Assembly: GCA_024693135.1 (NCBI GenBank)
Contig: JAILLN010000023.1
Coordinates: forward strand, 1-64,000
DNA length: 64,000 bases
Reading direction: 5' to 3'
From: Lachnospiraceae bacterium
GTDB taxonomy: Bacteria; Bacillota; Clostridia; Lachnospirales; Lachnospiraceae
The notes under the pieces are model-generated. The model saw nothing but the letters and a program-made list of their open reading frames with translations, made no database searches and was not told the origin of the DNA. Of the stretch, positions 1-64,000 are shown in pieces (the stretch's first letter is position 1; the number at the start of each line of letters is the position of its first letter). The position numbers and the translations under genes were made by a program.

Positions 1-1
1 C

Positions 2-106
2 GGGAAATTTGATAAAGGGGCTATAAAATCTGATGGAAGCGTTTCTGTAGGTAATGAATGGATATGGACTAAGGGCCTTCCAAATGATTATGATACGCTG
101 AAGTAA
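2..106 (+). CDS. C-terminal fragment of an unidentified protein, cut by the left edge
   Basis: An open frame enters from the left edge and runs 34 codons to a TAA stop. The visible residues are hydrophilic, with an acidic last stretch (NDYDTLK) and two Trp residues (EWIWTK). No family can be recognised from so short a tail. The following sequence is AT-rich and lacks a convincing terminator, although a perfect 8-bp inverted repeat with a 10-base loop lies at 125-150. The reading frame could also be chance, since only its end is visible. Confidence 0.4.
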   Translation, partial: GKFDKGAIKSDGSVSVGNEWIWTKGLPNDYDTLK

Positions 107-493
107 GTCAGATTAGCAGAGAATATATAACTGCATGAAAAAAGTTATATGATATAGCCGTCCAGATTATGAGGGCGGCGTGGTGGAGAACATCAATATT
201 TCATCCTTGTCCATAGATTCAGAGTGCTATACTATGAATTCGGAATATAACCAGATTGGTTAAAAATATGGGAATATTACCAGAAATATAACCAAGAGGT
301 TGGAATGGGTGGTAAATAAGATTTCAGAGAAATGTGTGGGAATATGAAAAAAATGAGTGAAATGGGTGAGAATAGGGTTGATAAAGTTAAATGTTACTAT
401 TGGGGAATGGGCTATAAGTTCGAGGCTTGATGAATTGACATTGTATTCGGGAATAGTATGATGAATTCCCGTCTTTGACCGCTGAGAATCATA
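107..493. other. AT-rich gene-poor stretch
   Basis: No credible gene is seen here. The stretch is clearly more AT-rich than the rest of the window. It contains an 8-bp perfect inverted repeat (125-132 with 143-150) and two degenerate copies of an AATATAACCA-type word near 242 and 284. Reverse-strand open frames across 260-706 overlap the small Cys-rich gene below and have no ribosome site or recognisable composition, so they are not called. Confidence 0.5.
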
Positions 494-537
494 AAAAGTC
501 TCGCAGCACCGATAAGTATCGGGCTTGCGAGACTTTT
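494..537 (-). terminator. Rho-independent terminator of the small Cys-rich gene
   Basis: The arms at 494-505 and 526-537 form a perfect 12-bp stem. The intervening bases form a further CCGAT/ATCGG stem with a four-base loop. Read on the reverse strand, the 3' arm ends in a short run of Ts, about 48 bases past the stop of the 585-788 gene. The forward T-run is similar, so it could also act on forward transcription. Confidence 0.6.
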
Positions 538-584
538 GAATTCGTTTTCTCGGCATAGGACTTGAGGTAAAGGGATAATCATTT

Positions 585-788
585 TTAGCGGTAAAACAGC
601 TGTCCGCAGCCTGGCCTTTCGCATAACCAGCACATGTATCCGTTGGGACCCTCGCCGGCAAACTCGCCTCCTCTTTCTCCGCAAGCGGGGCAACCGCCGT
701 CAACACTGACCGGAAATCTTAATTCTCCCTCTTTTCCTCCTGTCACTTTTTCAAGCTTTTCTATTGAAAGATGATAAATATCCCTCAT
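585..788 (-). CDS. Small zinc-ribbon peptide with double-glycine leader-like N-terminus
   Basis: This 67-residue protein starts MRDIYHLSIEKLEKVTGG. That resembles the double-glycine leaders of bacteriocin-type peptides (a helix with LEKVTGG, then a cut site). The remainder carries CPAC, CWLC and an RPGCGQLF ending, five Cys that could bind zinc or form disulfides. The second of two adjacent ATGs is preferred because the AAAGGAGG site at 795-802 then sits about six bases upstream; the first ATG (791) would be only about three bases away. No transporter, peptidase or modification enzyme is encoded nearby. Small Gly-Gly-leader zinc-ribbon proteins of this style are common in Lachnospiraceae, but their function is not known to me. 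A strong hairpin terminator follows. Confidence 0.65.
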   Translation of the reverse strand: MRDIYHLSIEKLEKVTGGKEGELRFPVSVDGGCPACGERGGEFAGEGPNGYMCWLCERPGCGQLFYR

Positions 789-803
789 CATGCTCCTCCT
801 TTA

Positions 804-1055
804 TCATTCTTTAGCTTTGTGGCGGTTTTTTATTGCTAATAATATATACGTACGAGAATCATTTTGGGGCAGAGAAACATTATATTTTTTACGATCAGTC
901 AAAATATCCCGCAAGTGATCCCTTAAAGACCCTGCCGTGCCCTGCCTCTTTTCTTGCCCGGTCCGGGCATCCGGCTGCTGGTCATGGTTTCCGCAGACGA
1001 AATAAACCGGGGCATTGATTTCCGAAACCAGTGCATTTCCCGGGCGCCGCCACAT
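804..1055 (-). pseudogene. Possible remnant of a metallophosphoesterase
   Basis: The frame begins with a segment containing INAPVYFVCGNHD. It resembles the GNHD metal-binding block of calcineurin-like phosphoesterases and the strand that normally precedes it. The flanking domain is missing: an in-frame stop lies a few codons upstream, and the downstream residues are charged and unrelated. The last 40 residues look like chance translation. This is either a decayed fragment or a coincidental match, and no ribosome site supports expression. It is called only because the GNHD block is specific. Confidence 0.25.
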
Positions 1056-1066
1056 GTTCCGTTCTA

Positions 1067-1095
1067 TTTACCATAAAGATCTTGCGTGATATACT
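1067..1095 (+). promoter_or_regulatory. Sigma-A-type promoter for the sigma factor/PrsW operon
   Basis: A TTTACC -35 hexamer at 1067-1072 is followed by a 17-base spacer and a TATACT -10 at 1090-1095. A TG one base before the -10 gives an extended -10. Transcription would start near 1102, about 68 bases before the sigma factor ATG. No separate ECF-type promoter was recognised, so autoregulation cannot be read from the sequence. Confidence 0.6.
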
Positions 1096-1169
1096 ATAAA
1101 TTCAGATAATTAAAGAGTATGTTGACCGTTTTTTTGGGGAAACCGTGAAGACGGAAAAGAGACAGGCAC

Positions 1170-1736
1170 ATGAAAGATCTTCCTGACGCAGAAGAGGTAT
1201 ACCTGCGGTATATAACCGAATTTGATGACAGAGACCTGGAATCTCTGCTTCTCACTTACAGGGACGGCCTCTATCTCTTTCTTTTAGGCTACGTGCGGAA
1301 CGAGGAGGACGCCGAGGAGCTGATGGTGGATACCTTTGCGAAGCTTGCGGTCGATAAGCCTGCCTTTGAAAAAAGGAAAAACGGGAGCTTCAAGAGCTGG
1401 CTCTATGCCATCGCAAGAAACAACGCGCTGATGCATATCCGCAGGCACAAGATGGAAGCTGTGCCTCTTGAGGAGGGGATGATATCGGATGCGGATACTC
1501 CGGAATCCGCACTCCTTAAGGGGGAAAAGAGCAGGATGCTTTACAAGGCGCTGTCGGCTCTTAAGGCGGAATACCGCAGGGCATTGATGCTTTTCTATAT
1601 CGAGGGGCTTACGCATGAAGAGATCGCACAGGCCATGGGCTTAAAGCCCAGACAGATCTATAACCTCATAGACCGGGGAAAGAAGGCGCTGAAAACCACT
1701 TTGAAAGGTATGGGGATCGATGATGCGGGATATTAA
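1170..1736 (+). CDS. ECF-like sigma-70 family RNA polymerase sigma factor
   Basis: A 188-residue sigma factor with only regions 2 and 4. Region 2 spans about residues 25-100 (YRDGLYLFLLGYVRNEEDAEE, then the SFKSWLYAIARNNAL block that binds core and melts the -10). Region 4 spans about 130-180 (LTHEEIAQAMG helix-turn-helix for -35 binding). Its length and layout are those of extracytoplasmic-function sigma factors. The ATG follows GAAAAGAGA, a modest ribosome site. Its end overlaps the next gene by 17 bases, the first of three overlaps in a four-gene operon that finishes with a PrsW protease. That context suggests release by regulated proteolysis of a membrane anti-sigma factor. Regulon and inducing signal are not visible. 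Confidence 0.85.
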   Translation: MKDLPDAEEVYLRYITEFDDRDLESLLLTYRDGLYLFLLGYVRNEEDAEELMVDTFAKLAVDKPAFEKRKNGSFKSWLYAIARNNALMHIRRHKMEAVPLEEGMISDADTPESALLKGEKSRMLYKALSALKAEYRRALMLFYIEGLTHEEIAQAMGLKPRQIYNLIDRGKKALKTTLKGMGIDDAGY

Positions 1737-2046
1737 GGAACAGATTAGTGAAGTAAACCGGCGAAGAGAGATCTATGCAGAGATAAAAGGTCTTCGCGTC
1801 AGGATCATAAAAGAAGGCATGATCTCCCTGTCCTGTGTCCTGCTTGCGATAATCGTTGCCATCAATATTCCGGTGCTTGACAAGGCAGCACAGCAGACAC
1901 CGATCAGACAGTATGGGAGCATGATCCTTGCCGTTCCGACGGTAGGGTATGTGCTGATCGCGATCCTGTTCTTTATTCTCGGGATCGCCGTGACGCTTCT
2001 GTGCCAGCATTATAAAAGATATAAGGAAAAGGAAGAGGATATATGA
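1720..2046 (+). CDS. Small two-helix membrane protein, candidate anti-sigma factor
   Basis: This 108-residue protein has a charged cytoplasmic-type N-terminus (about residues 1-33, with EVNRRREIYAEIKG). Transmembrane helices follow at about 34-52 and 72-95, with a basic tail KRYKEKEEDI. It starts inside the sigma factor gene and overlaps the next gene by ATGA, so the three are translationally coupled. I do not recognise a family. The position directly after an ECF-like sigma factor, and a basic/acidic N-terminal segment facing the cytoplasm, make it the best candidate for the cognate anti-sigma factor. It lacks a recognisable zinc anti-sigma (HxxxCxxC) motif. The anti-sigma role is inference. 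Confidence 0.7.
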   Translation: MMRDIKEQISEVNRRREIYAEIKGLRVRIIKEGMISLSCVLLAIIVAINIPVLDKAAQQTPIRQYGSMILAVPTVGYVLIAILFFILGIAVTLLCQHYKRYKEKEEDI

Positions 2047-2831
2047 TAACGCAGACGATCCTTATTCTGTCCTTATCCATACAGATCGCGGTAGTGGCTG
2101 TAATGCTGTGGCTGTCGGTGAAGCTGATCGGCGAAAGCAAAAAAAACCTTACGGCCGTGTTTTTGTCCTTCTGCTTTGCCATGTGGCTTTTTACAGACCT
2201 GTATTGGCTCATCTATGACCTGATGCGGCCGGAGTCGAGGATGCCCTTTGCCGCCAATGAGATTGGAGAGGTGGCATTTTGGCTGGTGGTCGCCGCCACG
2301 GTCGATTCGGCCATCCGGCATCAGATTCGCCTGCCCAAGGGCTATCTTGCCGGCGCCTGTCTCTTTGCCGTTTCCAATGCGGTACTGTGGATCATGTGGT
2401 CCGGAGAGATTGTAGAGGATGTCGTCACGGGTGCTGTGTTTGTATGGCTTTTTTACAGCATAGTCCGCTCACTCAGATCCGAGCAGGCATTGAAAAAACC
2501 GGAATGGATCGTGCTTGCTGTATTATGTGCTGCGCTTATCTTATGCCAGTCTCTCACGTTCCTCGTCCCGGAGGATGTGAAGAGCATCCCGGATCTGTGT
2601 GCATATATCCTTTTGATCGCGGGAGCTGTCTTCTTTACGATTCAATTCATCTGCGCATGCAGGGAAAAGCTTGTATATGCTCAGATGTTTCTTTCCTTTG
2701 CCCTTGTCATATGGATCACCACGGCGAAATACATGAGCGGCGGGAACTGGTATAACCTGTTCCTGACCTTGGAGACACCCGGATTTGTGCTGTGGTATAT
2801 CTCGGTGAGGAAGGTGGTGTCGGCGGTATGA
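2043..2831 (+). CDS. Multi-span membrane protein of unknown function in sigma/PrsW operon
   Basis: A 262-residue, strongly hydrophobic protein with about eight predicted membrane helices separated by short charged loops (for example RHQIRLPKG and RSEQALKKPE). No enzymatic motif was found. It overlaps the preceding gene by ATGA and is itself overlapped by the PrsW-like gene, so it is part of the same translationally coupled unit. The layout of many helices with short loops resembles 7TM-type sensor modules, and it may sense the envelope signal or present substrate to the protease. That is inference from position only. Confidence 0.65.
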   Translation: MITQTILILSLSIQIAVVAVMLWLSVKLIGESKKNLTAVFLSFCFAMWLFTDLYWLIYDLMRPESRMPFAANEIGEVAFWLVVAATVDSAIRHQIRLPKGYLAGACLFAVSNAVLWIMWSGEIVEDVVTGAVFVWLFYSIVRSLRSEQALKKPEWIVLAVLCAALILCQSLTFLVPEDVKSIPDLCAYILLIAGAVFFTIQFICACREKLVYAQMFLSFALVIWITTAKYMSGGNWYNLFLTLETPGFVLWYISVRKVVSAV

Positions 2832-3451
2832 TCTTTTCGGAGAATATCCTGATCTGTATGGCGCTGCCTTTGCTGCTGACGGTTTTCCTTGTGCGGGATA
2901 ATGCCCGCCGGCTTGTCATCAATTTTATCATCGGCATGGTGGCATGCCTGCTGGGAGCATATGTCAGCGGCTTTATCGATGTTGCCTCCGGCTATGGAAC
3001 GGAGGATACAGCGATCTTTATCTCACCGGTAGTGGAAGAGACCATGAAATTCCTGCCGCTGCTGTTCTATTTTCTGATGTTTGAGCCGGAGGATGACAGG
3101 CTGTTTACTGCCGCTGTCGGCATAGGAGCAGGATTTGCGTCCTATGAAAATGTCTGCTCCATGATCACATCCGGCACGGAGAGCTTAAGCTTACTGCTCA
3201 TACGCGGGCTTGCGGTAGGCGTGATGCATATCGTAAGCGTGTCTGTCCTTTCCCTCGGGCTTATGATAGCAAGGCATTATAAGGTATCCGGTCTTTCGAG
3301 CATGCTCGGAGCGCTTTCTGTCGGCATGCTCTTTCACGGCGTCTACAATCTTCTGGCATCGGAGCGCGGAATACCCTCCGCCATAGGATTCTGTCTGCCG
3401 CTGATCACGGCGATCCTTATGCTCCTGGCATACAGGAGGCTCCAAACGTAA
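2828..3451 (+). CDS. PrsW-family intramembrane glutamic protease
   Basis: A 207-residue polytopic membrane protein with the PrsW signature: VVEETMKF (EExxK), GFASYEN (FxxxE), MHIVS and FHGVYN (the His-containing helices, with Asn where Asp is usual in HxxxD). In Bacillus, PrsW makes the first cut in the membrane anti-sigma factor RsiW and so releases SigW. The ATG at 2828 is chosen because it overlaps the upstream stop as ATGA and follows GAGGAAGGTGG; a start at 2792 would lie far inside the upstream gene. Together with the ECF-like sigma factor and small membrane protein it makes a self-contained regulated-proteolysis operon. Confidence 0.75.
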   Translation: MIFSENILICMALPLLLTVFLVRDNARRLVINFIIGMVACLLGAYVSGFIDVASGYGTEDTAIFISPVVEETMKFLPLLFYFLMFEPEDDRLFTAAVGIGAGFASYENVCSMITSGTESLSLLLIRGLAVGVMHIVSVSVLSLGLMIARHYKVSGLSSMLGALSVGMLFHGVYNLLASERGIPSAIGFCLPLITAILMLLAYRRLQT

Positions 3452-3539
3452 TGGACAGGACGGGCGTAAGCCGTTATTATTAGGAAGAGGCAAACCGGAT
3501 CAACCCGGAGGATCACTTATTTTTATGGAGGGAAGCAGA

Positions 3540-4679
3540 ATGACAGAAACGAAATTAGGAGAAGGCACCAAGAAACTGGGTTTTGGCTTGATGAGGCTTC
3601 CGAGGATCGAAGGCGGGGGAGATGTCATCGATGTGGAACAGACAAAGAAGATGGTCGATCTGTTTATGGAAGCGGGCTGCACCTACTTTGATACGGCCTG
3701 GATCTATGCGGGAAGCGAGGAGGCCATGCGCCAGGCACTGGTAGAGAGATATCCGCGGGAAAGCTATACCGTCGCCACGAAAAACGCGGCATGGGCAGGC
3801 TGCAAGACCAGGGAGGAAGCGATCGGACAGTTTGAAACCTCCTTAAAGCGATCCGGGGCCGGGTATTTTGATTATTATCTTCTCCATAATCTGGGACAGG
3901 AGAGGACAAAGGTTTTTGATGAGTTTGACCTGTGGGATTTTGCCTTCGAAATGAAGGCGAAGGGCAAGATACGCCACGTCGGCTTTTCATTCCATTCCAC
4001 TGCGGAAGAGCTGGAAGAGATCCTGACAGCCCATCCGGAGGCGGAATTTGTGCAGCTGCAGATCAATTACGCAGACTGGGAAAACAATGACATCCAGTCC
4101 CGCAGGGTTTATGAGGTCGCCAGAGCCCACGGCAAGCCTGTGATCGTCATGGAGCCGGTCAAGGGAGGGCTGCTGGCCGATCCTCCGCAGAGCGTAAAAG
4201 ACCTGCTGAAGGAAGCCGCGCCGGATGCCTCCTATACATCCTGGGCGATCCGCTTTGCGGCAAGCCTTGACGGCGTGATTGCCGTTTTGTCCGGGATGAG
4301 TAATGTGGAACAGATGCGGGATAACCTGTCTTATATGAAGGATTTTAAGCCGCTAAACGAGGCCGAGCAGGCTGTCATCCAAAAGGCCAGGGAAGAGATC
4401 GAAGCCATCCCCATCGTGCCCTGCACCAGCTGCAACTATTGTGCAAAGGTATGTCCGATGGACATCGGCATTTCCGGCACATTTACCTGCTTGAACATCA
4501 TAAAGCTTTACGGCAACGTGGAGCGGGCTCTTAATGAAGAAAAGTTTAACGTGATCAATCCCGGCAGGAAGCGTGCCAATGAATGCATCAAATGCGGTGC
4601 CTGTGAGGCGGCCTGCCCGCAGCATATAAAGATCCGTGATGAGCTGGAGGAAGCGGCCAGACTGATGCATATGAATTGA
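3540..4679 (+). CDS. Aldo/keto reductase with C-terminal 4Fe-4S ferredoxin domain
   Basis: A 379-residue oxidoreductase. The N-terminal three quarters is an aldo/keto reductase barrel with DTAWIYAGSEE (Asp and Tyr of the catalytic set), TKNAAW (Lys) and LLHN (His). The C-terminus carries two ferredoxin-like cysteine clusters, CTSCNYCAKVCP (with a downstream Cys in FTCLN) and CIKCGACEAACP, enough for 4Fe-4S centres. This architecture is frequent in anaerobic Clostridia and probably moves electrons between ferredoxin and an organic carbonyl or NAD(P)H; the substrate is unknown. The ATG at 3540 is chosen because GGAGG lies eight bases before it. The gene stands alone between two unrelated transcription units. 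Confidence 0.88.
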   Translation: MTETKLGEGTKKLGFGLMRLPRIEGGGDVIDVEQTKKMVDLFMEAGCTYFDTAWIYAGSEEAMRQALVERYPRESYTVATKNAAWAGCKTREEAIGQFETSLKRSGAGYFDYYLLHNLGQERTKVFDEFDLWDFAFEMKAKGKIRHVGFSFHSTAEELEEILTAHPEAEFVQLQINYADWENNDIQSRRVYEVARAHGKPVIVMEPVKGGLLADPPQSVKDLLKEAAPDASYTSWAIRFAASLDGVIAVLSGMSNVEQMRDNLSYMKDFKPLNEAEQAVIQKAREEIEAIPIVPCTSCNYCAKVCPMDIGISGTFTCLNIIKLYGNVERALNEEKFNVINPGRKRANECIKCGACEAACPQHIKIRDELEEAARLMHMN

Positions 4680-4762
4680 TCCCCGGGACAAGGGGAAAGA
4701 CAGGCGGCGCGGGGAAGGCTTGATCCGGCATCTGTAGTGATTTTCGGGAAGGGAAGGGGAGC

Positions 4763-7264
4763 ATGATACTGTTGACGAATGGGCAAAGATCGTTTATTGA
4801 AGGCTTTATTGCCCTGAATAAGGACATAAAGAATGTAAAACAGGTTCAAAGCTGTGTAGAGCGGATGTTCGGACAATGGGAAGACCGGTTCAGGGACTAC
4901 CTTGACCTGCTGAAGAAATACCACTATGAGATATGGATCGTTGATTTCTACAGGCTGGTCTCGGAGGATTTCCATGCACGGGTTTTTGAGCTGGACAGGC
5001 TGATCGGCGGAATAGACGAACGCCTTCTGGAATGTTGCAAAAAGGCGGCCACATTTGAGGGGGAGGAAAGGCTTGATCATGAAAAAGAGCTGATCAGGAC
5101 CTGGTGCGGGGAAGAAGGCCTTACCCGCTATGTCATGGAAGCGGAATTTGAGCCGTTTTTCCATGAAGATCAGCGCTTGAAGTGCCTGAAGCTTCAGCAG
5201 AGAATATGGGAGCTTTATGCAAGGAGAAACTGGCACGGAGAGGATGAAGAGGCGGTTTTCGGTTCTCTTCATATCGCATCATTGACCGGCCGGATGAAGG
5301 AAATGCTCAGATCCTTCGCCGTGACCTATTATGATCTGGGGATAGAGGGCTTTTCTCCGAAGGATGGAGAGAATCCGGACGGCAGGGTCTTATATCACTT
5401 TTTGACAGAGAGAGATCCAGATACAAAGGAAGAGAAGGCATTCAATGAACCGAACCTGAAGCGCTTTGAGCAGGTGCTGGAGGAATTCTCGGATATCGGC
5501 GGTAATATGCTGGCTGTGTGGGAAAAGGGATCTTCCGTATTCGGCCATAGGCTCCCGGAGGAAGCCCGGGGAGATTTTTTGTATTGCCTCCTGCTTTTTT
5601 CTTTTCACGGGATGGAGCCGGATGCCTTCAGCTCCTGTCTGATCCGCTATTATCCGCGGCTTCCCTTCGAGCTCAGAAAAAAAGTATATGCGAAGCGGAT
5701 GATCATTAAGACCGCCTTCAAGGTACATGAGATCAGCAGGCATTCTGCGCTGATGAACCTGGTTTGGGACGGCGTCCGCATTTACCCGGAGGAAGAATTA
5801 AAAGCCTTGGAAGCCAGGGCGCTTCGGGGGATAAAGAGCGGAACCGGTCTATTAGACGAGCTGTCAAAAGCCCTGGCAGATGCTTCCCATGGGGAGACGG
5901 ATAAGAGCATATATGACCGGAGGATCTGGGATGAGGTCATAAAGTACAGGGAGATCTTAGTGCTTTTCGGGCCGGAACAAAAGCGGGAAGCCGGCCCCGG
6001 TGAATACCGGGTGGATCAACTGATCACCTTTATCCGGAATATCGCCTACGGGCTGGAGGATGACAAGCTCGGATACTATGGATCCGGCCTGTGGCTTACG
6101 GAGGCAGACCGGGAGATCTTGTCTTCTGAACGCCATGAAATGATTAAGGCGCTCAACGGCATAAATCTTGAGCTGAAAAATGCAAAGCCGTCCATAGAAC
6201 ACCATGCATTGAAGGAGGTGTTTGACCGGCTGAAGGAGGAAAGCCTCCGGTACAGCGAAAAGCTTCTTATCGAGGATGCCGGGAGCATGTTTGCCAAGCT
6301 TTCCGATGAAATGGATCAGCTGAGGAAGCAGTACGAAGAGGAAGTAAACGGACTGGCGGAAGAAAATGAACGGCTGAGGGAGCAGTACGAAGAGGAAATA
6401 GACGGACTGGCGGAAGAAAATGAGCTGCTGAGGGAAGATAGCGAAAACCTGAGGAAGATCATCGAAGAGATGGAACGGAAGGCAGAAGAAGCCGCGGAGG
6501 AGATCAAGAGGAAAGCAAATACCGAACTGCTGAATACATGGAAGGAAATTTCCCTGAACAAATGCAGGGAATATGAGCAGGAGATCTTAAGCAGGCTGAA
6601 CCGGGAGGGCTCGCTGCTGGATGGGACCACATGCCGGCAGGCGATCGAAAAGGAGCTGTTTACTTCGGAATTTGTTTTCCACATGTTAGAACAGTCCGAA
6701 AGGACGATCGGTGCAGGTACGGATTATTCCGTAGCCATACTGCCCCTGACCAAATCCGTGGAGATCGTATTGTCGGAGCTGCTTTATTCCCGGATGAGTG
6801 AAGCAGACCTGGAATCGTATACCAATAATAATGGTAACCAGTACCTGGATACGAGAAAATCACCGACGGTGAAAAAGAATAAGGATGAGATCGAGCTGGG
6901 GCCGTTGGCCTATCTTTTCAAGAACGACGACCCGGGGGTATGGAAGGATCCGGAAAATGGATACAAATACGTGAATTATGCTGTCCTGGCAGAGGAGCTT
7001 TGCGGGCTGAAGCTTACTACGGGCGACGGGCGGGAGACGGAATTTAAGGGTGTACGGCAGGCCTATACGGAGGAGGAGAGAACGAAGGCTGACGAGGAGA
7101 ACCGCAGGACGATCTTCCGGGCGATCATGCATGTGGCAAAAAAATACAGGAATCCCGTGGCGCACAAGGATATGTTCGGAGAAAGCGGATATATAAAGGC
7201 GAAGGAGCTGATCCTGTCGGAGCACCGGCTGCTGTGGGTTCTGCTTGCCATCCTGGCAAAATAG
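4763..7264 (+). CDS. Large coiled-coil protein with C-terminal HEPN-like motif
   Basis: An 833-residue soluble protein I do not recognise. The N-terminal 500 residues are helical and charged, with no enzyme motif. Residues about 510-610 form a coiled coil that contains two copies of an 18-residue unit beginning QYEEE. The C-terminal 200 residues include KSVEIVLSELLYSRM and end with KKYRNPVAHKD, in which R796 and H801 make the RX4H pattern of HEPN domains, many of which are ribonucleases in toxin-antitoxin and antiviral systems. The motif sits in an expected helical context near the end of the protein. No antitoxin or nuclease partner is adjacent. A role in RNA cleavage or phage defence is inference; a structural protein is also possible. 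Confidence 0.6.
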   Translation: MILLTNGQRSFIEGFIALNKDIKNVKQVQSCVERMFGQWEDRFRDYLDLLKKYHYEIWIVDFYRLVSEDFHARVFELDRLIGGIDERLLECCKKAATFEGEERLDHEKELIRTWCGEEGLTRYVMEAEFEPFFHEDQRLKCLKLQQRIWELYARRNWHGEDEEAVFGSLHIASLTGRMKEMLRSFAVTYYDLGIEGFSPKDGENPDGRVLYHFLTERDPDTKEEKAFNEPNLKRFEQVLEEFSDIGGNMLAVWEKGSSVFGHRLPEEARGDFLYCLLLFSFHGMEPDAFSSCLIRYYPRLPFELRKKVYAKRMIIKTAFKVHEISRHSALMNLVWDGVRIYPEEELKALEARALRGIKSGTGLLDELSKALADASHGETDKSIYDRRIWDEVIKYREILVLFGPEQKREAGPGEYRVDQLITFIRNIAYGLEDDKLGYYGSGLWLTEADREILSSERHEMIKALNGINLELKNAKPSIEHHALKEVFDRLKEESLRYSEKLLIEDAGSMFAKLSDEMDQLRKQYEEEVNGLAEENERLREQYEEEIDGLAEENELLREDSENLRKIIEEMERKAEEAAEEIKRKANTELLNTWKEISLNKCREYEQEILSRLNREGSLLDGTTCRQAIEKELFTSEFVFHMLEQSERTIGAGTDYSVAILPLTKSVEIVLSELLYSRMSEADLESYTNNNGNQYLDTRKSPTVKKNKDEIELGPLAYLFKNDDPGVWKDPENGYKYVNYAVLAEELCGLKLTTGDGRETEFKGVRQAYTEEERTKADEENRRTIFRAIMHVAKKYRNPVAHKDMFGESGYIKAKELILSEHRLLWVLLAILAK
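6328..6435 (+). repeat. Two tandem 54-bp units inside the coiled-coil gene
   Basis: Two near-identical 54-bp units (6328-6381 and 6382-6435) encode consecutive 18-residue coiled-coil segments of the QYEEE-x-LAEENE-x-LRE type. The few differences are in wobble positions or conservative codons, indicating recent in-frame duplication that lengthens the coil. Confidence 0.85.
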
Positions 7265-7273
7265 TCTTCTTTG

Positions 7274-7301
7274 TTGTATAATCTGGAGATTCACGTATAA
7301 T
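7274..7301 (+). promoter_or_regulatory. Promoter of the secreted Ig-like protein
   Basis: A TTGTAT -35 at 7274-7279, a 16-base spacer and a perfect TATAAT -10 at 7296-7301 place transcription start near 7308, about 40 bases before the ATG. A second TATAAT at 7277-7282 has no partner -35. Confidence 0.55.
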
Positions 7302-7348
7302 GAATACAGCACATATTATATGTGGCATGGAAAAAAGGAGGTGGATGA

Positions 7349-9346
7349 ATGAACAGAGGGTTGGTGAAGAAAAAGCTGGCCGTGCTTGTGTCTGCGGCAT
7401 GTATACTGTCGGCAGTTCCCACACCGGCATTTGCGTCGGAATCGGCAGATGCGGCGGTTCCGGAGGCGGCAGTGGAAGAAAGCCTGGAGGCGGAAGAGGC
7501 TTCGGCCGGCGTGGTGGTGAGTGATGAGCCTGCCGCACCCGATCAAGGAAACGGAATGGCATTGGATGAAGCAGCGGCGGCTGCCGGATGGGATGAGGAA
7601 ACAAAGGCCTTATACGCAGAGCTTGCCGGTGCTCTCGGGACGGTAAGCACCTATGGCGCGGGCACATCGGATCATCCCGTAGATATTGAATGGGGAACCG
7701 TTTATTCGGGAAACGTCAGCCGGAATGAATCGGTTCCCACAAATTCCTATTATCAGTTTACTCTGGACAAGCCCGGCAGGATCCGGCTGGATACGATTTC
7801 CAATAAGGAGATGGGATGGTATATCCTGAGTGCGGAAAACGGCTGGGATCTGGAGAAACAAAGAGGGCTTTTGTGGACTCCGGCCTTCCCTGAGACTTAT
7901 TATCCGGATAATACAAGCGGCATGAATCCTTATGCGGTGGATCTGATCCCCGGAGATTATTATCTGCTGCTTATCGCGAAGGATTCCTTGGCCAATACCA
8001 CGGTCAACTATGTTTTTTCAATGCGCTTCATCGAGCTTGAGCCGAAATCCGGAGAGAAGCTTCTTTTCGATAATAAGCTCGGAGGATCCAACAATGAGCA
8101 GAAGGATGCCATACCCATCGAGCTGAATACCCAGTATCTGGCCCAGCAGACGGCAGATACCTATCATGAAAATGACTGGTATCAGTTCACTCCCAAGAAG
8201 AAGGTGAAGCTGTATATTACCGCATCCACCCAGCAGGCCGGTCATGTGGACTTTAGTTTTGTCGATGGGGCGGGAAAGATCCAAAGCTATTTCGGAGAGC
8301 CACCTCTGGTCGAAATGGGGCATGGCATCGTCGGATATCCCATTGTCCTGAAAAGTGAGGATTACCTTAAGAAGATGCGCCCCACAACCCTTGAAGCAAA
8401 TAAGACATACTATATCAAGGTGAAGGTCGGTGCCAGGACATCGGCCCAGGTGCAGGGGGAATATACCGGAGGCTACCGGTTCATGTTTTCCACCAAGAAG
8501 CCGAAGCCGGTGAAGAGCATCAAGATCAGCGCCAAGGAGCTGCAGCTTACGCCTGGCTCCATATTCCGGCTGAGTGCTTCCGTATCGCCCAAGGCCGCCT
8601 TTGATACAGGCGTTACATGGTATACGGAGGATCAGAATATCGCCATCGTGGATTATGAAACAGGCATCGTGCAGGTCCCGGAAGGTGCAAAGGCAGGGAG
8701 CAGCACGACGGTCAAGGTCAGAGCCAACCTGCCAAAGGTGAATTATGCTCCGCCCTCCGTGCTGATCAATAAATATGCGGAGGAGACCTGCAAGATCACG
8801 ATCGTCGAAGGAGAGCCGGTATCCGCCAATAAGATCTGCGATCCAATCGTATCCAAGCAGAAGATAGATCTGAGTGAGGAGAAGTTCTTTGGCAAAAAGT
8901 ATGATAAATATGTGGTCACGCCCAAGGACTGCGGCGCAGTGTCCAAGGGAGTGTTTAAGTCCACGAATCCGTCCGAGATCGCTCCGGGAGGCATGGTGAC
9001 GATAACCGGGTTTACCAAATCGGGCAAGAAATATACTGCGGCGTCGACGGTTTCCTTCCGGATACTGGCTCCTGAATATAAGGATAAGAATAAGAGCGGC
9101 AAGCCGGTGAAGACTTATACTTATAAGGAGAAGACGACGGTTTCTTCCGATCATATCATCAGCGTCAACGGCATCAAGGCAGATAAATGGACCCTTAAGG
9201 GGAAGGCTTCGAGCTTCGAGCTGGATGAAAAGACAGGCGTAGTCAAGATACTGAACAGCGGCAGCTGTACGATCACGGCCTGGTACGGAAAGGACAGCTA
9301 TGCCGCCAAATATACGTATACCCTGAAGGCTAAGCTTCCCAAGTAA
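7349..9346 (+). CDS. Secreted protein with prepeptidase-like and Ig-like (Big) domains
   Basis: A 665-residue exported protein. Residues 1-29 are a classic Sec signal peptide (basic MNRGLVKKK, hydrophobic core, cut after AFA). An acidic Ala/Glu-rich linker follows. Two beta-rich modules at about 105-225 and 250-380 share the YYQF/WYQF pattern seen in prepeptidase C-terminal-like domains. About 390-480 is a bacterial Ig-like (Big_2) domain (VKSIKISAKELQLTPGS, then VTWYTEDQNIAIVD). The last 165 residues are further beta-rich Lys-rich sequence. No LPXTG anchor or cell-wall repeat was found, so it is either released or held non-covalently. GGAGG lies eight bases before the ATG. Its function is unknown; adhesion or binding is plausible. 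Confidence 0.75.
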   Translation: MNRGLVKKKLAVLVSAACILSAVPTPAFASESADAAVPEAAVEESLEAEEASAGVVVSDEPAAPDQGNGMALDEAAAAAGWDEETKALYAELAGALGTVSTYGAGTSDHPVDIEWGTVYSGNVSRNESVPTNSYYQFTLDKPGRIRLDTISNKEMGWYILSAENGWDLEKQRGLLWTPAFPETYYPDNTSGMNPYAVDLIPGDYYLLLIAKDSLANTTVNYVFSMRFIELEPKSGEKLLFDNKLGGSNNEQKDAIPIELNTQYLAQQTADTYHENDWYQFTPKKKVKLYITASTQQAGHVDFSFVDGAGKIQSYFGEPPLVEMGHGIVGYPIVLKSEDYLKKMRPTTLEANKTYYIKVKVGARTSAQVQGEYTGGYRFMFSTKKPKPVKSIKISAKELQLTPGSIFRLSASVSPKAAFDTGVTWYTEDQNIAIVDYETGIVQVPEGAKAGSSTTVKVRANLPKVNYAPPSVLINKYAEETCKITIVEGEPVSANKICDPIVSKQKIDLSEEKFFGKKYDKYVVTPKDCGAVSKGVFKSTNPSEIAPGGMVTITGFTKSGKKYTAASTVSFRILAPEYKDKNKSGKPVKTYTYKEKTTVSSDHIISVNGIKADKWTLKGKASSFELDEKTGVVKILNSGSCTITAWYGKDSYAAKYTYTLKAKLPK

Positions 9347-9383
9347 ACCCTTAGGGACGTTCTTTCGACCGGGAATGATCCAT

Positions 9384-9409
9384 CCCGCCTTTTCGAATGA
9401 CATGGCGGG
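9384..9409 (+). terminator. Weak hairpin after the secreted protein gene
   Basis: A CCCGCC/GGCGGG stem with a 14-base loop lies 38 bases past the stop codon. It is followed only by GTATTTAG rather than a T-run, so termination would be inefficient and the following acetyltransferase could be read through. Confidence 0.25.
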
Positions 9410-9479
9410 GGTATTTAGAAAGGTGCAAAAATGAGCTTGCAGAAATGGCAGAGCTCTACGGAAGGCAGGCAGGAGAATC

Positions 9480-10022
9480 ATGATGGATCTGATCTTAGTG
9501 AAGCCGTCTCAGGAATACGCCGGCCAGGTCATGCAGTATAATAAAGAAATGATCGCCGGTAAGAGCGGGTTGAACGGATGCACGGGCCTAGAAGAGGCAG
9601 ACTTCGGGGAAGAATGGATCGATCCAGAACCCTGGCGGATGGAGGAAAACGGCGGGGAGCATGTCCGTACGGAGGAGTATCTGGCAGTCCGTACGGAGGA
9701 TGACAAGGTCGTCGGGATCATTGAATACAGGCACCCGCTGTCCCCCTTTCTGATGAAATACTGTGGGAATATCGGCTACAGCGTACGGCCTTCCGAACGC
9801 CGGAAGGGATATGCGGCTGAGATGCTGAGGCTTTTGCTCAAGATCTGCAGGGAGCGCGGGGAAGAGAAGATCCTGATCACCTGCGAGAAGGACAATGAAG
9901 CTTCCTGCCGGATCATTGGAAAGAATGGCGGCATACTGGAAAGCGAGATCGAGGACGATGCTGGATTGGGCGAATGCGGGATCATCCGCAGATACCGGAT
10001 CGATCAGGGGACGGCTCCGTGA
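9480..10022 (+). CDS. GNAT-family N-acetyltransferase
   Basis: A 180-residue GNAT enzyme. Strands and the acetyl-CoA loop are visible: VVGIIEYRHP, then NIGYSVRPSERRKGYAAEML, whose RRKGYA segment is the Q/RxxGxG/A pyrophosphate-binding loop, and CEKDNEASCRIIGKNGG, the Asn-containing motif B that ends most GNAT folds. It transfers an acetyl group from acetyl-CoA to an unknown amine. Two adjacent ATGs (9480 and 9483) follow AGGAGA; either could be used. The gene lies between two surface-protein genes with no obvious link to either. Confidence 0.88.
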   Translation: MMDLILVKPSQEYAGQVMQYNKEMIAGKSGLNGCTGLEEADFGEEWIDPEPWRMEENGGEHVRTEEYLAVRTEDDKVVGIIEYRHPLSPFLMKYCGNIGYSVRPSERRKGYAAEMLRLLLKICRERGEEKILITCEKDNEASCRIIGKNGGILESEIEDDAGLGECGIIRRYRIDQGTAP

Positions 10023-10069
10023 CCGTTCAATATTCAGATCATCCATACAAGAGGTCTGCTGGCCGATTT

Positions 10070-10094
10070 AATCCATACCCTGGATTGCTTTTTT
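10070..10094 (+). terminator. Terminator overlapping the next promoter
   Basis: A six-base stem (10070-10075 with 10081-10086), a five-base loop, then GC and six Ts form a short rho-independent terminator 48 bases past the acetyltransferase stop. Its 3' part coincides with the -35 element of the following promoter. Confidence 0.5.
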
Positions 10095-10114
10095 GCGGGT
10101 GGATTTGTTATATT
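10085..10114 (+). promoter_or_regulatory. Promoter of the large secreted repeat protein
   Basis: TTGCTT at 10085-10090, an 18-base spacer and TATATT at 10109-10114 fit a sigma-A promoter. The start point would be near 10121, about 65 bases before the chosen ATG. Confidence 0.55.
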
Positions 10115-10186
10115 TTGTGCGGTAGGAAAAGCCGGGGATGAGCCGGGTTTTTCATTGGGACGGATACAATCATGGAGGAAAACAGT

Positions 10187-13100
10187 ATGGTTCGTGGGAC
10201 AGGAGCAAATGCAAAACAAAAGGTCGGGCTTTTACGGGTGCTGATGATCCTCTGTCTGTCGGCGTCGATGATCATGGGTACGGTACCTTATGAGGCCTAT
10301 GCGGCAGGGGCGGAAGAAGAGGCCTATGCGGCAGAAGAAGATGCCGGAAAGACGGAAGAAAAGACCGTCACAGGCCTGGGCTTGGGGGAGATCAATGGGG
10401 GAACGCTATACCCGTCTGATCCGTCTGATCCCTGGGATGGAGCCTATGTGTTTTTTGGCAAATATGATGGAAAAGCCATGAAGTACAGGGTATTGAGCGC
10501 TCTGAATGAAGCCCGGGGAAAAAAATATGTGCTTTTGGACTGCGATAATGTATTGTATAATGCCAAGTTTGACGGGGATTCAAATATCTGGGCGGAAAGT
10601 GATCCTTTCATAGAAAGCGACATCAGGAAGCAGCTTTATTCTTTTTATAGTGTGGATGGAGTTTTCACCACTGCTGAGAGGGATGCTATCATACCATACT
10701 CCAACAAGTCTTATGAGGCAGACTGGACAGGAGAAAAGTATCCGGATGGAACGTATGAGTATAATGAGCTTTTGGGTGAGGATCCGGCCATTTTGCTGGA
10801 TGTACGGAGCGTGATCGATGATAATCAGGGATATCGAGAAAGTATAGATGCAGCTGCCTGCCGGATAAAAAAGGATCTGGAAGGGAAACCCGCCAAATGG
10901 TGGCTTCGTACAAAAAGCACGGTATCGAAAGATGGTGATCCCTGTGTCTTTAGTGTGGAGCCGGATGGTTCTTTGAGTAAAAACAGTGTAAGGGATGTCA
11001 ATGTCGGAGTAAGCCCCGCCTTCACGATCATGCCTAACAGAGTTATGTTCTCTTCACTGGTCAAAGAAGGAGAGTACAAGCTTACACTTCAAGATGATAA
11101 ACTTCTGTCTGAGCCTCAATGCGGCTTCTGTACAAGGGATGGGAATATAGTCACGATTCCCTATACGTATACAGAAGGCAGCCCCACGCAGCTGTCGGTG
11201 GTTGTGACAAAAAACGGTAAATGGGATGGGAATGAAGGCTGGATGAGGATTACGGATGATGAGGATGCAAAACTGCTTCAATATGCAAAGCTGGACACAG
11301 GGGACAGTCTTGGTCAATATGGTACCGGTACATTTACCCTTGATCCGGCAATACAGGGCGAATGGGGAAAGGATTACCGTGTTTATCTCCTTGCAGAGAA
11401 GGTGAACGGTGCAGATGAGACAGATTATGCCAGTTCACCGATTGAGATCAGACAGCTTGAGGTGGAGGTATCTCAGAGTGAATATACTTATGACGGATTT
11501 GAGCACGGGCTCATTCTGAGCGTCATCGATGCTCCTTACAGTGGAGTAGTGCGTCTGTACGGAGAATCCCCGGACAGCTGTTCATTAAATCGTCTGTTGA
11601 TCAAAAATGTCAGCGAGAGTCCCAAAATGATCTATTATATGGTTAGATCGAATAACTGCCTTACCACAAAAGGCTCTGCGACCTTGAAAATAAATAAAGC
11701 GCCTCTGAACGTCAGCGCGAAAGGCCGGATCCCATATGGTGCTCCCCTGCCGGGAAATTTTGAGCTGGTTTGCGACGGGCTTGTACATGGTGAGGATCCG
11801 TCTGTCCTTAAGGGAACCAAAAACCTGAAGTTTGAAAGCGATTATGTTCCGGGCAGCGATGCCGGAAGGTATGAGGTCAGGATGACGGGGGAACTGACGG
11901 CAGATAACTATGACGTTACACTTACGGAGGGAGCTTTGGAGGTGGTCAGGGCGGATCATCCGGATGAGATTGTCTCCGGAAATGCGGCATACGGCACGGA
12001 AGGCATCCTGGAGCTTAAGGACAAGATCGAAGCCGGGGGAACGCTGGGTGCGGTAAGCGTATCAGAAGATGTATATGAGATATTGGACGGCACGCCTGTC
12101 GCAGCCGATGGGACCAGGATCCGGTTCAAGCTTAAGAATGACCCCGGGAAAGCGGGGAAGAAAGCGAAGGTAGCCGTTTCCGTAAACGGAGCGAAAAACT
12201 ATCTGGATTACCGCATTACGGTGGAGCTGGAGGTTATAAGCTGCGATCATGCGAATAAGGAATTTGTGCCGGGGAGTGCAAGAGCGGCTACCTGTACGGA
12301 GCAGGGCTATGAAGGAGACTATCGGTGCCCTGACTGCGGGGCGCTCATTGAAGGAAAGCATACCCCCATCGATCCGGAGAATCATCATTTCAAAAAGGTG
12401 GGAGTCGTCAAGCCGGCTACTGCGCTCTCAAAGGGAGAGACGAAATACGAGTGCAGCCGCTGTCATACGGAAAGGATCCTTGCCGACATTCCCTGCATCG
12501 AGGAGGAGGGAAAGGATTACGATGATCTGCGGAAGGACCTGGAGAGCCTGAGCGGGGATGCGGCTCCGAAGATCGAGGAAAAGAAGGATGAAAACGGCAA
12601 TGTGGTCGAGGAGACCATAAAGATCGGCGGAGAGGAGATCTCAAAGACGGTCACGGATCCGGAAAGCGGCAAGGAGACCGTGGTATCCAAGGTCTGGATC
12701 GGCGGGCTTTCGGACGCCTATACCTATACGGGCGCCGCCATCAGGCCGCAGATCAATGTCTATGACGGCACAAGGAAGCTTGCCGAAAAGACGGATTATA
12801 CCTTGAAATACACCGATAATAAGGAAGCCGGGACAGCAAGGATCACGATCAGATTCAAGGGGAATTACGGGGATGCCAAGACGGAGACGGTAGAATTCAA
12901 GATAAACCCTGCGGTACTGGGGAAGGATGTCATAGCCCATGAGACCGGAGCCGCAGAAAAGAAGAGCGCCCAGAATCCGGTACCCGTACTGACCTGGAAG
13001 GAGACCGGAAAGACGGTTCCGGCAAAGAATTTTGAGATCAAATATGACCGGACGGTAAAGGAGGCGGGAACCTATACCGCAACCATTACCCCAAAGAATA

Positions 13101-14191
13101 AAAACTTTGAGGGCACCGCCACGGTGGCTGTCCGGATTGCCGAAAAAAACAAGGTGCTCTCCAATGCGAAGGTGAGGTTTGAACCGGCATCCTTCCCGTA
13201 TACCGGGAAGCCGGTTGAGCCGAAGTATTCCCTTATCATGGGGAATGCCACGCTTGCGGAGGGTACGGATTACCGGCGCGTAAGCCTCACCGGCAATACG
13301 AACCCCGGTACGGCTTCCATTATCTTTGAAGCCATAAGCGGAAATGCCGCAGGCTATGTGGGAAGCAGGACGGCTTCCTTTAAGATCACCGGAAAGAGGT
13401 CGCTGAAGGATGGCGCCATCAGCATATCCTGGAATGGAAGCGTTCCCTATTCAAAGGGCGGCGCGGGGACAAAGGTGGTCATCACCGATCAGGATACGGG
13501 AGCCGTTTTGAAGGAAGGAGTGGATTATATCCTGTCCTATTCAAAGAATAAGTCGGTGGGCACGGCGGCCGAGGTCAAAATCAAGGGCAGGGGATATTAC
13601 AAGGATACGGTAAAAAAGAATTATGCCATCGTAAAGCAGAACCTGGCAGCCCTTTCAGCCAATGCCTCCGCACAGGATCAGTTTACGGGAAAGGGAAACC
13701 TGAAGAAAGCTTCGGTCACCATCACGGATCTGGATGGGAAAAAGCTGAAGGCGGGGACGGATTATGAACTGGGCCAGCCGGTTACCGACGCGGAGGGCAA
13801 TACGGATGCAAAGGGAACCGTTTTTGTACCGGTCACGGGCAAGGGAAATTATGAAGGGACACTGACGGCCTCCTTCCGCTATATGCAGGATAAATCCTTC
13901 AATATCAGTAAGGCGAAAGTATTGCAGAAGATCCCGGACCAGACCTATACCGGATATGAAGTCAGGCTTTCCAATGCGGATCTTACCGGGGTGCTTTCCC
14001 TTAACGGGAAAACCCTTGTCCCGGGCACGGATCTCAAGGTCACGGGTTACAGAGGCAATATCAAGAAGGGTACGGCAAAGGTGACGGTACAGGGCTTGGG
14101 AGACTATGCCGGCACAAAGACCATCCCCTTTAAGATCGTACAGAAAGGGGTGGACTATAAGGGGGCTTTGATCGGAGGAACCTTTAAATAA
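10187..14191 (+). CDS. Large secreted repeat protein (DUF6273, MBG-like, Cys-motif and beta-repeat region)
   Basis: A 1334-residue exported protein. The ATG at 10187 is chosen because GGAGG (10174-10178) lies eight bases upstream; an in-frame ATG at 10172 overlaps that site. A signal peptide ends near AYA. Residues about 50-285 resemble DUF6273 (YVFFGKYDGKAMKYRVL, WWLRTKS, VSPAFTI), common in clostridial surface proteins. About 500-590 is an MBG-like beta domain (PLNVSAKGRIPYGAPLPG). About 685-775 has paired Cys motifs (CPDCG, CSRCH) in a CDHANKE context typical of these proteins. From about 840 to the end are roughly six diverged 80-residue beta repeats of the YTYTGAAIRP type. No LPXTG or SLH anchor is visible. 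Probably a cell-surface or matrix protein; its ligand is unknown. Confidence 0.75.
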   Translation: MVRGTGANAKQKVGLLRVLMILCLSASMIMGTVPYEAYAAGAEEEAYAAEEDAGKTEEKTVTGLGLGEINGGTLYPSDPSDPWDGAYVFFGKYDGKAMKYRVLSALNEARGKKYVLLDCDNVLYNAKFDGDSNIWAESDPFIESDIRKQLYSFYSVDGVFTTAERDAIIPYSNKSYEADWTGEKYPDGTYEYNELLGEDPAILLDVRSVIDDNQGYRESIDAAACRIKKDLEGKPAKWWLRTKSTVSKDGDPCVFSVEPDGSLSKNSVRDVNVGVSPAFTIMPNRVMFSSLVKEGEYKLTLQDDKLLSEPQCGFCTRDGNIVTIPYTYTEGSPTQLSVVVTKNGKWDGNEGWMRITDDEDAKLLQYAKLDTGDSLGQYGTGTFTLDPAIQGEWGKDYRVYLLAEKVNGADETDYASSPIEIRQLEVEVSQSEYTYDGFEHGLILSVIDAPYSGVVRLYGESPDSCSLNRLLIKNVSESPKMIYYMVRSNNCLTTKGSATLKINKAPLNVSAKGRIPYGAPLPGNFELVCDGLVHGEDPSVLKGTKNLKFESDYVPGSDAGRYEVRMTGELTADNYDVTLTEGALEVVRADHPDEIVSGNAAYGTEGILELKDKIEAGGTLGAVSVSEDVYEILDGTPVAADGTRIRFKLKNDPGKAGKKAKVAVSVNGAKNYLDYRITVELEVISCDHANKEFVPGSARAATCTEQGYEGDYRCPDCGALIEGKHTPIDPENHHFKKVGVVKPATALSKGETKYECSRCHTERILADIPCIEEEGKDYDDLRKDLESLSGDAAPKIEEKKDENGNVVEETIKIGGEEISKTVTDPESGKETVVSKVWIGGLSDAYTYTGAAIRPQINVYDGTRKLAEKTDYTLKYTDNKEAGTARITIRFKGNYGDAKTETVEFKINPAVLGKDVIAHETGAAEKKSAQNPVPVLTWKETGKTVPAKNFEIKYDRTVKEAGTYTATITPKNKNFEGTATVAVRIAEKNKVLSNAKVRFEPASFPYTGKPVEPKYSLIMGNATLAEGTDYRRVSLTGNTNPGTASIIFEAISGNAAGYVGSRTASFKITGKRSLKDGAISISWNGSVPYSKGGAGTKVVITDQDTGAVLKEGVDYILSYSKNKSVGTAAEVKIKGRGYYKDTVKKNYAIVKQNLAALSANASAQDQFTGKGNLKKASVTITDLDGKKLKAGTDYELGQPVTDAEGNTDAKGTVFVPVTGKGNYEGTLTASFRYMQDKSFNISKAKVLQKIPDQTYTGYEVRLSNADLTGVLSLNGKTLVPGTDLKVTGYRGNIKKGTAKVTVQGLGDYAGTKTIPFKIVQKGVDYKGALIGGTFK

Positions 14192-14215
14192 CCGATGGAG
14201 CCGGACATAAGCGGC

Positions 14216-14247
14216 GGGGATCCCTTATGCGGGGGATCCCCTTTTTT
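14216..14247 (+). terminator. Terminator of the large repeat protein gene
   Basis: GGGGATCCC (14216-14224) pairs perfectly with GGGATCCCC (14233-14241) around an eight-base loop and is followed by six Ts, 25 bases past the stop codon. Confidence 0.85.
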
Positions 14248-14251
14248 GACA

Positions 14252-14288
14252 AAAACAGGCTTCCCGGGGATACCGGGAAGCCTGTTTT
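14252..14288 (-). terminator. Terminator of the reverse-strand FIST/DUF6976-like gene
   Basis: A perfect 16-bp stem (14252-14267 with 14273-14288) with a five-base loop begins 23 bases past the reverse-strand stop and is followed on that strand by five Ts. The forward reading also ends in Ts, so it can work in both directions. Confidence 0.85.
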
Positions 14289-14310
14289 CATGGATCCGGC
14301 CGGTTTCAGC

Positions 14311-15273
14311 CTAGGAGATCTCGCAGTATACCAGGGTCTGGTTCAGTAGCTGGTAGGCTACTTCCCCGAAGGTGACGGGACCCGCATAGGGCGGGGTCTT
14401 CCGGCCCTCCAGATTGCCGAAGAGGTAATTCAGGATACAGTTGCAGGAGAATACCGGGCTCACGGCGCTGGCGCCCTGGATCCGCCGCCGGAATTCCTCC
14501 GCATAGTCGGTCACCCGGGTGGCAAAGCGGTATTCGATGCCCCGGAATACGGGAGCATAAAGCTCCACCCTGCCGTTTTCGATGGCTTTGATGGAGGTAT
14601 TGATATAGACTCCGTTGTGGTCTGCCACCAGGGGCATCTGGGTATCGACGGACTTCTTTTGGATGTATTCGGCAAAATTGACCTGCTGGCCGTTTACCTG
14701 GCAGTCCGTGACGCTCAGGGTATTTTCGGGGAAGAGGATGACGGGGTCGGTCTTGTCGTCTTCAAAGATGTTGACGATGTTGATCATGGCCGTCTTTCCC
14801 TCCGGAAGCTTGATATACATAGCCACGGCCCGGTCGGGATAGGATTTCCCCGTGCTGCCGTCGTATACCTTGGCTTCGGCAGCCTCATTTAAGTCGAAAC
14901 CGGAAACCCAGCCGATGGTGGGATGCATCAGGAGCTCCTCCACCTCCGGGGCTGTCTTTGCGTAATTTACCGCCACATCGGAGCCGTAGGGCAGGATGAG
15001 CATCGTAAGGCCGTTATCGTAGCATTCCTCCACGATCTGGAAGATGTTGTATTTCCCGTAAACGCGGATCCGGACTTCCTCCGCAAAATCGATCTCATTC
15101 ACGAAGAGCTTGTCTTTTGTAAGGATCCCGCCGTCCTCTGAGATGAAATAGGGCGTAGTGCCGCCGATCCACTTTCCCGTGGGCAGCTTTTCCAGCAGCC
15201 GTTCATCCGCGGCGATATGAAGGATCTTTCCCTCTTTGATCAAAGCAGCGGTCTCTTCCAATGTAATGAGCAT
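14311..15273 (-). CDS. FIST/DUF6976-like protein of unknown function
   Basis: A 320-residue soluble protein without signal peptide or membrane helix. The ATG at 15273 is chosen because AGGAGGTGACAAA precedes it; an upstream in-frame ATG has no ribosome site. Notable blocks are KWIGGTTPYFI near the N-terminus and a conserved-looking C-terminus with FSCNCILNYLFG and GPVTFGEVAYQLLNQT. From memory this matches the DUF6976 family, and the C-terminal layout recalls FIST_C sensory domains that often precede GGDEF/EAL or kinase modules. That fits its position next to an EAL protein, though on the other strand. Function and ligand are unknown. Confidence 0.6.
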   Translation of the reverse strand: MLITLEETAALIKEGKILHIAADERLLEKLPTGKWIGGTTPYFISEDGGILTKDKLFVNEIDFAEEVRIRVYGKYNIFQIVEECYDNGLTMLILPYGSDVAVNYAKTAPEVEELLMHPTIGWVSGFDLNEAAEAKVYDGSTGKSYPDRAVAMYIKLPEGKTAMINIVNIFEDDKTDPVILFPENTLSVTDCQVNGQQVNFAEYIQKKSVDTQMPLVADHNGVYINTSIKAIENGRVELYAPVFRGIEYRFATRVTDYAEEFRRRIQGASAVSPVFSCNCILNYLFGNLEGRKTPPYAGPVTFGEVAYQLLNQTLVYCEIS

Positions 15274-15357
15274 TTTGTCACCTCCTGAATAAATGTAGCC
15301 GGTCCGTAAAAGGGATCCGGTGCGGTTCCCTGCGGATGCAGGCATATACCGAAATTG

Positions 15358-15366
15358 ATTATAGCA
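15358..15366 (-). promoter_or_regulatory. Extended -10 promoter for the reverse-strand FIST/DUF6976-like gene
   Basis: Read on the reverse strand, TGCTATAAT is an extended -10 with a perfect hexamer. No good -35 is present 16-18 bases upstream. The start point would be near 15351, about 78 bases from the ATG. Confidence 0.5.
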
Positions 15367-15501
15367 TAATTCCGGGGGGAAGGTTATGCTTTTTTACGAT
15401 TCCACCGGCAGATTCTGCCGGCCAGACCGATTTCCGGGATGCGCCAAGCCGATGCCATTGGATCTGTCCCGAAACCTTTACTGTTATTTGGGATCGATCT
15501 G

Positions 15502-15510
15502 TGGTATCAT
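15502..15510 (+). promoter_or_regulatory. Extended -10 promoter for the EAL protein
   Basis: TGGTATCAT at 15502-15510 is an extended -10 element about 38 bases before the ATG at 15548. The -35 region is poor, as is common when the TG extension is present. No other elements are seen in the 270-base divergent spacer. Confidence 0.4.
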
Positions 15511-15547
15511 ATAGGGAACGGGACACGACTTGTCGGGGGATCATGCT

Positions 15548-18457
15548 ATGAAAAAGACGTTTCTGCAATCCTGGACGCGATGTCTTTCTTTGATCATCAT
15601 ATTGGCCGCTGCTGTCTTTTGGGCGCCGGATACGGCTTATGCTGACGGCGGAGGAAAGACCGTGCGCGTCGGCTGGTACGAATCACCCTTCAACCGGCTG
15701 GATGAGTCCGGCAGGAGATCCGGCTATGCTTATGATTACCAGCTTAAGCTTGCCGCATATTCCGGATGGGAGTATGAATACGTGAGCGGCAGCTGGCCGG
15801 AGCTCATGCAGATGCTGTCGGACGGAGAGATCGACCTGATGAGCGACGTCTCCTATACGGAGGAGAGGGCCAAGAAGCTGCTCTATCCGGAGCTTCCCAT
15901 GGGGACCGAGGAGTATTTTATTTTCATTGCTCCGGGCAGCCAGAAGATCCATCCCGGGGATCCTGCTTCCTTCAATGGGAAGAGGATCGGTGTGAATAAG
16001 AGCAGCATCCAGGCGGATATCTTCCGGCAGTGGATCGATGAGCAGGGGATCTCCCCGGAGGTCGTGGAGGTTTCGGGCACCGAAGAGAAATCCATCGAGA
16101 TGCTGGAGGACGGGACGCTGGATGCCTTCATCACGCCGGATGCCTACGGTGATGCCGAGCGCATGGTGCCTGTCTTAAAGATCGGATCCTCCGACTTTTA
16201 TTTTGCGGTCAGCGGTCAGCGGCCGGATCTCCTGGAAGAATTAAATGAGGCACTCAGCCGGATCCAGGACGAAAATCCCTATTACAACCAGAGCCTGTAT
16301 AAAAAATATGTCCAAAGCTTCGGAGCCAATGCATTTCTTGCCGCCAAAGAGAGGGAATGGGTCAAATCCCACGGCCCCATACGGGTGGGATATCAGGACA
16401 ATTATCTGGCCTTCTGCGCATCGGATCCGGAGACGGGGGAGCTTACCGGTGCATTGAAGGATTACCTGGATGCCGCCTCGGGGTGCCTGGCGGATACCCG
16501 GCTTGAATTCGAGGCTGTTTCCTTCCCCACGGCGGCGGATGCGCTGGATGCGCTGAAGAGGGGAGAAGTGGACTGCGTCTTTCCGGCCAATTTCAGCGCT
16601 TATGATGGAGAAGACCTGGGCCTTGTCATGACGCCTGCCCTGATGTGCACGGATACCTATGCGGTGGTCCGCCAGTCCGGCCTCAAGATCTTCGTGGACA
16701 GTCCCCATGTGATCGCGGCGGTAAATGAGGGGAATCCGAATTATGAAATGTTTCTCCGGGAGTATTTTCCCGAATGGAAGAAGGCGGTCTTTGCGGACAC
16801 CCCGGCCTGCCTGAAGGCCGTGCGGGACGGGAAGGCAGACCGCATCCTGATCAGCAACTACCGCTTCAACAATATCTCCAGGCTGTGCGACCGGTACCGG
16901 CTGACTACTTATAATACCGGGGTGAGCCTGGATTACTCCTTTGCGATGAAGGAGGGGGAGACGGAGCTTTATTCCGTGATGGCAAAGACCGTGAACCTGG
17001 TGCCGGATTCCTTTGTAAATTCGACGCTTTCCTACTATATCACCGAGGATGCAAAGCGTACCTTCGCTGATTTCCTGATGGACAATCTTCTGGTCGTCCT
17101 GTCCCTTGTGGCGGCCGTGGTCGTCGTCATCCTTCTTCTCCTGTTTAGGAGCATGCGGATGGAGGACAAAGCCAGGCAGCTGATCCTGGCCACAGAGACT
17201 GATGACCTGACGGGCCTCTATAACCGGGATTATTTTTTCCAGTATGCCAACCAGATGTACCGAAACGATCCGGATATCCCCAGGGATGCCGTGGTGGCTA
17301 ATATCGAGCAGTTCCATTCCATCAATGCACTGAATGGGAGGGAGTTCGGAGATCAGGTCTTAAGGGTGCTGGGCACCGAGATCCGAAGCTTCGCCCTAGA
17401 CCATGACGGGATCGGGGGACGCTTCGGGGCAGACCGCTTCGATATCTATTTTCGGCATACGGAGGATTATAAGGCGGTGTATTCCCTCCTCCAGTCCCGG
17501 CTCGACGAGCTGGCGCCGAATGTGAATATCCGCATCCGGATGGGGGTCATGCCCTGGCAGAAAGGGATTGAGCCGGTACAGCTCTTTGACCGGGCCCATA
17601 CCGCCTGCAGCATGGCCAGGGGGCATTACAAGGAGCATCTTATCGTCTTTGACGAAAAGCTGAGGGAGAAGGAGCTTCTGGACCAGCGCCTGCTGAATGA
17701 CCTCCGCCGGGCCCTGGACGGCCATGACTTTGATGTCTACTACCAGCCGAAATATGATATCCAGTCCGAGCCTCCCAGGCTGGTGAGCGCAGAGGCCCTG
17801 ATCCGCTGGAAGCATCCGGAGCTTGGCATGATCCCTCCGGACAGCTTCATCCCTATGCTCGAAAAGAACGGAAAGATCGGAGAGGTGGACAAATACGTCT
17901 GGGGAGAGGCGGCAAGGCAGATCGCCCGGTGGAAGGCGCAGTATGGGGTCACAATCCCGGTTTCCGTCAATCTGTCCCGGGTGGATGTGTTTGATCCGGA
18001 GCTGGAAAAGACCCTGGACGGCATCATCCGGGAAAACCGCCTTGGGAATGACGACCTGAAGCTGGAGGTGACCGAATCCGCATATACCGAAAACGCGGAC
18101 CAGGTGATCCGGGTGGTGACGGGGCTTCATGATAAGGGATATACGGTGGAGATGGATGACTTCGGGACGGGCTACTCCTCCCTGAGCATGCTTTCGGCCA
18201 TGCCCATCGACGTGCTGAAGATGGACAGGACCTTTGTGCGCAATATCGAGCACGACAAGAAGGACATCCAGCTGGTGGCGCTGATCCTGGGGATCGCAAA
18301 AAACATGGATATCCCGGTGATCGCAGAGGGGGCGGAGACCGAGGCGCAGATCAAACTTTTAAGAGAACTTGGCTGTGCGGTGGTCCAGGGGTATTTCTTC
18401 TCGAAGCCCCTGCCTCCGGAGGAATTTGAGGCCCGGTACCTTCGGGGGGAGGCATGA
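15548..18457 (+). CDS. Membrane c-di-GMP phosphodiesterase with two periplasmic-binding domains, degenerate GGDEF and EAL
   Basis: A 969-residue sensor enzyme. A signal peptide (MKKTFLQSW... cut near AYA) leads into two SBP_bac_3-type solute-binding domains (about 35-265 and 275-495) facing outward. One membrane helix follows (about 510-535), then a GGDEF domain (about 550-680) and an EAL domain (about 700-955). The GGDEF signature is GADRF (627-631), so cyclase activity is unlikely. The EAL domain has EAL at 749-751 and DDFGTGYSSL, so c-di-GMP hydrolysis to pGpG is expected. Ligand binding outside probably tunes this. The ATG at 15548 follows a G-rich ribosome site and gives the natural signal peptide. 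A strong terminator follows, so it is monocistronic. Confidence 0.88.
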   Translation: MKKTFLQSWTRCLSLIIILAAAVFWAPDTAYADGGGKTVRVGWYESPFNRLDESGRRSGYAYDYQLKLAAYSGWEYEYVSGSWPELMQMLSDGEIDLMSDVSYTEERAKKLLYPELPMGTEEYFIFIAPGSQKIHPGDPASFNGKRIGVNKSSIQADIFRQWIDEQGISPEVVEVSGTEEKSIEMLEDGTLDAFITPDAYGDAERMVPVLKIGSSDFYFAVSGQRPDLLEELNEALSRIQDENPYYNQSLYKKYVQSFGANAFLAAKEREWVKSHGPIRVGYQDNYLAFCASDPETGELTGALKDYLDAASGCLADTRLEFEAVSFPTAADALDALKRGEVDCVFPANFSAYDGEDLGLVMTPALMCTDTYAVVRQSGLKIFVDSPHVIAAVNEGNPNYEMFLREYFPEWKKAVFADTPACLKAVRDGKADRILISNYRFNNISRLCDRYRLTTYNTGVSLDYSFAMKEGETELYSVMAKTVNLVPDSFVNSTLSYYITEDAKRTFADFLMDNLLVVLSLVAAVVVVILLLLFRSMRMEDKARQLILATETDDLTGLYNRDYFFQYANQMYRNDPDIPRDAVVANIEQFHSINALNGREFGDQVLRVLGTEIRSFALDHDGIGGRFGADRFDIYFRHTEDYKAVYSLLQSRLDELAPNVNIRIRMGVMPWQKGIEPVQLFDRAHTACSMARGHYKEHLIVFDEKLREKELLDQRLLNDLRRALDGHDFDVYYQPKYDIQSEPPRLVSAEALIRWKHPELGMIPPDSFIPMLEKNGKIGEVDKYVWGEAARQIARWKAQYGVTIPVSVNLSRVDVFDPELEKTLDGIIRENRLGNDDLKLEVTESAYTENADQVIRVVTGLHDKGYTVEMDDFGTGYSSLSMLSAMPIDVLKMDRTFVRNIEHDKKDIQLVALILGIAKNMDIPVIAEGAETEAQIKLLRELGCAVVQGYFFSKPLPPEEFEARYLRGEA

Positions 18458-18510
18458 GGAGATAAGCGAATCCCGGCTTTAAAAAGAATCGATTCGTTTA
18501 AGAAAAGTGC

Positions 18511-18582
18511 AAAAGGACGGTCTGTCCGGCGGGACTTGGCAAAGACGCGAAAGCCTGCCGGAGGGGCCGTCTTTCTTTTTTT
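18511..18582 (+). terminator. Terminator of the EAL gene
   Basis: A long hairpin: an outer GACGG/CCGTC stem and an inner CCGGCGGG/CCTGCCGG stem with one G-T pair. It is followed by TTTCTTTTTTT and lies 54 bases past the stop. Confidence 0.8.
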
Positions 18583-18635
18583 ATGAGAAAGACCGGGGCG
18601 GGAGGGAATCCCAAGTATACGAACCGGGGGGTTTG

Positions 18636-18644
18636 TGTTATAGT
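18636..18644 (+). promoter_or_regulatory. Extended -10 promoter for the kinase cluster
   Basis: TGTTATAGT at 18636-18644 is an extended -10; TATACG 17 bases upstream is a weak -35. The start would be near 18651, leaving a leader of about 47 bases before the chosen ATG at 18698. Confidence 0.45.
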
Positions 18645-18697
18645 GGAAGGTGATTTATTGTGTCATGGACCGGGGAAGGACTTACGGAGCAGAATCG

Positions 18698-20812
18698 ATG
18701 AAGAATAATTTTGGCCGGGAATTCAGGGAAATGTCACATATCATGATGGCGGTATGCGCCTTCTCTGGATCGATCATCATCACCATAATAAACCTGCTGA
18801 AGGGCTGGGATATCTGGACCGTCCCGGTATTTTTGGCAGGAGGCATCCTGTGCGTTGTGATCCATGTGGCCGGGTTTGCGGAGGAGGCCATGCGGCCTTA
18901 TATCTGTGCCGGGGTCATCTTCACGGAGCTTTTTTATTATATCATGAAGGCGGAGGATCCCTATACGGCGGTGCCTGTGGTGGTCCTGGTGATCGTGGTA
19001 ACCTCCTCCATGGAAAGCGCCTATCCCATCTGGTGGACCGTGGCGGTGGGTTTCTTCGGGATCCTGCTCAGGATCTTCCTGCAGTCCGCCAGACAGGGTG
19101 AGCAGCTGCATACCGGGGATACGGTCCGGCTTTTCTGGTATCTGCTCCTGATCTTATCGGCCGGGATGCTGCTTTCCGGGATGAATGTGATGCTCCGCTC
19201 CCTGCAGGCGTTTTATGAGGGAAAGATCCGGGCTCTTCAGGAGGAGACCCGCCTGGCGGATGACTTCATGGCCGGCATCTCCCGGGAGATCAGCATGCCG
19301 GTGGAGGAGTCCATCACCCTGGCCGAGGCTTCCATCCCAAAGGAGCAGGATCCATCCATCCGGGAAAAGCTGCAGTCCATCTGCCTGGCCGGCCGCAGAG
19401 TGACGGACCAGGTGCAGGATGTGGTGGATTTTTCCCAGCTGGAGGTGGGCAGGGTTTCCTATGAGGGGGTGGATTACAGCCTGAAATCCGTGATCGCGGA
19501 GCTTACGGAGAGGCTGCTTCCTTTCAAGAAAAAGGACACCGAGCTTGTGATCGACGTGGATCCTTTTATTCCTGCCATCATCCGGTCAGACCGGGACAAG
19601 GTAGCCAGGGTTCTCTGGCATGTGATCCAGAATGCCCTGAAATATACAGTGGAAGGCGGGGTGTATGTCCGGATCTCCCATGTGCTCCATGACCATGGAA
19701 TGAACCTTGACATCGTGGTCGAGGACTCCGGGGAGGGGATGAACGACGAGGAGCTGGGGCGGATCTATGAGAGATTTTACCGCTCGGAGCAGAAAAAGCA
19801 GATCTCTGCAGAGGGACTCGGCCTCGGCATGCCCATCGTATCCGGCCTGCTGAATGTGCTGGGGGGCTTCATTACCATCGACAGCAGGATAGGGGAAGGC
19901 ACGAAGATCCACATCAGCATTCCCCATGAGATCATCGACCCGAGCCCCTGCATGACCGTCCGGGGGGCAGAGGAACTCAGCATCGGCGGCTATCTGATGT
20001 TTGATAAGTATTCCAATTCGAATGTCCGGGAGTATTACAATGCACTGATGCGGCACATGGTGGGCGGCCTGGGCCTGAAGCTCTACCGGGTAAACAGCAT
20101 GAAGGAGCTGCAGGAGCTCACAGGGAAGCGCTCCCTGACCCATGTCTTCATCGGGGAGGAGCAGTATTGGGAGGATGCGGACTTTGTGGAGTCCCTGGCA
20201 GAACGGCTGAGCGTCGTGTTGATCTGTGACGAGGCCTTCCGGCCGAAGGAGGGGTCCGGAGCCATCCTTCTTGAAAAACCTTTTTACTGCTTCCCGGTGA
20301 TCAGGGTTCTGGAAGGGGAGAAGCCAAAACCCATAAAGGATCCGGAGCCCATAAAGAATCCGGAGCCCATAAAGAATCCGGAGCCGGAGGAGAAAGCGGA
20401 TCCCCGGAAGGAGACGGAGGATGCCGCATCTAAGGCGCTTTATGCCGCCGGCATCGATGTGAAACTGGGGCTGGAATGGTGCATGAACGACCCGGAGCTC
20501 TTCTTAGGGGTCATGCAGGAATTTCTCAATGATTCCCTGGAAAAGAAGGAGGAGCTTGCGCAGTATATGGAGGAAGGGGATACAGAGAATTTTGCCATCC
20601 GGATCCATTCCATCAAAAGCTCCTCGAAGATGATCGGGGCCATGTCCCTGTCTGAGGCCGCGGAGGCTTTGGAGAAGGCGGCCAGGAAGGGAAACCTGGA
20701 TCATATCCGGAAGCATTTCCCGGAATTCATGCCGGAATACGAAAGGGTGCTTTTGGCGATCCGGGCGCATGAGGGCATACAAAAGCCGGAGAGGGAAGGA
20801 GAAGGGGCATGA
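18698..20812 (+). CDS. Degenerate membrane histidine kinase lacking its H-box histidine, with HPt domain
   Basis: A 704-residue protein with five or six N-terminal membrane helices (about 10-160), a dimerisation helix, an ATPase domain, a receiver-like region and an HPt domain. In the H-box the phospho-accepting His is replaced by Arg196 (GISREISMP instead of the usual SHEIRTP). The ATPase retains an N-box (HVIQNALKYT), DSGEGM and GLGLGMP. About 455-535 looks like a receiver without the acceptor Asp (THVFIGEEQ). Three EPIKxP linker repeats lead into an HPt domain with H637 in IRIHSIKSSS. It therefore cannot autophosphorylate in the usual way but can carry phosphate on HPt, perhaps from the kinases encoded next. 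The start at 18698 follows GGAG eight bases upstream; GTG at 18650 and ATG at 18665 are alternatives. The next gene overlaps by ATGA. Confidence 0.82.
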   Translation: MKNNFGREFREMSHIMMAVCAFSGSIIITIINLLKGWDIWTVPVFLAGGILCVVIHVAGFAEEAMRPYICAGVIFTELFYYIMKAEDPYTAVPVVVLVIVVTSSMESAYPIWWTVAVGFFGILLRIFLQSARQGEQLHTGDTVRLFWYLLLILSAGMLLSGMNVMLRSLQAFYEGKIRALQEETRLADDFMAGISREISMPVEESITLAEASIPKEQDPSIREKLQSICLAGRRVTDQVQDVVDFSQLEVGRVSYEGVDYSLKSVIAELTERLLPFKKKDTELVIDVDPFIPAIIRSDRDKVARVLWHVIQNALKYTVEGGVYVRISHVLHDHGMNLDIVVEDSGEGMNDEELGRIYERFYRSEQKKQISAEGLGLGMPIVSGLLNVLGGFITIDSRIGEGTKIHISIPHEIIDPSPCMTVRGAEELSIGGYLMFDKYSNSNVREYYNALMRHMVGGLGLKLYRVNSMKELQELTGKRSLTHVFIGEEQYWEDADFVESLAERLSVVLICDEAFRPKEGSGAILLEKPFYCFPVIRVLEGEKPKPIKDPEPIKNPEPIKNPEPEEKADPRKETEDAASKALYAAGIDVKLGLEWCMNDPELFLGVMQEFLNDSLEKKEELAQYMEEGDTENFAIRIHSIKSSSKMIGAMSLSEAAEALEKAARKGNLDHIRKHFPEFMPEYERVLLAIRAHEGIQKPEREGEGA
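20330..20383 (+). repeat. Three tandem 18-bp units encoding a Pro-rich linker
   Basis: Three consecutive 18-bp units (one base different in the first) encode PIKDPE/PIKNPE hexapeptides between the receiver-like and HPt regions of the degenerate kinase. This is a spacer prone to length change. Confidence 0.85.
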
Positions 20813-23331
20813 GGAAGATTTTCGGGCAGTATAAGAAATACCTCTTCGATCACCGGGAGGATCTGCAGGAGCGGCTATTCGTGCTGCTGACCACCATAGC
20901 CCTCATCGGGCTGCTTGTGGCGTGCCTGACCGGGCTCTTCATCGGGGAAAACTGGATCTCTCTTGCGGGTACCATGGCTTTCTTTTTCCTTTTTGTGGCC
21001 ATCGTGGGCCTGGGCTATCGTTACCGGAAGCTCCGCATCTGTGCGAATTTCCTGGGCAATCTTTTGGTATTTATCTTTTTCCCCCTGATCTTTTTTACCA
21101 GCGGCGGGATCTATGGCGGCCCCACCCTTTGGTTTTTGTTTGCGGTGCTTTATATCGGCATGATCCTTAGGGGGAAGATGCGCATCTTCCTTTTGATCGG
21201 CCAGTTTGTGGTGGCGGCGATCTGCTATTACCTGCAGTATTACGAGCTTGTGGAGGTGGTACCCCATAACCTGGAGGAGTTTTATCTCGATACCATCGGC
21301 TCCTTCATCATCGTGGGGATCATGCTTACGATCCTGGTCAGCTTCCAGACCTATGTCTACCGCATGGAGAATAAAATGGCCCTGTCCCAGAAGGAAGAGA
21401 TCGATGCCTTAAGCAAGGCGCAGAACCGGTTTTTCTCCAGCATGAGCCATGAGATCCGGACTCCCATCAATACCATCATCGGCCTGAATGAGATGATCCT
21501 GCGGGAGGATATCTCTCCGGAGGTAGCAGAGGATGCAAGGAATGTCAGCGCCGCCAGCAAGATGCTGCTGAACCTGATCAATGACATCCTGGATCTGTCC
21601 AGGATCAATGCCAGGCAGATGCGGCTGATGGTGGGGCCATACCGTCCCACGGAAATGATCGCGGACGTGGTGAGCATGATCCAGGTAAGGGCACAGGAAA
21701 AAAAACTGCTCTTTACGGTGAATATCTCCGAAAGCCTTCCTTTAGTCCTGTCGGGAGATGAGGTGAGGATCAAGCAGATCCTGATCAATATCCTGAGCAA
21801 TGCCGTGAAATATACGGAAGAAGGCAGGGTCACCCTGGCGGTGGAATGCGAAGGCCGGGGGAAGGAGACGGAGCTGTGCTTTTCCGTATCCGATACCGGC
21901 ATGGGGATCAAGAAGGAAAACATCCCTTATCTCTTCACGGCCTTCCGCAGGATGGACGAGGACAGGAATAAGCATATCGAAGGCACGGGCCTGGGGCTTT
22001 CCATCGTAAAGCAGCTCCTGGACCTCATGGGAGGCACCGTAAAGGTCAACAGCATCTATCAGAAGGGGACCACCTTTATGATACGGATCCCCCAGGAGGT
22101 CATCAACGAGGATGCGGCAGGGGCGGTGGACCTCAAGAGCATCCAGGATGGGGAAGGCTACAGGCAGAGCTTTGAGGCACCGGATGCAAGGGTGCTGGCG
22201 GTGGATGACACTAAGGCCAATCTCCTGGTGGTCTCCAAGCTTTTGAGGGATACGAAGATCAGCCTGGATACGGCATCCTCCGGGGCGGAAGCCTTAAACC
22301 TTACCCTGCAGAAGGAATACCATGTGATCCTGATGGACCATCTCATGCCCGAGATGGACGGCATTGAATGCATGCACAGGATCCGGGAGCAGGTGGGAGG
22401 CTTAAGCAAGAAGGCCAGGATCGTGGCCCTGACGGCAAATGCGGGAAGGGAAGACCGGGTCCTGTATGAGAGGGAAGGCTTTGACGGATACATGACAAAG
22501 CCGGTGAGCGGGGCGGCCCTGGAATCAGAGCTCTTCCGGCAGCTGCCAAAGCATCTGGTGACCGCCTTCCGGGAGGATATGGAAGAACAGGATACCGTAC
22601 GGTGGCGGCGGGGAGAGAAAAAGAAGCCCTATGCCATCACCATGTCCAGCATCTCGGACCTGCCGAAGGAGCTGGTGGAGAGCGCCCATATCTCGGTGAT
22701 CCCGATCCAGGTGGAGACTGCGAGGGGGTTCTTCCGGGACGGGATCGACCTGGATACGGATGCAGTCCTTTCTTTTATGAATGCCGAAGGGAGGGAAATG
22801 AAGATCCATTCGGCTACGGCCGACGAGCTGGAAGGCTTTTTCTTAAGCAACCTGCAAAGTGCCAATAATGTCATCCATCTGTCCGTATCCAGCGGAGTGG
22901 CGGATACCAGCTACTTTGCGGCCATGGAGGCGAAGCGGGCCCTGGACAATGTGACCGTGGTGGATACGGGGCAGATCTCCTCAGGGCTGGGGCTCATGGT
23001 GCTTGAGGCCTGCCGCATGGCGGAGGAGGAAGCCTCCCTGGAGGAGATCCAGGTGCGGATGGAAGAGATGAGAAACCTGGTCCATACCAGCTTTCTGGTG
23101 GACAATCTGGACCGGCTTGCCGAATCCGGGCAGGTGGGATGGATACTGGAACGGCTTACCAGGGCTTTCATGATCCGCCCGGAGATCCGAATGGAAAAAA
23201 GGAAGGATTCAGGTAGGCAGGCTTTTCTTCGGCTCCAGGGATGCGGCCAGGAGGCAGTATGTGGCGGCCTGCCTGAGGCGTCCCGGAGAGATCGACTTAA
23301 GCAGGCTCTTCATTACCTATGTGGGGCTTGA
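20809..23331 (+). CDS. Hybrid histidine kinase fused to a DegV lipid-binding domain (frame broken near the end)
   Basis: An 840-residue product as read. The first 190 residues have about six membrane helices. HisKA has H214 in SMSHEIRTP; the ATPase has ILSNAVKYT, DTGMGI and GTGLGLS. A receiver follows with AVDD and D510 in MDHLMPEMDG. From about 605 the sequence is a DegV/FakB-type fatty-acid-binding domain: SSISDLPKEL, RDGIDL, SVSSGVADTS, DTGQISSGLGLMVLEA and FLVDNLDRLAESGQVG. After an A6 run at 23195-23200 the frame departs and ends 44 residues later in Arg-rich sequence unlike DegV, while the true DegV end continues in frame +1 to 23479. Kinase-receiver-DegV fusion is unusual and would link lipid binding to phosphosignalling. 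It overlaps the upstream gene by ATGA. Confidence 0.85.
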   Translation: MRKIFGQYKKYLFDHREDLQERLFVLLTTIALIGLLVACLTGLFIGENWISLAGTMAFFFLFVAIVGLGYRYRKLRICANFLGNLLVFIFFPLIFFTSGGIYGGPTLWFLFAVLYIGMILRGKMRIFLLIGQFVVAAICYYLQYYELVEVVPHNLEEFYLDTIGSFIIVGIMLTILVSFQTYVYRMENKMALSQKEEIDALSKAQNRFFSSMSHEIRTPINTIIGLNEMILREDISPEVAEDARNVSAASKMLLNLINDILDLSRINARQMRLMVGPYRPTEMIADVVSMIQVRAQEKKLLFTVNISESLPLVLSGDEVRIKQILINILSNAVKYTEEGRVTLAVECEGRGKETELCFSVSDTGMGIKKENIPYLFTAFRRMDEDRNKHIEGTGLGLSIVKQLLDLMGGTVKVNSIYQKGTTFMIRIPQEVINEDAAGAVDLKSIQDGEGYRQSFEAPDARVLAVDDTKANLLVVSKLLRDTKISLDTASSGAEALNLTLQKEYHVILMDHLMPEMDGIECMHRIREQVGGLSKKARIVALTANAGREDRVLYEREGFDGYMTKPVSGAALESELFRQLPKHLVTAFREDMEEQDTVRWRRGEKKKPYAITMSSISDLPKELVESAHISVIPIQVETARGFFRDGIDLDTDAVLSFMNAEGREMKIHSATADELEGFFLSNLQSANNVIHLSVSSGVADTSYFAAMEAKRALDNVTVVDTGQISSGLGLMVLEACRMAEEEASLEEIQVRMEEMRNLVHTSFLVDNLDRLAESGQVGWILERLTRAFMIRPEIRMEKRKDSGRQAFLRLQGCGQEAVCGGLPEASRRDRLKQALHYLCGA

Positions 23332-23479
23332 CCGGACCGAGCTGGACGAGATCCGGGCTGAAGTAGAAAAGAGGGCGGAGTTTAAGGAGATCTATTTCCA
23401 AAAGGCATCTCCGGGAGTGGCGGTCAACATGGGAGCCGGAGCCTTCGGGCTGATGTACTGCCGGAAGGAAGCGGGCTAA
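23198..23479 (+). pseudogene. Frameshifted DegV C-terminal segment of the preceding kinase
   Basis: In the frame one base after that of the kinase gene, the codons from the A-run onward read KGRIQVGRLFFGSRDAAR, then LFITYVGLDRTEL, then SPGVAVNMGAGAFGL, and stop at 23479. These are the missing last 90 or so residues of a DegV domain. Removing one A from the run at 23195-23200 joins them to the upstream domain and gives a protein of about 889 residues. The HxGPG block that closes the lipid pocket in FakB proteins here has Asn in place of His (VNMGAGA). Cause: genuine mutation, slippage, or a base-call error. Confidence 0.75.
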
Positions 23480-23512
23480 GGGACGGAGCCGCTAAGGGGA
23501 GTACGGGAGAGG

Positions 23513-26500
23513 ATGAGAAAGGGCGTTTTTAATTCTACCAATATCTATATCAAAAATCTTCTGTTTTCGGTGCTGGTCATCACTTTTTTTGTGGGCATCA
23601 TCCTGGCATACAACAGCATCCTGTACAGGGAAGAAAAAAACAACATCATAAGGAATGGCGAAATGACGGCCATGCAGTCGGCGGATGAATTTGAGGATTA
23701 CCTGATCACGAGCATAGACGCCATAAACCTGGCGGGGTATTCCCTGGAAATCATGATCCGGGAAAAAAGCACCCATGATGAGATCCTGGACTTTGTCTTA
23801 AGTGAATCCGAAACCATCACGAATGCTGTTTTTGAAAATACCACGGGCCTCTATGCGTATATCGAAGGAGAGTACTATGACGGGGCCGGCTGGATCCCGG
23901 ATGAGGATTTCGAACCCACGAAGCGCCCCTGGTATTCCCGGGCGTTACAGGGAAAGGGGCAGGTGGTGCTGGTGGATCCTTATCTGGATCTCCATACCGG
24001 CACGGTGATGATGACCCTGGCCAAGTGCCTGAGCGACGGGGAGAGCGTGGTCGCCATGGACGTCACCTTGGACCGGCTGCAGGAGATCACCGAGGAGGCA
24101 GTGCGGATCGGGGATTCGGACATGGAGATGATCCTGGACAGCAGGCATGTGGTGGTGGCCCATTCCTCCCGGGAGGAAGTGGGCAGGAGCTACCGGAACG
24201 AGAGAGATACCATAGGAGCCGCCATAGATGCCAACCTGCATACGGATCAGAGCGGGTTCTTTGAGTTTGATCATGAAAGCACCCATTATATCGCGTATTC
24301 CCGGACCTTTTCCAACGACTGGCACTGCATTTCCGTACAGAATGCCACCAAGGTTTACAACCCTTTAAGGGTGATCCTGGTGATCACGATCCTGCTGGTG
24401 GTGATCATCGTGCTTGTGCTTTCCTCCATCCTGTACAGCTCCAGCAGGCGGGAGCTGCAGGCAGAGAAGCTGAATGCCCAGCTTTCTTCCACGGCGGATA
24501 TTTATCTTTCCGTGCATGAGATCGATATCATAAATGATACCTTCTCCGAGATCCGGGTCAATGAAAGCAGTGTATCGGATTATCTGAAGGACAACCGGGA
24601 GAATGCCCAGGAGACCTTCTATGGGATCATGGACGCGCTGACGGACCCCTCCTCCAAGGATGAGGTTTTCCGGTTCATCGACCTGTCCACCCTGGAGGAG
24701 AGGATGAAGGGCCAGAACAGCATCATCATCGAATTTCTGGATGTGGACCACTTCTGGCTCAGGGCCAGGTTCGTCGTATCCCGGAGGACGCCGGAGGGAC
24801 GGATCTCCCATGTGATCTGGCTGGTGGAGAGCATCGATGAGGAGAGGAAAAACCGGGAGAAGCTCATCGACATCTCCCAAAGGGCCATAGCCGCAAGCGA
24901 GGCAAAATCCGCCTTCCTGTCCAATATCTCCCATGAGATCCGCACCCCCATCAATGCGGTGCTGGGCATGAACGAGATGATCTTAAGGGAATGCGGGGAT
25001 GAAAACATCCTTGCTTACGCAGACAGCATTCGGACGGCCGGCAATACCCTGCTGGGGCTGATCAACGATGTGCTGGATTTTTCCAAGATCGAGGCGGGCA
25101 AGATGGAGATCCTTCCGGTGGATTACGGCCTCTCCTCGGTGATCAATGACCTGGTCAATATGATCCAGACCAGGGCGGATGAAAAGGGCCTGGCCCTGAA
25201 GCTGGATTTTGATCCCGGGATCCCCAACCGGCTTTTGGGGGATGAGGTGCGGATCAAGCAGGCCGTCACCAATATCCTTACCAATGCGGTGAAGTATACG
25301 GATAAGGGGAGCGTTACCTTTTCCATCGGCTATGAAAGGCTTCCGGAGGAGCCGGACAGCGTGATGCTCTGCTTTGCCGTGGAGGATACCGGCATCGGCA
25401 TCCGGAAGGAGGATATGCAGAGGCTCTTTTCGGAGTTTGAGCGGATCGATGAGGAGCGTAACCGCTATGTGGAGGGTACGGGCCTCGGCATGAATATCAC
25501 CAAGAGCCTGCTGGAGCTCATGGGCTCCTCGCTGAAGGTGGAGAGCACCTACGGCAAGGGCTCCCGGTTTCATTTCAAGCTGAAGCAGAAGGTGCTCCAG
25601 TGGGATCCCATGGGAGATTACGAGGCATCCTACCGCGCATCCCTTCTGGAGCGTGACCGGTATCAGGAGAAATTCACGGCTCCGGAAGCCAGGGTATTGG
25701 TGATCGATGATACCAGCATGAACCTCATGGTCTTCAAGAGCCTTTTGAAGAAGACCCGGGTAAAGATCGAAACGGCCCTCAGCGGGGATGAGGGACTTTC
25801 CATGGCCTGCGATAAGAAGTACGATATGATCTTTTTGGATCATATGATGCCGGAAAAGGACGGGATCGAGACCCTGCATGAATTGCAGGAGATGACAGAA
25901 AATCCCAATCTCCATACGCCGGTCATCTGCCTGACGGCAAATGCCATTTCCGGCGCCAGGGAGAAGTATCTGGAGGAGGGCTTCACGGATTACCTGACGA
26001 AGCCCATTGACTCCGCAAGGCTGGAGGACATGCTTTTGACCTATCTGCCGGAGGATAAGATCAGGGAGCCGGAGGCGGACGCAAAGGAGGCCCTGTCGGA
26101 GGACAGGGAGGGGATCCCGGATTTTGTGGGCCGGATCACTGAGCTGGACCTGTCCCTCGGCCTTCAGAATAATAACGATCCGGCCTCCTATGTGGAGGTG
26201 ATGGCCGCCTTTTCGGACATGTCCGGATCCTATGCCCGGGACATCGAGGCTTTTCTTGAAGAGAGGGATTTTGAAAATGCCACCATCCGGATCCATGCCT
26301 TAAAAAGCTCTGCCCGGATCATCGGCGCCGTAGAGCTTGGGGATATGGCAGAGAGGATGGAGGAGGCTTCAAGGAAGCGGGATGCAAAGGCGCTGAGGCA
26401 GGAGATCCCGGAGCTTTTGCGCCGGACGAGGAAGCTGGGAGAGGAGCTTTCGTCATTAAAGGAAGAGGAGGACCCGAAGGAGGATCTGCCTCCCGTCACG

Positions 26501-26692
26501 GCGGAAAAGCTGAAGGAATCCTACGAGATGATCCGGCGCTATCTGGAAGAGGGGGAATATGACCTGGCCGAAAGGAAGATCGGAGAGCTTGCCGGAAGGG
26601 CCGTGCCGGAAGCGGAAAAGGAACGCTTTTCGGCCTTAAAGCAGGCTATAGAGGATTATAATTATGACAAGATCCCGGAGATCCTGTCATGA
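23513..26692 (+). CDS. dCache hybrid histidine kinase with receiver and HPt domains
   Basis: A 1059-residue complete phosphorelay protein. One membrane helix (about 13-33) leads to an extracellular dCache sensor (about 40-275; RPWYSRALQGKGQVVLVDPY is typical) and a second helix (about 285-308). A PAS-like region follows. HisKA has H474 in NISHEIRTP; the ATPase has ILTNAVKYT, DTGIGI and GTGLGM. The receiver has D776 in LDHMMPEKDG and the HPt domain has H928 in IRIHALKSSA. Phosphate can pass His-Asp-His within the one chain. The final regulator is not encoded nearby; with the degenerate kinase and the DegV-fused kinase upstream it may form one network. GGAG precedes the ATG, 33 bases after the end of the frameshifted DegV segment. 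Confidence 0.9.
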   Translation: MRKGVFNSTNIYIKNLLFSVLVITFFVGIILAYNSILYREEKNNIIRNGEMTAMQSADEFEDYLITSIDAINLAGYSLEIMIREKSTHDEILDFVLSESETITNAVFENTTGLYAYIEGEYYDGAGWIPDEDFEPTKRPWYSRALQGKGQVVLVDPYLDLHTGTVMMTLAKCLSDGESVVAMDVTLDRLQEITEEAVRIGDSDMEMILDSRHVVVAHSSREEVGRSYRNERDTIGAAIDANLHTDQSGFFEFDHESTHYIAYSRTFSNDWHCISVQNATKVYNPLRVILVITILLVVIIVLVLSSILYSSSRRELQAEKLNAQLSSTADIYLSVHEIDIINDTFSEIRVNESSVSDYLKDNRENAQETFYGIMDALTDPSSKDEVFRFIDLSTLEERMKGQNSIIIEFLDVDHFWLRARFVVSRRTPEGRISHVIWLVESIDEERKNREKLIDISQRAIAASEAKSAFLSNISHEIRTPINAVLGMNEMILRECGDENILAYADSIRTAGNTLLGLINDVLDFSKIEAGKMEILPVDYGLSSVINDLVNMIQTRADEKGLALKLDFDPGIPNRLLGDEVRIKQAVTNILTNAVKYTDKGSVTFSIGYERLPEEPDSVMLCFAVEDTGIGIRKEDMQRLFSEFERIDEERNRYVEGTGLGMNITKSLLELMGSSLKVESTYGKGSRFHFKLKQKVLQWDPMGDYEASYRASLLERDRYQEKFTAPEARVLVIDDTSMNLMVFKSLLKKTRVKIETALSGDEGLSMACDKKYDMIFLDHMMPEKDGIETLHELQEMTENPNLHTPVICLTANAISGAREKYLEEGFTDYLTKPIDSARLEDMLLTYLPEDKIREPEADAKEALSEDREGIPDFVGRITELDLSLGLQNNNDPASYVEVMAAFSDMSGSYARDIEAFLEERDFENATIRIHALKSSARIIGAVELGDMAERMEEASRKRDAKALRQEIPELLRRTRKLGEELSSLKEEEDPKEDLPPVTAEKLKESYEMIRRYLEEGEYDLAERKIGELAGRAVPEAEKERFSALKQAIEDYNYDKIPEILS

Positions 26693-26714
26693 ATGATAAA
26701 AAAAGGAGGGAAAC

Positions 26715-27803
26715 ATGATCGACTTTGTATCAACGAAACGGAACTACGCTCTGTACCAGGAGGAATATGAGGAGGCGGCCCTTCGGGCATTCCGGTCCGG
26801 CCAGTATATCCTGGGACCGGAAATGGAGAGATTCGAGAAGGAATTTGCGGCCTATATCGGAAGAAAGGACTGCGTAGCCTTAAACAGCGGGACGGACGCC
26901 CTGATCCTTGCGGTACGTGCCCTGGGGATCGGACCCGGGGATGAGGTCATCGTACCGGCGGGCACATATATCGCATCCGTGCTCGGGGTGACGGAAAACG
27001 GCGCGGCCCCGGTATATGCGGACAGCAATGAATACTTTGTCATGGATGCGGACCGGGTCGAGAAGCTGGTCACGGCAAAGACGAAGGCCATCCTGCCCGT
27101 GCATCTGTACGGCCAGTGCTGCGACATGGACAAGATCATGGACATCGCCCAAAGGCACGGCCTCTATGTGATCGAGGACTGTGCACAGTGCCACGGAAGC
27201 GCCTACAAGGGTAAGAAGGCCGGATCCTTCGGGCAGATCAGCTGCTTCAGCTTTTATCCCACAAAGCCCCTGGGCGCCCTGGGAGATGCGGGTGCCGTCA
27301 CGACGGATGACCCTGAGCTTGCAAAGAAGGTGCGGATGCTTAGGAATTACGGCTCCCGGGTCAAGTATTATAATGAGATCATCGGCGTGAACAGCAGGAT
27401 GGATGAGGTGCAGGCGGCCATTCTTTCCGTCGGCCTTAAGCATCTGGAGGAAATGAATGCCCGAAGGATCGACATCGGGAAGAAATACCTGGCGGGGATC
27501 AAAAATGAGAAGCTCCGCCTTCCCAGGACGAGCCCGGATTCCTCCAATGTGTTCCATGTATTTCCCGTCTGCGTGGAGGACCGGGAGGATTTCCAGCAGT
27601 ACCTGGAGAAGGAAGGCGTCCATACGCTGGTGCATTATCCGGTGCCGCCCTATGCCGCGGAATGCTACCGGGACCAGGGGCATCAGAAGGGGGAATTCCC
27701 CATGGCGGATTATATCGCAGACCACGAGGTTTCTCTTCCGATCTATGCAGGCATGTCCGGGGAGGACGTACAGGGCGTGATCGATGTGATCAACCGCTAT
27801 TGA
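26715..27803 (+). CDS. DegT/DnrJ/EryC1-family PLP aminotransferase
   Basis: A 362-residue PLP enzyme of the sugar aminotransferase family. [15 protein letters not shown] binds the cofactor phosphate, [10 protein letters not shown] and [11 protein letters not shown] follow the fold order, and [16 protein letters not shown] contains the Schiff-base lysine. The family makes amino sugars by transferring an amino group to nucleotide-linked keto sugars. A strong AGGAGG site precedes the ATG, 22 bases after the kinase gene. No sugar dehydratase or glycosyltransferase lies beside it, so its pathway must be encoded elsewhere; surface polysaccharide or flagellin glycan are possibilities. Gene spacing suggests co-transcription with the kinases and the HD-GYP gene. 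Confidence 0.9.
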
Positions 27804-27825
27804 CGCCCTGGAGGAGGTTCTTGTC

Positions 27826-28731
27826 ATGCTGAAGGGAATCGTATATGCCATGATCGCCATGGGGGCCATGATCATGGTAACCAATATCTGGCGCTATGAT
27901 TTTCTCGTGCGGCGCTCAGAGGATGTGCTTTCCTCCGAAAACCCCAGGGGCCGGTTCTGGGTGAACCTGGCATTTTTGCTGCTGATCTTTTTCCTGATAG
28001 GATATCTGGGGATCGCGGTCTTCGGAAAGCCGGACCTTCTGGTGGGCGGCGTGCTTTTCGGCGGGAGCGTTTTTGTCGCCATCATCATCACCCTGATCGT
28101 CCATCTGATGGATACGGTGAAGGCGCGGAGCATCGATATCGTGGAGACGCTGATCGACGTGATCGAGGCCAGGGACCCGAACCTCAACGGCCACAGCCGG
28201 TATGTGCAGAATCTGACCGTATGCTTCTTTAAGCATATCCCTTCGGAAATGAAGGAAGAGATCAGCCCGGTGAGCATGGAATATGCGGCGCTCCTCCATG
28301 ACGTAGGCAAGCTCGGCATCCCCGAGAGCATATTGAATAAGCCCGGGAAGCTGGACAAGGAGGAGTGGGAGGTCATGAAGGAGCATCCGAGGAAGGGGGT
28401 GCGGATCCTGATGAAGCTCAAATCCTTTGCCCATGTCCTGCCCTGGATCGAATACCACCATGAGAGGATGGACGGGAAGGGATATTACGGCATTCCCGGA
28501 GGCCAGATCCCCTTTTCCTCCAGGGTGATCGCCGTGGCGGATACCTATGCCGCCATCACCATGGTCCGGTCCTATAAGCCGGCCAGGAGCCATGAGGATG
28601 CCATCCGGATCCTGCAGGACGTGGCAGGCACCCAGCTGGACCGGGACCTGGTGGATATTTTCTGTAGGATCCCCAAGGAGGAGCTGCAGGGCTGCGTGCC
28701 GGAGAATGTGGATGTGGAAAGCATATTTTAG
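27826..28731 (+). CDS. HD-GYP domain membrane phosphodiesterase
   Basis: A 301-residue protein with two membrane helices (about 1-20 and 40-60, with a third possible at 65-88) followed by an HD-GYP domain. Metal ligands and signature are visible: NGHSRYVQN, ALLHDVGKLGIP (the HD pair), HPRKGVRIL and HHERMDGKGYYGIPG, where the GYP motif reads GYYG. Such enzymes hydrolyse c-di-GMP, usually to GMP, although the altered Pro leaves specificity open. GGAGG lies eight bases before the ATG. It sits just before topA's own promoter and probably ends the kinase-aminotransferase transcription unit. With the upstream EAL protein this is the second c-di-GMP-degrading gene before the flagellar array. Confidence 0.88.
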   Translation: MLKGIVYAMIAMGAMIMVTNIWRYDFLVRRSEDVLSSENPRGRFWVNLAFLLLIFFLIGYLGIAVFGKPDLLVGGVLFGGSVFVAIIITLIVHLMDTVKARSIDIVETLIDVIEARDPNLNGHSRYVQNLTVCFFKHIPSEMKEEISPVSMEYAALLHDVGKLGIPESILNKPGKLDKEEWEVMKEHPRKGVRILMKLKSFAHVLPWIEYHHERMDGKGYYGIPGGQIPFSSRVIAVADTYAAITMVRSYKPARSHEDAIRILQDVAGTQLDRDLVDIFCRIPKEELQGCVPENVDVESIF

Positions 28732-28740
28732 GGGTTTTAC

Positions 28741-28769
28741 TTGACGCTTATAGCAAAATGGTATATATT
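28741..28769 (+). promoter_or_regulatory. Promoter of topA
   Basis: TTGACG at 28741-28746, a 17-base spacer and TATATT at 28764-28769 form a near-consensus sigma-A promoter that starts transcription near 28776, 58 bases before the topA ATG. Confidence 0.75.
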
Positions 28770-28833
28770 CCTATCTTGTACTCGGAGGGGGGAAGGCTTT
28801 CTCCGGGAATGAAGATTAAGGAAGAAGAGCAAA

Positions 28834-30948
28834 ATGGCTAAAAATCTAGTAATCGTAGAGTCGCCTGCCAAGGTGAAGACCATCAAGAAATTTCTGGGAT
28901 CGAATTATGACGTGACGGCCTCCATGGGACATGTGCGAGACCTGCCCAAGAGCCAGATGGGCATCGACGTGGAGCATGATTTCGAGCCGAAATATATCAC
29001 GATCCGCGGCAAGGGGGATCTGCTGGCCACCCTGCGAAAACAGGTGAAAAAGGCAGACCGGATCTATCTTGCGACCGACCCGGACCGGGAGGGGGAGGCC
29101 ATCTCCTGGCATCTGATGAGCGCCTTGAAGCTGAACGAGGGGGAAACGGACAAAAGCGTCCAGCGGATCACCTTCAATGAGATCACGAAAAATGCGGTGA
29201 AGCGTTCCTTGAAGGAGCCCCGCCAGCTCAATATGAACCTGGTGGATGCCCAGCAGGCCAGGCGGATCCTGGACCGGCTCGTGGGCTACGACATATCGCC
29301 CCTGCTCTGGGCAAAGGTCAAGAGAGGGCTTTCCGCGGGAAGGGTGCAGTCCGTCGCCCTGCGGATCATCTGCGACCGGGAGGAGGAGATCGAGGATTTC
29401 ATCCCGGAGGAGTACTGGACCATCGAGGCCGCCCTTTCGGTAAAGGGGGAAAAGAAAAAGCTGAATGCCAGGTTCTATGGCACCCTGGAGGGCAAAAAGG
29501 AAGTAAGGACAAAGGCAGAGGCAGACGAGATCCTGAAATTCTGCAGGGATGCCGAGTACCGCGTAAGCGAGGTGAAGAAGGGAGAGAGGATCCGCAAGGC
29601 CCCGCTTCCCTTTACCACCAGCACGATGCAGCAGGAAGCCAGCAAGGTATTGAATTTCTCCACACAGAAGACCATGCGCGTCGCCCAGCAGCTCTATGAG
29701 GGAGTGGATATCAAGGGCCAGGGCACCGTGGGCCTGATCTCTTATCTGCGTACGGATTCCACCAGGATATCCGATGAAGCGGCCGCCTCGGCCAGGGATT
29801 TCATTTCGAAAGAATATGGGGAGCAGTATCTGAGCGCCGAAAAGACAGAGGGGCGGAAGGAAAAGCCCAATGTACAGGACGCCCATGAAGCCATCCGGCC
29901 CACGGACTTGAACCTGAAGCCGGCCCAGATCCGCTCTTCCCTCACCAACGAACAGTTTAAGCTTTACCAGCTGATCTTTAAGCGCTTCCTGGCAAGCAGG
30001 ATGGCCAATGCCGTATATGAGACTACCGCGGTCCGGATCGAGGCGGGCGGCCGGTATCTGTTTACCGTGAGCGCCTCCAAGGTGAGCTTTGACGGGTTCC
30101 TCAGCGTTTATTCGGACGGGGAGGACGAGGAGGGCGCCCGCAACGTGCTCTCCGGCAATATCTCCGAAAAGAGCGTGCTCTCCGATCCCGTGGTGGATGG
30201 GAAGCAGCACTTCACCCAGCCTCCCGCCCATTATACGGAGGCGTCCCTGGTACGTGCCCTGGAGGAGCTGGGCATCGGAAGGCCGAGCACCTACGCCCCG
30301 ACCATCACCACCCTCCTTGCCAGGAGATACATCACCAAGGAAGGAAAAAACCTCTTCGTCACGGAGATGGGCAACGCGGTGAACGGCATCATGAAGGAGG
30401 CCTTCCCGGAGATCGTGGACGAACAGTTCACGGCCACCATGGAATCCCTTCTGGACGGGGTCGAGGAGGGGAACGTCCAATGGAAGACCGTGATCCGAAA
30501 TTTTTATCCGGACCTTGAGGAAGCGGTCAAACGTGCCGAAAAAGAAATAGAGGAAGTAAAGATCGCGGATGAGGAGACGGATGTCATCTGCGAGAACTGC
30601 GGCAGGAATATGGTGGTGAAGTACGGCCCCCATGGGAAATTCCTGGCCTGCCCCGGCTTCCCGGACTGCCATAATACCAAGCCGTATTATGAGAAGATCG
30701 GCGTGGCCTGCCCTTCCTGCGGGAAGGATATCGTGATGCGCATGTCCAAGAAGGGAAGGCGGTATTATGGCTGCATCGGCTTCCCGGACTGCTCCTTTAT
30801 GAGCTGGGCAAAGCCCACGGACCGGAAATGCCCGAAGTGCGGCAGCATGATGGTCGAGAAGGGAAAGCACCTTTCCTGTACCAACGAAGAGTGCCGTTAT
30901 GTGGAAAAAAACGGAAAATCTGCGGAACAATCCGCCGGATCCGTTTGA
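28834..30948 (+). CDS. topA: DNA topoisomerase I
   Basis: A 704-residue type IA topoisomerase that relaxes negative supercoils through a transient 5'-phosphotyrosine bond. It starts with the Toprim domain (NLVIVESPAKVKTIKKFLG, ATDPDREGEAISWH for Mg binding). The catalytic Tyr304 is in GLISYLRTDSTRI and ARRILDRLVGYDISP marks the core. Three C-terminal zinc ribbons are seen (CENCG/CPGFPDC, CPSCG/CIGFPDC and CPKCG/CTNEEC). Length and order match Firmicute TopA. It has its own promoter, and codY follows after 31 bases, a pairing common in this lineage. Confidence 0.97.
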   Translation: MAKNLVIVESPAKVKTIKKFLGSNYDVTASMGHVRDLPKSQMGIDVEHDFEPKYITIRGKGDLLATLRKQVKKADRIYLATDPDREGEAISWHLMSALKLNEGETDKSVQRITFNEITKNAVKRSLKEPRQLNMNLVDAQQARRILDRLVGYDISPLLWAKVKRGLSAGRVQSVALRIICDREEEIEDFIPEEYWTIEAALSVKGEKKKLNARFYGTLEGKKEVRTKAEADEILKFCRDAEYRVSEVKKGERIRKAPLPFTTSTMQQEASKVLNFSTQKTMRVAQQLYEGVDIKGQGTVGLISYLRTDSTRISDEAAASARDFISKEYGEQYLSAEKTEGRKEKPNVQDAHEAIRPTDLNLKPAQIRSSLTNEQFKLYQLIFKRFLASRMANAVYETTAVRIEAGGRYLFTVSASKVSFDGFLSVYSDGEDEEGARNVLSGNISEKSVLSDPVVDGKQHFTQPPAHYTEASLVRALEELGIGRPSTYAPTITTLLARRYITKEGKNLFVTEMGNAVNGIMKEAFPEIVDEQFTATMESLLDGVEEGNVQWKTVIRNFYPDLEEAVKRAEKEIEEVKIADEETDVICENCGRNMVVKYGPHGKFLACPGFPDCHNTKPYYEKIGVACPSCGKDIVMRMSKKGRRYYGCIGFPDCSFMSWAKPTDRKCPKCGSMMVEKGKHLSCTNEECRYVEKNGKSAEQSAGSV

Positions 30949-30973
30949 CCTGACTGACAACTTATGGTAAAGT
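30945..30973 (+). promoter_or_regulatory. Candidate promoter giving a leaderless codY mRNA
   Basis: TTGACC at 30945-30950 overlaps the topA stop; a 17-base spacer and TAAAGT at 30968-30973 follow. The expected start point, about seven bases downstream, coincides with the codY ATG at 30980, and no ribosome site precedes that ATG. Confidence 0.5.
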
Positions 30974-30979
30974 TTGAAT

Positions 30980-31753
30980 ATGAGCAGCATTGAACTGTTG
31001 GACAGAACCAGAAAGATCAACCGGCTCCTTCACAATAATGACAAAAGCATGGTGGTATTCGATGACATGTGCGCCGTCATGAAGGACATTGTGGAATCCA
31101 ATGTATTGGTGATCAGCCGGAAGGGAAAGATCCTGGGATCCGCGGGAAACCGGGAGGAGAAGGACCTGCTGGGCGCCGGGAAGGGCAGCTTCATCGATGA
31201 CGCATTGAACGAGAGGCTTGTCGGGATCCTGTCTACCAAGGAAAACGTGAACCTGTGCACCTTAGGCTTCAGTGAGGAGGCCAGCAGGAAGTACCGGGTA
31301 TTGATCTGCCCCATAGACATCGCGGGAGAGAAGCTGGGCACCCTGTTTTTCTACCGGGGGGAGAGGGAATATACCATCGACGACATCATCCTCTGCGAGT
31401 ATGGCGCCACGGTCATCAGTCTGGACATGCTCCGGGCCGTGAGGGAGGAGGATGCCATGGAAAACCGCTCCTATGCCGCGGCGGAGGGGGCGGTGGCGGC
31501 GCTTTCGGCTACCGAGACGGAGGCAGTGCGCTGCGTGTTTGGCGAGCTGGAAGGCAGGGAGGGCATCGTGGTGGCCTCCCGGATCGCAGACCAGTCGAAG
31601 ATCACCCGGTCCGTGATCGTCAATGCCCTGCGCAAGCTGGAGAGCGCCGGCATCGTGGAATCCAGGTCTTCCGGCATGAAGGGGACCTTTATCCGGGTGA
31701 CCAATCCCCAGATCTATAAGATCCTGGACATTCCGGATGTGGGGGATGCATGA
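30980..31753 (+). CDS. codY: Global transcriptional regulator CodY
   Basis: A 257-residue repressor that senses branched-chain amino acids (and GTP in many species) and controls metabolism, motility and virulence genes. The N-terminal GAF domain (about 1-155) starts SSIELLDRTRKINRLLH. The C-terminal winged helix contains VVASRIADQSKITRSVIVNA and ALRKLESAGIVESRSSGMKG, the family's DNA-binding block. The ATG at 30980 has no Shine-Dalgarno, and the -10 element ends six bases before it, so translation may be leaderless; an in-frame TTG at 30974 would fall at the -10 edge. It lies between topA and the flagellar array, where CodY control of motility would be natural, but no clear CodY box was found. 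Confidence 0.95.
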   Translation: MSSIELLDRTRKINRLLHNNDKSMVVFDDMCAVMKDIVESNVLVISRKGKILGSAGNREEKDLLGAGKGSFIDDALNERLVGILSTKENVNLCTLGFSEEASRKYRVLICPIDIAGEKLGTLFFYRGEREYTIDDIILCEYGATVISLDMLRAVREEDAMENRSYAAAEGAVAALSATETEAVRCVFGELEGREGIVVASRIADQSKITRSVIVNALRKLESAGIVESRSSGMKGTFIRVTNPQIYKILDIPDVGDA

Positions 31754-31774
31754 CATAAGCAATCAACATAATTG

Positions 31775-31861
31775 AAGGAAATGCCCGAGACGGATTTCGG
31801 GAGAGGAGGCGCAGGCCTTTCTGTAAAGGGATTTAGCAGGATCTGTTAAGTTCCTTTTTTT
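31775..31861 (+). terminator. Structured RNA ending in a T-run between codY and flgB
   Basis: AAGGAA (31775-31780) can pair with TTCCTT (31851-31856) and enclose two local hairpins, CCCGA/TCGGG (about 31784-31800) and CCTTT/AAAGG (about 31816-31829). Seven Ts or more follow from 31855. The shape suits a branched terminator for codY or an attenuator or riboswitch-like leader for readthrough into flgB. The bases do not match any riboswitch class I can recall, including c-di-GMP I and II. Confidence 0.4.
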
Positions 31862-31923
31862 CATCCTCCGGCTTTACATAAAAACACAACATATAGTGAA
31901 AAAGCCCGAATTTACGCCAAATA

Positions 31924-31951
31924 TTGACATTTCAAGGCAATCGATTATAAT
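31924..31951 (+). promoter_or_regulatory. Consensus sigma-A promoter of the flagellar array
   Basis: A perfect TTGACA at 31924-31929, a 16-base spacer and a perfect TATAAT at 31946-31951 give a start near 31958, 22 bases before the flgB ATG. This is the strongest promoter in the window by sequence and excludes any flgB start upstream of it. Confidence 0.85.
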
Positions 31952-31979
31952 GAATCAGAGTGGAAGGAGCGTGGTAAAA

Positions 31980-32369
31980 ATGGTCAATTCCGGCATATAC
32001 GATTATATCGATGTCCTGGGCAAGGCGGCGGATGCGTCGGCTCTCAGGCAGAAGACCATCGCAAACAACATTGCGAATGTGGATACGCCCCATTACAAAA
32101 GGCAGGATGTGTCCTTCGCGGAAAATCTCCAGCGGGCCCTGAAGAATTCCCGGTTCAAGTCGCTGGATGAGAAGGTGGATTCCCTGAAGCTTTCCCGGCT
32201 GAAGGGCACGGTATATACGGATACCCTGAATTATTCCTACCGGCTGGACGGTAATAATGTGGATATCGACACGGAGAATGTGGAGATGGCCGCAAACCAG
32301 CTGCTCTATCAGGGCGTGACCCAGAGCATCACTGCAGAATTTTCCAATCTGCAGTCGGTGATGAAGTAA
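31980..32369 (+). CDS. flgB: Flagellar proximal rod protein FlgB
   Basis: A 130-residue rod protein, the first gene of the flagellar array. It shows the N-terminal rod signature ALRQKTIANNIANVDTPHYK and ends in the matching helix (MAANQLLYQGVTQSITAEF) that forms the coiled core. It is exported by the flagellar type III system to build the proximal rod. The ATG at 31980 follows AAGGAG; in-frame upstream codons would overlap the promoter, so the longer reading is rejected. FlgC follows after 42 bases. A sigma-D-like GCCGATAT lies in that gap without a partner -35. Confidence 0.96.
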   Translation: MVNSGIYDYIDVLGKAADASALRQKTIANNIANVDTPHYKRQDVSFAENLQRALKNSRFKSLDEKVDSLKLSRLKGTVYTDTLNYSYRLDGNNVDIDTENVEMAANQLLYQGVTQSITAEFSNLQSVMK

Positions 32370-32411
32370 CGGAAGGCCGATATAAACACGGGTTTATAGA
32401 GGAGGATTAAG

Positions 32412-32876
32412 ATGGGCGTATATGACAGCTTTCATATTAATGCATCCGGGATGACGGCGGAGCGCTACCGGATGGACGTGATCGCCGAGAATGTGGCGAA
32501 TGCGAATACCACCAGGACGAAGGACGGCACTCCCTACCGCAGGAAGGTGGTGACCTTCCAGGAGAGGCAGGATCCGGTGGCTTCCTTCAACAGCATGCTG
32601 GCTTCCAACCGGAGCAAATACAACCGCTTCGTGGGCTCCGGGGTCAAGGTCGGCGGGTATTACCGGGATTATTCCACGGATCTTACCATGGTCTATGACC
32701 CTTCCCATCCGGATGCGGACGAAAACGGCTATGTCTATTATCCGAATGTGGAGATCGTAACGGAGATGACGAACCTCATCGACGCCAGCAGGGCTTATGA
32801 AGCCAATGCCACAGCATTCAATACCACCAAGCAGATCGCCCTGGCCGGACTGGATGTGGGCAGGGGCGGGGCTTGA
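32412..32876 (+). CDS. flgC: Flagellar proximal rod protein FlgC
   Basis: A 154-residue rod protein. The N-terminus MGVYDSFHINASGMTAER and the ENVANANTTRTKDG block are the rod/hook family signature, and the C-terminal MTNLIDASRAYEANATAFN helix closes the coiled core. It assembles with FlgB, FlgF/G-type proteins and FliE into the rod. A GGAGG site is eight bases upstream. FliE follows, in the usual order. Confidence 0.97.
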   Translation: MGVYDSFHINASGMTAERYRMDVIAENVANANTTRTKDGTPYRRKVVTFQERQDPVASFNSMLASNRSKYNRFVGSGVKVGGYYRDYSTDLTMVYDPSHPDADENGYVYYPNVEIVTEMTNLIDASRAYEANATAFNTTKQIALAGLDVGRGGA

Positions 32877-32922
32877 GCGGCAGCCTAAGGGAAGCATGAC
32901 CAGATCAAGGAGAGGATGAGAC

Positions 32923-33237
32923 ATGGAGATCACATCATTTTATAATCTTTCTTCCGGAGCCATAAGGGATGCGGCGAAGTATTCCTCCGTGGCCACCATA
33001 TCACCGGATACGAAGTTCGGCACCTTCCTGGATGCGGCGCTGAACCAGATCAATGAGACCAACGGATATCTGCAGGATCAGGAAAACGAGGAGATCAAAT
33101 ACGCCCTGGGCCTTACGGACAATACCCATGACCTGGCCATTGCCCAGTCTAAGGCACAGACCTCCCTGTCCTATACCGTGGCCCTGAGAGACCGGTTTTT
33201 GGAATCTTACCGGGAGATCATGCAGATGCAGATCTGA
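32923..33237 (+). CDS. fliE: Flagellar MS ring-rod junction protein FliE
   Basis: A 104-residue protein with the FliE helices: KFGTFLDAALNQINETNGYL near the middle and the C-terminal DLAIAQSKAQTSLSYTVALR, with the usual RDRFLESYREIMQMQI ending. It joins the rod to the FliF ring and is an early export substrate. Its length is standard. It is preceded by GGAGAGG and followed 41 bases later by fliF. Confidence 0.96.
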   Translation: MEITSFYNLSSGAIRDAAKYSSVATISPDTKFGTFLDAALNQINETNGYLQDQENEEIKYALGLTDNTHDLAIAQSKAQTSLSYTVALRDRFLESYREIMQMQI

Positions 33238-33278
33238 TCCGGAAGGGTGCTTGAAGGCTTTTTGCAGAGGAGGATATC

Positions 33279-34895
33279 ATGGTTGAACGGATCCAGCAAT
33301 GGCTGAAGGCGATGCTTGAACGGTTCATCGCCTGGTGGGGAAAATTTAATGCAAAGCAGAAGACTCTGATCATCTCGGTCTCCGCCGCGGTGGTTGTCCT
33401 CATCGTGATCGCGGTCACGATCCTGACCCAGCCGAAATTCAAGAGGCTCCATGTGAGCGAGACGGCGAAGGAGACGGCCGACATCCAGACCCTTCTGGAT
33501 GAAAATACCATTACCTACAGGACATCGGAGGACGGCCTGGTGCTTTCCGTGCTGGAGGAGCAGTATACGGATGCGGTGATCCTTTTGGGAGCCAATAATA
33601 TCCCTGCCGTGGGTGCCGATATCTCCAATGTGTTTGAGGGCGGCTTCTCTACGACAGAGGCCGACAAGACCAAGAAATATACCGCCTATCTGCAGCAATA
33701 TATCGCAGATACCCTGGCGGGGCAGGATAATATCAACCAGGCCACGGTTACCCTGAATATCCCGGACAACGACGGGACCCTGATCCGTGAGGACAAGGAA
33801 AGCTATGCCAGCGTCATGCTCTATCTGGACAATCCGGAGGATATGGATGAAGAGCAGGCGGCGGGCCTTGCGCGTTTTGTGGCGACCTCCATCGGAAATG
33901 ATACCACGAATAATATCGTGATCATGGATTCCCGGGGCAACATGCTCTACTCCGGCGAGGACGAGACCAGCGTCACCGGCGGGGCCAGCAACCGGCTTTC
34001 TTATAAGGCAAAATACGACGGCCTGGTGAAGGCCGAGATCCGGGACGCCCTGGTGGGCGCCAAGATTTATGACAATGTGCAGGTCATGCCCAATCTGGAC
34101 CTGAACTGGGATCAGATCAAAAAGACTGAGCATACCTATACTCCTGCGGACGGGCAGGACCAGGGCGTGCTTTCCCACAGGGATACCTATTCCCAGGTAG
34201 CACAGAACAGCAACGGAGACATCCCCGGCACGGATACCAACGGGGAGATCACCTATGAGTTCCAGGACAGCGCTTATTCCAATACCACCACGGATGAGGA
34301 GAGCACGGATTATCTGCCTAATGAGACCATTACGGACACCCAGTCCACCGGCGGCGTGATCCGCTATGATACCTCCTCCATCGGCATCACGGCCATCCAT
34401 TATGTGGTATATAATGAGGATGATCTGAAGACCCAGGGGCTTTTGGACGGCATCAACTTTGAAGAATACCGGCTGGCCAATAGCGAGAGGGTCAAGCAGG
34501 AGGTGGATGAAGACGTATACAGCGTGGTCTCCCGCGCCACAGGGATCCCGGTGGCCAATATCCAGATCATTGCCTATGACGAGCCTGTATTTGTAGAATC
34601 CGAGACAAGCAGCCTGCTGGAGTCCAATGTGCTCCTCATCGCATTGGTGATCCTGATCCTGGCGCTGCTGGCCTTTGTGGTGATCCGTTCCATGCGTGCG
34701 GAGAAGCAGCCCGAGGTGGAGGAGGAGATCCCCCTGGACGATATGCTGCAGAGCACCACGGAGGTTTCTACCGTGGGGGAGCTGGATTCGGAGACGAAGT
34801 CCGAGATGAGGATCATGATCGAAAAATTTGTGGATGAAAATCCGGATGCGGTTGCGAACCTGCTTCGCAACTGGCTCCAGGAGGATTGGGGGTAA
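33279..34895 (+). CDS. fliF: Flagellar MS ring protein FliF
   Basis: A 538-residue membrane protein that forms the MS ring. Membrane helices lie near residues 28-48 and 448-468. Between them are the YscJ/FliF ring domains (AKETADIQTLLDENTITYR, LSVLEEQYTDAVILL) and a variable periplasmic segment. The cytoplasmic tail (EKFVDENPDAVANLLRNWL) contains the FliG-binding end. It starts with ATG after GGAGG, and the next gene begins three bases past its stop, so FliF and FliG are translationally linked. Confidence 0.97.
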   Translation: MVERIQQWLKAMLERFIAWWGKFNAKQKTLIISVSAAVVVLIVIAVTILTQPKFKRLHVSETAKETADIQTLLDENTITYRTSEDGLVLSVLEEQYTDAVILLGANNIPAVGADISNVFEGGFSTTEADKTKKYTAYLQQYIADTLAGQDNINQATVTLNIPDNDGTLIREDKESYASVMLYLDNPEDMDEEQAAGLARFVATSIGNDTTNNIVIMDSRGNMLYSGEDETSVTGGASNRLSYKAKYDGLVKAEIRDALVGAKIYDNVQVMPNLDLNWDQIKKTEHTYTPADGQDQGVLSHRDTYSQVAQNSNGDIPGTDTNGEITYEFQDSAYSNTTTDEESTDYLPNETITDTQSTGGVIRYDTSSIGITAIHYVVYNEDDLKTQGLLDGINFEEYRLANSERVKQEVDEDVYSVVSRATGIPVANIQIIAYDEPVFVESETSSLLESNVLLIALVILILALLAFVVIRSMRAEKQPEVEEEIPLDDMLQSTTEVSTVGELDSETKSEMRIMIEKFVDENPDAVANLLRNWLQEDWG

Positions 34896-34898
34896 GCT

Positions 34899-35924
34899 TT
34901 GCCGGCACCGGCTGCAACGGGTGAGGGAAGCCTTACCGGACTGCAGAAGGCCGCGATCCTTTTGATCGCCTTGGGTCCTGAAAAGTCCAGTAAGATCTTT
35001 AAGCACCTGAAGGAAGAAGAAATTGAAGAGCTGACGCTGGAGATCGCCAATACCCGGAGCATCACGCCCCAGGTCAAGGAAGAGGTCATCAATGAGTTCT
35101 ACCAGATCTGCCTTGCCCAGCAATATATCGCAGAAGGCGGCATCGGCTATGCCAAGGAGCTGCTGGAGGCGGCCCTGGGGCCGGAGAAGGCGTCGGATGT
35201 GATCTCCAGGCTTACTGCATCGCTGCAGGTCAAGCCTTTTGAGTTTGTACGCAAGACGGATGCATCCCAGCTTTTGAACTTTATCCAGGATGAGCATCCG
35301 CAGACCATCGCGCTGATCCTGGCTTATCTCGCCCCGTCCCAGGCGGCCCAGATCATCGGTGCCCTGCCCCCGGACAAGCAGGCGGATGTAGCCAAGAGGA
35401 TCGCCATCATGGACCGGACTTCTCCGGACGTGATCAAGGAGGTGGAGAGGGTTTTGGAATCAAAGATCTCTTCCCTGGTCAACCAGGACTATACCATCAT
35501 CGGCGGCGTGGATTCCATCGTAGAGATCCTGAATACGGTAGACCGCGGTACCGAAAAGCATATCATGGAAACCCTGGAAGTGGACGAACCGGAGCTGGCC
35601 GACGAGATCCGAAAGAAGATGTTCGTCTTCGAAGACGTGCTGCTTCTGGACGACAGGGCGATCCAGAGGGTGCTCCGGGATGTGGACAACAACGATCTGG
35701 CAATGGCCCTGAAGGGCGCCAACGAGCAGGTTCAGGCCGCCATTTTCAAGAACCTTTCCAAGAGGCTTGCGGCCATGATCAAGGAAGACATGGAATTCAT
35801 GGGCCCTGTGCGGATGAAGGACGTGGAGGAAGCGCAGCAGAAGATCGTCAATGTCATCCGGAAGCTCGAAGACTCTGCAGAGATCGTAATTTCAAGAGGC
35901 GGAGGAGACGAGATCGTTGTCTAG
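34899..35924 (+). CDS. fliG: Flagellar motor switch protein FliG
   Basis: A 341-residue rotor protein that couples stator force to rotation and binds FliF and FliM. It shows TGLQKAAILLIALGPEKSS at the N-terminus, the EHPQTIALILAYL middle domain and a C-terminal torque helix with DLAMALKGANEQVQ and FKNLSKRLAAMI, followed by the usual IVNVIRKLED. No ATG is present near the N-terminus; TTG at 34899 follows a G-rich site in the end of fliF. Its last eight bases overlap fliH. Confidence 0.97.
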   Translation: MPAPAATGEGSLTGLQKAAILLIALGPEKSSKIFKHLKEEEIEELTLEIANTRSITPQVKEEVINEFYQICLAQQYIAEGGIGYAKELLEAALGPEKASDVISRLTASLQVKPFEFVRKTDASQLLNFIQDEHPQTIALILAYLAPSQAAQIIGALPPDKQADVAKRIAIMDRTSPDVIKEVERVLESKISSLVNQDYTIIGGVDSIVEILNTVDRGTEKHIMETLEVDEPELADEIRKKMFVFEDVLLLDDRAIQRVLRDVDNNDLAMALKGANEQVQAAIFKNLSKRLAAMIKEDMEFMGPVRMKDVEEAQQKIVNVIRKLEDSAEIVISRGGGDEIVV

Positions 35925-36783
35925 CAATCTGTTAAAGTGGAATGTCATTGCCCCGGGAGAGGATGACAAGAGGGTGATCGATTCCAACCGCCTTGTGGCA
36001 GACCGGATCGCCCTGTTGAGAAAGGTATTGAATACAGAAGACGGGAGGCAGTTTTCCGAGGACGGTTTTTCCGAAGGGCTCAATGCCGAGGTGGTGGACC
36101 AGCTTCTGGATGGTGCGGATGAGGCCGGGGGAGAGGCCTATGAGGAGGCTCCCCAGCCGCTTTCCCCGGAGGAGGCGGAGCAGGCCGCAGAGCAGATCCT
36201 TGAGGATGCCAAAGCCCAGGCGGAGCAGATCCTTGAGGATGCCAAAGCCCAGGCGGAGGCCGAGAAGGAGTCTGTATTCCAGCAGGCAAGGTCCAAAGGC
36301 CATGACGAGGGATATGCGGCGGGGCTTTCGGAAGTAGACCAGATGAAGGCCGAGCTTCAGCAGCAGGCCCTGTCTCTGGAGCAGGAATACGAGGAGCAGC
36401 TGAGCGTCCTGGAACCGATGTTCATAGATACCCTGACGGAGATCTATGAACATGTTTTTCATGTGCAGTTTGCGGACAATAAGGAGGTGGTCTTTTATCT
36501 CCTGCAGGATGCCCTGCGCAAGACGGACAGCGCGGGAAGCATGATCATCCATGTGTCCAGCGAGGACTACGGGTTTGTGTCCATGCAGAAGAAGGAACTG
36601 CTTTCCGGGATCTCCAATGCGGACAGCATCGATATCGTGGAGGATATGACCCTGAAGGCCAATGAATGCTTTATCGAAACGGGAGGGGGGATCTTTGAAT
36701 GCTCCCTGGAGACCCAGCTTGCCGGATTGAAGCGGGAGCTAAGGCTTCTCTCATTCCGCCCGGGAGAGGGGCAGGAGCCATGA
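35917..36783 (+). CDS. fliH: Flagellar export stator protein FliH
   Basis: A 288-residue partner of the FliI ATPase that links it to the export gate and C-ring. The TTG start lies inside fliG and follows GGAGGAGACG. The middle carries two exact copies of an 11-residue AEQILEDAKAQ-type unit in a long charged coil typical of FliH. The C-terminal half (QQALSLEQEYEEQLSVLEP onward) is the FliH/V-ATPase E-subunit-like domain. The stop overlaps the fliI ATG. Sequence identity in this family is low, so the call leans on gene order as well as the C-terminal domain. Confidence 0.92.
   Translation: MSSNLLKWNVIAPGEDDKRVIDSNRLVADRIALLRKVLNTEDGRQFSEDGFSEGLNAEVVDQLLDGADEAGGEAYEEAPQPLSPEEAEQAAEQILEDAKAQAEQILEDAKAQAEAEKESVFQQARSKGHDEGYAAGLSEVDQMKAELQQQALSLEQEYEEQLSVLEPMFIDTLTEIYEHVFHVQFADNKEVVFYLLQDALRKTDSAGSMIIHVSSEDYGFVSMQKKELLSGISNADSIDIVEDMTLKANECFIETGGGIFECSLETQLAGLKRELRLLSFRPGEGQEP
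36190..36255 (+). repeat. Two exact 33-bp repeats in fliH
   Basis: Units 36190-36222 and 36223-36255 are identical and encode two copies of an 11-residue coiled-coil segment. Identity at every wobble base indicates a very recent duplication. Confidence 0.9.
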
Positions 36784-38099
36784 TGGTGCCTGCCATTGAT
36801 TTCGAAAAATACCGGCGCGTCGTCGATATGACGTTTTATAAAAAGCTTGGCAAGGTCGTGAATGTGGTGGGACTTACCATTGAGTCCTTAGGGCCGGATG
36901 CCAGGCTTTCCGATATGTGCTATATTTATCCCTCCGGTGAGGGGAAGAAGCCGATCCTTGCCGAGGTGGTGGGCTTCAAGGATGCGAAGACCCTGCTCAT
37001 GCCCTATGAATCCACGGACGGCATCGGCAGCGGCTGCATCGTGGAGAACCTGGGGCATCCCCTGACGGTGACGTGCAGCAATGAAATGCTGGGCATGACC
37101 TTAGACGGCCTGGGGAATCCTTCCGACGGGGCCGAGCTTCAGGGGCAGGAGTATCCGGTGGATGCGAAGCCTCCGGATCCCATGGAGAGAGTCATCATCA
37201 ACGAGGTGCTTCCTTTAGGGGTAAAAGCCGTGGACGGGCTCCTTACCGTGGGCAAGGGCCAGAGGATCGGGATCTTTGCCGGCTCCGGCGTAGGCAAGAG
37301 CACGCTGATGGGAATGTTTGCCCGCAATACCAAGGCGGACATCAATGTCATCGCCCTGATCGGGGAGCGGGGCAGGGAGGTCCGGGAATTTGTGGAGCGC
37401 GACCTTGGCCCGGAGGGCATGGCAAGGTCCGTGGTGGTGGTGGCCACCAGCGACAAGCCGGCCCTGGAGCGGAAGAAGGCGCCCATGACCGCCACGGCCA
37501 TCGCGGAATTCTTCCGGGACCAGGGGAAGGACGTGCTTCTCATGATGGATTCCCTGACCAGGTTTTCCATGGCGCAGAGGGAGATCGGCTTAGCTTCCGG
37601 GGAGCCGCCCGTTACCAGGGGATATCCGCCCTCGGTCTATGCGGAGATGCCGAAGCTTTTGGAGAGGGCGGGCAATGCCGCAAAGGGCTCCATCACCGGG
37701 CTGTATACCGTGCTGGTGGATGGGGATGATTTCAACGAGCCCATTACGGATACGGCCAGGTCTATCCTGGACGGGCATATCATGCTGAACCGGAGGCTTG
37801 CCCAGCAGAACCATTATCCCGCCATTGACGTGATGATGAGCATCTCCCGGTGCATGAGCCAGGTGGCCTCGAAGGAGCATAAGAAGGTGGCCGGGATGCT
37901 CAAGAATGTGATGGCGACCTACAATGAGGCCGAAGACCTGATCAATATCGGCGCCTATAAGGCGGGCTCCAATAAAAAGATCGACTTTGCCATATCAAAG
38001 ATCGATGCAGTGAATGATTACCTGCTTCAGGCTACGGATGAGAAGTTCCAGTTTGACGATGAAGTGAAAATGCTGGAGGAGATCTTCGCGGAAGCGTAA
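36780..38099 (+). CDS. fliI: Flagellar type III export ATPase FliI
   Basis: A 439-residue F1-beta-like ATPase that powers unfolding and export of flagellar subunits. Walker A is GIFAGSGVGKSTLMG and Walker B is VLLMMDSLTRFSMAQRE; YPPSVYAEMPKLLERAG is the typical export ATPase block. The ATG at 36780 overlaps the fliH stop (ATGA) and follows AGGGGCAGGAG; an upstream in-frame start would lie deep in fliH. FliH and FliJ flank it, the standard partners. Confidence 0.97.
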   Translation: MMVPAIDFEKYRRVVDMTFYKKLGKVVNVVGLTIESLGPDARLSDMCYIYPSGEGKKPILAEVVGFKDAKTLLMPYESTDGIGSGCIVENLGHPLTVTCSNEMLGMTLDGLGNPSDGAELQGQEYPVDAKPPDPMERVIINEVLPLGVKAVDGLLTVGKGQRIGIFAGSGVGKSTLMGMFARNTKADINVIALIGERGREVREFVERDLGPEGMARSVVVVATSDKPALERKKAPMTATAIAEFFRDQGKDVLLMMDSLTRFSMAQREIGLASGEPPVTRGYPPSVYAEMPKLLERAGNAAKGSITGLYTVLVDGDDFNEPITDTARSILDGHIMLNRRLAQQNHYPAIDVMMSISRCMSQVASKEHKKVAGMLKNVMATYNEAEDLINIGAYKAGSNKKIDFAISKIDAVNDYLLQATDEKFQFDDEVKMLEEIFAEA

Positions 38100-38127
38100 G
38101 CATGCGGAACAGTCCGGGAAGGGGTTC

Positions 38128-38601
38128 ATGGCGAAATTCATATACAGGATGCAGAATATCCTGAACCTAAAAGAAAAGCTGGAGGAAGAAGCAAAAAACA
38201 GCTATGTCGCACAGCTATCCAGGGTGCATGCAAAAGAGGATGCCCTTGCCGCCCTCGTTGCCCAAAAGGAGCAGTATGAGGAAGAGGGGCGGAGGATGCG
38301 CCTCACGAAGCTGAATGTCCGCGACCTGCAGGAAAATGAGTATGCGGTCAGCACCATGAGGGGGATGATCAAGGCCCAGGAGGAGGCGCTTTGCCGGGAG
38401 GAAGAGATCCTGGAGGAGAAGCGGGAGGGCTACGAGGAGGCCATGAAGGAGAGAAAGACCCAGGACAAGCTGAAGGAGAAGGCTTTTGAGGAGTTCAAGG
38501 CAGAGCTTAACATGCAGGAAGCCAAGGAGATCGACCAGCTGACCAGCTACGTGTACGGAAACCGGATCCGGCTTCAGCAGGCCGGGTCTTCGGAGGATTA
38601 A
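38128..38601 (+). CDS. fliJ: Flagellar export chaperone FliJ
   Basis: A 157-residue, almost wholly helical charged protein that forms an antiparallel coiled coil and inserts into the FliI hexamer. The YRMQNILNLKEKLEEEAKN opening is characteristic. There is no membrane segment. It lies directly after fliI, with the MotE-like gene six bases downstream of its stop. The family diverges quickly, so identity rests on this opening, coil content and position. Confidence 0.93.
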   Translation: MAKFIYRMQNILNLKEKLEEEAKNSYVAQLSRVHAKEDALAALVAQKEQYEEEGRRMRLTKLNVRDLQENEYAVSTMRGMIKAQEEALCREEEILEEKREGYEEAMKERKTQDKLKEKAFEEFKAELNMQEAKEIDQLTSYVYGNRIRLQQAGSSED

Positions 38602-38607
38602 GGAAAG

Positions 38608-39504
38608 ATGGCAGACCAGACAAAAAAGGGCACAGAGCTGGCCGAGGCAGGCGGGGCAGACGGGAAGCTTAGCCCCCAGCAGCTGAAGGAGGAAAAGAAG
38701 GCCTTAAAGGCTCAGGCCAAGGAACTGAAAAAGCAGAGGAAAGCCCTGGAGGAAGCGGCGGACGATGAGGAGGAGGGCGGAGCGATCTCCGTCATCTTGG
38801 TCACGATCGTGATCATCGTCATCTGGCTTGCGATCCTGGCGCTCCTCATTAAGCTGGACGTGGGCGGCTTCGGCTCCAATGTGCTGGCTCCGGTATTGAA
38901 GGACGTGCCGGTCTTAAATAAGGTCCTGCCGGATACCATTTCCGGCAATGCCGTGGGAGAGGACGGGGAGAATGTCATCGGAGGCGGCTACGACAACCTG
39001 GAGGATGCGGTAAACCGGATCAAGGAGCTGGAGCTGGAGCTGGCTGATGCGGAGCAGGACATCACGGCGGCGGAGAATACCATCAACGACCTGACCACGG
39101 AGCTGGCCAGGCTGAAGACCTTCGAGGACAACCAGGTGGAGTTTGAAAAGATCAAGGACGAATTCGACGAAGAGGTGGTCTTTAATTCCCATGCCCCGGA
39201 TATCACCGAATATCAGAAATATTATGAGCAGATCGATCCCACCAATGCGGAGATCCTGTACAAGGAAGTGATCCGCAGGGAGCAGGAGGACGAGCTGGTG
39301 AAGCAGTATGCCAAGGCTTATTCCTCCATGAAGCCCTCCCAGGCCGCAGGCATTTTTGAAAGCATGACGGATGCCCTGGACCTGGCCGCCAAGATCCTGG
39401 ATGCCATGAGCGCGGATGCCAGAGGCGCCATCCTGGGGCAGATGGATTCGGATATCGCGGCCCAGATCACCAAGATCATGGAGCCGGACGAAACAGGAGA
39501 ATAA
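38608..39504 (+). CDS. MotE/YlxF-like flagellar membrane protein
   Basis: A 298-residue protein with a charged Lys-rich N-terminus, one membrane helix (about 57-80, SVILVTIVIIVIWLAILALL), a coiled coil (about 130-175) and a C-terminal MgtE-N-like helical domain (MKPSQAAGIFESM, then AKILDAMSADARGAILGQMD). In Bacillus the equivalent gene ylxF sits between fliJ and fliK, and related MotE proteins act on stator or export assembly. It begins six bases after fliJ. The exact role here is unknown; it is cytoplasm-anchored or periplasm-facing by topology. Confidence 0.8.
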   Translation: MADQTKKGTELAEAGGADGKLSPQQLKEEKKALKAQAKELKKQRKALEEAADDEEEGGAISVILVTIVIIVIWLAILALLIKLDVGGFGSNVLAPVLKDVPVLNKVLPDTISGNAVGEDGENVIGGGYDNLEDAVNRIKELELELADAEQDITAAENTINDLTTELARLKTFEDNQVEFEKIKDEFDEEVVFNSHAPDITEYQKYYEQIDPTNAEILYKEVIRREQEDELVKQYAKAYSSMKPSQAAGIFESMTDALDLAAKILDAMSADARGAILGQMDSDIAAQITKIMEPDETGE

Positions 39505-39508
39505 GGGC

Positions 39509-39536
39509 TAAAGTTTTGATCCGATATGGCCGATAT
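39509..39536 (+). promoter_or_regulatory. Sigma-D (FliA-type) promoter before fliK
   Basis: TAAA at 39509-39512, a 16-base spacer and GCCGATAT at 39529-39536 match the flagellar sigma-D consensus TAAA-N15-GCCGATAT. It lies in the 178-base gap between the MotE-like gene and fliK. A GCACACA/TGTGTGC hairpin (39604-39610 with 39637-39643) lies in the leader. Confidence 0.7.
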
Positions 39537-39682
39537 AACTATCGATGATATAGTAGTGAGGACATGACCGGCTGCCGGCATATCCATCGCATAATGAGGG
39601 AAAGCACACATGCTTCGGAGGAAAATGGCAGCTGGCTGTGTGCACAAGTAAAGAAAAAAGAAAGGAGGAAGAACAAAAAAAC

Positions 39683-41278
39683 ATGACAAGCCCCAAAATA
39701 TCAGCAATGATCTCTGCGGGGAAGGGAATGCAGCCTCTGGGCTTTGACGACATGAAGGAAAACGCGGAAGGCGGCTTCATGGATGTGATGAAAACCGTAC
39801 AGAACGGAGTGAATGCCCGGAATGCGGAGAATCCGCTCCCGGCGCCGGCAAAGAAGACGGAAGGCGCTCTGGTGAAGGAAGCGGCCGAAGCCTCAAGGAA
39901 GCCGGGAAGGCCGGAAAAGGAAAGCGGCGGCAGGGTGAAGCAGGAAGAAAAAAAGCCCGCCCGGACAGAAAGGGAAAAGCCGAAGCCTTCTGCAGATAAG
40001 ACCGGTGATGAGGAGTCCCTGAATACGGCGAAGGATGCGGCAGGAGAAGCGGCATCCAAGGTGAAAGCCGAGATCGCAGAAAAGCTCGGGATTTCGGAGG
40101 AAGAGCTGGAAGGAATCATGGAAGTGATGGGGATCACCCTGATGGATCTCCTGAATCCCCAGATCACCCCGGAGCTTGTGGCAGAGGCCACAGGAAGCGA
40201 CATTTCCGCAGTGCTGACCGATGAAGCGCTCTACAGCCAGGTAAGCGAGATCACGACAGTGCAGAAGGAAGCCCGGACGGAGGTGATGGAAGCGCTCCAG
40301 ATCCCGGAGGAGGACTTCACTGAGGCGCTGGAAGCCCTGAAGGAGGCACCGCCGGAACCGACGGAAGATGCCGCACCGGAAGAAAGGGAGGCCGGGCCGG
40401 AGACAAAAGCAGAGATACAGACACAGGAAAAACCAAAGACCGCCGGAGAGAATGAATCTGGCAGGGAGATCGAGATCAGAGCCGAAAACTCGGCGAGGGA
40501 TGAGGTAAGGACCCCAGCGGAAGCCAATCCCGAGAGGAAGCCGCATACGGATGCGACCGAAAGGAAATCCGGAGCGGAAGAGCTTCCGGCATCTGGTCAG
40601 TCGGAAAAGGCCGAAGGATCCGAAGAGACCCAGGCAAGGAGCGAAGGCTCCGCCATGGGACAGGATCCCGGCCGTCGGCAGCCGGCAAGGCATGCAGCAG
40701 ATCCTGAGCCGGCATCCTTTACCCAGAATCTCACACAGGCAGTCGAACATGCAGCAGACAACATGGCATCCCTTTCCCAGGAGGGCCGGGCCGGTTCCTA
40801 TGTGGATCCCCAGAGGCTCTTAGACCAGATCGAAAGCCAGGTCCGCGTGAATTTCGTCAACCGGGAAGAAACGGCCATGCAGATGGAGCTGAACCCGGCA
40901 TCCTTGGGGAGGCTCAGCATCCAGCTGATCTCCAGGAACGGAGAGGTCACGGCCCAGTTCCAGGCACAGAACGCCCAGGTAAGGGCAGCCTTGGAAAGCC
41001 ATGTGGCTGAGCTGAAGCAGTCCTTAGAAGCACAGGGAGTAAAGATCGAGAGCGTGGAGGTCACGGTTGCATCCCATGCCTTCGAGCAGAACCTGATGCA
41101 GGGCCAGGAACAGCAGCAGCAGGAAGCCGGCAATGCCGGCCGGAGCCGGGGAGGCTTAAGGCGCATCAACCTGAACGGCGGGGAAGAGGAAGAAGCCGCA
41201 GAGGGAGCCAGTGAGGCAGACCGGATCGCCCGGAGCATGATGAGGGCAAACGGCGGCTCCGTCGACTTTACGGCCTAG
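39683..41278 (+). CDS. fliK: Flagellar hook-length control protein FliK
   Basis: A 531-residue protein that measures hook length and switches export specificity by acting on FlhB. The long middle is low-complexity Glu/Ala/Lys/Pro-rich and helix-poor. The C-terminal domain (about 370-500) is the conserved part: MQMELNPASLGRLSIQL, ISRNGEVTAQFQAQNAQVRAAL and LKQSLEAQGVKIESVEV. An AGGAGG site lies 14 bases before the chosen ATG, longer than usual; a GTG at 39638 is possible but overlaps the leader hairpin. It follows a sigma-D-type promoter and precedes flgD. Confidence 0.92.
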   Translation: MTSPKISAMISAGKGMQPLGFDDMKENAEGGFMDVMKTVQNGVNARNAENPLPAPAKKTEGALVKEAAEASRKPGRPEKESGGRVKQEEKKPARTEREKPKPSADKTGDEESLNTAKDAAGEAASKVKAEIAEKLGISEEELEGIMEVMGITLMDLLNPQITPELVAEATGSDISAVLTDEALYSQVSEITTVQKEARTEVMEALQIPEEDFTEALEALKEAPPEPTEDAAPEEREAGPETKAEIQTQEKPKTAGENESGREIEIRAENSARDEVRTPAEANPERKPHTDATERKSGAEELPASGQSEKAEGSEETQARSEGSAMGQDPGRRQPARHAADPEPASFTQNLTQAVEHAADNMASLSQEGRAGSYVDPQRLLDQIESQVRVNFVNREETAMQMELNPASLGRLSIQLISRNGEVTAQFQAQNAQVRAALESHVAELKQSLEAQGVKIESVEVTVASHAFEQNLMQGQEQQQQEAGNAGRSRGGLRRINLNGGEEEEAAEGASEADRIARSMMRANGGSVDFTA

Positions 41279-41300
41279 GACGGGAAAAGGAGGAAACCCT

Positions 41301-41978
41301 ATGAGTGTAGATGCGAAGATCTTAGACGGCACCATTACCAATTATAAAACGACTTCAACCAATACCAAGGGCGTCACCCAGGAAGAGGTGGTAAAGGACG
41401 GCAGCAAGATGGACAAGGATGCCTTCCTCCAGCTTCTGGTGGCGCAGATGAAATACCAGGATCCCATGGAGCCTACGGACAATACGCAGTATGTGGCCCA
41501 GCTGGCCCAGTTCTCCTCCTTGGAGGCCATGAACAATATGGGAGATACCATCAACCTGCAGAGCGCCACATCCCTTGTGGGCAAGGTGGTGAAGGTGGCG
41601 ACCATGAACGATGCCACCGGGGTGGTGACGGAGCTTACCGGGACCGTGGATTCCGTCACCCGGTCCGGCACCAAGGTCTACCTGATGGTGGACGGAAGCC
41701 AGTATGAGATGGACGACGTCAAGGAAGTGATGGATGATGAATACGCAAAGGCCACGACCCTGGCAGATACCTGGAGGCAGTCCTATGCGAAGCTTCCGAA
41801 GCTCGCCGCCATCACCCAGGAAAACGGCGGGAATTATCTGGACCGGATCCAGGGGCTGGCAAGCCTGATCAACAGCATGTCAACCTACCAGCAGTCCTTC
41901 ATTCCGGACGAGGAAAAGCAGGGCTTCGCAGAGTATATCGTAAGGATGAGGGAGCTGGGGTTCAGCATCGATACGTAA
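41301..41978 (+). CDS. flgD: Flagellar hook-capping protein FlgD
   Basis: A 225-residue scaffold that caps the growing hook. The conserved N-terminal block MDKDAFLQLLVAQMKYQDPM with NTQYVAQLAQFSSLEAMNNM is intact, followed by the beta-rich FLG-Ig-like region. The C-terminal 60 residues (NYLDRIQGLASLINSMSTYQ) are an extension beyond the shortest members. AGGAGG lies eight bases before the ATG. It sits in the standard fliK-flgD-flgE order. Confidence 0.96.
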   Translation: MSVDAKILDGTITNYKTTSTNTKGVTQEEVVKDGSKMDKDAFLQLLVAQMKYQDPMEPTDNTQYVAQLAQFSSLEAMNNMGDTINLQSATSLVGKVVKVATMNDATGVVTELTGTVDSVTRSGTKVYLMVDGSQYEMDDVKEVMDDEYAKATTLADTWRQSYAKLPKLAAITQENGGNYLDRIQGLASLINSMSTYQQSFIPDEEKQGFAEYIVRMRELGFSIDT

Positions 41979-41999
41979 GGCCACGGAGGGCAGAAGATC

Positions 42000-42404
42000 A
42001 TGAAGATAGAGACAAACGGATACGCTTCAATCGAACAGGCGGCGGCAGCGCTCCTCGGAAGCGGAAAGGCCGGCGCAGGAGTACAGGAGTCCGGCTTCCG
42101 TCAGGGAAGGAGCTTTGCGGAGATCCTTTCGGAAAAAAGCGATGCGCTGAAGCCTGAGCTGATGTTTTCCAAGCATGCGGCGGAGCGGTTAAGCGACAGG
42201 AACATCGCCCTGACGGACAGCCAGCTTTCCCGCCTTACCAGGGGGACAAGGGAGGCCGAGGACAAAGGGATCCGCTCCTCCCTGGTGATGGTCGACGACC
42301 TGGCATTCATCGTCAATACGAAATCCAATACGGTGGTGACGGCGATGGATCCGGGAAATGACAAGAATGTATTCACCAATATCGACGGGGCAGTGATCGC
42401 CTGA
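42000..42404 (+). CDS. TIGR02530-like flagellar operon protein
   Basis: A 134-residue protein between flgD and flgE. The ending FSKHAAERLSDRNIALTDSQ, SLVMVDDLAFIVNTKSNTVV and VFTNIDGAVI is characteristic of the TIGR02530 family found at this position in Firmicute flagellar operons. Its role is poorly defined; hook assembly is assumed from context. GGAGG lies 10 bases before the ATG. Confidence 0.88.
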   Translation: MKIETNGYASIEQAAAALLGSGKAGAGVQESGFRQGRSFAEILSEKSDALKPELMFSKHAAERLSDRNIALTDSQLSRLTRGTREAEDKGIRSSLVMVDDLAFIVNTKSNTVVTAMDPGNDKNVFTNIDGAVIA

Positions 42405-42478
42405 TGGCCCCGGACCGGAAGAAGGATAATGATGCACCTCCCCGGAGGGGGAGCGAAGGAGAAAGAGGGTAAAACACT

Positions 42479-44068
42479 ATGATGAGATCACTTTTCTCGG
42501 GCGTTGCGGGCCTGAGGACACACCAGACCAGGATGGACGTCATCGGTAACAATATCGCCAATGTCAACACGGTGGCCTATAAGTCCAATTCCGTGAATTT
42601 CCAGGATATGCTTTACCAGACCACACAGAATGCATCCGGAGCCAATGCGGCCTCCGGTCGGGCCGGAATCAATGCCAAGCAGATCGGTCTCGGCGTTTCC
42701 ACGGCCTCCATTTCCACAAACATCACCGGCGCAGGCTCTGCACAGAATACCGGCAGCCCCTTCGATATCCGGATCACCGGCAACAGCTTCTTTGTGGTGA
42801 CCAACGGGTCGGAGCAGTTCTATACCCGGGCAGGAGCCTTCAACGTGGATGCCAACGGTACGCTTTGCATGTCCAGCAACGGTTATCCCGTGCTGGGCTA
42901 TGGCACCATGAAGAATGCGGATGGGGAGACCGTGATCAACAAATCGGAACTGACGAAGCTGGACATCATGAGCGAGACGAACTCCATTTCGGATCCGGTG
43001 GCGACCACCAATGCCTACATGTCCGGCATCCTGGACAAAAATTCGGAATCCCTGACCACAACGCTAGGGGAAGTCGTGACGGTGCCCTTCTATGACAACC
43101 TGGGCTACAGCTATACCGCCCAGTTCAAGATATCAAGGGAAAATGGTCCTACGGATCCGGATACAGGACAGTATTCCCTGTCCTGCACGGACATTTTGGA
43201 CTCCAATGGAAAGTCCATTTTCAAATATGCGGCAGACCCGGGCGTCACAATCGGGGGTGAGACGGTTACACTTCCGGCAACGGGATATTCCGTGGGAGAT
43301 GAAATGACCGATGCTGATAAGCAAAAGCTCATAAAAGCGGCAAAGATCATGAGCATTAACGCGACAGATGTGGAAGATAATGAGGTTTGGCTCACCTTCG
43401 ATACATTTATGACTCCAAGCACAACCAGGCCTGCAGGCAAGCTGATGACGGTAACAGATGCTAAGAATACCACGAATCAGGAAAAGCAGGTAAAAACGAA
43501 AGAAAACGGAAAGGAACTTCTGGGACTTACCTTAAATCCGAATCTGCTCTCTCCCCTGGCAACGGGATTTGCAGGGATGACGGGCTCGGGAACGGGAGAA
43601 AGGGGTGTGGCGATTGACTTGTCAAACCTCCAGAATATTGACAACAAAGGCACCACATCCATTACTACCGACAGGGGCCAGCTGGATTCCGATGCCGGGG
43701 CGGGCTGCCGGGTGGGCAATCTTTCCACGATCTCCATTGCAAAGGACGGGCGGATCACCGGTGCTTATACCAACGGCCAGACGAAGCTTTTGGGCCAGAT
43801 CGCATCGGCCAGCTTCGCCAACGCCTCCGGATTGGAGAAGGCAGGCGACAACCTCTATGCACAGACCGCAAACTCCGGCGAGGCGGTGATCAATGACATC
43901 ACCGTGGACGGAGGCTCCATGACCACAGGAGAGCTGGAGATGTCCAACGTGGACCTTTCCGCGGAATTTACCAGCATGATCACCACCCAGCGTGGCTTCC
44001 AGGCCAACAGCCGGATCATCACCGTATCCGACACCTTGCTGGAGGAGCTGATCAACCTGAAGAGATAA
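42479..44068 (+). CDS. flgE: Flagellar hook protein FlgE
   Basis: A 529-residue hook subunit exported by the flagellar apparatus. The N-terminal coil MMRSLFSGVAGLRTHQTRM with DVIGNNIANVNTVAYKS and the C-terminal FTSMITTQRGFQANSRI and VSDTLLEELINLKR form the D0 core. The middle (about 140-420) holds the variable surface domains. Two adjacent ATGs follow AGAGGG. A hairpin terminator follows 31 bases past the stop, suggesting a partial break before flbD-motA. Confidence 0.97.
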   Translation: MMRSLFSGVAGLRTHQTRMDVIGNNIANVNTVAYKSNSVNFQDMLYQTTQNASGANAASGRAGINAKQIGLGVSTASISTNITGAGSAQNTGSPFDIRITGNSFFVVTNGSEQFYTRAGAFNVDANGTLCMSSNGYPVLGYGTMKNADGETVINKSELTKLDIMSETNSISDPVATTNAYMSGILDKNSESLTTTLGEVVTVPFYDNLGYSYTAQFKISRENGPTDPDTGQYSLSCTDILDSNGKSIFKYAADPGVTIGGETVTLPATGYSVGDEMTDADKQKLIKAAKIMSINATDVEDNEVWLTFDTFMTPSTTRPAGKLMTVTDAKNTTNQEKQVKTKENGKELLGLTLNPNLLSPLATGFAGMTGSGTGERGVAIDLSNLQNIDNKGTTSITTDRGQLDSDAGAGCRVGNLSTISIAKDGRITGAYTNGQTKLLGQIASASFANASGLEKAGDNLYAQTANSGEAVINDITVDGGSMTTGELEMSNVDLSAEFTSMITTQRGFQANSRIITVSDTLLEELINLKR

Positions 44069-44098
44069 TCCGGTTCATCGCCATATGTGCATATTCCG

Positions 44099-44122
44099 TA
44101 GCCCGATCATTTGGTCGGGCTA
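44099..44122 (+). terminator. Hairpin after flgE
   Basis: TAGCCCGA (44099-44106) pairs with TCGGGCTA (44115-44122) and the stem can extend inward by G-T and C-G pairs. The Ts that follow are interrupted (ATGGATTTTGTG), so termination is probably partial. Confidence 0.45.
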
Positions 44123-44142
44123 TGGATTTTGTGTTGTTTTTA

Positions 44143-44151
44143 TGTTATGAT
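44143..44151 (+). promoter_or_regulatory. Possible extended -10 promoter before flbD-motA
   Basis: TGTTATGAT at 44143-44151 is an extended -10 about 50 bases before flbD. No -35 is seen. Its position just after the flgE hairpin would fit a restart of transcription for the stator genes. Confidence 0.3.
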
Positions 44152-44200
44152 GTTCAAGATTATGTGGTCATGAGGGGATGCAGGGAGCATCCAGAAGAAA

Positions 44201-44371
44201 ATGCTGATCGAAGTGACAAAGCTCAATGATGAAAAAATACTGGTCAATTCCGACCTGATCGAGATCGTGGAGACCACGCCGGATACCGTGATCACCCTGA
44301 CCACGGGCCGGAAGCTGATCGTAAAAGAAAGTAGACAAGAAATTGGAAATCGAGTAAAATCTATTGGTTAG
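44201..44371 (+). CDS. flbD: Flagellar protein FlbD
   Basis: A 56-residue protein with the FlbD pattern MLIEVTKLNDEKILVNSDLI, ETTPDTVITLTTGRK and a final VKES helix. FlbD is almost always found between flgE and motA in Clostridia and spirochaetes; its role in assembly is not well defined. Its ribosome site is weak (AGAAGAAA just before the ATG). It is short and easily missed by gene finders. TTG of motA starts 45 bases after its stop. Confidence 0.9.
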   Translation: MLIEVTKLNDEKILVNSDLIEIVETTPDTVITLTTGRKLIVKESRQEIGNRVKSIG

Positions 44372-44416
44372 GTTTTCTCATTTCGTAAATCATGAAAACC
44401 GGAAGGAAGCTTTAAT

Positions 44417-45205
44417 TTGGATATTGCATCGCTCATCGGTATAGTCATGTGCTTCGCGCTGATGTTCTATGGGATCACGGGTTCCAACGGACTGTCGGCC
44501 ATCTGGAGCTTTATCGACAGGGACTCCATCGTTCTGACCTTTGGAGGCGCCTTCATGTGCGTCTTTGCCAGCAATACGGTGCAGTCCTTCGTTGCGGGCA
44601 TCAAGACCTTCCCACTGATCTTCAAGCTGGAAAAGGGAAATGCCGCGGAGGTGATCAAGCAGATCATCGACCTGTCCAATGTGGCCAGGAAAGAGGGCCT
44701 GCTTTCCCTGGAGGAGGCCGCCGGAAGCATCGAGGATGATTTCCTGAAAAAGGGCATCATGCTGGTGGTGGACGGCACGGATCCGGATCTGGTCCGGGCC
44801 ATCATGGAAAGCGAGATGGAGGGGGTCTCCGGCAGGCACAAGGAGGGCATCGGCTTCTGGGATAATCTGGCGGCCATGGGCCCGGCCTGGGGAATGATCG
44901 GTACCCTGATCGGTCTGATCAACATGCTGAAGAACCTGAACGACCCCAGCTCCCTGGGGCCGGCTATGGCCGTGGCTCTGGTCACGACATTCTACGGTTC
45001 GCTTCTGGCCAACTGGATCTGCGCTCCGGTCTCCGCCAAGCTGAAGCTGAAGGATGCCCAGGAATATGCAGTGAAGGGCATCGAGGTGGAGGGGCTTCTG
45101 TCCATCCAGGCCGGAGAGAATCCGAGGATCATAGAGGAGAAGCTGAAGAGCTTTATTGCCCCGAAGGATCGTGCCGCTATGGGGAAAGATGAGGGTGGTG
45201 AATAA
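44417..45205 (+). CDS. motA: Flagellar stator protein MotA
   Basis: A 262-residue membrane protein with four helices (about 2-20, 32-50, 150-175 and 185-205) and a large cytoplasmic loop after helix 2. LTFGGAFMCVFASN, GIMLVVDGTDPDLVR and the GPAWGMIGTLIGLINML/ALVTTFYGSLLANWI helices are typical. It conducts ions with MotB to drive rotation. The TTG start follows GGAAGG. Its stop overlaps the motB ATG. Confidence 0.97.
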   Translation: MDIASLIGIVMCFALMFYGITGSNGLSAIWSFIDRDSIVLTFGGAFMCVFASNTVQSFVAGIKTFPLIFKLEKGNAAEVIKQIIDLSNVARKEGLLSLEEAAGSIEDDFLKKGIMLVVDGTDPDLVRAIMESEMEGVSGRHKEGIGFWDNLAAMGPAWGMIGTLIGLINMLKNLNDPSSLGPAMAVALVTTFYGSLLANWICAPVSAKLKLKDAQEYAVKGIEVEGLLSIQAGENPRIIEEKLKSFIAPKDRAAMGKDEGGE

Positions 45206-46149
45206 TGGCAAAGAAGAGAGAAGAAGATCCGCCTGCCGGTGCGCCGGCGTGGATGGCGACATTCAGCGATTTGATGAACCTGCTCCTATGCTTCTTCGTG
45301 CTCCTGTTCTCCATGTCGTCGACGGATGTCAATAAATTCGAGGCCATCGCGGCTTCCCTGCAGAAGACCTTTTCGGTATTCCAGGGAGGCAATGATACCA
45401 TTGGAGAAGGGGATCTGGTGGGCAACGGCGTAAGCCAGCTCAACCAGCTTTCTGAATATTTTACCTCCATGGGCAAGAACAGCACCGGAAACGTGGACAA
45501 TACGGACTCCACGGAAAATGCCGAGGGCGTGATCCAGTTCCAGAAGGAAGACCTGGCAGAGGATGATGCCGAAAAGAGCAAGGGCCGGGAGGAGGATGAG
45601 AGCGGCCGGGATGCCTCCGAGGAAGCCGAGACCGAGATCACCAATGAGCAGGCCAAGGAGCAGCTGGAGCAGTCGGGGCTTCAGATGTCGGAGGAGCTGG
45701 CGGAAAAGATCGAAGAGGTCCTGCAGGAAGAGGACCTGGACAAGCAGATCGATATCGACTTTACTTCCCAATACGTGACCCTTACCATGAACGGCTCATT
45801 GTTATTTGATTCGGGAAGTGATACAATAAAAGCTGATGCTGTGGATACCTTGACGAAAGTGGGGAAGATCCTGGAGACCTTTGCCTACAGCACCATCGAA
45901 GTGGAAGGGCATACGGACAATATCCCCATCAGCAATGCAAGGTTTGCCAACAATGACGAGCTTTCGGATGCGAGAGCGCTGTCAGTCTTTGCTTTTTTGC
46001 GGGACAACAGCGACCTGGATCCGGCCTATATCAAGCATACGGGCCGGGGGGATTACGTGCCCATCGCGGACAACGGGACGCCGGAGGGCAGGCAGCTGAA
46101 CCGGCGGGTGGAGATCCGGATCTATAATCAGCTGAGCGATGTATCCTGA
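45205..46149 (+). CDS. motB: Flagellar stator protein MotB
   Basis: A 314-residue stator subunit. The single helix PAWMATFSDLMNLLLCFFVL contains the ion-binding Asp22. A long Glu-rich linker (about 105-170) precedes an OmpA-like peptidoglycan-binding domain (EVEGHTDNIPISNARFANN and RAL). The Asn and Ser pattern in the helix could fit either protons or sodium. Starts on the last base of the motA stop. Confidence 0.97.
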   Translation: MAKKREEDPPAGAPAWMATFSDLMNLLLCFFVLLFSMSSTDVNKFEAIAASLQKTFSVFQGGNDTIGEGDLVGNGVSQLNQLSEYFTSMGKNSTGNVDNTDSTENAEGVIQFQKEDLAEDDAEKSKGREEDESGRDASEEAETEITNEQAKEQLEQSGLQMSEELAEKIEEVLQEEDLDKQIDIDFTSQYVTLTMNGSLLFDSGSDTIKADAVDTLTKVGKILETFAYSTIEVEGHTDNIPISNARFANNDELSDARALSVFAFLRDNSDLDPAYIKHTGRGDYVPIADNGTPEGRQLNRRVEIRIYNQLSDVS

Positions 46150-46197
46150 AAATTAGCGGCCCGGGACTACGGGGCGGCAGGAGGGAATCCTTAACCT

Positions 46198-46737
46198 ATG
46201 AAGAAAAACATGATGACGGTCATTATACTGGCACTGATTGTAGTCAATATCGCCATGACGGCGATCATGATGTTTACCGTGATCCCTGCCAATAAAAAGA
46301 CGATTGCCCTGGTGGATGAGATCTCCGGGGCGATCAAGCTGGATTCGGCCGGCACCAGCCAGGGAGGAGCGGCTCTCGGCCGTTCTGCCTATGCCGTGGC
46401 GCTTTCGGATTCCGTGACCTACAGCATCGAAGACCAGCAGACCTTCCAGCTGAAAAAAGGAGAGGACGGGGAGGCCCATTACGTGGTCTGCAAGGTGGCC
46501 ATCCTGATGAATAAGACCACGGACGATTATACCACTTACGGTCCGGACATCGAGTCCGGGGCCAGCGACCCTTTGATCCTGAATGCCATGAGCGAGACCG
46601 TCGGCGACTATACTTATGAGGATGTGGAGGCCCTGGGCCAGACCGGGCTTCAGGAGGCTGTGGTGGAGAAGCTCCAGGGGGTATATGGATCCACCTTCAT
46701 CTATCAGGTGGCATTGAGCGGGTATATCGTGCAGTAA
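46198..46737 (+). CDS. fliL: Flagellar basal-body protein FliL
   Basis: A 179-residue protein with one N-terminal membrane helix (about 5-27, MTVIILALIVVNIAMTAIMM) and an extracytoplasmic domain ending LQGVYGSTFIYQVALSGYIVQ, like FliL. It surrounds the stator and supports motor force. It sits between motB and fliM, the usual place. GGAGG lies 13 bases before the ATG. Confidence 0.88.
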   Translation: MKKNMMTVIILALIVVNIAMTAIMMFTVIPANKKTIALVDEISGAIKLDSAGTSQGGAALGRSAYAVALSDSVTYSIEDQQTFQLKKGEDGEAHYVVCKVAILMNKTTDDYTTYGPDIESGASDPLILNAMSETVGDYTYEDVEALGQTGLQEAVVEKLQGVYGSTFIYQVALSGYIVQ

Positions 46738-46781
46738 AGATTCCATGCGGGAACGGATAGCCCCGCAGGCGTGGAGGCGAC

Positions 46782-47762
46782 ATGGGTGACGTACTGTCCC
46801 AGGCAGAAATAGACAAGCTGCTTCAGGGGCTGAACAACGGCGAGCTGAACGTCGATGATATGAAGGAAGACGCCAATAAGCAGGTCAAGGAGTATGACTT
46901 CAAGCGTCCGGCAAAATTCTCCAAAGAGCATTTGAGGACCCTTGAGATCATCTTCGAGCACTATGGGCGTCTGATCTCCACGAATTTTCCCGTATACCTG
47001 CGCAAGAATGTACAGGTAAACGTGGTGAATTCGGAAGCATTGACCTTTTCCGAATTTACCAATTCCCTTTCGAATCCGGTCATCCTGGGGATCGTGAATT
47101 TCCTTCCCCTGAATGGCAACATCATGGTGGAGCTGGCGGCAAATGTGGGCTTTGCCATGGTAGACCGGCTTCTGGGCGGCCAGGGGGATTCCCTGGAAAA
47201 GATCCGGGAATTTTCCGAGATCGAGCTGTCCCTGGTGCAGAAAATGGTCAGCATATGCATCTCCCTTTTACGGGAGCCCTGGCGGAACGTGCTGGATCTG
47301 AATCCGGTGCTGGAAAGGGTGGAGACGAATCCGCAGTTTGCCCAGATCATCGCCCCTACGGAAATGATCGCCATCGTTACCCTGAACCTGAAGATCGGCG
47401 ATGTGGAAGGCCTCATGAATATCTGCCTCCCCTACTTTACGCTGGAAGGGGTCATGGATAAGCTGAATACAAAATTCTGGTTCTCCACGATGCAGGAGAT
47501 TTCTGACGAGAGCTATACGAAGCATATGGAGGATATGATCCGCCATGTCACGGTCCCGATCATGGCTGTGTTGGGAGAGAGCACCATCACCGTGACGGAC
47601 TTCGTAAACCTGCAGGTAGGAGATATCATCCGGCTGGACAGCAAGGTGGCCCAGGATATGGATGTCTATGTGGGGAATATCAGGAAATTCAAGGCTCTTC
47701 CGGGATCCACCAAGGATTCTTATGCGGTAAGGGTCACCGAGATCATCAGAGAGGAGGAATAG
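46782..47762 (+). CDS. fliM: Flagellar motor switch protein FliM
   Basis: A 326-residue C-ring protein. The N-terminal DVLSQAEIDKLLQGL binds phosphorylated CheY. The middle CheC-like domain (about 45-225; FEHYGRLISTNFPVYLRKN, MVDRLLGGQGD) binds FliG, and the C-terminal SpoA domain (about 250-320) contacts FliY. Its length is standard. Four bases separate it from fliY. Confidence 0.97.
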   Translation: MGDVLSQAEIDKLLQGLNNGELNVDDMKEDANKQVKEYDFKRPAKFSKEHLRTLEIIFEHYGRLISTNFPVYLRKNVQVNVVNSEALTFSEFTNSLSNPVILGIVNFLPLNGNIMVELAANVGFAMVDRLLGGQGDSLEKIREFSEIELSLVQKMVSICISLLREPWRNVLDLNPVLERVETNPQFAQIIAPTEMIAIVTLNLKIGDVEGLMNICLPYFTLEGVMDKLNTKFWFSTMQEISDESYTKHMEDMIRHVTVPIMAVLGESTITVTDFVNLQVGDIIRLDSKVAQDMDVYVGNIRKFKALPGSTKDSYAVRVTEIIREEE

Positions 47763-47766
47763 ACGC

Positions 47767-48969
47767 ATGGATGGAATGCTGTCGCAGGATGAGATAAACG
47801 CCCTGCTGTCCGGCATGGCCACCGACGGCGCCGGATCTTCGGATGCGGGCGGCGCCCCGGCAGGCGGAGGCGGCTCGGATCTGCTGACAGATGCGGAAAA
47901 AGATGCCATTGGCGAGGTTGCCAATATCAGCATGGGAACCTCGGCCACCACGCTTTATTCCCTTGTAAACAGAAAAGTTGATATTACGACCCCCACCGTG
48001 GAGGTAGTAACCTGGGATGAGGTCATCAAGGACTACGAAAAGCCCTGTGTGTTCATCCAGATCCATTATAAGGTCGGCCTGGATGGCAGCAATATCCTGG
48101 TATTAAAGGAAAATGACGTCAAGATCATCACCGACCTGATGATGAGCGGAGACGGCACGAATACGGATGGAGAGCTGGGAGAGCTTCACCTTTCAGCGAT
48201 CTCGGAGGCCATGAACCAGATGATGGGCTCCTCCGCCACGTCCCTGTCCTCCATGCTGGGGCGGATGATCGACATCAGCCCTCCGGAAGCCTCACTCGTG
48301 GATCTGAATGAGTTCGGCAGGCCGGAGGAGATCGCGGATTTCCTTACCGGGCAGTTCGTGAAGATCTCCTTTAAGATGCTGATCGGCGATCTGGTGGATT
48401 CCACCATCATGCAGCTTTATCCCATAGATTTTGCAAAGGAGCTGTATAATCATTTCATCAATGGGGCAGGAGGGGCTGCTTCCGCAGAACCGGAGCCCGC
48501 ACCGGAGCCGCCACCGCCACCGCCGCCAAGCGCAGCGCCACCGGACATGGGAGGCGGCATGGGGATGCAGCAGCCTATGGGAGGCGACATGGGGATGCAG
48601 CAGCCCATGGGGATGGGGATGCCGATGCAGCAGCCCATGGGGATGGGGATGCCGATGCAGCAGCCTATGGCGAATGTCAATGTGCAGCCCGCCCAGTTCA
48701 CCACCTTTACAAGCGATCTGAATCCGCTTCAGACGCAGGAAAATATAGAGCTGATCAAGGATGTGCCGCTTGAGGTTACCGTCGAGCTTGGCAGGACACA
48801 CAAGTCCATCAGCGATATCCTGGATTTCTCGCCCGGGACGATCATAGAGCTTGAAAAGATTGCGGGAGAGCCGGTCGATGTTCTGGTCAATGGCAAGAAC
48901 GTGGCCAAGGGAGAAGTAGTAGTCATTGAAGAGAGTTTTGGTGTCAGAGTAACAGAAATCATAAAATAG
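47767..48969 (+). CDS. fliY: Flagellar motor switch phosphatase FliY
   Basis: A 400-residue CheC-FliN fusion found in Firmicutes, thermotogae and spirochaetes. The N-terminal MLSQDEINALLSG binds CheY-P. The CheC-like domain keeps both phosphatase motifs (AIGEVANIS and AISEAMNQM, each ExxN), so it should remove phosphate from CheY-P at the motor. A Pro/Met/Gln linker with repeated MQQPM units (about 255-300) joins it to a C-terminal SpoA/FliN domain (VPLEVTVELGRTHKS, LEKIAGEPVDVLVNGKNVAKG). The linker is much longer than usual. It is followed 12 bases later by cheY. Confidence 0.96.
   Translation: MDGMLSQDEINALLSGMATDGAGSSDAGGAPAGGGGSDLLTDAEKDAIGEVANISMGTSATTLYSLVNRKVDITTPTVEVVTWDEVIKDYEKPCVFIQIHYKVGLDGSNILVLKENDVKIITDLMMSGDGTNTDGELGELHLSAISEAMNQMMGSSATSLSSMLGRMIDISPPEASLVDLNEFGRPEEIADFLTGQFVKISFKMLIGDLVDSTIMQLYPIDFAKELYNHFINGAGGAASAEPEPAPEPPPPPPPSAAPPDMGGGMGMQQPMGGDMGMQQPMGMGMPMQQPMGMGMPMQQPMANVNVQPAQFTTFTSDLNPLQTQENIELIKDVPLEVTVELGRTHKSISDILDFSPGTIIELEKIAGEPVDVLVNGKNVAKGEVVVIEESFGVRVTEIIK
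48556..48669 (+). repeat. Met/Gln/Pro-coding tandem repeats in fliY
   Basis: Two exact adjacent 30-bp units (48601-48630 and 48631-48660) and two diverged neighbours encode MQQPMGMGMP-type decapeptides. They form the flexible linker between the phosphatase and FliN domains and are likely to vary in copy number. Confidence 0.85.
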
Positions 48970-48981
48970 GAGTGAAAAATT

Positions 48982-49344
48982 ATGGCGAAGAACATTCTGA
49001 TCTGTGATGATGCGGCTTTCATGAGAATGATGATCAAGGACATTCTTACGAAAAACGGGTACAATGTCGCAGGAGAAGCAGAAAACGGAGCGAAGGCAGT
49101 GGAGAAGTACGCAGAAGTCAAGCCAGATCTCGTACTGATGGACATCACGATGCCGGAGATGGATGGGATCCAGGCTCTGAAGGCGATCAAGGGAAGCGAT
49201 CCGGCTGCTCTCGTCATCATGTGCTCGGCCATGGGCCAGCAGGCGATGGTCATCGAAGCGATCCAGGCCGGCGCAAAGGACTTCATCGTCAAACCGTTTC
49301 AGGCAGAACGTGTTCTGGAGGCTGTGAAGAAGGTCGTAGGCTGA
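48982..49344 (+). CDS. cheY: Chemotaxis response regulator CheY
   Basis: A 120-residue single receiver domain. Acidic pocket D9/D10, phosphorylation site D54 in LMDITMPEMDG, the Ser in MCSAMG and Lys in FIVKPF are all in place. CheA phosphorylates it, and CheY-P binds FliM/FliY to bias rotation; FliY and CheC remove the phosphate. GGAG precedes the ATG. Confidence 0.95.
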   Translation: MAKNILICDDAAFMRMMIKDILTKNGYNVAGEAENGAKAVEKYAEVKPDLVLMDITMPEMDGIQALKAIKGSDPAALVIMCSAMGQQAMVIEAIQAGAKDFIVKPFQAERVLEAVKKVVG

Positions 49345-49345
49345 T

Positions 49346-49732
49346 TTGGAACGGATTGCCCAGTTCTTGACGGTTCTGCTGATTTTTGCCTTCGTGCTCT
49401 TCCTGACCTGGATCACCACCAGGTGGGCGGCGGGATTCGCAAAAAAGCAGGTTACGAATAAGAATATCGAGCTGATCGAGACAGTCCGGGTAGCTCCGTC
49501 CAAGTTCGTGGCGATCGTCCGGGTGGGCGAGCGCTACCTTTCCATAGGCGTGGGAAAAGATGAGATCACCTTCCTTGCGGAGATCAGCAGGGAGGAGCTG
49601 GATCTGAAATCCTCCGACAGAGCGGAGGAGGAAGGCCCCGGCAGGACGCCGGATTTCAAGGCCATGATCGACGGGGCGATGAAGCGCCTGGGGAAAAAGG
49701 GCGGCGAGGATCATGACGGAGGCGAGCAATGA
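49346..49732 (+). CDS. fliO: Flagellar biosynthetic protein FliO
   Basis: A 128-residue protein with one N-terminal helix (about 4-24, FLTVLLIFAFVLFLTW) and a cytoplasmic domain with IELIETVRVAPSKFVAIVRVG, the FliO/FliZ core. It helps fold FliP in the export gate. The start is TTG at 49346, one base after the cheY stop. It overlaps fliP by ATGA. Its position before fliP-fliQ-fliR supports the call. Confidence 0.9.
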   Translation: MERIAQFLTVLLIFAFVLFLTWITTRWAAGFAKKQVTNKNIELIETVRVAPSKFVAIVRVGERYLSIGVGKDEITFLAEISREELDLKSSDRAEEEGPGRTPDFKAMIDGAMKRLGKKGGEDHDGGEQ

Positions 49733-50661
49733 GAAGGGCGGCTTCTTATGTCTTAAGGCTGTTGCTTCTATTCTATGTCCTGGCAATTACAAGCCGAGGA
49801 GTTCCGGTATATGCCAATGACTCCGCTACAGCCAGGAGCGGGGGGATCGCGAGCCAGACTACGGAGGATACGCCGGGGACCAGGGTAGGGGACTACAACA
49901 GCATCGGCATCTTTGATAATGATTATAATGCGGCCACGGTCATCAATGAGCCGGGCACGGCCGATACCCGTTCGGATCTCCAGGAGCTGAACATAGGGAA
50001 CAATCTGAATATTACCTACAGGGATGGGAACGGAAACCTCTCCGGGGCGCTCAGGATCTTGATCATCCTGACCCTCGTGGCGATGGCGCCGCTCCTGCTT
50101 ATCATGTTAACCTCGTTTACCAGAATCCTGATCGTCCTCCACTTCACCAGGGCGGCCATCGGGACGCAGACGGCGCCTCCGAACCAGGTTCTTGTCGGGT
50201 TAACTTTATTTTTGACATTCTTTATCATGCAGCCCATCATTACCCAGATCAATACCGAGGCTGTGCGTCCCTTTGAGGCGGGAGACATGACACAGGAAGA
50301 ATTCTTCGAAACGGCCATGGCGCCCTTGAGGGAATTCATGTACCGCCAGACACAGACCAAGGATGTGAGGCTTTTTCTGGATATAGCGGAGATAGAGGAT
50401 GTGGAAGAACTGGATGACATTCCGAATGCTGTGCTGATCTCGGCATTTGTGATCTCGGAGCTTCGGACTGCATTCATTATCGGCTTTTTGATCTATATTC
50501 CGTTCATCGTGATCGACATGGTGGTGGCATCCACGCTGATGAGCATGGGCATGATGATGCTGCCGCCCACGACCATTTCCATGCCCTTCAAGGTCCTGCT
50601 TTTTGTGCTGGCGGACGGATGGAATCTGGTCATCGGGTCTTTGGTCAGAACGTTTTATTAG
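49729..50661 (+). CDS. fliP: Flagellar export gate protein FliP
   Basis: A 310-residue membrane protein with a cleavable-type signal peptide (RRAASYVLRLLLLFYVLA, cut near VYA) and a 70-residue extracytoplasmic segment before the conserved core. The core shows LIIMLTSFTRILIVLHF, TAPPNQVLVGLTLFLTFFI and SMGMMMLPPTTISMPFK. Four helices form the export gate with FliQ and FliR. Overlaps fliO. Confidence 0.97.
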   Translation: MRRAASYVLRLLLLFYVLAITSRGVPVYANDSATARSGGIASQTTEDTPGTRVGDYNSIGIFDNDYNAATVINEPGTADTRSDLQELNIGNNLNITYRDGNGNLSGALRILIILTLVAMAPLLLIMLTSFTRILIVLHFTRAAIGTQTAPPNQVLVGLTLFLTFFIMQPIITQINTEAVRPFEAGDMTQEEFFETAMAPLREFMYRQTQTKDVRLFLDIAEIEDVEELDDIPNAVLISAFVISELRTAFIIGFLIYIPFIVIDMVVASTLMSMGMMMLPPTTISMPFKVLLFVLADGWNLVIGSLVRTFY

Positions 50662-50676
50662 TGAAAGGGGGAGCTT

Positions 50677-50946
50677 ATGGATATCGGCACGGTTACGGAC
50701 ATTACGGCGGAAGCCTTATATCTGGTCATCATCACGGCGGCTCCGATGCTCTTAGTCTCCCTTACCGTGGGGCTTTTGGTATCCATCTTCCAGACCGTGA
50801 CGTCCATCCAGGAGCAGACCCTGACCTTTGTGCCCAAGTTTCTGTCGATCTTCATCAGCATCATGGTCATGGGGCATTGGATGCTGGGCAATATCATCGG
50901 GCTGATGGAGAAGCTTTGGACGGATTTTGCCCTCTATATCCGGTAG
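50677..50946 (+). CDS. fliQ: Flagellar export gate protein FliQ
   Basis: An 89-residue protein with two helices (about 16-38 and 53-73). TVGLLVSIFQTVTSIQEQTL with FVPKFLSIF is the family signature. AAAGGGGGAG lies just before the ATG, 15 bases past fliP. It packs around the FliP-FliR core of the export gate. Confidence 0.96.
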   Translation: MDIGTVTDITAEALYLVIITAAPMLLVSLTVGLLVSIFQTVTSIQEQTLTFVPKFLSIFISIMVMGHWMLGNIIGLMEKLWTDFALYIR

Positions 50947-51016
50947 GGGGAAGCAATCCGGATCTTCCCCGGTTTCGGCGGGCAGCCGGCAACGGGGCGG
51001 AAAGGAAGGATGAGTC

Positions 51017-51805
51017 TTGATCGAGACCGGTTTTTCGCTGCAGGACCTGGAATATTATCTGCTGATCGTGGTGAGGGTCTCCTGCTTTGTGTTTGCGGCT
51101 CCCTTTTTCGGGACGAATAACGTGCCCCGCCGGGTCAAGGTAGGATTTTCGGTGCTCCTTGCCTTCCTTCTGTATCAATTCGTGGTGCCCCATCTGGTGC
51201 TGCCGTACAATACGGTCATCGGATACGGGATCCTGGTACTGAAGGAAGCCATTGCCGGCATCCTGCTCGGATTTTCCGGGAATCTCTGCCTGTACCTGCT
51301 CCAGTTTGCAGGCTCCCTGATCGACATGGATGTGGGGCTTTCCATGGTCAATATGATGGATCCCCTGACCCAGCAGACCATGGGCTTTTCCGGCACTCTC
51401 TACCAGAATGCGCTGATGCTGATGCTTCTGGCGAGCAATATGCACCACTGGATCCTCAGGGCCTTCATCGATTCCTATGAGCTGATCCCTACGGGGCGGA
51501 TCGCTTTCAATATGGATCATCTGGTGAATTCCTTCGTGCGGTTCATGGGAGAGTATTTCTCCATCAGCTTCCGGATCTTCCTGCCGGTATTCGGCGCCAT
51601 GCTGATCCTGAATGTGGTACTGGGAGTCATGGCCAAGGCCGCTCCCCAGATGAACATGTTTACGGTGGGAGTCCAGATCAAGATCATGGTGGGCCTTGGG
51701 ACGCTCTTTGTGACGGTGAGCCTGATCCCGAGGCTGGCGGATTTTCTTTTCGAGGAAATGAAGGAGATGATGCGGCTCTTTGCCGGAGGGATGGGTTCGC
51801 TGTGA
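51017..51805 (+). CDS. fliR: Flagellar export gate protein FliR
   Basis: A 262-residue membrane protein with about six helices and the FliR pattern FAAPFFGTNNVPRRVKVGFS, QFAGSLIDMDVGLSMVNMMD and LNVVLGVMAKAAPQMNMF. It begins with TTG at 51017 after AGGAAGG. The stop overlaps a GTG start of flhB. Works with FliP and FliQ. Confidence 0.96.
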   Translation: MIETGFSLQDLEYYLLIVVRVSCFVFAAPFFGTNNVPRRVKVGFSVLLAFLLYQFVVPHLVLPYNTVIGYGILVLKEAIAGILLGFSGNLCLYLLQFAGSLIDMDVGLSMVNMMDPLTQQTMGFSGTLYQNALMLMLLASNMHHWILRAFIDSYELIPTGRIAFNMDHLVNSFVRFMGEYFSISFRIFLPVFGAMLILNVVLGVMAKAAPQMNMFTVGVQIKIMVGLGTLFVTVSLIPRLADFLFEEMKEMMRLFAGGMGSL

Positions 51806-52947
51806 AAGAAGTGCCTGGTATGCTTTGCCGATTGGAATATGACCTCCAGTTCTTCGCCAAGGAAGGGCCGGGAGGCGAGAAGACCGAAGAAGCCACCTCC
51901 AAAAAGCTGGAGGATGCAAGGAAGGAAGGACAGGTCTGCAAGAGCATGGAGCTGACCAATGCCATCGCCCTCCTTGCCGCCTTTCTTACCATACGGATCT
52001 TCGGCCTGATGATGGGACAGAACTTTGTCAATATATTCCGGTTCATTTACCAGGGGATACCGGATTCCATCACCTACTGGGCGGGAGATATTCCCGTAAA
52101 GCAGGTGGACCGCCTGATGATCACGGTGATGCTTCGGATGATCATCATGCTGCTCCCGGTATTTCTGGTGGGCTTTCTGGTATCGGTGGTCGTCAATATC
52201 CTTCAGGTCAAATGGAAGGTCACTACCAAGCCGTTGCAGCCGAAGTTCTCCAAGCTGAACCCGGTGAATGGGATGAAGCGGCTTTTTTCGAAGGAAAAGC
52301 TGGTGGAGCTTTTGAAGTCGATCCTGAAGGTGGGGCTGATCTCCTACATCGTATACAGCTATATGCGGGACCGGCTGGGGATGCTTCTTCTGATGCCGGA
52401 TTACGACATCCTTGCCGCGGTGGGCCTTGTGGTCAAGACCGTGCTGGATGTGGCCATAAGGGTAGCCCTGATCTACCTGCTGATCGGCATCGGGGATTAT
52501 ATCTACCAGCGGCATAAATTCAGGGAAGACATGAAGATGACCAAGCAGGAGGTCAAGGACGAATATAAGGACGCAGAAGGAGACCCGCAGATCAAAGGCA
52601 AGATCCGGCAGAAGATGGCGGAGGCATCCAGAAGGAGAATGATGCAGTCCGTGCCGGAGGCGGATGTGGTCATTACCAATCCGACCCACTATGCGGTGGC
52701 CCTGAAGTATGATACCGAGATCTCGGATGCCCCCTTCGTGACGGCCAAGGGACAGGATTTCCTGGCGCAGAAGATCAAGGAACTCGCGGCAGAGGGCGGG
52801 GTAGAGATCGTGGAAAATAAGCCCCTGGCAAGGATGCTTTATCACAATGTGGATGTGGGAGCGGCCATTCCGCCGGAGCTTTACCAGGCGGTGGCGGAGG
52901 TGCTGGCCTTTGTCTATCATCTCCGTGAGGACAGAAACAGCGCATAG
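51802..52947 (+). CDS. flhB: Flagellar export switch protein FlhB
   Basis: A 381-residue protein with an N-terminal four-helix membrane domain (about 45-225) and a cytoplasmic domain whose ADVVITNPTHYAVALKYD carries the self-cleaving NPTH site. FAKEGPGGEKTEEATSKKLE is the conserved start. FliK acts on this domain to switch export from hook to filament. GTG at 51802 overlaps the fliR stop; ATG at 51820 is an alternative. Confidence 0.97.
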   Translation: MKEVPGMLCRLEYDLQFFAKEGPGGEKTEEATSKKLEDARKEGQVCKSMELTNAIALLAAFLTIRIFGLMMGQNFVNIFRFIYQGIPDSITYWAGDIPVKQVDRLMITVMLRMIIMLLPVFLVGFLVSVVVNILQVKWKVTTKPLQPKFSKLNPVNGMKRLFSKEKLVELLKSILKVGLISYIVYSYMRDRLGMLLLMPDYDILAAVGLVVKTVLDVAIRVALIYLLIGIGDYIYQRHKFREDMKMTKQEVKDEYKDAEGDPQIKGKIRQKMAEASRRRMMQSVPEADVVITNPTHYAVALKYDTEISDAPFVTAKGQDFLAQKIKELAAEGGVEIVENKPLARMLYHNVDVGAAIPPELYQAVAEVLAFVYHLREDRNSA

Positions 52948-52994
52948 GCATTTAGCAGCAAGCGGTTAAGGCATAACAGAGGCAGGACAGGCGT

Positions 52995-55052
52995 ATGGAT
53001 GCAGCGAAGAAAACATTTTCCATACAGGATATCGGCGTAGCGGTCTATCTGATCGCGGCCTTTGTATTTCTCATTGTCCCGATGCCCAATACCCTGCTGG
53101 ACGTGATGCTCGCCCTGAACATGGCGGTCGCCTTCTCCATCCTCTTCAATACGCTCTTTGTCAAAGAAGTGCTGCAGATGTCCTATTATCCGACGATCCT
53201 GCTTTTTACCACCATCTTCCGGATCTCGCTGAACGTCTCCTCCACAAAACTGATCCTTTCCACCGGCGATCCGGGGAATGTGGTGCAGACCTTCGGGCAG
53301 TTCGTGGGAGGAAATGATCTGATCATCGGAGGGATCGTTTTCATCATCCTTCTGATCGTGCAGTTCGTGGTGATCAATAAAGGTTCGGAGCGCGTGTCGG
53401 AGGTTACGGCCAGGTTTACGCTGGATGCCATGCCCGGTAAACAGATGGCCATCGATGCAGATCTCAATACCGGCGCCATCGACGATGCGGAAGCCAAGCG
53501 CCGGAGAGATAAGATCCAGGAAGAAGCCACCTTCTTCGGCTCCATGGACGGTGCCGTGAAATACGTAAAAGGAGACTCCACGGCGGGGCTTTTGATCACC
53601 GGGATCAATATCATCGGCGGGATCGCCATGGGGGTATTGCGAAGAGGTCAGACCTTCGGCGATGCGGTGGACCAATACGTGATCCTGACCATCGGCGACG
53701 GGCTGGTATCCTCCATTCCTTCCCTGCTGATCTCCCTGGCCACCGGTATCCTCGTGACCAAGGGGGCGAAGGAGGCGGAGTTTGGGCCGGCCATCGTGGG
53801 GCAGCTCTTCGGCTCGGCGAGAGTCATGTATATGGCGGGAGGCGTCATCGCCCTGCTGGGGATCATCACCCCCTTAAACCCCATCATCTTCGTGACCATC
53901 GGGGCCCTCTTCATCGTGGGCGGACGGGTGATGCAGAACCAGGTGGAGGTGGAGCAGGTGGAGCAGGCCGCAGGCGCGGAAGAAGAGGTCAGCGCGGAGG
54001 AGATCCGCCGGCCGGAGAATGTGGTCTCCCTGCTTTCCGTGGATCCCATCGAGCTGGAATTCGGCTATGGCATCATCCCCCTGGCGGATGTGAACCAGGG
54101 CGGAGACCTGCTGGACCGGGTGGTCATGATCCGCCGGCAGATCGCACTGGAGCTTGGTACCGTAGTGCCCATCATCCGGCTGCGTGACAATATCCAGCTG
54201 AACCCGAACCAGTATATCATCAAGATCAAGGGAGTCCAGGTCTCGGAAGGGGAGATCCTCTTTGACCATTATATGGCCATGGATCCCGGATATGTGGAAG
54301 AGGAGATCGGCGGGATCCCTACCCAGGAGCCTTCCTACCATCTGCCGGCCTGGTGGATCACGGAAGGACAGAGGGAAAGGGCGGAATCCCTGGGCTATAC
54401 CGTGGTGGATCCTCCCTCCATCATCGCGACCCACTTAACGGAGGTGATCCGGAGCCATATCAGCGAGCTCCTTACCAGGCAGGATACCCAGAACCTGATC
54501 AACAACCTGAAGGAGTCCAATCCTTCTGTGGTGGATGAGCTGACGCCCAAGCTTCTGGGGCTGGGCGAGATCCAGAAGGTACTGCAGAATCTCCTTGCGG
54601 AGGGGATCTCCATCCGGGACCTGCTTACCATTTTTGAGACCCTGGCCGATTATTCCGCCACCACCAGGGATACGGATGTGCTGACGGAATACTGCAGGCA
54701 GGCCCTGAAGAGAGCCATCTCCGCCAAGTTCTTCATGGCCGGGGAGGAGGCAAGCGTGGTGACCCTGGATCCAAAGATCGAGCAGGAGATCATGGGTTCC
54801 GTGAAGCAGACGGAGCAGGGCTCTTATCTCACGCTGGCGCCTGACCGGGTGAAGGCAGTGCTCGCATCCACCGGGGAGGAACTGAAAAAGCTGGACGACA
54901 TGGGCAAGAATGAGATCGTCCTTTCTTCGCCCATCGTACGGATCTATTTCAAGAAGCTTGTGGAGGATTATTATCCCGACATCATCGTGCTTTCCTACCA
55001 GGAAGTGGTGTCGGATGTTGACGTTCGGAGCGTCGGGATCATTACGGCATGA
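52995..55052 (+). CDS. flhA: Flagellar export apparatus protein FlhA
   Basis: A 685-residue protein. About eight helices fill residues 15-320, with the FHIPEP loop region (VKGDSTAGLLITGINIIGG) between. The cytoplasmic domain (about 345-685) docks chaperones and substrates; VVDPPSIIATHLTEVIR and YLTLAPDRVKAVL are typical. The stop overlaps the flhF ATG by ATGA. Confidence 0.97.
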   Translation: MDAAKKTFSIQDIGVAVYLIAAFVFLIVPMPNTLLDVMLALNMAVAFSILFNTLFVKEVLQMSYYPTILLFTTIFRISLNVSSTKLILSTGDPGNVVQTFGQFVGGNDLIIGGIVFIILLIVQFVVINKGSERVSEVTARFTLDAMPGKQMAIDADLNTGAIDDAEAKRRRDKIQEEATFFGSMDGAVKYVKGDSTAGLLITGINIIGGIAMGVLRRGQTFGDAVDQYVILTIGDGLVSSIPSLLISLATGILVTKGAKEAEFGPAIVGQLFGSARVMYMAGGVIALLGIITPLNPIIFVTIGALFIVGGRVMQNQVEVEQVEQAAGAEEEVSAEEIRRPENVVSLLSVDPIELEFGYGIIPLADVNQGGDLLDRVVMIRRQIALELGTVVPIIRLRDNIQLNPNQYIIKIKGVQVSEGEILFDHYMAMDPGYVEEEIGGIPTQEPSYHLPAWWITEGQRERAESLGYTVVDPPSIIATHLTEVIRSHISELLTRQDTQNLINNLKESNPSVVDELTPKLLGLGEIQKVLQNLLAEGISIRDLLTIFETLADYSATTRDTDVLTEYCRQALKRAISAKFFMAGEEASVVTLDPKIEQEIMGSVKQTEQGSYLTLAPDRVKAVLASTGEELKKLDDMGKNEIVLSSPIVRIYFKKLVEDYYPDIIVLSYQEVVSDVDVRSVGIITA

Positions 55053-56329
55053 TAATCAAGAAGTTTACGGGGAAAACAGAAGAAGAGGCGACAAAGGCGG
55101 CAAAGGCAGAGCTGGGACCTGCCGCGGTCCCGCTGAATGTCCGGAAGATCAAGCATAAGGGCTTTTTCGGCTTCATGAAAAGACAGCTCTATGAGGTCAC
55201 GGCGGCGGTAGAGGAGGAATCAGACAATCCCTCTCCCAAGCCCAAGAATGCCCCCCGCACCCCGCTCCCGGATCCGGTTTTCTCCGGGAAGGGCATGTTT
55301 AAGGACATCCTTCCCGAGGAGGAGCCGCCCCGGACGGAGGACGGCAAGGGAGACAAGGCCATCGAGGAAAAGATCGATAACCTGCATACCCTGATCGAGC
55401 AGCAGCTGAAGAATGTCATGGAAACGGGGGAGGCCGAGGCCGGAGAGCCAGCGGATAAGCCCATGAGCGAGGAAGAACGCAAGATCATGAACTTCCTGAA
55501 GCTCATATACAACACCCTGGTCAATAATGAGGTGGATGAGAAGTACGCCAATGAGATGGTGGACGAGATCGAAAAGCTGAAAAAACCCGGGGTGACCATC
55601 GACTATCTGCTGTCCAATATCTATCAGAGGCTGATCTTAAAGTTCGGGGAGCCGGGAAGGATCCGGATCAGCGAGAAGGGGGCAAGGACCGTATTTTTCC
55701 TGGGTCCCACGGGGGTCGGCAAAACCACTACCATCGCCAAGATCGCATCCCGGTTCTGCGTGAATGAGAAAAGAAAGGTGGCATTGGTCACCACGGATAC
55801 CTACCGGATCAAGGCGGCGGAGCAGCTGAAGACCTATGCGGAGATCCTGGAGGTGCCCTTCAGGGTGGCCTATAATTCCGATGACTTAAAGGAGGCCATC
55901 CAGGAATATAAGGATTATGATTTCATCCTGGTGGATACGGCGGGATATTCGCCGAAGGATAAGGAAAAGCGGATGGAGATGAAGCAGCTCCTGTCGGAGG
56001 CCGCCACCAAGACAGAGGCGGAGATCTACCTGGTGCTTTCCGTCACCACCAAGTACAGGGATCTGCTGAACATCTCAGACCTGTACAAGAAGATGACGGA
56101 TTACCGGCTGATCTTCACGAAGCTGGATGAGACGGATGCCTATGGGTGCATGCTGAACCTGAGGATGCATACCGGGGCAGAGATCGCTTATATCACAAAC
56201 GGACAGAGCGTACCGGATGACATCGAGGTCTTTAATCCCCAGAGCATCGTAAGGGCCCTGCTTTCGGGAGAGAAGCCGGAGGACAGGCAGGACGAGGGGC
56301 CGGAGGAAAAGCAGGGAGAAGCCGGATAG
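55049..56329 (+). CDS. flhF: Flagellar SRP-like GTPase FlhF
   Basis: A 426-residue GTPase that sets flagellar number and position with FlhG. N-terminal B domain (KKFTGKTEEEATKAAKAELG), long acidic linker, N domain, and a G domain with FLGPTGVGKTTTIAKIAS, VTTDTYRIKAAEQLKTYAE and VDTAGYSPKD. TKLDETDAYG gives base specificity. Overlaps flhA; 68 bases precede flhG. Confidence 0.96.
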   Translation: MIIKKFTGKTEEEATKAAKAELGPAAVPLNVRKIKHKGFFGFMKRQLYEVTAAVEEESDNPSPKPKNAPRTPLPDPVFSGKGMFKDILPEEEPPRTEDGKGDKAIEEKIDNLHTLIEQQLKNVMETGEAEAGEPADKPMSEEERKIMNFLKLIYNTLVNNEVDEKYANEMVDEIEKLKKPGVTIDYLLSNIYQRLILKFGEPGRIRISEKGARTVFFLGPTGVGKTTTIAKIASRFCVNEKRKVALVTTDTYRIKAAEQLKTYAEILEVPFRVAYNSDDLKEAIQEYKDYDFILVDTAGYSPKDKEKRMEMKQLLSEAATKTEAEIYLVLSVTTKYRDLLNISDLYKKMTDYRLIFTKLDETDAYGCMLNLRMHTGAEIAYITNGQSVPDDIEVFNPQSIVRALLSGEKPEDRQDEGPEEKQGEAG

Positions 56330-56397
56330 CCGAAGGCAGTCCGGAAGTAGAGTAGAGCAGAGCAGGCAGGAAAGCATAAGAAGCAGGAGGCAGACCG

Positions 56398-57282
56398 TTG
56401 GATCAGGCCGAAAGATTACGCAGTATCATAAAACAGAATCAAATGACGCCTCCCCAGGCGGCCAGGGTCATCACCGTGACCTCCGGCAAAGGGGGCGTGG
56501 GAAAGAGCAATGTTTCCATCAATCTGGCGGTGGAGTTTAAGAAGATCGGAAAGCGCGTCATCATCTTTGACGCTGATTTCGGTCTGGCCAATATCGAGGT
56601 CATGTTTGGCACGGTACCGAAAAACAACCTGGCAGACCTGATCTATAAGGGAGCGGGGATCCGGGACGTGATCACCTGGGGGCCCATGGACATCGGGTTT
56701 ATTTCAGGCGGATCCGGGATCGCCGGGCTGACGAACCTGGGAAGCGATTATATCAATTACCTGGTGCAGCAGCTGTCGGAGCTGGACTCCCTGGCGGATG
56801 TAATCATCATCGACACCGGAGCCGGGATCTCGGATTCGGTCATGGAATTTTTGGTCTCCTCCGGGGAGATCCTTCTCGTGACCACGCCGGAGCCCACCTC
56901 CATCACGGATTCCTATTCCCTGCTGAAGGCGCTGAAAAGGCATAACCGGTTCAGCGAGGAGAATTCCCAGGTCAAGGTCATCTCCAATAAGGTATCGACA
57001 AGCGCGGAGGGGCAGCAGCTCTTCAATAAGCTGAATACGGTGGTGATGCGGTATCTCAGGCTCAATATCGAGTATCTGGGATGCATACCCCAGGATAAGG
57101 AGCTTTCCGATGCCGTGATGCAGCAGAGCCCCATCTGCATATCCAATCCCAATGCGGCATCCTCCAAGGCCTTCCGGGATATCTCCATGACCCTTATGGA
57201 CATCCCTCATGAGTCCACGGTATACCGCAGGGGGATGGCCGGATTCTTTGCGAGCATGGTAAGGGGAAGGCGCGTCATGTGA
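56398..57282 (+). CDS. flhG: MinD-like ATPase FlhG (YlxH/FleN)
   Basis: A 294-residue ParA/MinD-family ATPase. Deviant Walker A SGKGGVGKSNVSINLA, DADFGLANIEVMFG and Walker B VIIIDTGAGISDSV are present, with the FlhG-type N-terminal QAERLRSIIKQNQ that activates FlhF. The TTG start follows GGAGG. It limits flagellar number. Confidence 0.95.
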   Translation: MDQAERLRSIIKQNQMTPPQAARVITVTSGKGGVGKSNVSINLAVEFKKIGKRVIIFDADFGLANIEVMFGTVPKNNLADLIYKGAGIRDVITWGPMDIGFISGGSGIAGLTNLGSDYINYLVQQLSELDSLADVIIIDTGAGISDSVMEFLVSSGEILLVTTPEPTSITDSYSLLKALKRHNRFSEENSQVKVISNKVSTSAEGQQLFNKLNTVVMRYLRLNIEYLGCIPQDKELSDAVMQQSPICISNPNAASSKAFRDISMTLMDIPHESTVYRRGMAGFFASMVRGRRVM

Positions 57283-57350
57283 CGTGCTTATGATCGTTAT
57301 TCAGCCTTTGCCCGCATTGCGGCAGGGGCGTATAAGAGGAGGCAAGTGGC

Positions 57351-58088
57351 ATGCTGACGGATTACGTAATACCCGGCGATAAAATCGAGCTTACGGAAAA
57401 ACGGAGCGAGGAGCGGGTCAACGCCCAGGGCCTGATCGAGCGGAAGTCTTATACCTCCAGGGTATATGACGTGATCTCTGAAGATGAGATCAAGGTGAAC
57501 ATGCCGATGGAGAACGGGCATCTGGTCCTGCTTCCGGTGGACGGGGAATACGATCTGTGCTTTTATACCAAAAACGGGCTCTATCAATGCTATGGCAGGG
57601 TGGCAGACCGGTATAAGTCCAACAATGTCTATATCCTGACCCTGGAGATGACGTCTCCTTTGCGGAAATTCCAAAGGAGGGAGTATTACCGGCTCAACTG
57701 TGTGCTGAACATGAAATGCCGGACAGTAGATGAAGAGGAATACAAGCAGGTCTCGGAAATGGAGGACGTGCAGTTCATCAATACGGACCTGACCTTAGAA
57801 AACGGCATCATCGTGGATATCAGCGGGGGCGGAGCCAGGTTTATCTCCGCCAGGCAGTATGAGAAGGATACGAAGATCTTATTTAAATTTGCCCTGGAAT
57901 CCGAAAAGGAATCCAAGGAGTATGAGGTGATCGGACGGGTGCTGATCTCCACCGAGATCGAAGGAAGGAAGGGCGCATTCAAGAATCACGTGCAGTTCAT
58001 CAATATCGATGCTAAGGAACGGGAAAGCATCATCCGCTTCATCTTTGAAGAGGAGCGCAGGCTCCGTAAGAAGGAGCGGGGCGAATAA
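57351..58088 (+). CDS. PilZ domain c-di-GMP-binding flagellar brake-type protein
   Basis: A 245-residue soluble protein. The N-terminal YcgR-like domain (about 1-105) is beta-rich (PGDKIELTEKRSEERV, then LPVDGEYDLCFYTKNG). The C-terminal PilZ domain (about 108-230) has QRREYYRLN and DISGGGARF, the RxxxR and DxSxxG c-di-GMP motifs. It probably slows the motor or alters export when c-di-GMP rises, as YpfA/DgrA does in Bacillus. AGGAGG precedes the ATG. Located between flhG and cheB. Confidence 0.9.
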   Translation: MLTDYVIPGDKIELTEKRSEERVNAQGLIERKSYTSRVYDVISEDEIKVNMPMENGHLVLLPVDGEYDLCFYTKNGLYQCYGRVADRYKSNNVYILTLEMTSPLRKFQRREYYRLNCVLNMKCRTVDEEEYKQVSEMEDVQFINTDLTLENGIIVDISGGGARFISARQYEKDTKILFKFALESEKESKEYEVIGRVLISTEIEGRKGAFKNHVQFINIDAKERESIIRFIFEEERRLRKKERGE

Positions 58089-58236
58089 GCATCCGACCGG
58101 GGAAGTCAGAGATAAACATGTGTGTATAGAGGAGCTGAATACCGTTAGCGACCGTATTTTGGCCGGTTACGGCATTCGCATCCGGCCGGTGTGTCGGATT
58201 TAAACATGCGTGGTTATGAGGAGGGAAAAATAAGAA
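58089..58236 (+). other. 148-base gap between pilZ and cheB
   Basis: No gene is called. The gap contains C+G-rich inverted words (GCCGGTTACGG and CCGGCCGG) that could fold, but no T-run and no convincing promoter. GAGGAGGG at the end serves as the cheB ribosome site. Confidence 0.4.
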
Positions 58237-59304
58237 ATGGGTAAAAAGTTACTGGTGGTCGACGACTCTGCACTCATGAGGCGGGTTGCCTGTGATATAA
58301 TAAAAACCGACAGCAGATATGATGCTCCGGATATGGGCCACGATGGAGAGGAGGCCCTCCGGATGATCAAGGCTAAGCGTTACGATGCGGTGATCCTGGA
58401 CGTGAATATGCCGAAGATGGACGGGATCACGCTGCTGAAGGAGCTGAAGAAGGCCCAGATCAAGACAAGGGTGATGATGTTCTCTACACTGACCGGGGAA
58501 GGGTCGGTGCAGACGATCCAGGCGCTGGAGCTTGGCGCCATGGACTTCATCAAAAAGCCGGATAATTACCGGGACGCCGCGGGAGAGGAATTTGCCAAGC
58601 AGTTCCTGGATATCCTGGCGGTGGTATCCGGGGCGGGGAGCGCCATAGCCCCCCATAAGGCCCTGGATCTAAAGCCCGAGTCCAAGGCGCCGGTCCAGCT
58701 TCGGACCAGGTCTTCCCCGGCCACAGGCGAAAAGATCGTCGCCCTGGCCAGCTCTACAGGGGGGCCGAAAGCACTTCAGTCCGTAATCCCGCTTCTGCCG
58801 GCAAACTTAAACGCGCCGGTGGTCATCGTGCAGCATATGCCTGCCGGCTTCACCAAGTCCCTGGCGGAGAGGCTTGACCAGATCAGCAAGGTCTCGGTGA
58901 AGGAGGCGGAGGAAGGCGATATGCTGGAAAAGGGGCATGTCTATATCGCCCCCGGCGGGAAGCATATGAAGCTGGCCAAGAGCGGAACCCATACGAGGAT
59001 TTTCTTCACCATGGAGCCAACCCGGGAAGGCGTCAGGCCTGCTGCCAATTATATGTACGAATCCCTGGCGGATACTGCATACGGAGAGGTCTGCTGTGTG
59101 GTACTGACCGGCATGGGGGCTGACGGCACGGAGGGGATCAAGAATCTGATCAAGCAGAAGAACCTCTATATCATCTCCCAGGACGAAAAGAGCAGCGCGG
59201 TATACGGCATGCCGAAGGCCATCGCCAATACCGGGCTCGTCAATGAGGTACAGCCGCTCTTGAAGATCGCAGATGCCATCACCAGGGAAATAGGCACGAG
59301 ATAA
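58237..59304 (+). CDS. cheB: Chemotaxis protein-glutamate methylesterase/deamidase CheB
   Basis: A 355-residue adaptation enzyme. Receiver domain (1-120) with VVDDSALMRR, D55 in LDVNMPKMDG. A linker leads to the CheB esterase domain with the catalytic Ser in ASSTGGPKAL, His in VQHMPAGFTKSLAERL and Asp in LTGMGADGTEG. It removes methyl groups from receptors and deamidates glutamine. AGGAGGG precedes the ATG. No CheR is in the window. Confidence 0.97.
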   Translation: MGKKLLVVDDSALMRRVACDIIKTDSRYDAPDMGHDGEEALRMIKAKRYDAVILDVNMPKMDGITLLKELKKAQIKTRVMMFSTLTGEGSVQTIQALELGAMDFIKKPDNYRDAAGEEFAKQFLDILAVVSGAGSAIAPHKALDLKPESKAPVQLRTRSSPATGEKIVALASSTGGPKALQSVIPLLPANLNAPVVIVQHMPAGFTKSLAERLDQISKVSVKEAEEGDMLEKGHVYIAPGGKHMKLAKSGTHTRIFFTMEPTREGVRPAANYMYESLADTAYGEVCCVVLTGMGADGTEGIKNLIKQKNLYIISQDEKSSAVYGMPKAIANTGLVNEVQPLLKIADAITREIGTR

Positions 59305-59357
59305 GGAACTGTAATGGGATTCATGGCAGGTCCTCATAAGAAACGGAGGAGTTAAAA

Positions 59358-61532
59358 ATGGATGTAAGCCAATATTTGGGAATCTTTCTCGATGAAGCAA
59401 CAGAGCATGTCCAGAGCATTTCCGATCAGATGATGGTGCTTGAGCAGGAGCCCGACAACCAGGAAGCGGTGAATGAGATCTTCCGTGCCGCCCACTCTTT
59501 GAAGGGAATGGCCGGTACCATGGGCTACAAGCGCATGCAGATGCTTACCCACAGGATGGAGGACTGCTTCTCGGCAGTGCGGTCCGGCACCCTCAGCGTG
59601 ACCAGCGAGATGATGGACATTCTCTTCCAGGCACTGGATGCGGTGGAAGGCTATGTGGATACCATCCGCGAAACCTCCGACGAGGGCGATAACGATAACG
59701 AAAACATCGTCCAGGACCTGGAGAATTATATCAATAACGGCGGGGCGTCGGGCGGCGGAGATGCCGCAAAGAAGCCGGCCAAGAAGGCGGAGGCAAAGGC
59801 AGACAAGAAGGCGGCCTCCCCGAATGCGGGCAACGAGAAGGCGGTCTATCAGACCCTGAATCTGGACGATACCCAGAAGGGAGTGCTGAAGGATGCCATC
59901 GTTTCCGGAAAGCATGTCTTTGGCTTTACGGTCTATGTGCAGGAGTCCTGCCTGCTCAAGGCGGCCAGGGCATTCCTGGTCATCAAGGCCATCGAAGAAA
60001 ACGGCGATGTCATCGTGACCGATCCCTCTTCACAGGATATCGAGGATGAGAAATTTGATCTCTGCTTCAGTCTTTTCTGCATCAGCGACGAGACGCTGGA
60101 AAAGAACAAAGAAGCCATCCTCTCTGTGTCGGAGATCGAGGATGCGGTGGGAGAGGAATATACGGAGGAAATGATCGATGCAGGTCCCAGGCAGGCAGGC
60201 GGCGAGGCCGAGCCTGAGGAAGAGGAGTCCGGGGAAACCGAGGAAGCAGGGAAGCCGGCCGAGGCAGATGAGCCATCGGAAAATCTTCCCGCAGTCCCGG
60301 CGAAGGAATCCAAGCCCGCATCTCAGGGCGGCGGTGCTCCTTCCAAGAAGGCAGCCGGCAAGCCCGTGGTCAGCCGCACCATCCGTGTAGACATCGAAAA
60401 GCTGGATACCCTGATGAACCTGGTATCCGAGCTGATCATCGCAAAGAATACCATCGTATCGGCCGCGGCCACCGGAGGTGGCGATGCGCAGAAGACCAAT
60501 GGTGCCATCACCGAAAACATCGAGTACCTGGAAAGCGTGACCACCAACCTGCATGAAGCCGTCATGAAGGTCAGGATGGTGCCCATCGAGAGCGCCGTAC
60601 AGAAGTTCCCCCGCATGGTCCGGGATCTGGAAAAGAAGCTGGGAAAGAAGATGAATCTTACGATTACCGGCGAAGAGACAGAGCTGGACCGTACCGTGGT
60701 GGACGAGCTGGGCGATCCGCTGCAGCACCTGATCCGCAACAGCGCAGACCACGGGCTCGAGAGCACGGAGCTGCGTATCGAGAGAGGCAAGCCGGAGACC
60801 GGTACCATCTTCCTCAATGCTTATCAGGACGGCAACAGCGTTATCATCGAGGTCGGTGATGACGGAAACGGCATCGATGTGGAAGCGGTCCGGAGCAAGA
60901 TCATCGAGAGGGGATATGCCTCGGAGGATGTGGCGCACCAGATGACCGACAAGGAAGTCATCAATGTCCTGTTCGATCCCGGATTCTCCATGGCAAAGAA
61001 GGTCACGGACATATCCGGCAGGGGCGTGGGCCTGGACGTGGTGAAGTCCAATATCGAGTCCCTGGGCGGCGATGTGGAGGTCAAGACAAAGCTGGGCGAA
61101 GGCAGTACCTTTATCGTCAGGCTTCCTCTGACGCTGGCGATCATCCAGGCTTTGATGGTCATCGTGGGCGGAGAGAAATATGCCATTTCCCTGGATTCCA
61201 TCCAGACCATCGAGGATGTGTCCGTAAATGACATCAAGCTGGTGCAGTCCAAGGAAGTGATCCAGCTGAGGGGCACCGTGATCCCCATCATCAGGCTTTC
61301 CGATGTGCTTGGGGTGGAGTCCACCAATGCGGATGCAGAAAACTTTGTCGTAGTCATAGTAAAGAAGGGCGACTCCCTGGCCGGCCTGATCGTGGACGAG
61401 CTGATGGGCCAGCAGGAGATCGTGATCAAGTCCCTGGGCAAGTATATCAATAATGACCGGCTGATCAGCGGCGCTACCGTCCTTGGCGATGGCGAGGTGG
61501 CACTGATCATCGACGCGAATACGCTGATCTGA
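59358..61532 (+). CDS. cheA: Chemotaxis histidine kinase CheA
   Basis: A 724-residue kinase. P1 HPt domain with H46 in FRAAHSLKGMAGTMGY; P2 CheY/CheB-binding domain at about 165-270; acidic linker to about 340; dimerisation domain from VSRTIRVDIEKLDTLM; ATPase with HLIRNSADHGLE, GDDGNGID and SGRGVGLDVV; and a C-terminal CheW-like domain. It phosphorylates CheY and CheB. GGAGG precedes the ATG. Confidence 0.98.
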   Translation: MDVSQYLGIFLDEATEHVQSISDQMMVLEQEPDNQEAVNEIFRAAHSLKGMAGTMGYKRMQMLTHRMEDCFSAVRSGTLSVTSEMMDILFQALDAVEGYVDTIRETSDEGDNDNENIVQDLENYINNGGASGGGDAAKKPAKKAEAKADKKAASPNAGNEKAVYQTLNLDDTQKGVLKDAIVSGKHVFGFTVYVQESCLLKAARAFLVIKAIEENGDVIVTDPSSQDIEDEKFDLCFSLFCISDETLEKNKEAILSVSEIEDAVGEEYTEEMIDAGPRQAGGEAEPEEEESGETEEAGKPAEADEPSENLPAVPAKESKPASQGGGAPSKKAAGKPVVSRTIRVDIEKLDTLMNLVSELIIAKNTIVSAAATGGGDAQKTNGAITENIEYLESVTTNLHEAVMKVRMVPIESAVQKFPRMVRDLEKKLGKKMNLTITGEETELDRTVVDELGDPLQHLIRNSADHGLESTELRIERGKPETGTIFLNAYQDGNSVIIEVGDDGNGIDVEAVRSKIIERGYASEDVAHQMTDKEVINVLFDPGFSMAKKVTDISGRGVGLDVVKSNIESLGGDVEVKTKLGEGSTFIVRLPLTLAIIQALMVIVGGEKYAISLDSIQTIEDVSVNDIKLVQSKEVIQLRGTVIPIIRLSDVLGVESTNADAENFVVVIVKKGDSLAGLIVDELMGQQEIVIKSLGKYINNDRLISGATVLGDGEVALIIDANTLI

Positions 61533-61592
61533 GGAGCTTAGGCATTAAGATCAGGGGACTGGCATTTCATACAAAGGGAGGTTAAGGATAAT

Positions 61593-62057
61593 ATGGCTGC
61601 TGAAGTGGAAGTTTACAAGGAGGACGTCGTCACCCAGTATATCGTGGTGAATCTCGGACTGGAGCATTTTGGCATCGACATCAAATACATTGACAATATC
61701 GTCCGGGTGCCCTCCATCACCAGGGTTCCGAATGTACAGCATTATTTCAAGGGAGTGATCAACTTAAGGGGTGAGGTCATCCCGGTCATGGACCTGAGGC
61801 TCAGGCTGGAGCTGCCGGAGATCGAGCATACCGGAAAGACCAGGATCATCATCATCAAGCTGGATCCTTCCGCGGCCATCGGCGTGATCGTCGATGAGGT
61901 GGAAGAGGTGATTGACCTGAAGGAATCCCAGATGGAAAAGCCCTCTACGGACAATTCGGAAAACGGGCTGGGCTATATCAGCCTGGTGGGGAAGGCAGAC
62001 AGGGGTCTGGTTTCGATCCTCAATCTGGCTGCCGTGATCGGTGAAAAGGAATCATGA
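61593..62057 (+). CDS. cheW: Chemotaxis coupling protein CheW
   Basis: A 154-residue SH3-like adaptor linking receptors to CheA. LGLEHFGIDIKYIDNIVR, the NLRGEVIPVMDLRLRL block and VGKADRGLVSILNLAAVI define the family. GGGAGG precedes the ATG; cheC follows eight bases after the stop. Confidence 0.97.
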   Translation: MAAEVEVYKEDVVTQYIVVNLGLEHFGIDIKYIDNIVRVPSITRVPNVQHYFKGVINLRGEVIPVMDLRLRLELPEIEHTGKTRIIIIKLDPSAAIGVIVDEVEEVIDLKESQMEKPSTDNSENGLGYISLVGKADRGLVSILNLAAVIGEKES

Positions 62058-62065
62058 GGTAAAAT

Positions 62066-62701
62066 ATGGCAGAATTTGATCTGAACAATATGAATGATCT
62101 CTATTTTGATGCATTGAGGGAGATCGGAAATATCGGAGCCGGAAATGCGGCATCCGCGCTGTCTTCCATGATCGATTCCAAGGTCGACATGAAGGTTCCC
62201 CGGGTAGAGCTCCTGGATTTCAAAGAGATCGGGGAGGCTATGGGCGGGGAAGAGACGGTCATGGCCGGAATGCTTTTAGGCATTGAGGGCGACCTGACCG
62301 GCAGCATCATGTTTCTTCTGGAGGAAAAATCAGCCCATATCCTGGTGGGGAAATTCATGTCCCATATGGGAATGCCCGTGGGTACGGGCAATGAGGGCGA
62401 GTTTAACGAGATGGAGCAGTCTGTGCTGAAGGAGATCAGCAATATCATGACAGGAGCTTACCTGAATTCCCTGGCTTCCTTCACGAATATGACGATTTTG
62501 CCCACAGTGCCTGCCCTGGCGGTAGATATGGCGGAGGCGATCCTTTCCGTGCCGGCCATCCAGTTTGGCATGGTTGGAGACAGGATGCTTCTGATCCAGA
62601 CAGCATTTACCGGGGACGAGGCCTTGAACGGGTTTTTCATTCTCGTGCCTGACATGCCATCCTACGGCAAGCTTTTGAGCGCGCTGGGTGTCATGCAGTA
62701 A
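62066..62701 (+). CDS. cheC: CheY-P phosphatase CheC
   Basis: A 211-residue phosphatase. It has two ExxN active sites: LREIGNIGAGNAASAL near residue 20 and LKEISNIMTGAYLNSL near 125. CheC dephosphorylates CheY-P and binds CheD, forming a feedback on receptor deamidation. With FliY this gives a second CheY-P phosphatase. Confidence 0.96.
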   Translation: MAEFDLNNMNDLYFDALREIGNIGAGNAASALSSMIDSKVDMKVPRVELLDFKEIGEAMGGEETVMAGMLLGIEGDLTGSIMFLLEEKSAHILVGKFMSHMGMPVGTGNEGEFNEMEQSVLKEISNIMTGAYLNSLASFTNMTILPTVPALAVDMAEAILSVPAIQFGMVGDRMLLIQTAFTGDEALNGFFILVPDMPSYGKLLSALGVMQ

Positions 62702-62731
62702 TTTTGAAGGAACGATACAGGGGAGAGTTTC

Positions 62732-63217
62732 ATGGCGGAAATGATTAAGGTCGGCATGGCCGATTTGAAACTATGCATCAGCCCCAACAGCATTACGACG
62801 CTCGGTCTGGGATCCTGCGTGGGCGTGGCGATCCGGGATACCGGAAATAAGGTAGGCGGACTGGCGCATGTGATGCTGCCGGACAGCAATGAGATCAAGA
62901 ATAACGTAAATATAGCCAAGTTTGCAGACACCGGTGTGGCGGAGCTGGTAAGGCAGATGGAAAAGGCCGGAGCCAGGCGCAAGATGATGGTAGCAAAGAT
63001 CGCCGGCGGCGCACAGATGTTTGCCTTCCAGAATAATTCCCAAATGATGAGGGTGGGAGACCGCAACGTAGAGGCAGTGAAGAAGAAGCTGAGGGAGCTT
63101 GGGATCCCCATCAAGGCAGAGGACACGGGACTTAATTACGGCCGCACGGTAGAGTTCTATCCGGAGTCCGGCGATTTCGTCATTAAATCGGTGGGTAAGC
63201 CGGTGAAGACCATATGA
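62732..63217 (+). CDS. cheD: Chemoreceptor glutamine deamidase CheD
   Basis: A 161-residue enzyme that deamidates receptor glutamines. Catalytic Cys is in TLGLGSCVGVAI and His in GGLAHVMLPDS; KIAGGAQMF follows. Its partner CheC is directly upstream. The GGGGAGAG site precedes the ATG, and the stop overlaps the next gene by ATGA. Confidence 0.96.
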   Translation: MAEMIKVGMADLKLCISPNSITTLGLGSCVGVAIRDTGNKVGGLAHVMLPDSNEIKNNVNIAKFADTGVAELVRQMEKAGARRKMMVAKIAGGAQMFAFQNNSQMMRVGDRNVEAVKKKLRELGIPIKAEDTGLNYGRTVEFYPESGDFVIKSVGKPVKTI

Positions 63218-63657
63218 GCGACGGGGAGCTTGAAAATATCGAGACCGGAGCGAATCCAGACCCTGATCAGGCAGGAGAGGAAGAGCAGAAGGAAGAGCAG
63301 GAGGAGACGGAAAAGCTGAAAACCAAGCCGGTTTCCGCTGTAGTGACGCTTTTGGCGGGAGCCGCCGTGGCGATCGATGTCTATATCCAGAAATTCCCGA
63401 TGTGGAAGGCTCTGATCTGCATTTTAGCTACATTGATCATTTTTTTGGTGATCGGCGATATTGTGAAGCTGATCCTGGACCGGATCCGGATCCCCATCCC
63501 CAAGGAAGTCAGTGACGAAGGAGAGATGATCGAGAAGGGCTCAGGCGGGGGCCAGGAAGGGGAAGGCACACCGGAGGAGGAAGAAGCCTCCGGCACAGAG
63601 GAAGCACCTGCCTTTAACGGCACGGAAGACGTCATGACAGAGCAATACCGCGAATAA
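63214..63657 (+). CDS. Acidic two-helix membrane protein of unknown function before fliA
   Basis: A 147-residue protein I do not recognise. An acidic N-terminus (about 1-37, Glu/Gln-rich) precedes two helices (about 43-60 and 67-90) and a Gly/Glu-rich cytoplasmic tail. It overlaps cheD by ATGA and is followed 25 bases later by fliA. Coupled translation with CheD and its place before the flagellar sigma factor suggest a motility-related role, for example in CheD or receptor-array localisation or in fliA expression. That is inference; no domain supports it. Confidence 0.75.
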   Translation: MSDGELENIETGANPDPDQAGEEEQKEEQEETEKLKTKPVSAVVTLLAGAAVAIDVYIQKFPMWKALICILATLIIFLVIGDIVKLILDRIRIPIPKEVSDEGEMIEKGSGGGQEGEGTPEEEEASGTEEAPAFNGTEDVMTEQYRE

Positions 63658-63682
63658 GTCTTAAAGGAGCTTTTTTTCGTTC

Positions 63683-64000
63683 ATGAACGATAACGAAAGG
63701 CAGAAGCTGTGGATGGAATATGCCAAGAACCATTCTCCCCAGCTTCGTGAAAAGATCATAATCGAATATGCGCCCCTGGTAAAGGTGGTAGCCGGCCGTC
63801 TCAGCATGTATCTGGGCTATAACGTGGAATACGACGACCTGGTGGGCTACGGGGTGTTCGGGCTGATCGATGCCATCGATAAATTCGATATGGCGAAGGA
63901 CGTGAAGTTTGAGACCTATGCGTCCTTAAGGATACGGGGCTCCATACTGGACCAGATCCGCAAGATGGACTGGATCCCCAGGACCATCCGCCAGAAGCAG
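63683..64000 (+). CDS. fliA: Flagellar sigma factor FliA/SigD, cut by the right edge
   Basis: The first 106 codons of a sigma-28-type factor. MNDNERQKLWMEYAKNH is followed by region 2: EYAPLVKVVAGRLSMYLGYN, DDLVGYGVFGLIDAIDKFD and FETYASLRIRGSILDQIRKM, then DWIPRTIRQKQ at region 3. It directs transcription of late flagellar and chemotaxis genes from TAAA-N15-GCCGATAT promoters, one of which lies before fliK at 39509-39536. AAAGGAG precedes the ATG. Confidence 0.96.
   Translation, partial: MNDNERQKLWMEYAKNHSPQLREKIIIEYAPLVKVVAGRLSMYLGYNVEYDDLVGYGVFGLIDAIDKFDMAKDVKFETYASLRIRGSILDQIRKMDWIPRTIRQKQ

Follow-up and report, generated by a model that had tools for sequence, protein, structure and literature searches.

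A membrane-kinase pair with one member ending in an altered DegV domain in gut and rumen bacteria

We report on two membrane kinases that occur as a matched set in many gut and rumen bacteria; one of the two terminates in an altered DegV domain. The case analysed here lies in a stretch of 64,000 nt (from here: the window), positions 1 to 64,000 of contig JAILLN010000023.1 from a Lachnospiraceae bacterium (assembly GCA_024693135.1). On balance, we regard its DegV kinase gene as the hybrid-kinase half of a two-protein, RcsC/RcsD-like phosphorelay in which c-di-GMP is the usual output and DegV serves for sensing or docking. If true, common gut and rumen bacteria would have a link from lipid or metabolite status to c-di-GMP. 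The reciprocal placement of a single HPt domain is a natural experiment, in which two hybrid kinases would act as one relay, and the clear Asn/His residue swap in DegV allows a direct test.

Background

To our knowledge, DegV domains have not been described before as signalling parts of a kinase. No paper on a kinase-DegV fusion was found in the literature searched, with most subscription papers lying outside it. The available parts of four DegV accounts (PMC3146951, PMC12688256, PMC9912610, PMC3091722) contain nothing on a kinase fusion, and the available text of PMC12288450 mentions DegV only as a possible component of multidomain proteins. The fatty acid-binding FakB proteins use the headgroup residues Thr62, Ser95 and His270 and the catalytic Arg173 (numbering as in the accessible part of PMC8892158), and Arg173 is required with FakA (PMC9136124, part of the text).

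In the Rcs system, RcsD has no kinase activity and carries an HPt domain between RcsC and RcsB (PMC5651002, available sections). In PvrSR/RcsCB of Pseudomonas aeruginosa and CblST of Burkholderia two sensor kinases share one HPt, and the PvrSR/RcsCB cluster includes an EAL-type c-di-GMP response regulator (PMC3842833, available sections).

Results and discussion

The kinase-receiver-DegV architecture is confirmed in the window. The in-frame part of the gene (20809..23331, plus strand, as are all window features given coordinates between positions 15530 and 26692; 840 aa) encodes a membrane region, HisKA, HATPase, a receiver and two thirds of DegV. Pfam placed HisKA at residues 204-268 (21418..21612; E 3.1e-16) with His214 (codon 21448-21450), HATPase_c at residues 316-430 (21754..22098; E 1.4e-28), Response_reg at residues 462-573 (22192..22527; E 2.5e-19) with Asp510 (codon 22336-22338), and the first two thirds of DegV at residues 609-798 (22633..23202; profile 3-194 of 280, E 1.3e-29). 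A Kyte-Doolittle scan found five hydrophobic stretches N-terminal to residue 190. HisKA with its His, HATPase and a receiver with its Asp, the marks of a hybrid histidine kinase, are hence joined in one chain, and Pfam and the hydropathy scan agree with the earlier note, which had read the same domains and residues, with DegV following the receiver, from the letters. The DegV piece passes the family cut-offs of Pfam PF02645 (103.9 versus 27 bits) and of TIGR00762 (116 versus 99.7), and four unbroken relatives score 121-152 bits with the Pfam model.

The reading frame breaks near 23190-23215, and the rest of DegV is readable in 23189-23479. A profile made from 22 relatives, searched against the two pieces separately with the frame left uncorrected, matched with positions 3-194 at 22633-23208 and with positions 189-280 at 23192-23467; the domain is therefore complete and split over two frames, which bears out the full DegV fold claimed before. 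A Pfam search of the second-frame stretch 23204-23479 alone gave no match. Within the last third (23192..23479, by profile match), the motif AVNMGAGAFG has Asn in place of the closing His of the HxGPG block, the FakB His270 position. The frame break may be a sequence error or a real mutation, and the gene may be broken in the window.

The fusion is widespread. The view that the arrangement is uncommon did not survive a look at the window's own genome (3.19 Mb, 67 contigs, 88% complete), in which eight DegV matches comprise four lone proteins of ~300 aa and four long open frames of 852 (window), 931, 1150 and 1175 aa. The three other long-frame paralogues are unbroken and have the kinase-receiver-DegV order, two of them with an HPt behind DegV. 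Among 48 genomes of the window's genus, DegV was matched at E 1e-3 in 47, lone DegV included, and at least 35 had open frames of ≥700 aa. Three complete genomes of the genus (G001, G004, G005) had frames of lone-DegV size only, among the matches listed, so the fusion is not universal in the genus. Long DegV frames of this kind occurred in 34 genomes from a draw of 200 of the family and in at least three genomes, all from the window's family, from a phylum draw of 299.

The search for the same architecture in relatives, which the earlier note had proposed, was run on named genomes and yielded 211 relatives. Counts rest on the best 80 of 211, consisting of 55 Lachnospiraceae, 8 Oscillospiraceae, 5 Eubacteriaceae, 9 without a family and 3 spirochaetes. 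The complete kinase-receiver-DegV architecture was present in 77 of these 80 loci; L099 and L120 begin at a contig end, and the frame of L081 is broken. Carriers with an intact DegV domain include Mediterraneibacter agrestimuris DSM 111629 (L055) and Ruminococcaceae YRB3002 (L083). Because unbroken relatives exist, the fusion is not an assembly artefact, and a chance or assembly fusion was rejected on the 77 full-length loci, as was rarity of the fusion on the four copies in one genome and the many relatives. Homologues are not always separate genes; unfused DegV next to a kinase was seen in L158 and L159.

The DegV kinase does not stand alone. Directly upstream in the window lies a partner gene (18650..20812), overlapping the kinase gene by 4 bases and encoding a membrane protein with HATPase. 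According to Pfam and alignment, the partner lacks the H-box His (SREISMP) as well as a receiver match, and carries an HPt domain (RIHSIKSS; 20510..20722). A kinase-like gene ≤400 bases upstream on the same strand accompanies 82 of 111 DegV kinases. The gap is an overlap of exactly 4 bases in 39/83 cases and lies between -60 and +40 in 78/83. Duplicate loci were removed before counting, 10 for the pairing, class B and upstream-gene counts and 11 for the gap counts and the His/Asp counts of the DegV kinases. The 29 of 111 DegV kinases without a scorable partner include 21 too near the locus end, two with a cut partner in which the HPt is seen (L088, L111), one in which no partner was found (L042), two that are themselves broken (L019, L081) and three with no kinase-like gene within 400 bases (L152, L153, L154).

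The pairs fall into two classes. Class A combines an HK-(REC)-HPt partner with a DegV protein whose last domain is DegV, and class B combines an HK-REC partner with an HK-REC-DegV-HPt protein. Of the 82 pairs, 71 carry the HPt on the partner alone and 10 on the DegV protein alone; none has it on both, and a single pair (L119) has it on neither, with an HPt motif lying behind the partner in a shifted frame. HPt position needs only two changes on the tree, of which well-supported branches force one, so the 82 pairs are not independent. Partner kinase, shared HPt and the c-di-GMP neighbours described below are additions to what the earlier note had seen.

Extra HPt proteins exist at some loci, such as a Cache-HPt protein beside L117 and a REC-HPt protein beside L051. 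The latter (L051 1113-2147) overlaps the start of an RcsD-like partner, giving two HPt domains at that locus. In the window, the next gene downstream (23513..26692, Pfam) encodes a Cache-like sensor with HK-REC-HPt, a neighbour and putative member of the module.

The relay residues of the DegV kinases are almost invariant: the kinase His is kept in 101/105, the other four being gaps, and the Asp in 105/105. Among partners, the kinase His is kept in 74/79; it is lost in the window, L032, L051 and L085, and L082 is cut. Scoring the His by a simple pattern had also flagged L062, L082 and L092; alignment showed L062 and L092 to be intact. The four partners that lost the His have no receiver match either, and all keep the HPt His. 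On the tree, window/L032 and L051/L085 underwent these losses independently; the two events are both required even when only supported branches count.

The window gene might be a decaying pseudogene in a module on its way out, given the frame break in DegV and a partner devoid of kinase His and receiver. We consider this unlikely. The kinase His and Asp and the HPt His of the partner are intact in the window, and the partner losses are common to L032, which sits closest to the window on the tree and has an intact DegV gene, so these losses are older than the frame break.

The RcsD-like state, a membrane partner with HPt and without kinase His, holds for the window and for 4/79 partners overall, and by analogy points to a flow from the DegV kinase to the partner HPt. 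In the two-protein relay that we favour, the DegV kinase would autophosphorylate on His214 and pass the phosphoryl group to Asp510 of its own receiver. From there it would move to the single HPt of the pair, in the window that of the partner (20510-20722), and on to a separate response regulator.

The resemblance to Rcs consists in a hybrid kinase joined by a second membrane protein with HPt, and the window partner is in the RcsD state. Unlike in Rcs, most partners here keep His and receiver, the HPt can sit on the other partner, and the neighbours are often c-di-GMP regulators; moreover, we know of no DegV domain in Rcs. The window protein reaches 211 bits with the NCBIfam RcsC model, below the cut-off of 920; it would work like RcsC without being RcsC. 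With PvrSR/RcsCB the module has in common two kinases, one HPt and a c-di-GMP regulator beside them (available sections of PMC3842833). There, however, the target of both kinases is RcsB, a predicted DNA-binding protein, and not the EAL protein, and DegV does not figure in the descriptions of PvrSR/RcsCB and CblST in those sections. The kinase and receiver region comes closest to the NCBIfam BarA and TorS models, below their cut-offs. Unlike in the HK-REC-HPt proteins of the BarA/TorS/ArcB type, DegV here replaces or precedes the HPt, and a dedicated partner kinase is present.

A candidate response regulator lies next to many pairs. A co-oriented gene for a receiver plus HD-GYP or GGDEF is found directly upstream in 36 of the 67 class A modules with upstream sequence. 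All except one of the 36 are within 40 bases of the module (35/36); 18 are complete REC-HD-GYP genes and 17 run off the fetched locus. One of them, L029, belongs to the window's own genome. The HD-GYP, GGDEF and EAL models were built from 2, 3 and 1 sequences, respectively, and examples were checked with Pfam, which gave REC-HD_5 in L029 and L152 and REC-GGDEF in L158, L170 and L083. L041 is a further locus with a receiver-HD-GYP protein. In the remaining 31/67 class A modules, the window included, the position directly upstream is not taken by a co-oriented receiver plus c-di-GMP gene; Pfam-checked upstream genes in other modules of this group include rho, a transporter and GntR. In class B, a receiver protein of ~252 aa occurs in 9/10 loci; three of the ten (L102, L103 and L113) are near-copies.

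The 36 receiver-HD-GYP/GGDEF neighbours suggest a c-di-GMP output for class A as a group, and least so for the window's copy. In many relatives the upstream receiver-HD-GYP or receiver-GGDEF protein would receive the phosphoryl group from the HPt, and the usual output would be a change in c-di-GMP. In the window, a solute-binding-GGDEF-EAL protein without a receiver (15530..18457) is encoded 192 bases upstream of the partner; it is a putative module member and a possible c-di-GMP link of the window module. The window's genome has 17 HD_5 matches, 16 of them above the cut-off.

Downstream of the kinase module, the window encodes a lone HD-GYP protein (27826-28731), followed by topoisomerase, codY and flagellar genes (FliF, FliI-type ATPase, FlgE/F/G-type, FliM, FlhA) at 28834-55052; by predicted gene content this is a c-di-GMP and motility neighbourhood. 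Upstream of the module, 7349-9346 and 10172-14191 encode large Big_2 plus MBG_2 proteins, perhaps surface proteins.

What does DegV contribute? Thr62, Ser95, Arg173 and His270 are all kept in 0/111 kinase-fused domains versus 43/46 other DegV domains, 30 of which (L121-L150) are the best Pfam scorers and bias the comparison towards canonical members. The 46 are what remains of 51 after removal of L099 and L120 (cut fused copies), L158 and L159 (kinase-adjacent) and L156 (a FakA-like fusion). Arg173 is kept in 26/111 fused domains and His270 in none, while Thr or Ser is at position 62 in 83/111. The Asn at the His270 position, which the earlier note had spotted in the window, proved to be a family feature: among 109 fused rows, this position is N in 102, T in 4, and S, Y and L in one each, with no H, the 109 being the 111 minus the window, which shows G because its in-frame ORF has left the DegV frame at this point, and the cut L069. 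The Asn is invariant in 52 A3 rows, a chosen part of 78 that leaves L097 (Tyr) outside, and is also present in the DegV domains of L158, L159 and L156. At the FakB Arg205 position, 69/111 have Arg or Lys three columns further, in a loosely aligned region. NCBIfam FakB1 was outside the best 25 of 136-147 families for the fused proteins, and the unfused L159 and L158 score 91.9 and 73.2 bits versus its cut-off of 350.

Compared with FakB (PF02645; S. aureus FakB1, PDB 5uto), DegV here differs in being fused to a kinase and in never keeping all four residues. Lipid presentation in the FakB sense, as envisaged earlier, does not fit these residues, and a plain FakB role was rejected. The residue counts suggest that the fused DegV probably serves in sensing or docking rather than as a FakB carrier.

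DegV could instead be an output, with receiver phosphorylation gating a carrier of lipids for FakA and hence for lipid synthesis. DegV does sit after the receiver, the usual place of an output domain, and the window's genome has one FakA match; yet the FakB residues are not retained together, four lone DegV proteins in the same genome are available for the FakA role, and the HPt behind DegV in class B means that the relay continues. We therefore hold this to be very improbable.

Without FakA-catalysis and fatty-acid headgroup residues, DegV would most likely sense a cytosolic ligand, perhaps an acyl-like one; alternatively, it would dock a partner, and either way it would tune phosphate flow. 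As a structural part that docks the kinases, the HPt or the regulator, DegV would have no ligand that matters. The loss of FakB residues, the exchange of places between DegV and HPt across the pair and the tether are compatible with this: in a REC-DegV model (pTM 0.64), the linker at residues 133-149 is predicted with low confidence, so no rigid or fixed coupling is visible. However, the full DegV fold is kept in the structure model of a relative, and T/S at position 62 together with Asn at the His270 place (102/111) suggests a selected pocket. We give pure docking about one chance in four in plain terms of belief, that is, we doubt it without dismissing it.

Equally tentative is a more specific form of sensing, in which DegV, with Asn for His and Arg mostly lost, is a cytosolic receptor for an acyl ligand and sets c-di-GMP through the two-kinase, one-HPt relay. 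If that were true, gut and rumen bacteria would translate lipid status directly into motility or attachment, and the proteins would be a sensory class that is widespread and so far undescribed.

In a tree of 98 rows, with 47 of the 111 fused domains and made by a quick method without bootstrap, all 47 fused rows fall to the same side of a branch with SH-aLRT 94. Nearest to them are the unfused DegV domains of L158 and L159 (SH-aLRT 99), both encoded directly after an HK-REC-HPt gene with overlap; in L159 the lone DegV overlaps it by 4 bases, and in L158 the order is HK-REC-HPt, lone DegV and REC-GGDEF. The simplest reading is that a FakB-like protein was recruited as its own gene beside a kinase, changed, and then fused once, an order of events suggested by these sequences.

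DhaQ, the DhaK-like co-activator of the L. lactis dha operon, has a related fold but is a distant fold relative. It acts through a transcription activator, unlike DegV here, which is part of a histidine kinase.

Three spirochaete loci (L042, L043, L058) are kinase-DegV genes in Treponema and Spirochaetaceae bins, with L043 on a 343-kb contig. Their sequences fall among clostridial ones on the tree, which suggests transfer between rumen phyla, with the caveat that the loci come from metagenome bins. The protein at L153 4790-7378 has HATPase and DegV without a HisKA or receiver match and appears to be a decayed or altered form of the DegV kinase. DegV is also fused to other partners. L156 5117-6901 encodes a 594-aa protein of the order Dak2-FakA middle-DegV, in which Asn occupies the place of FakB His270, a DAK2/DegV protein being named already in a table of PMC3091722 (available part), and L157 5160-6830 encodes a HAD hydrolase-DegV fusion of 556 aa.
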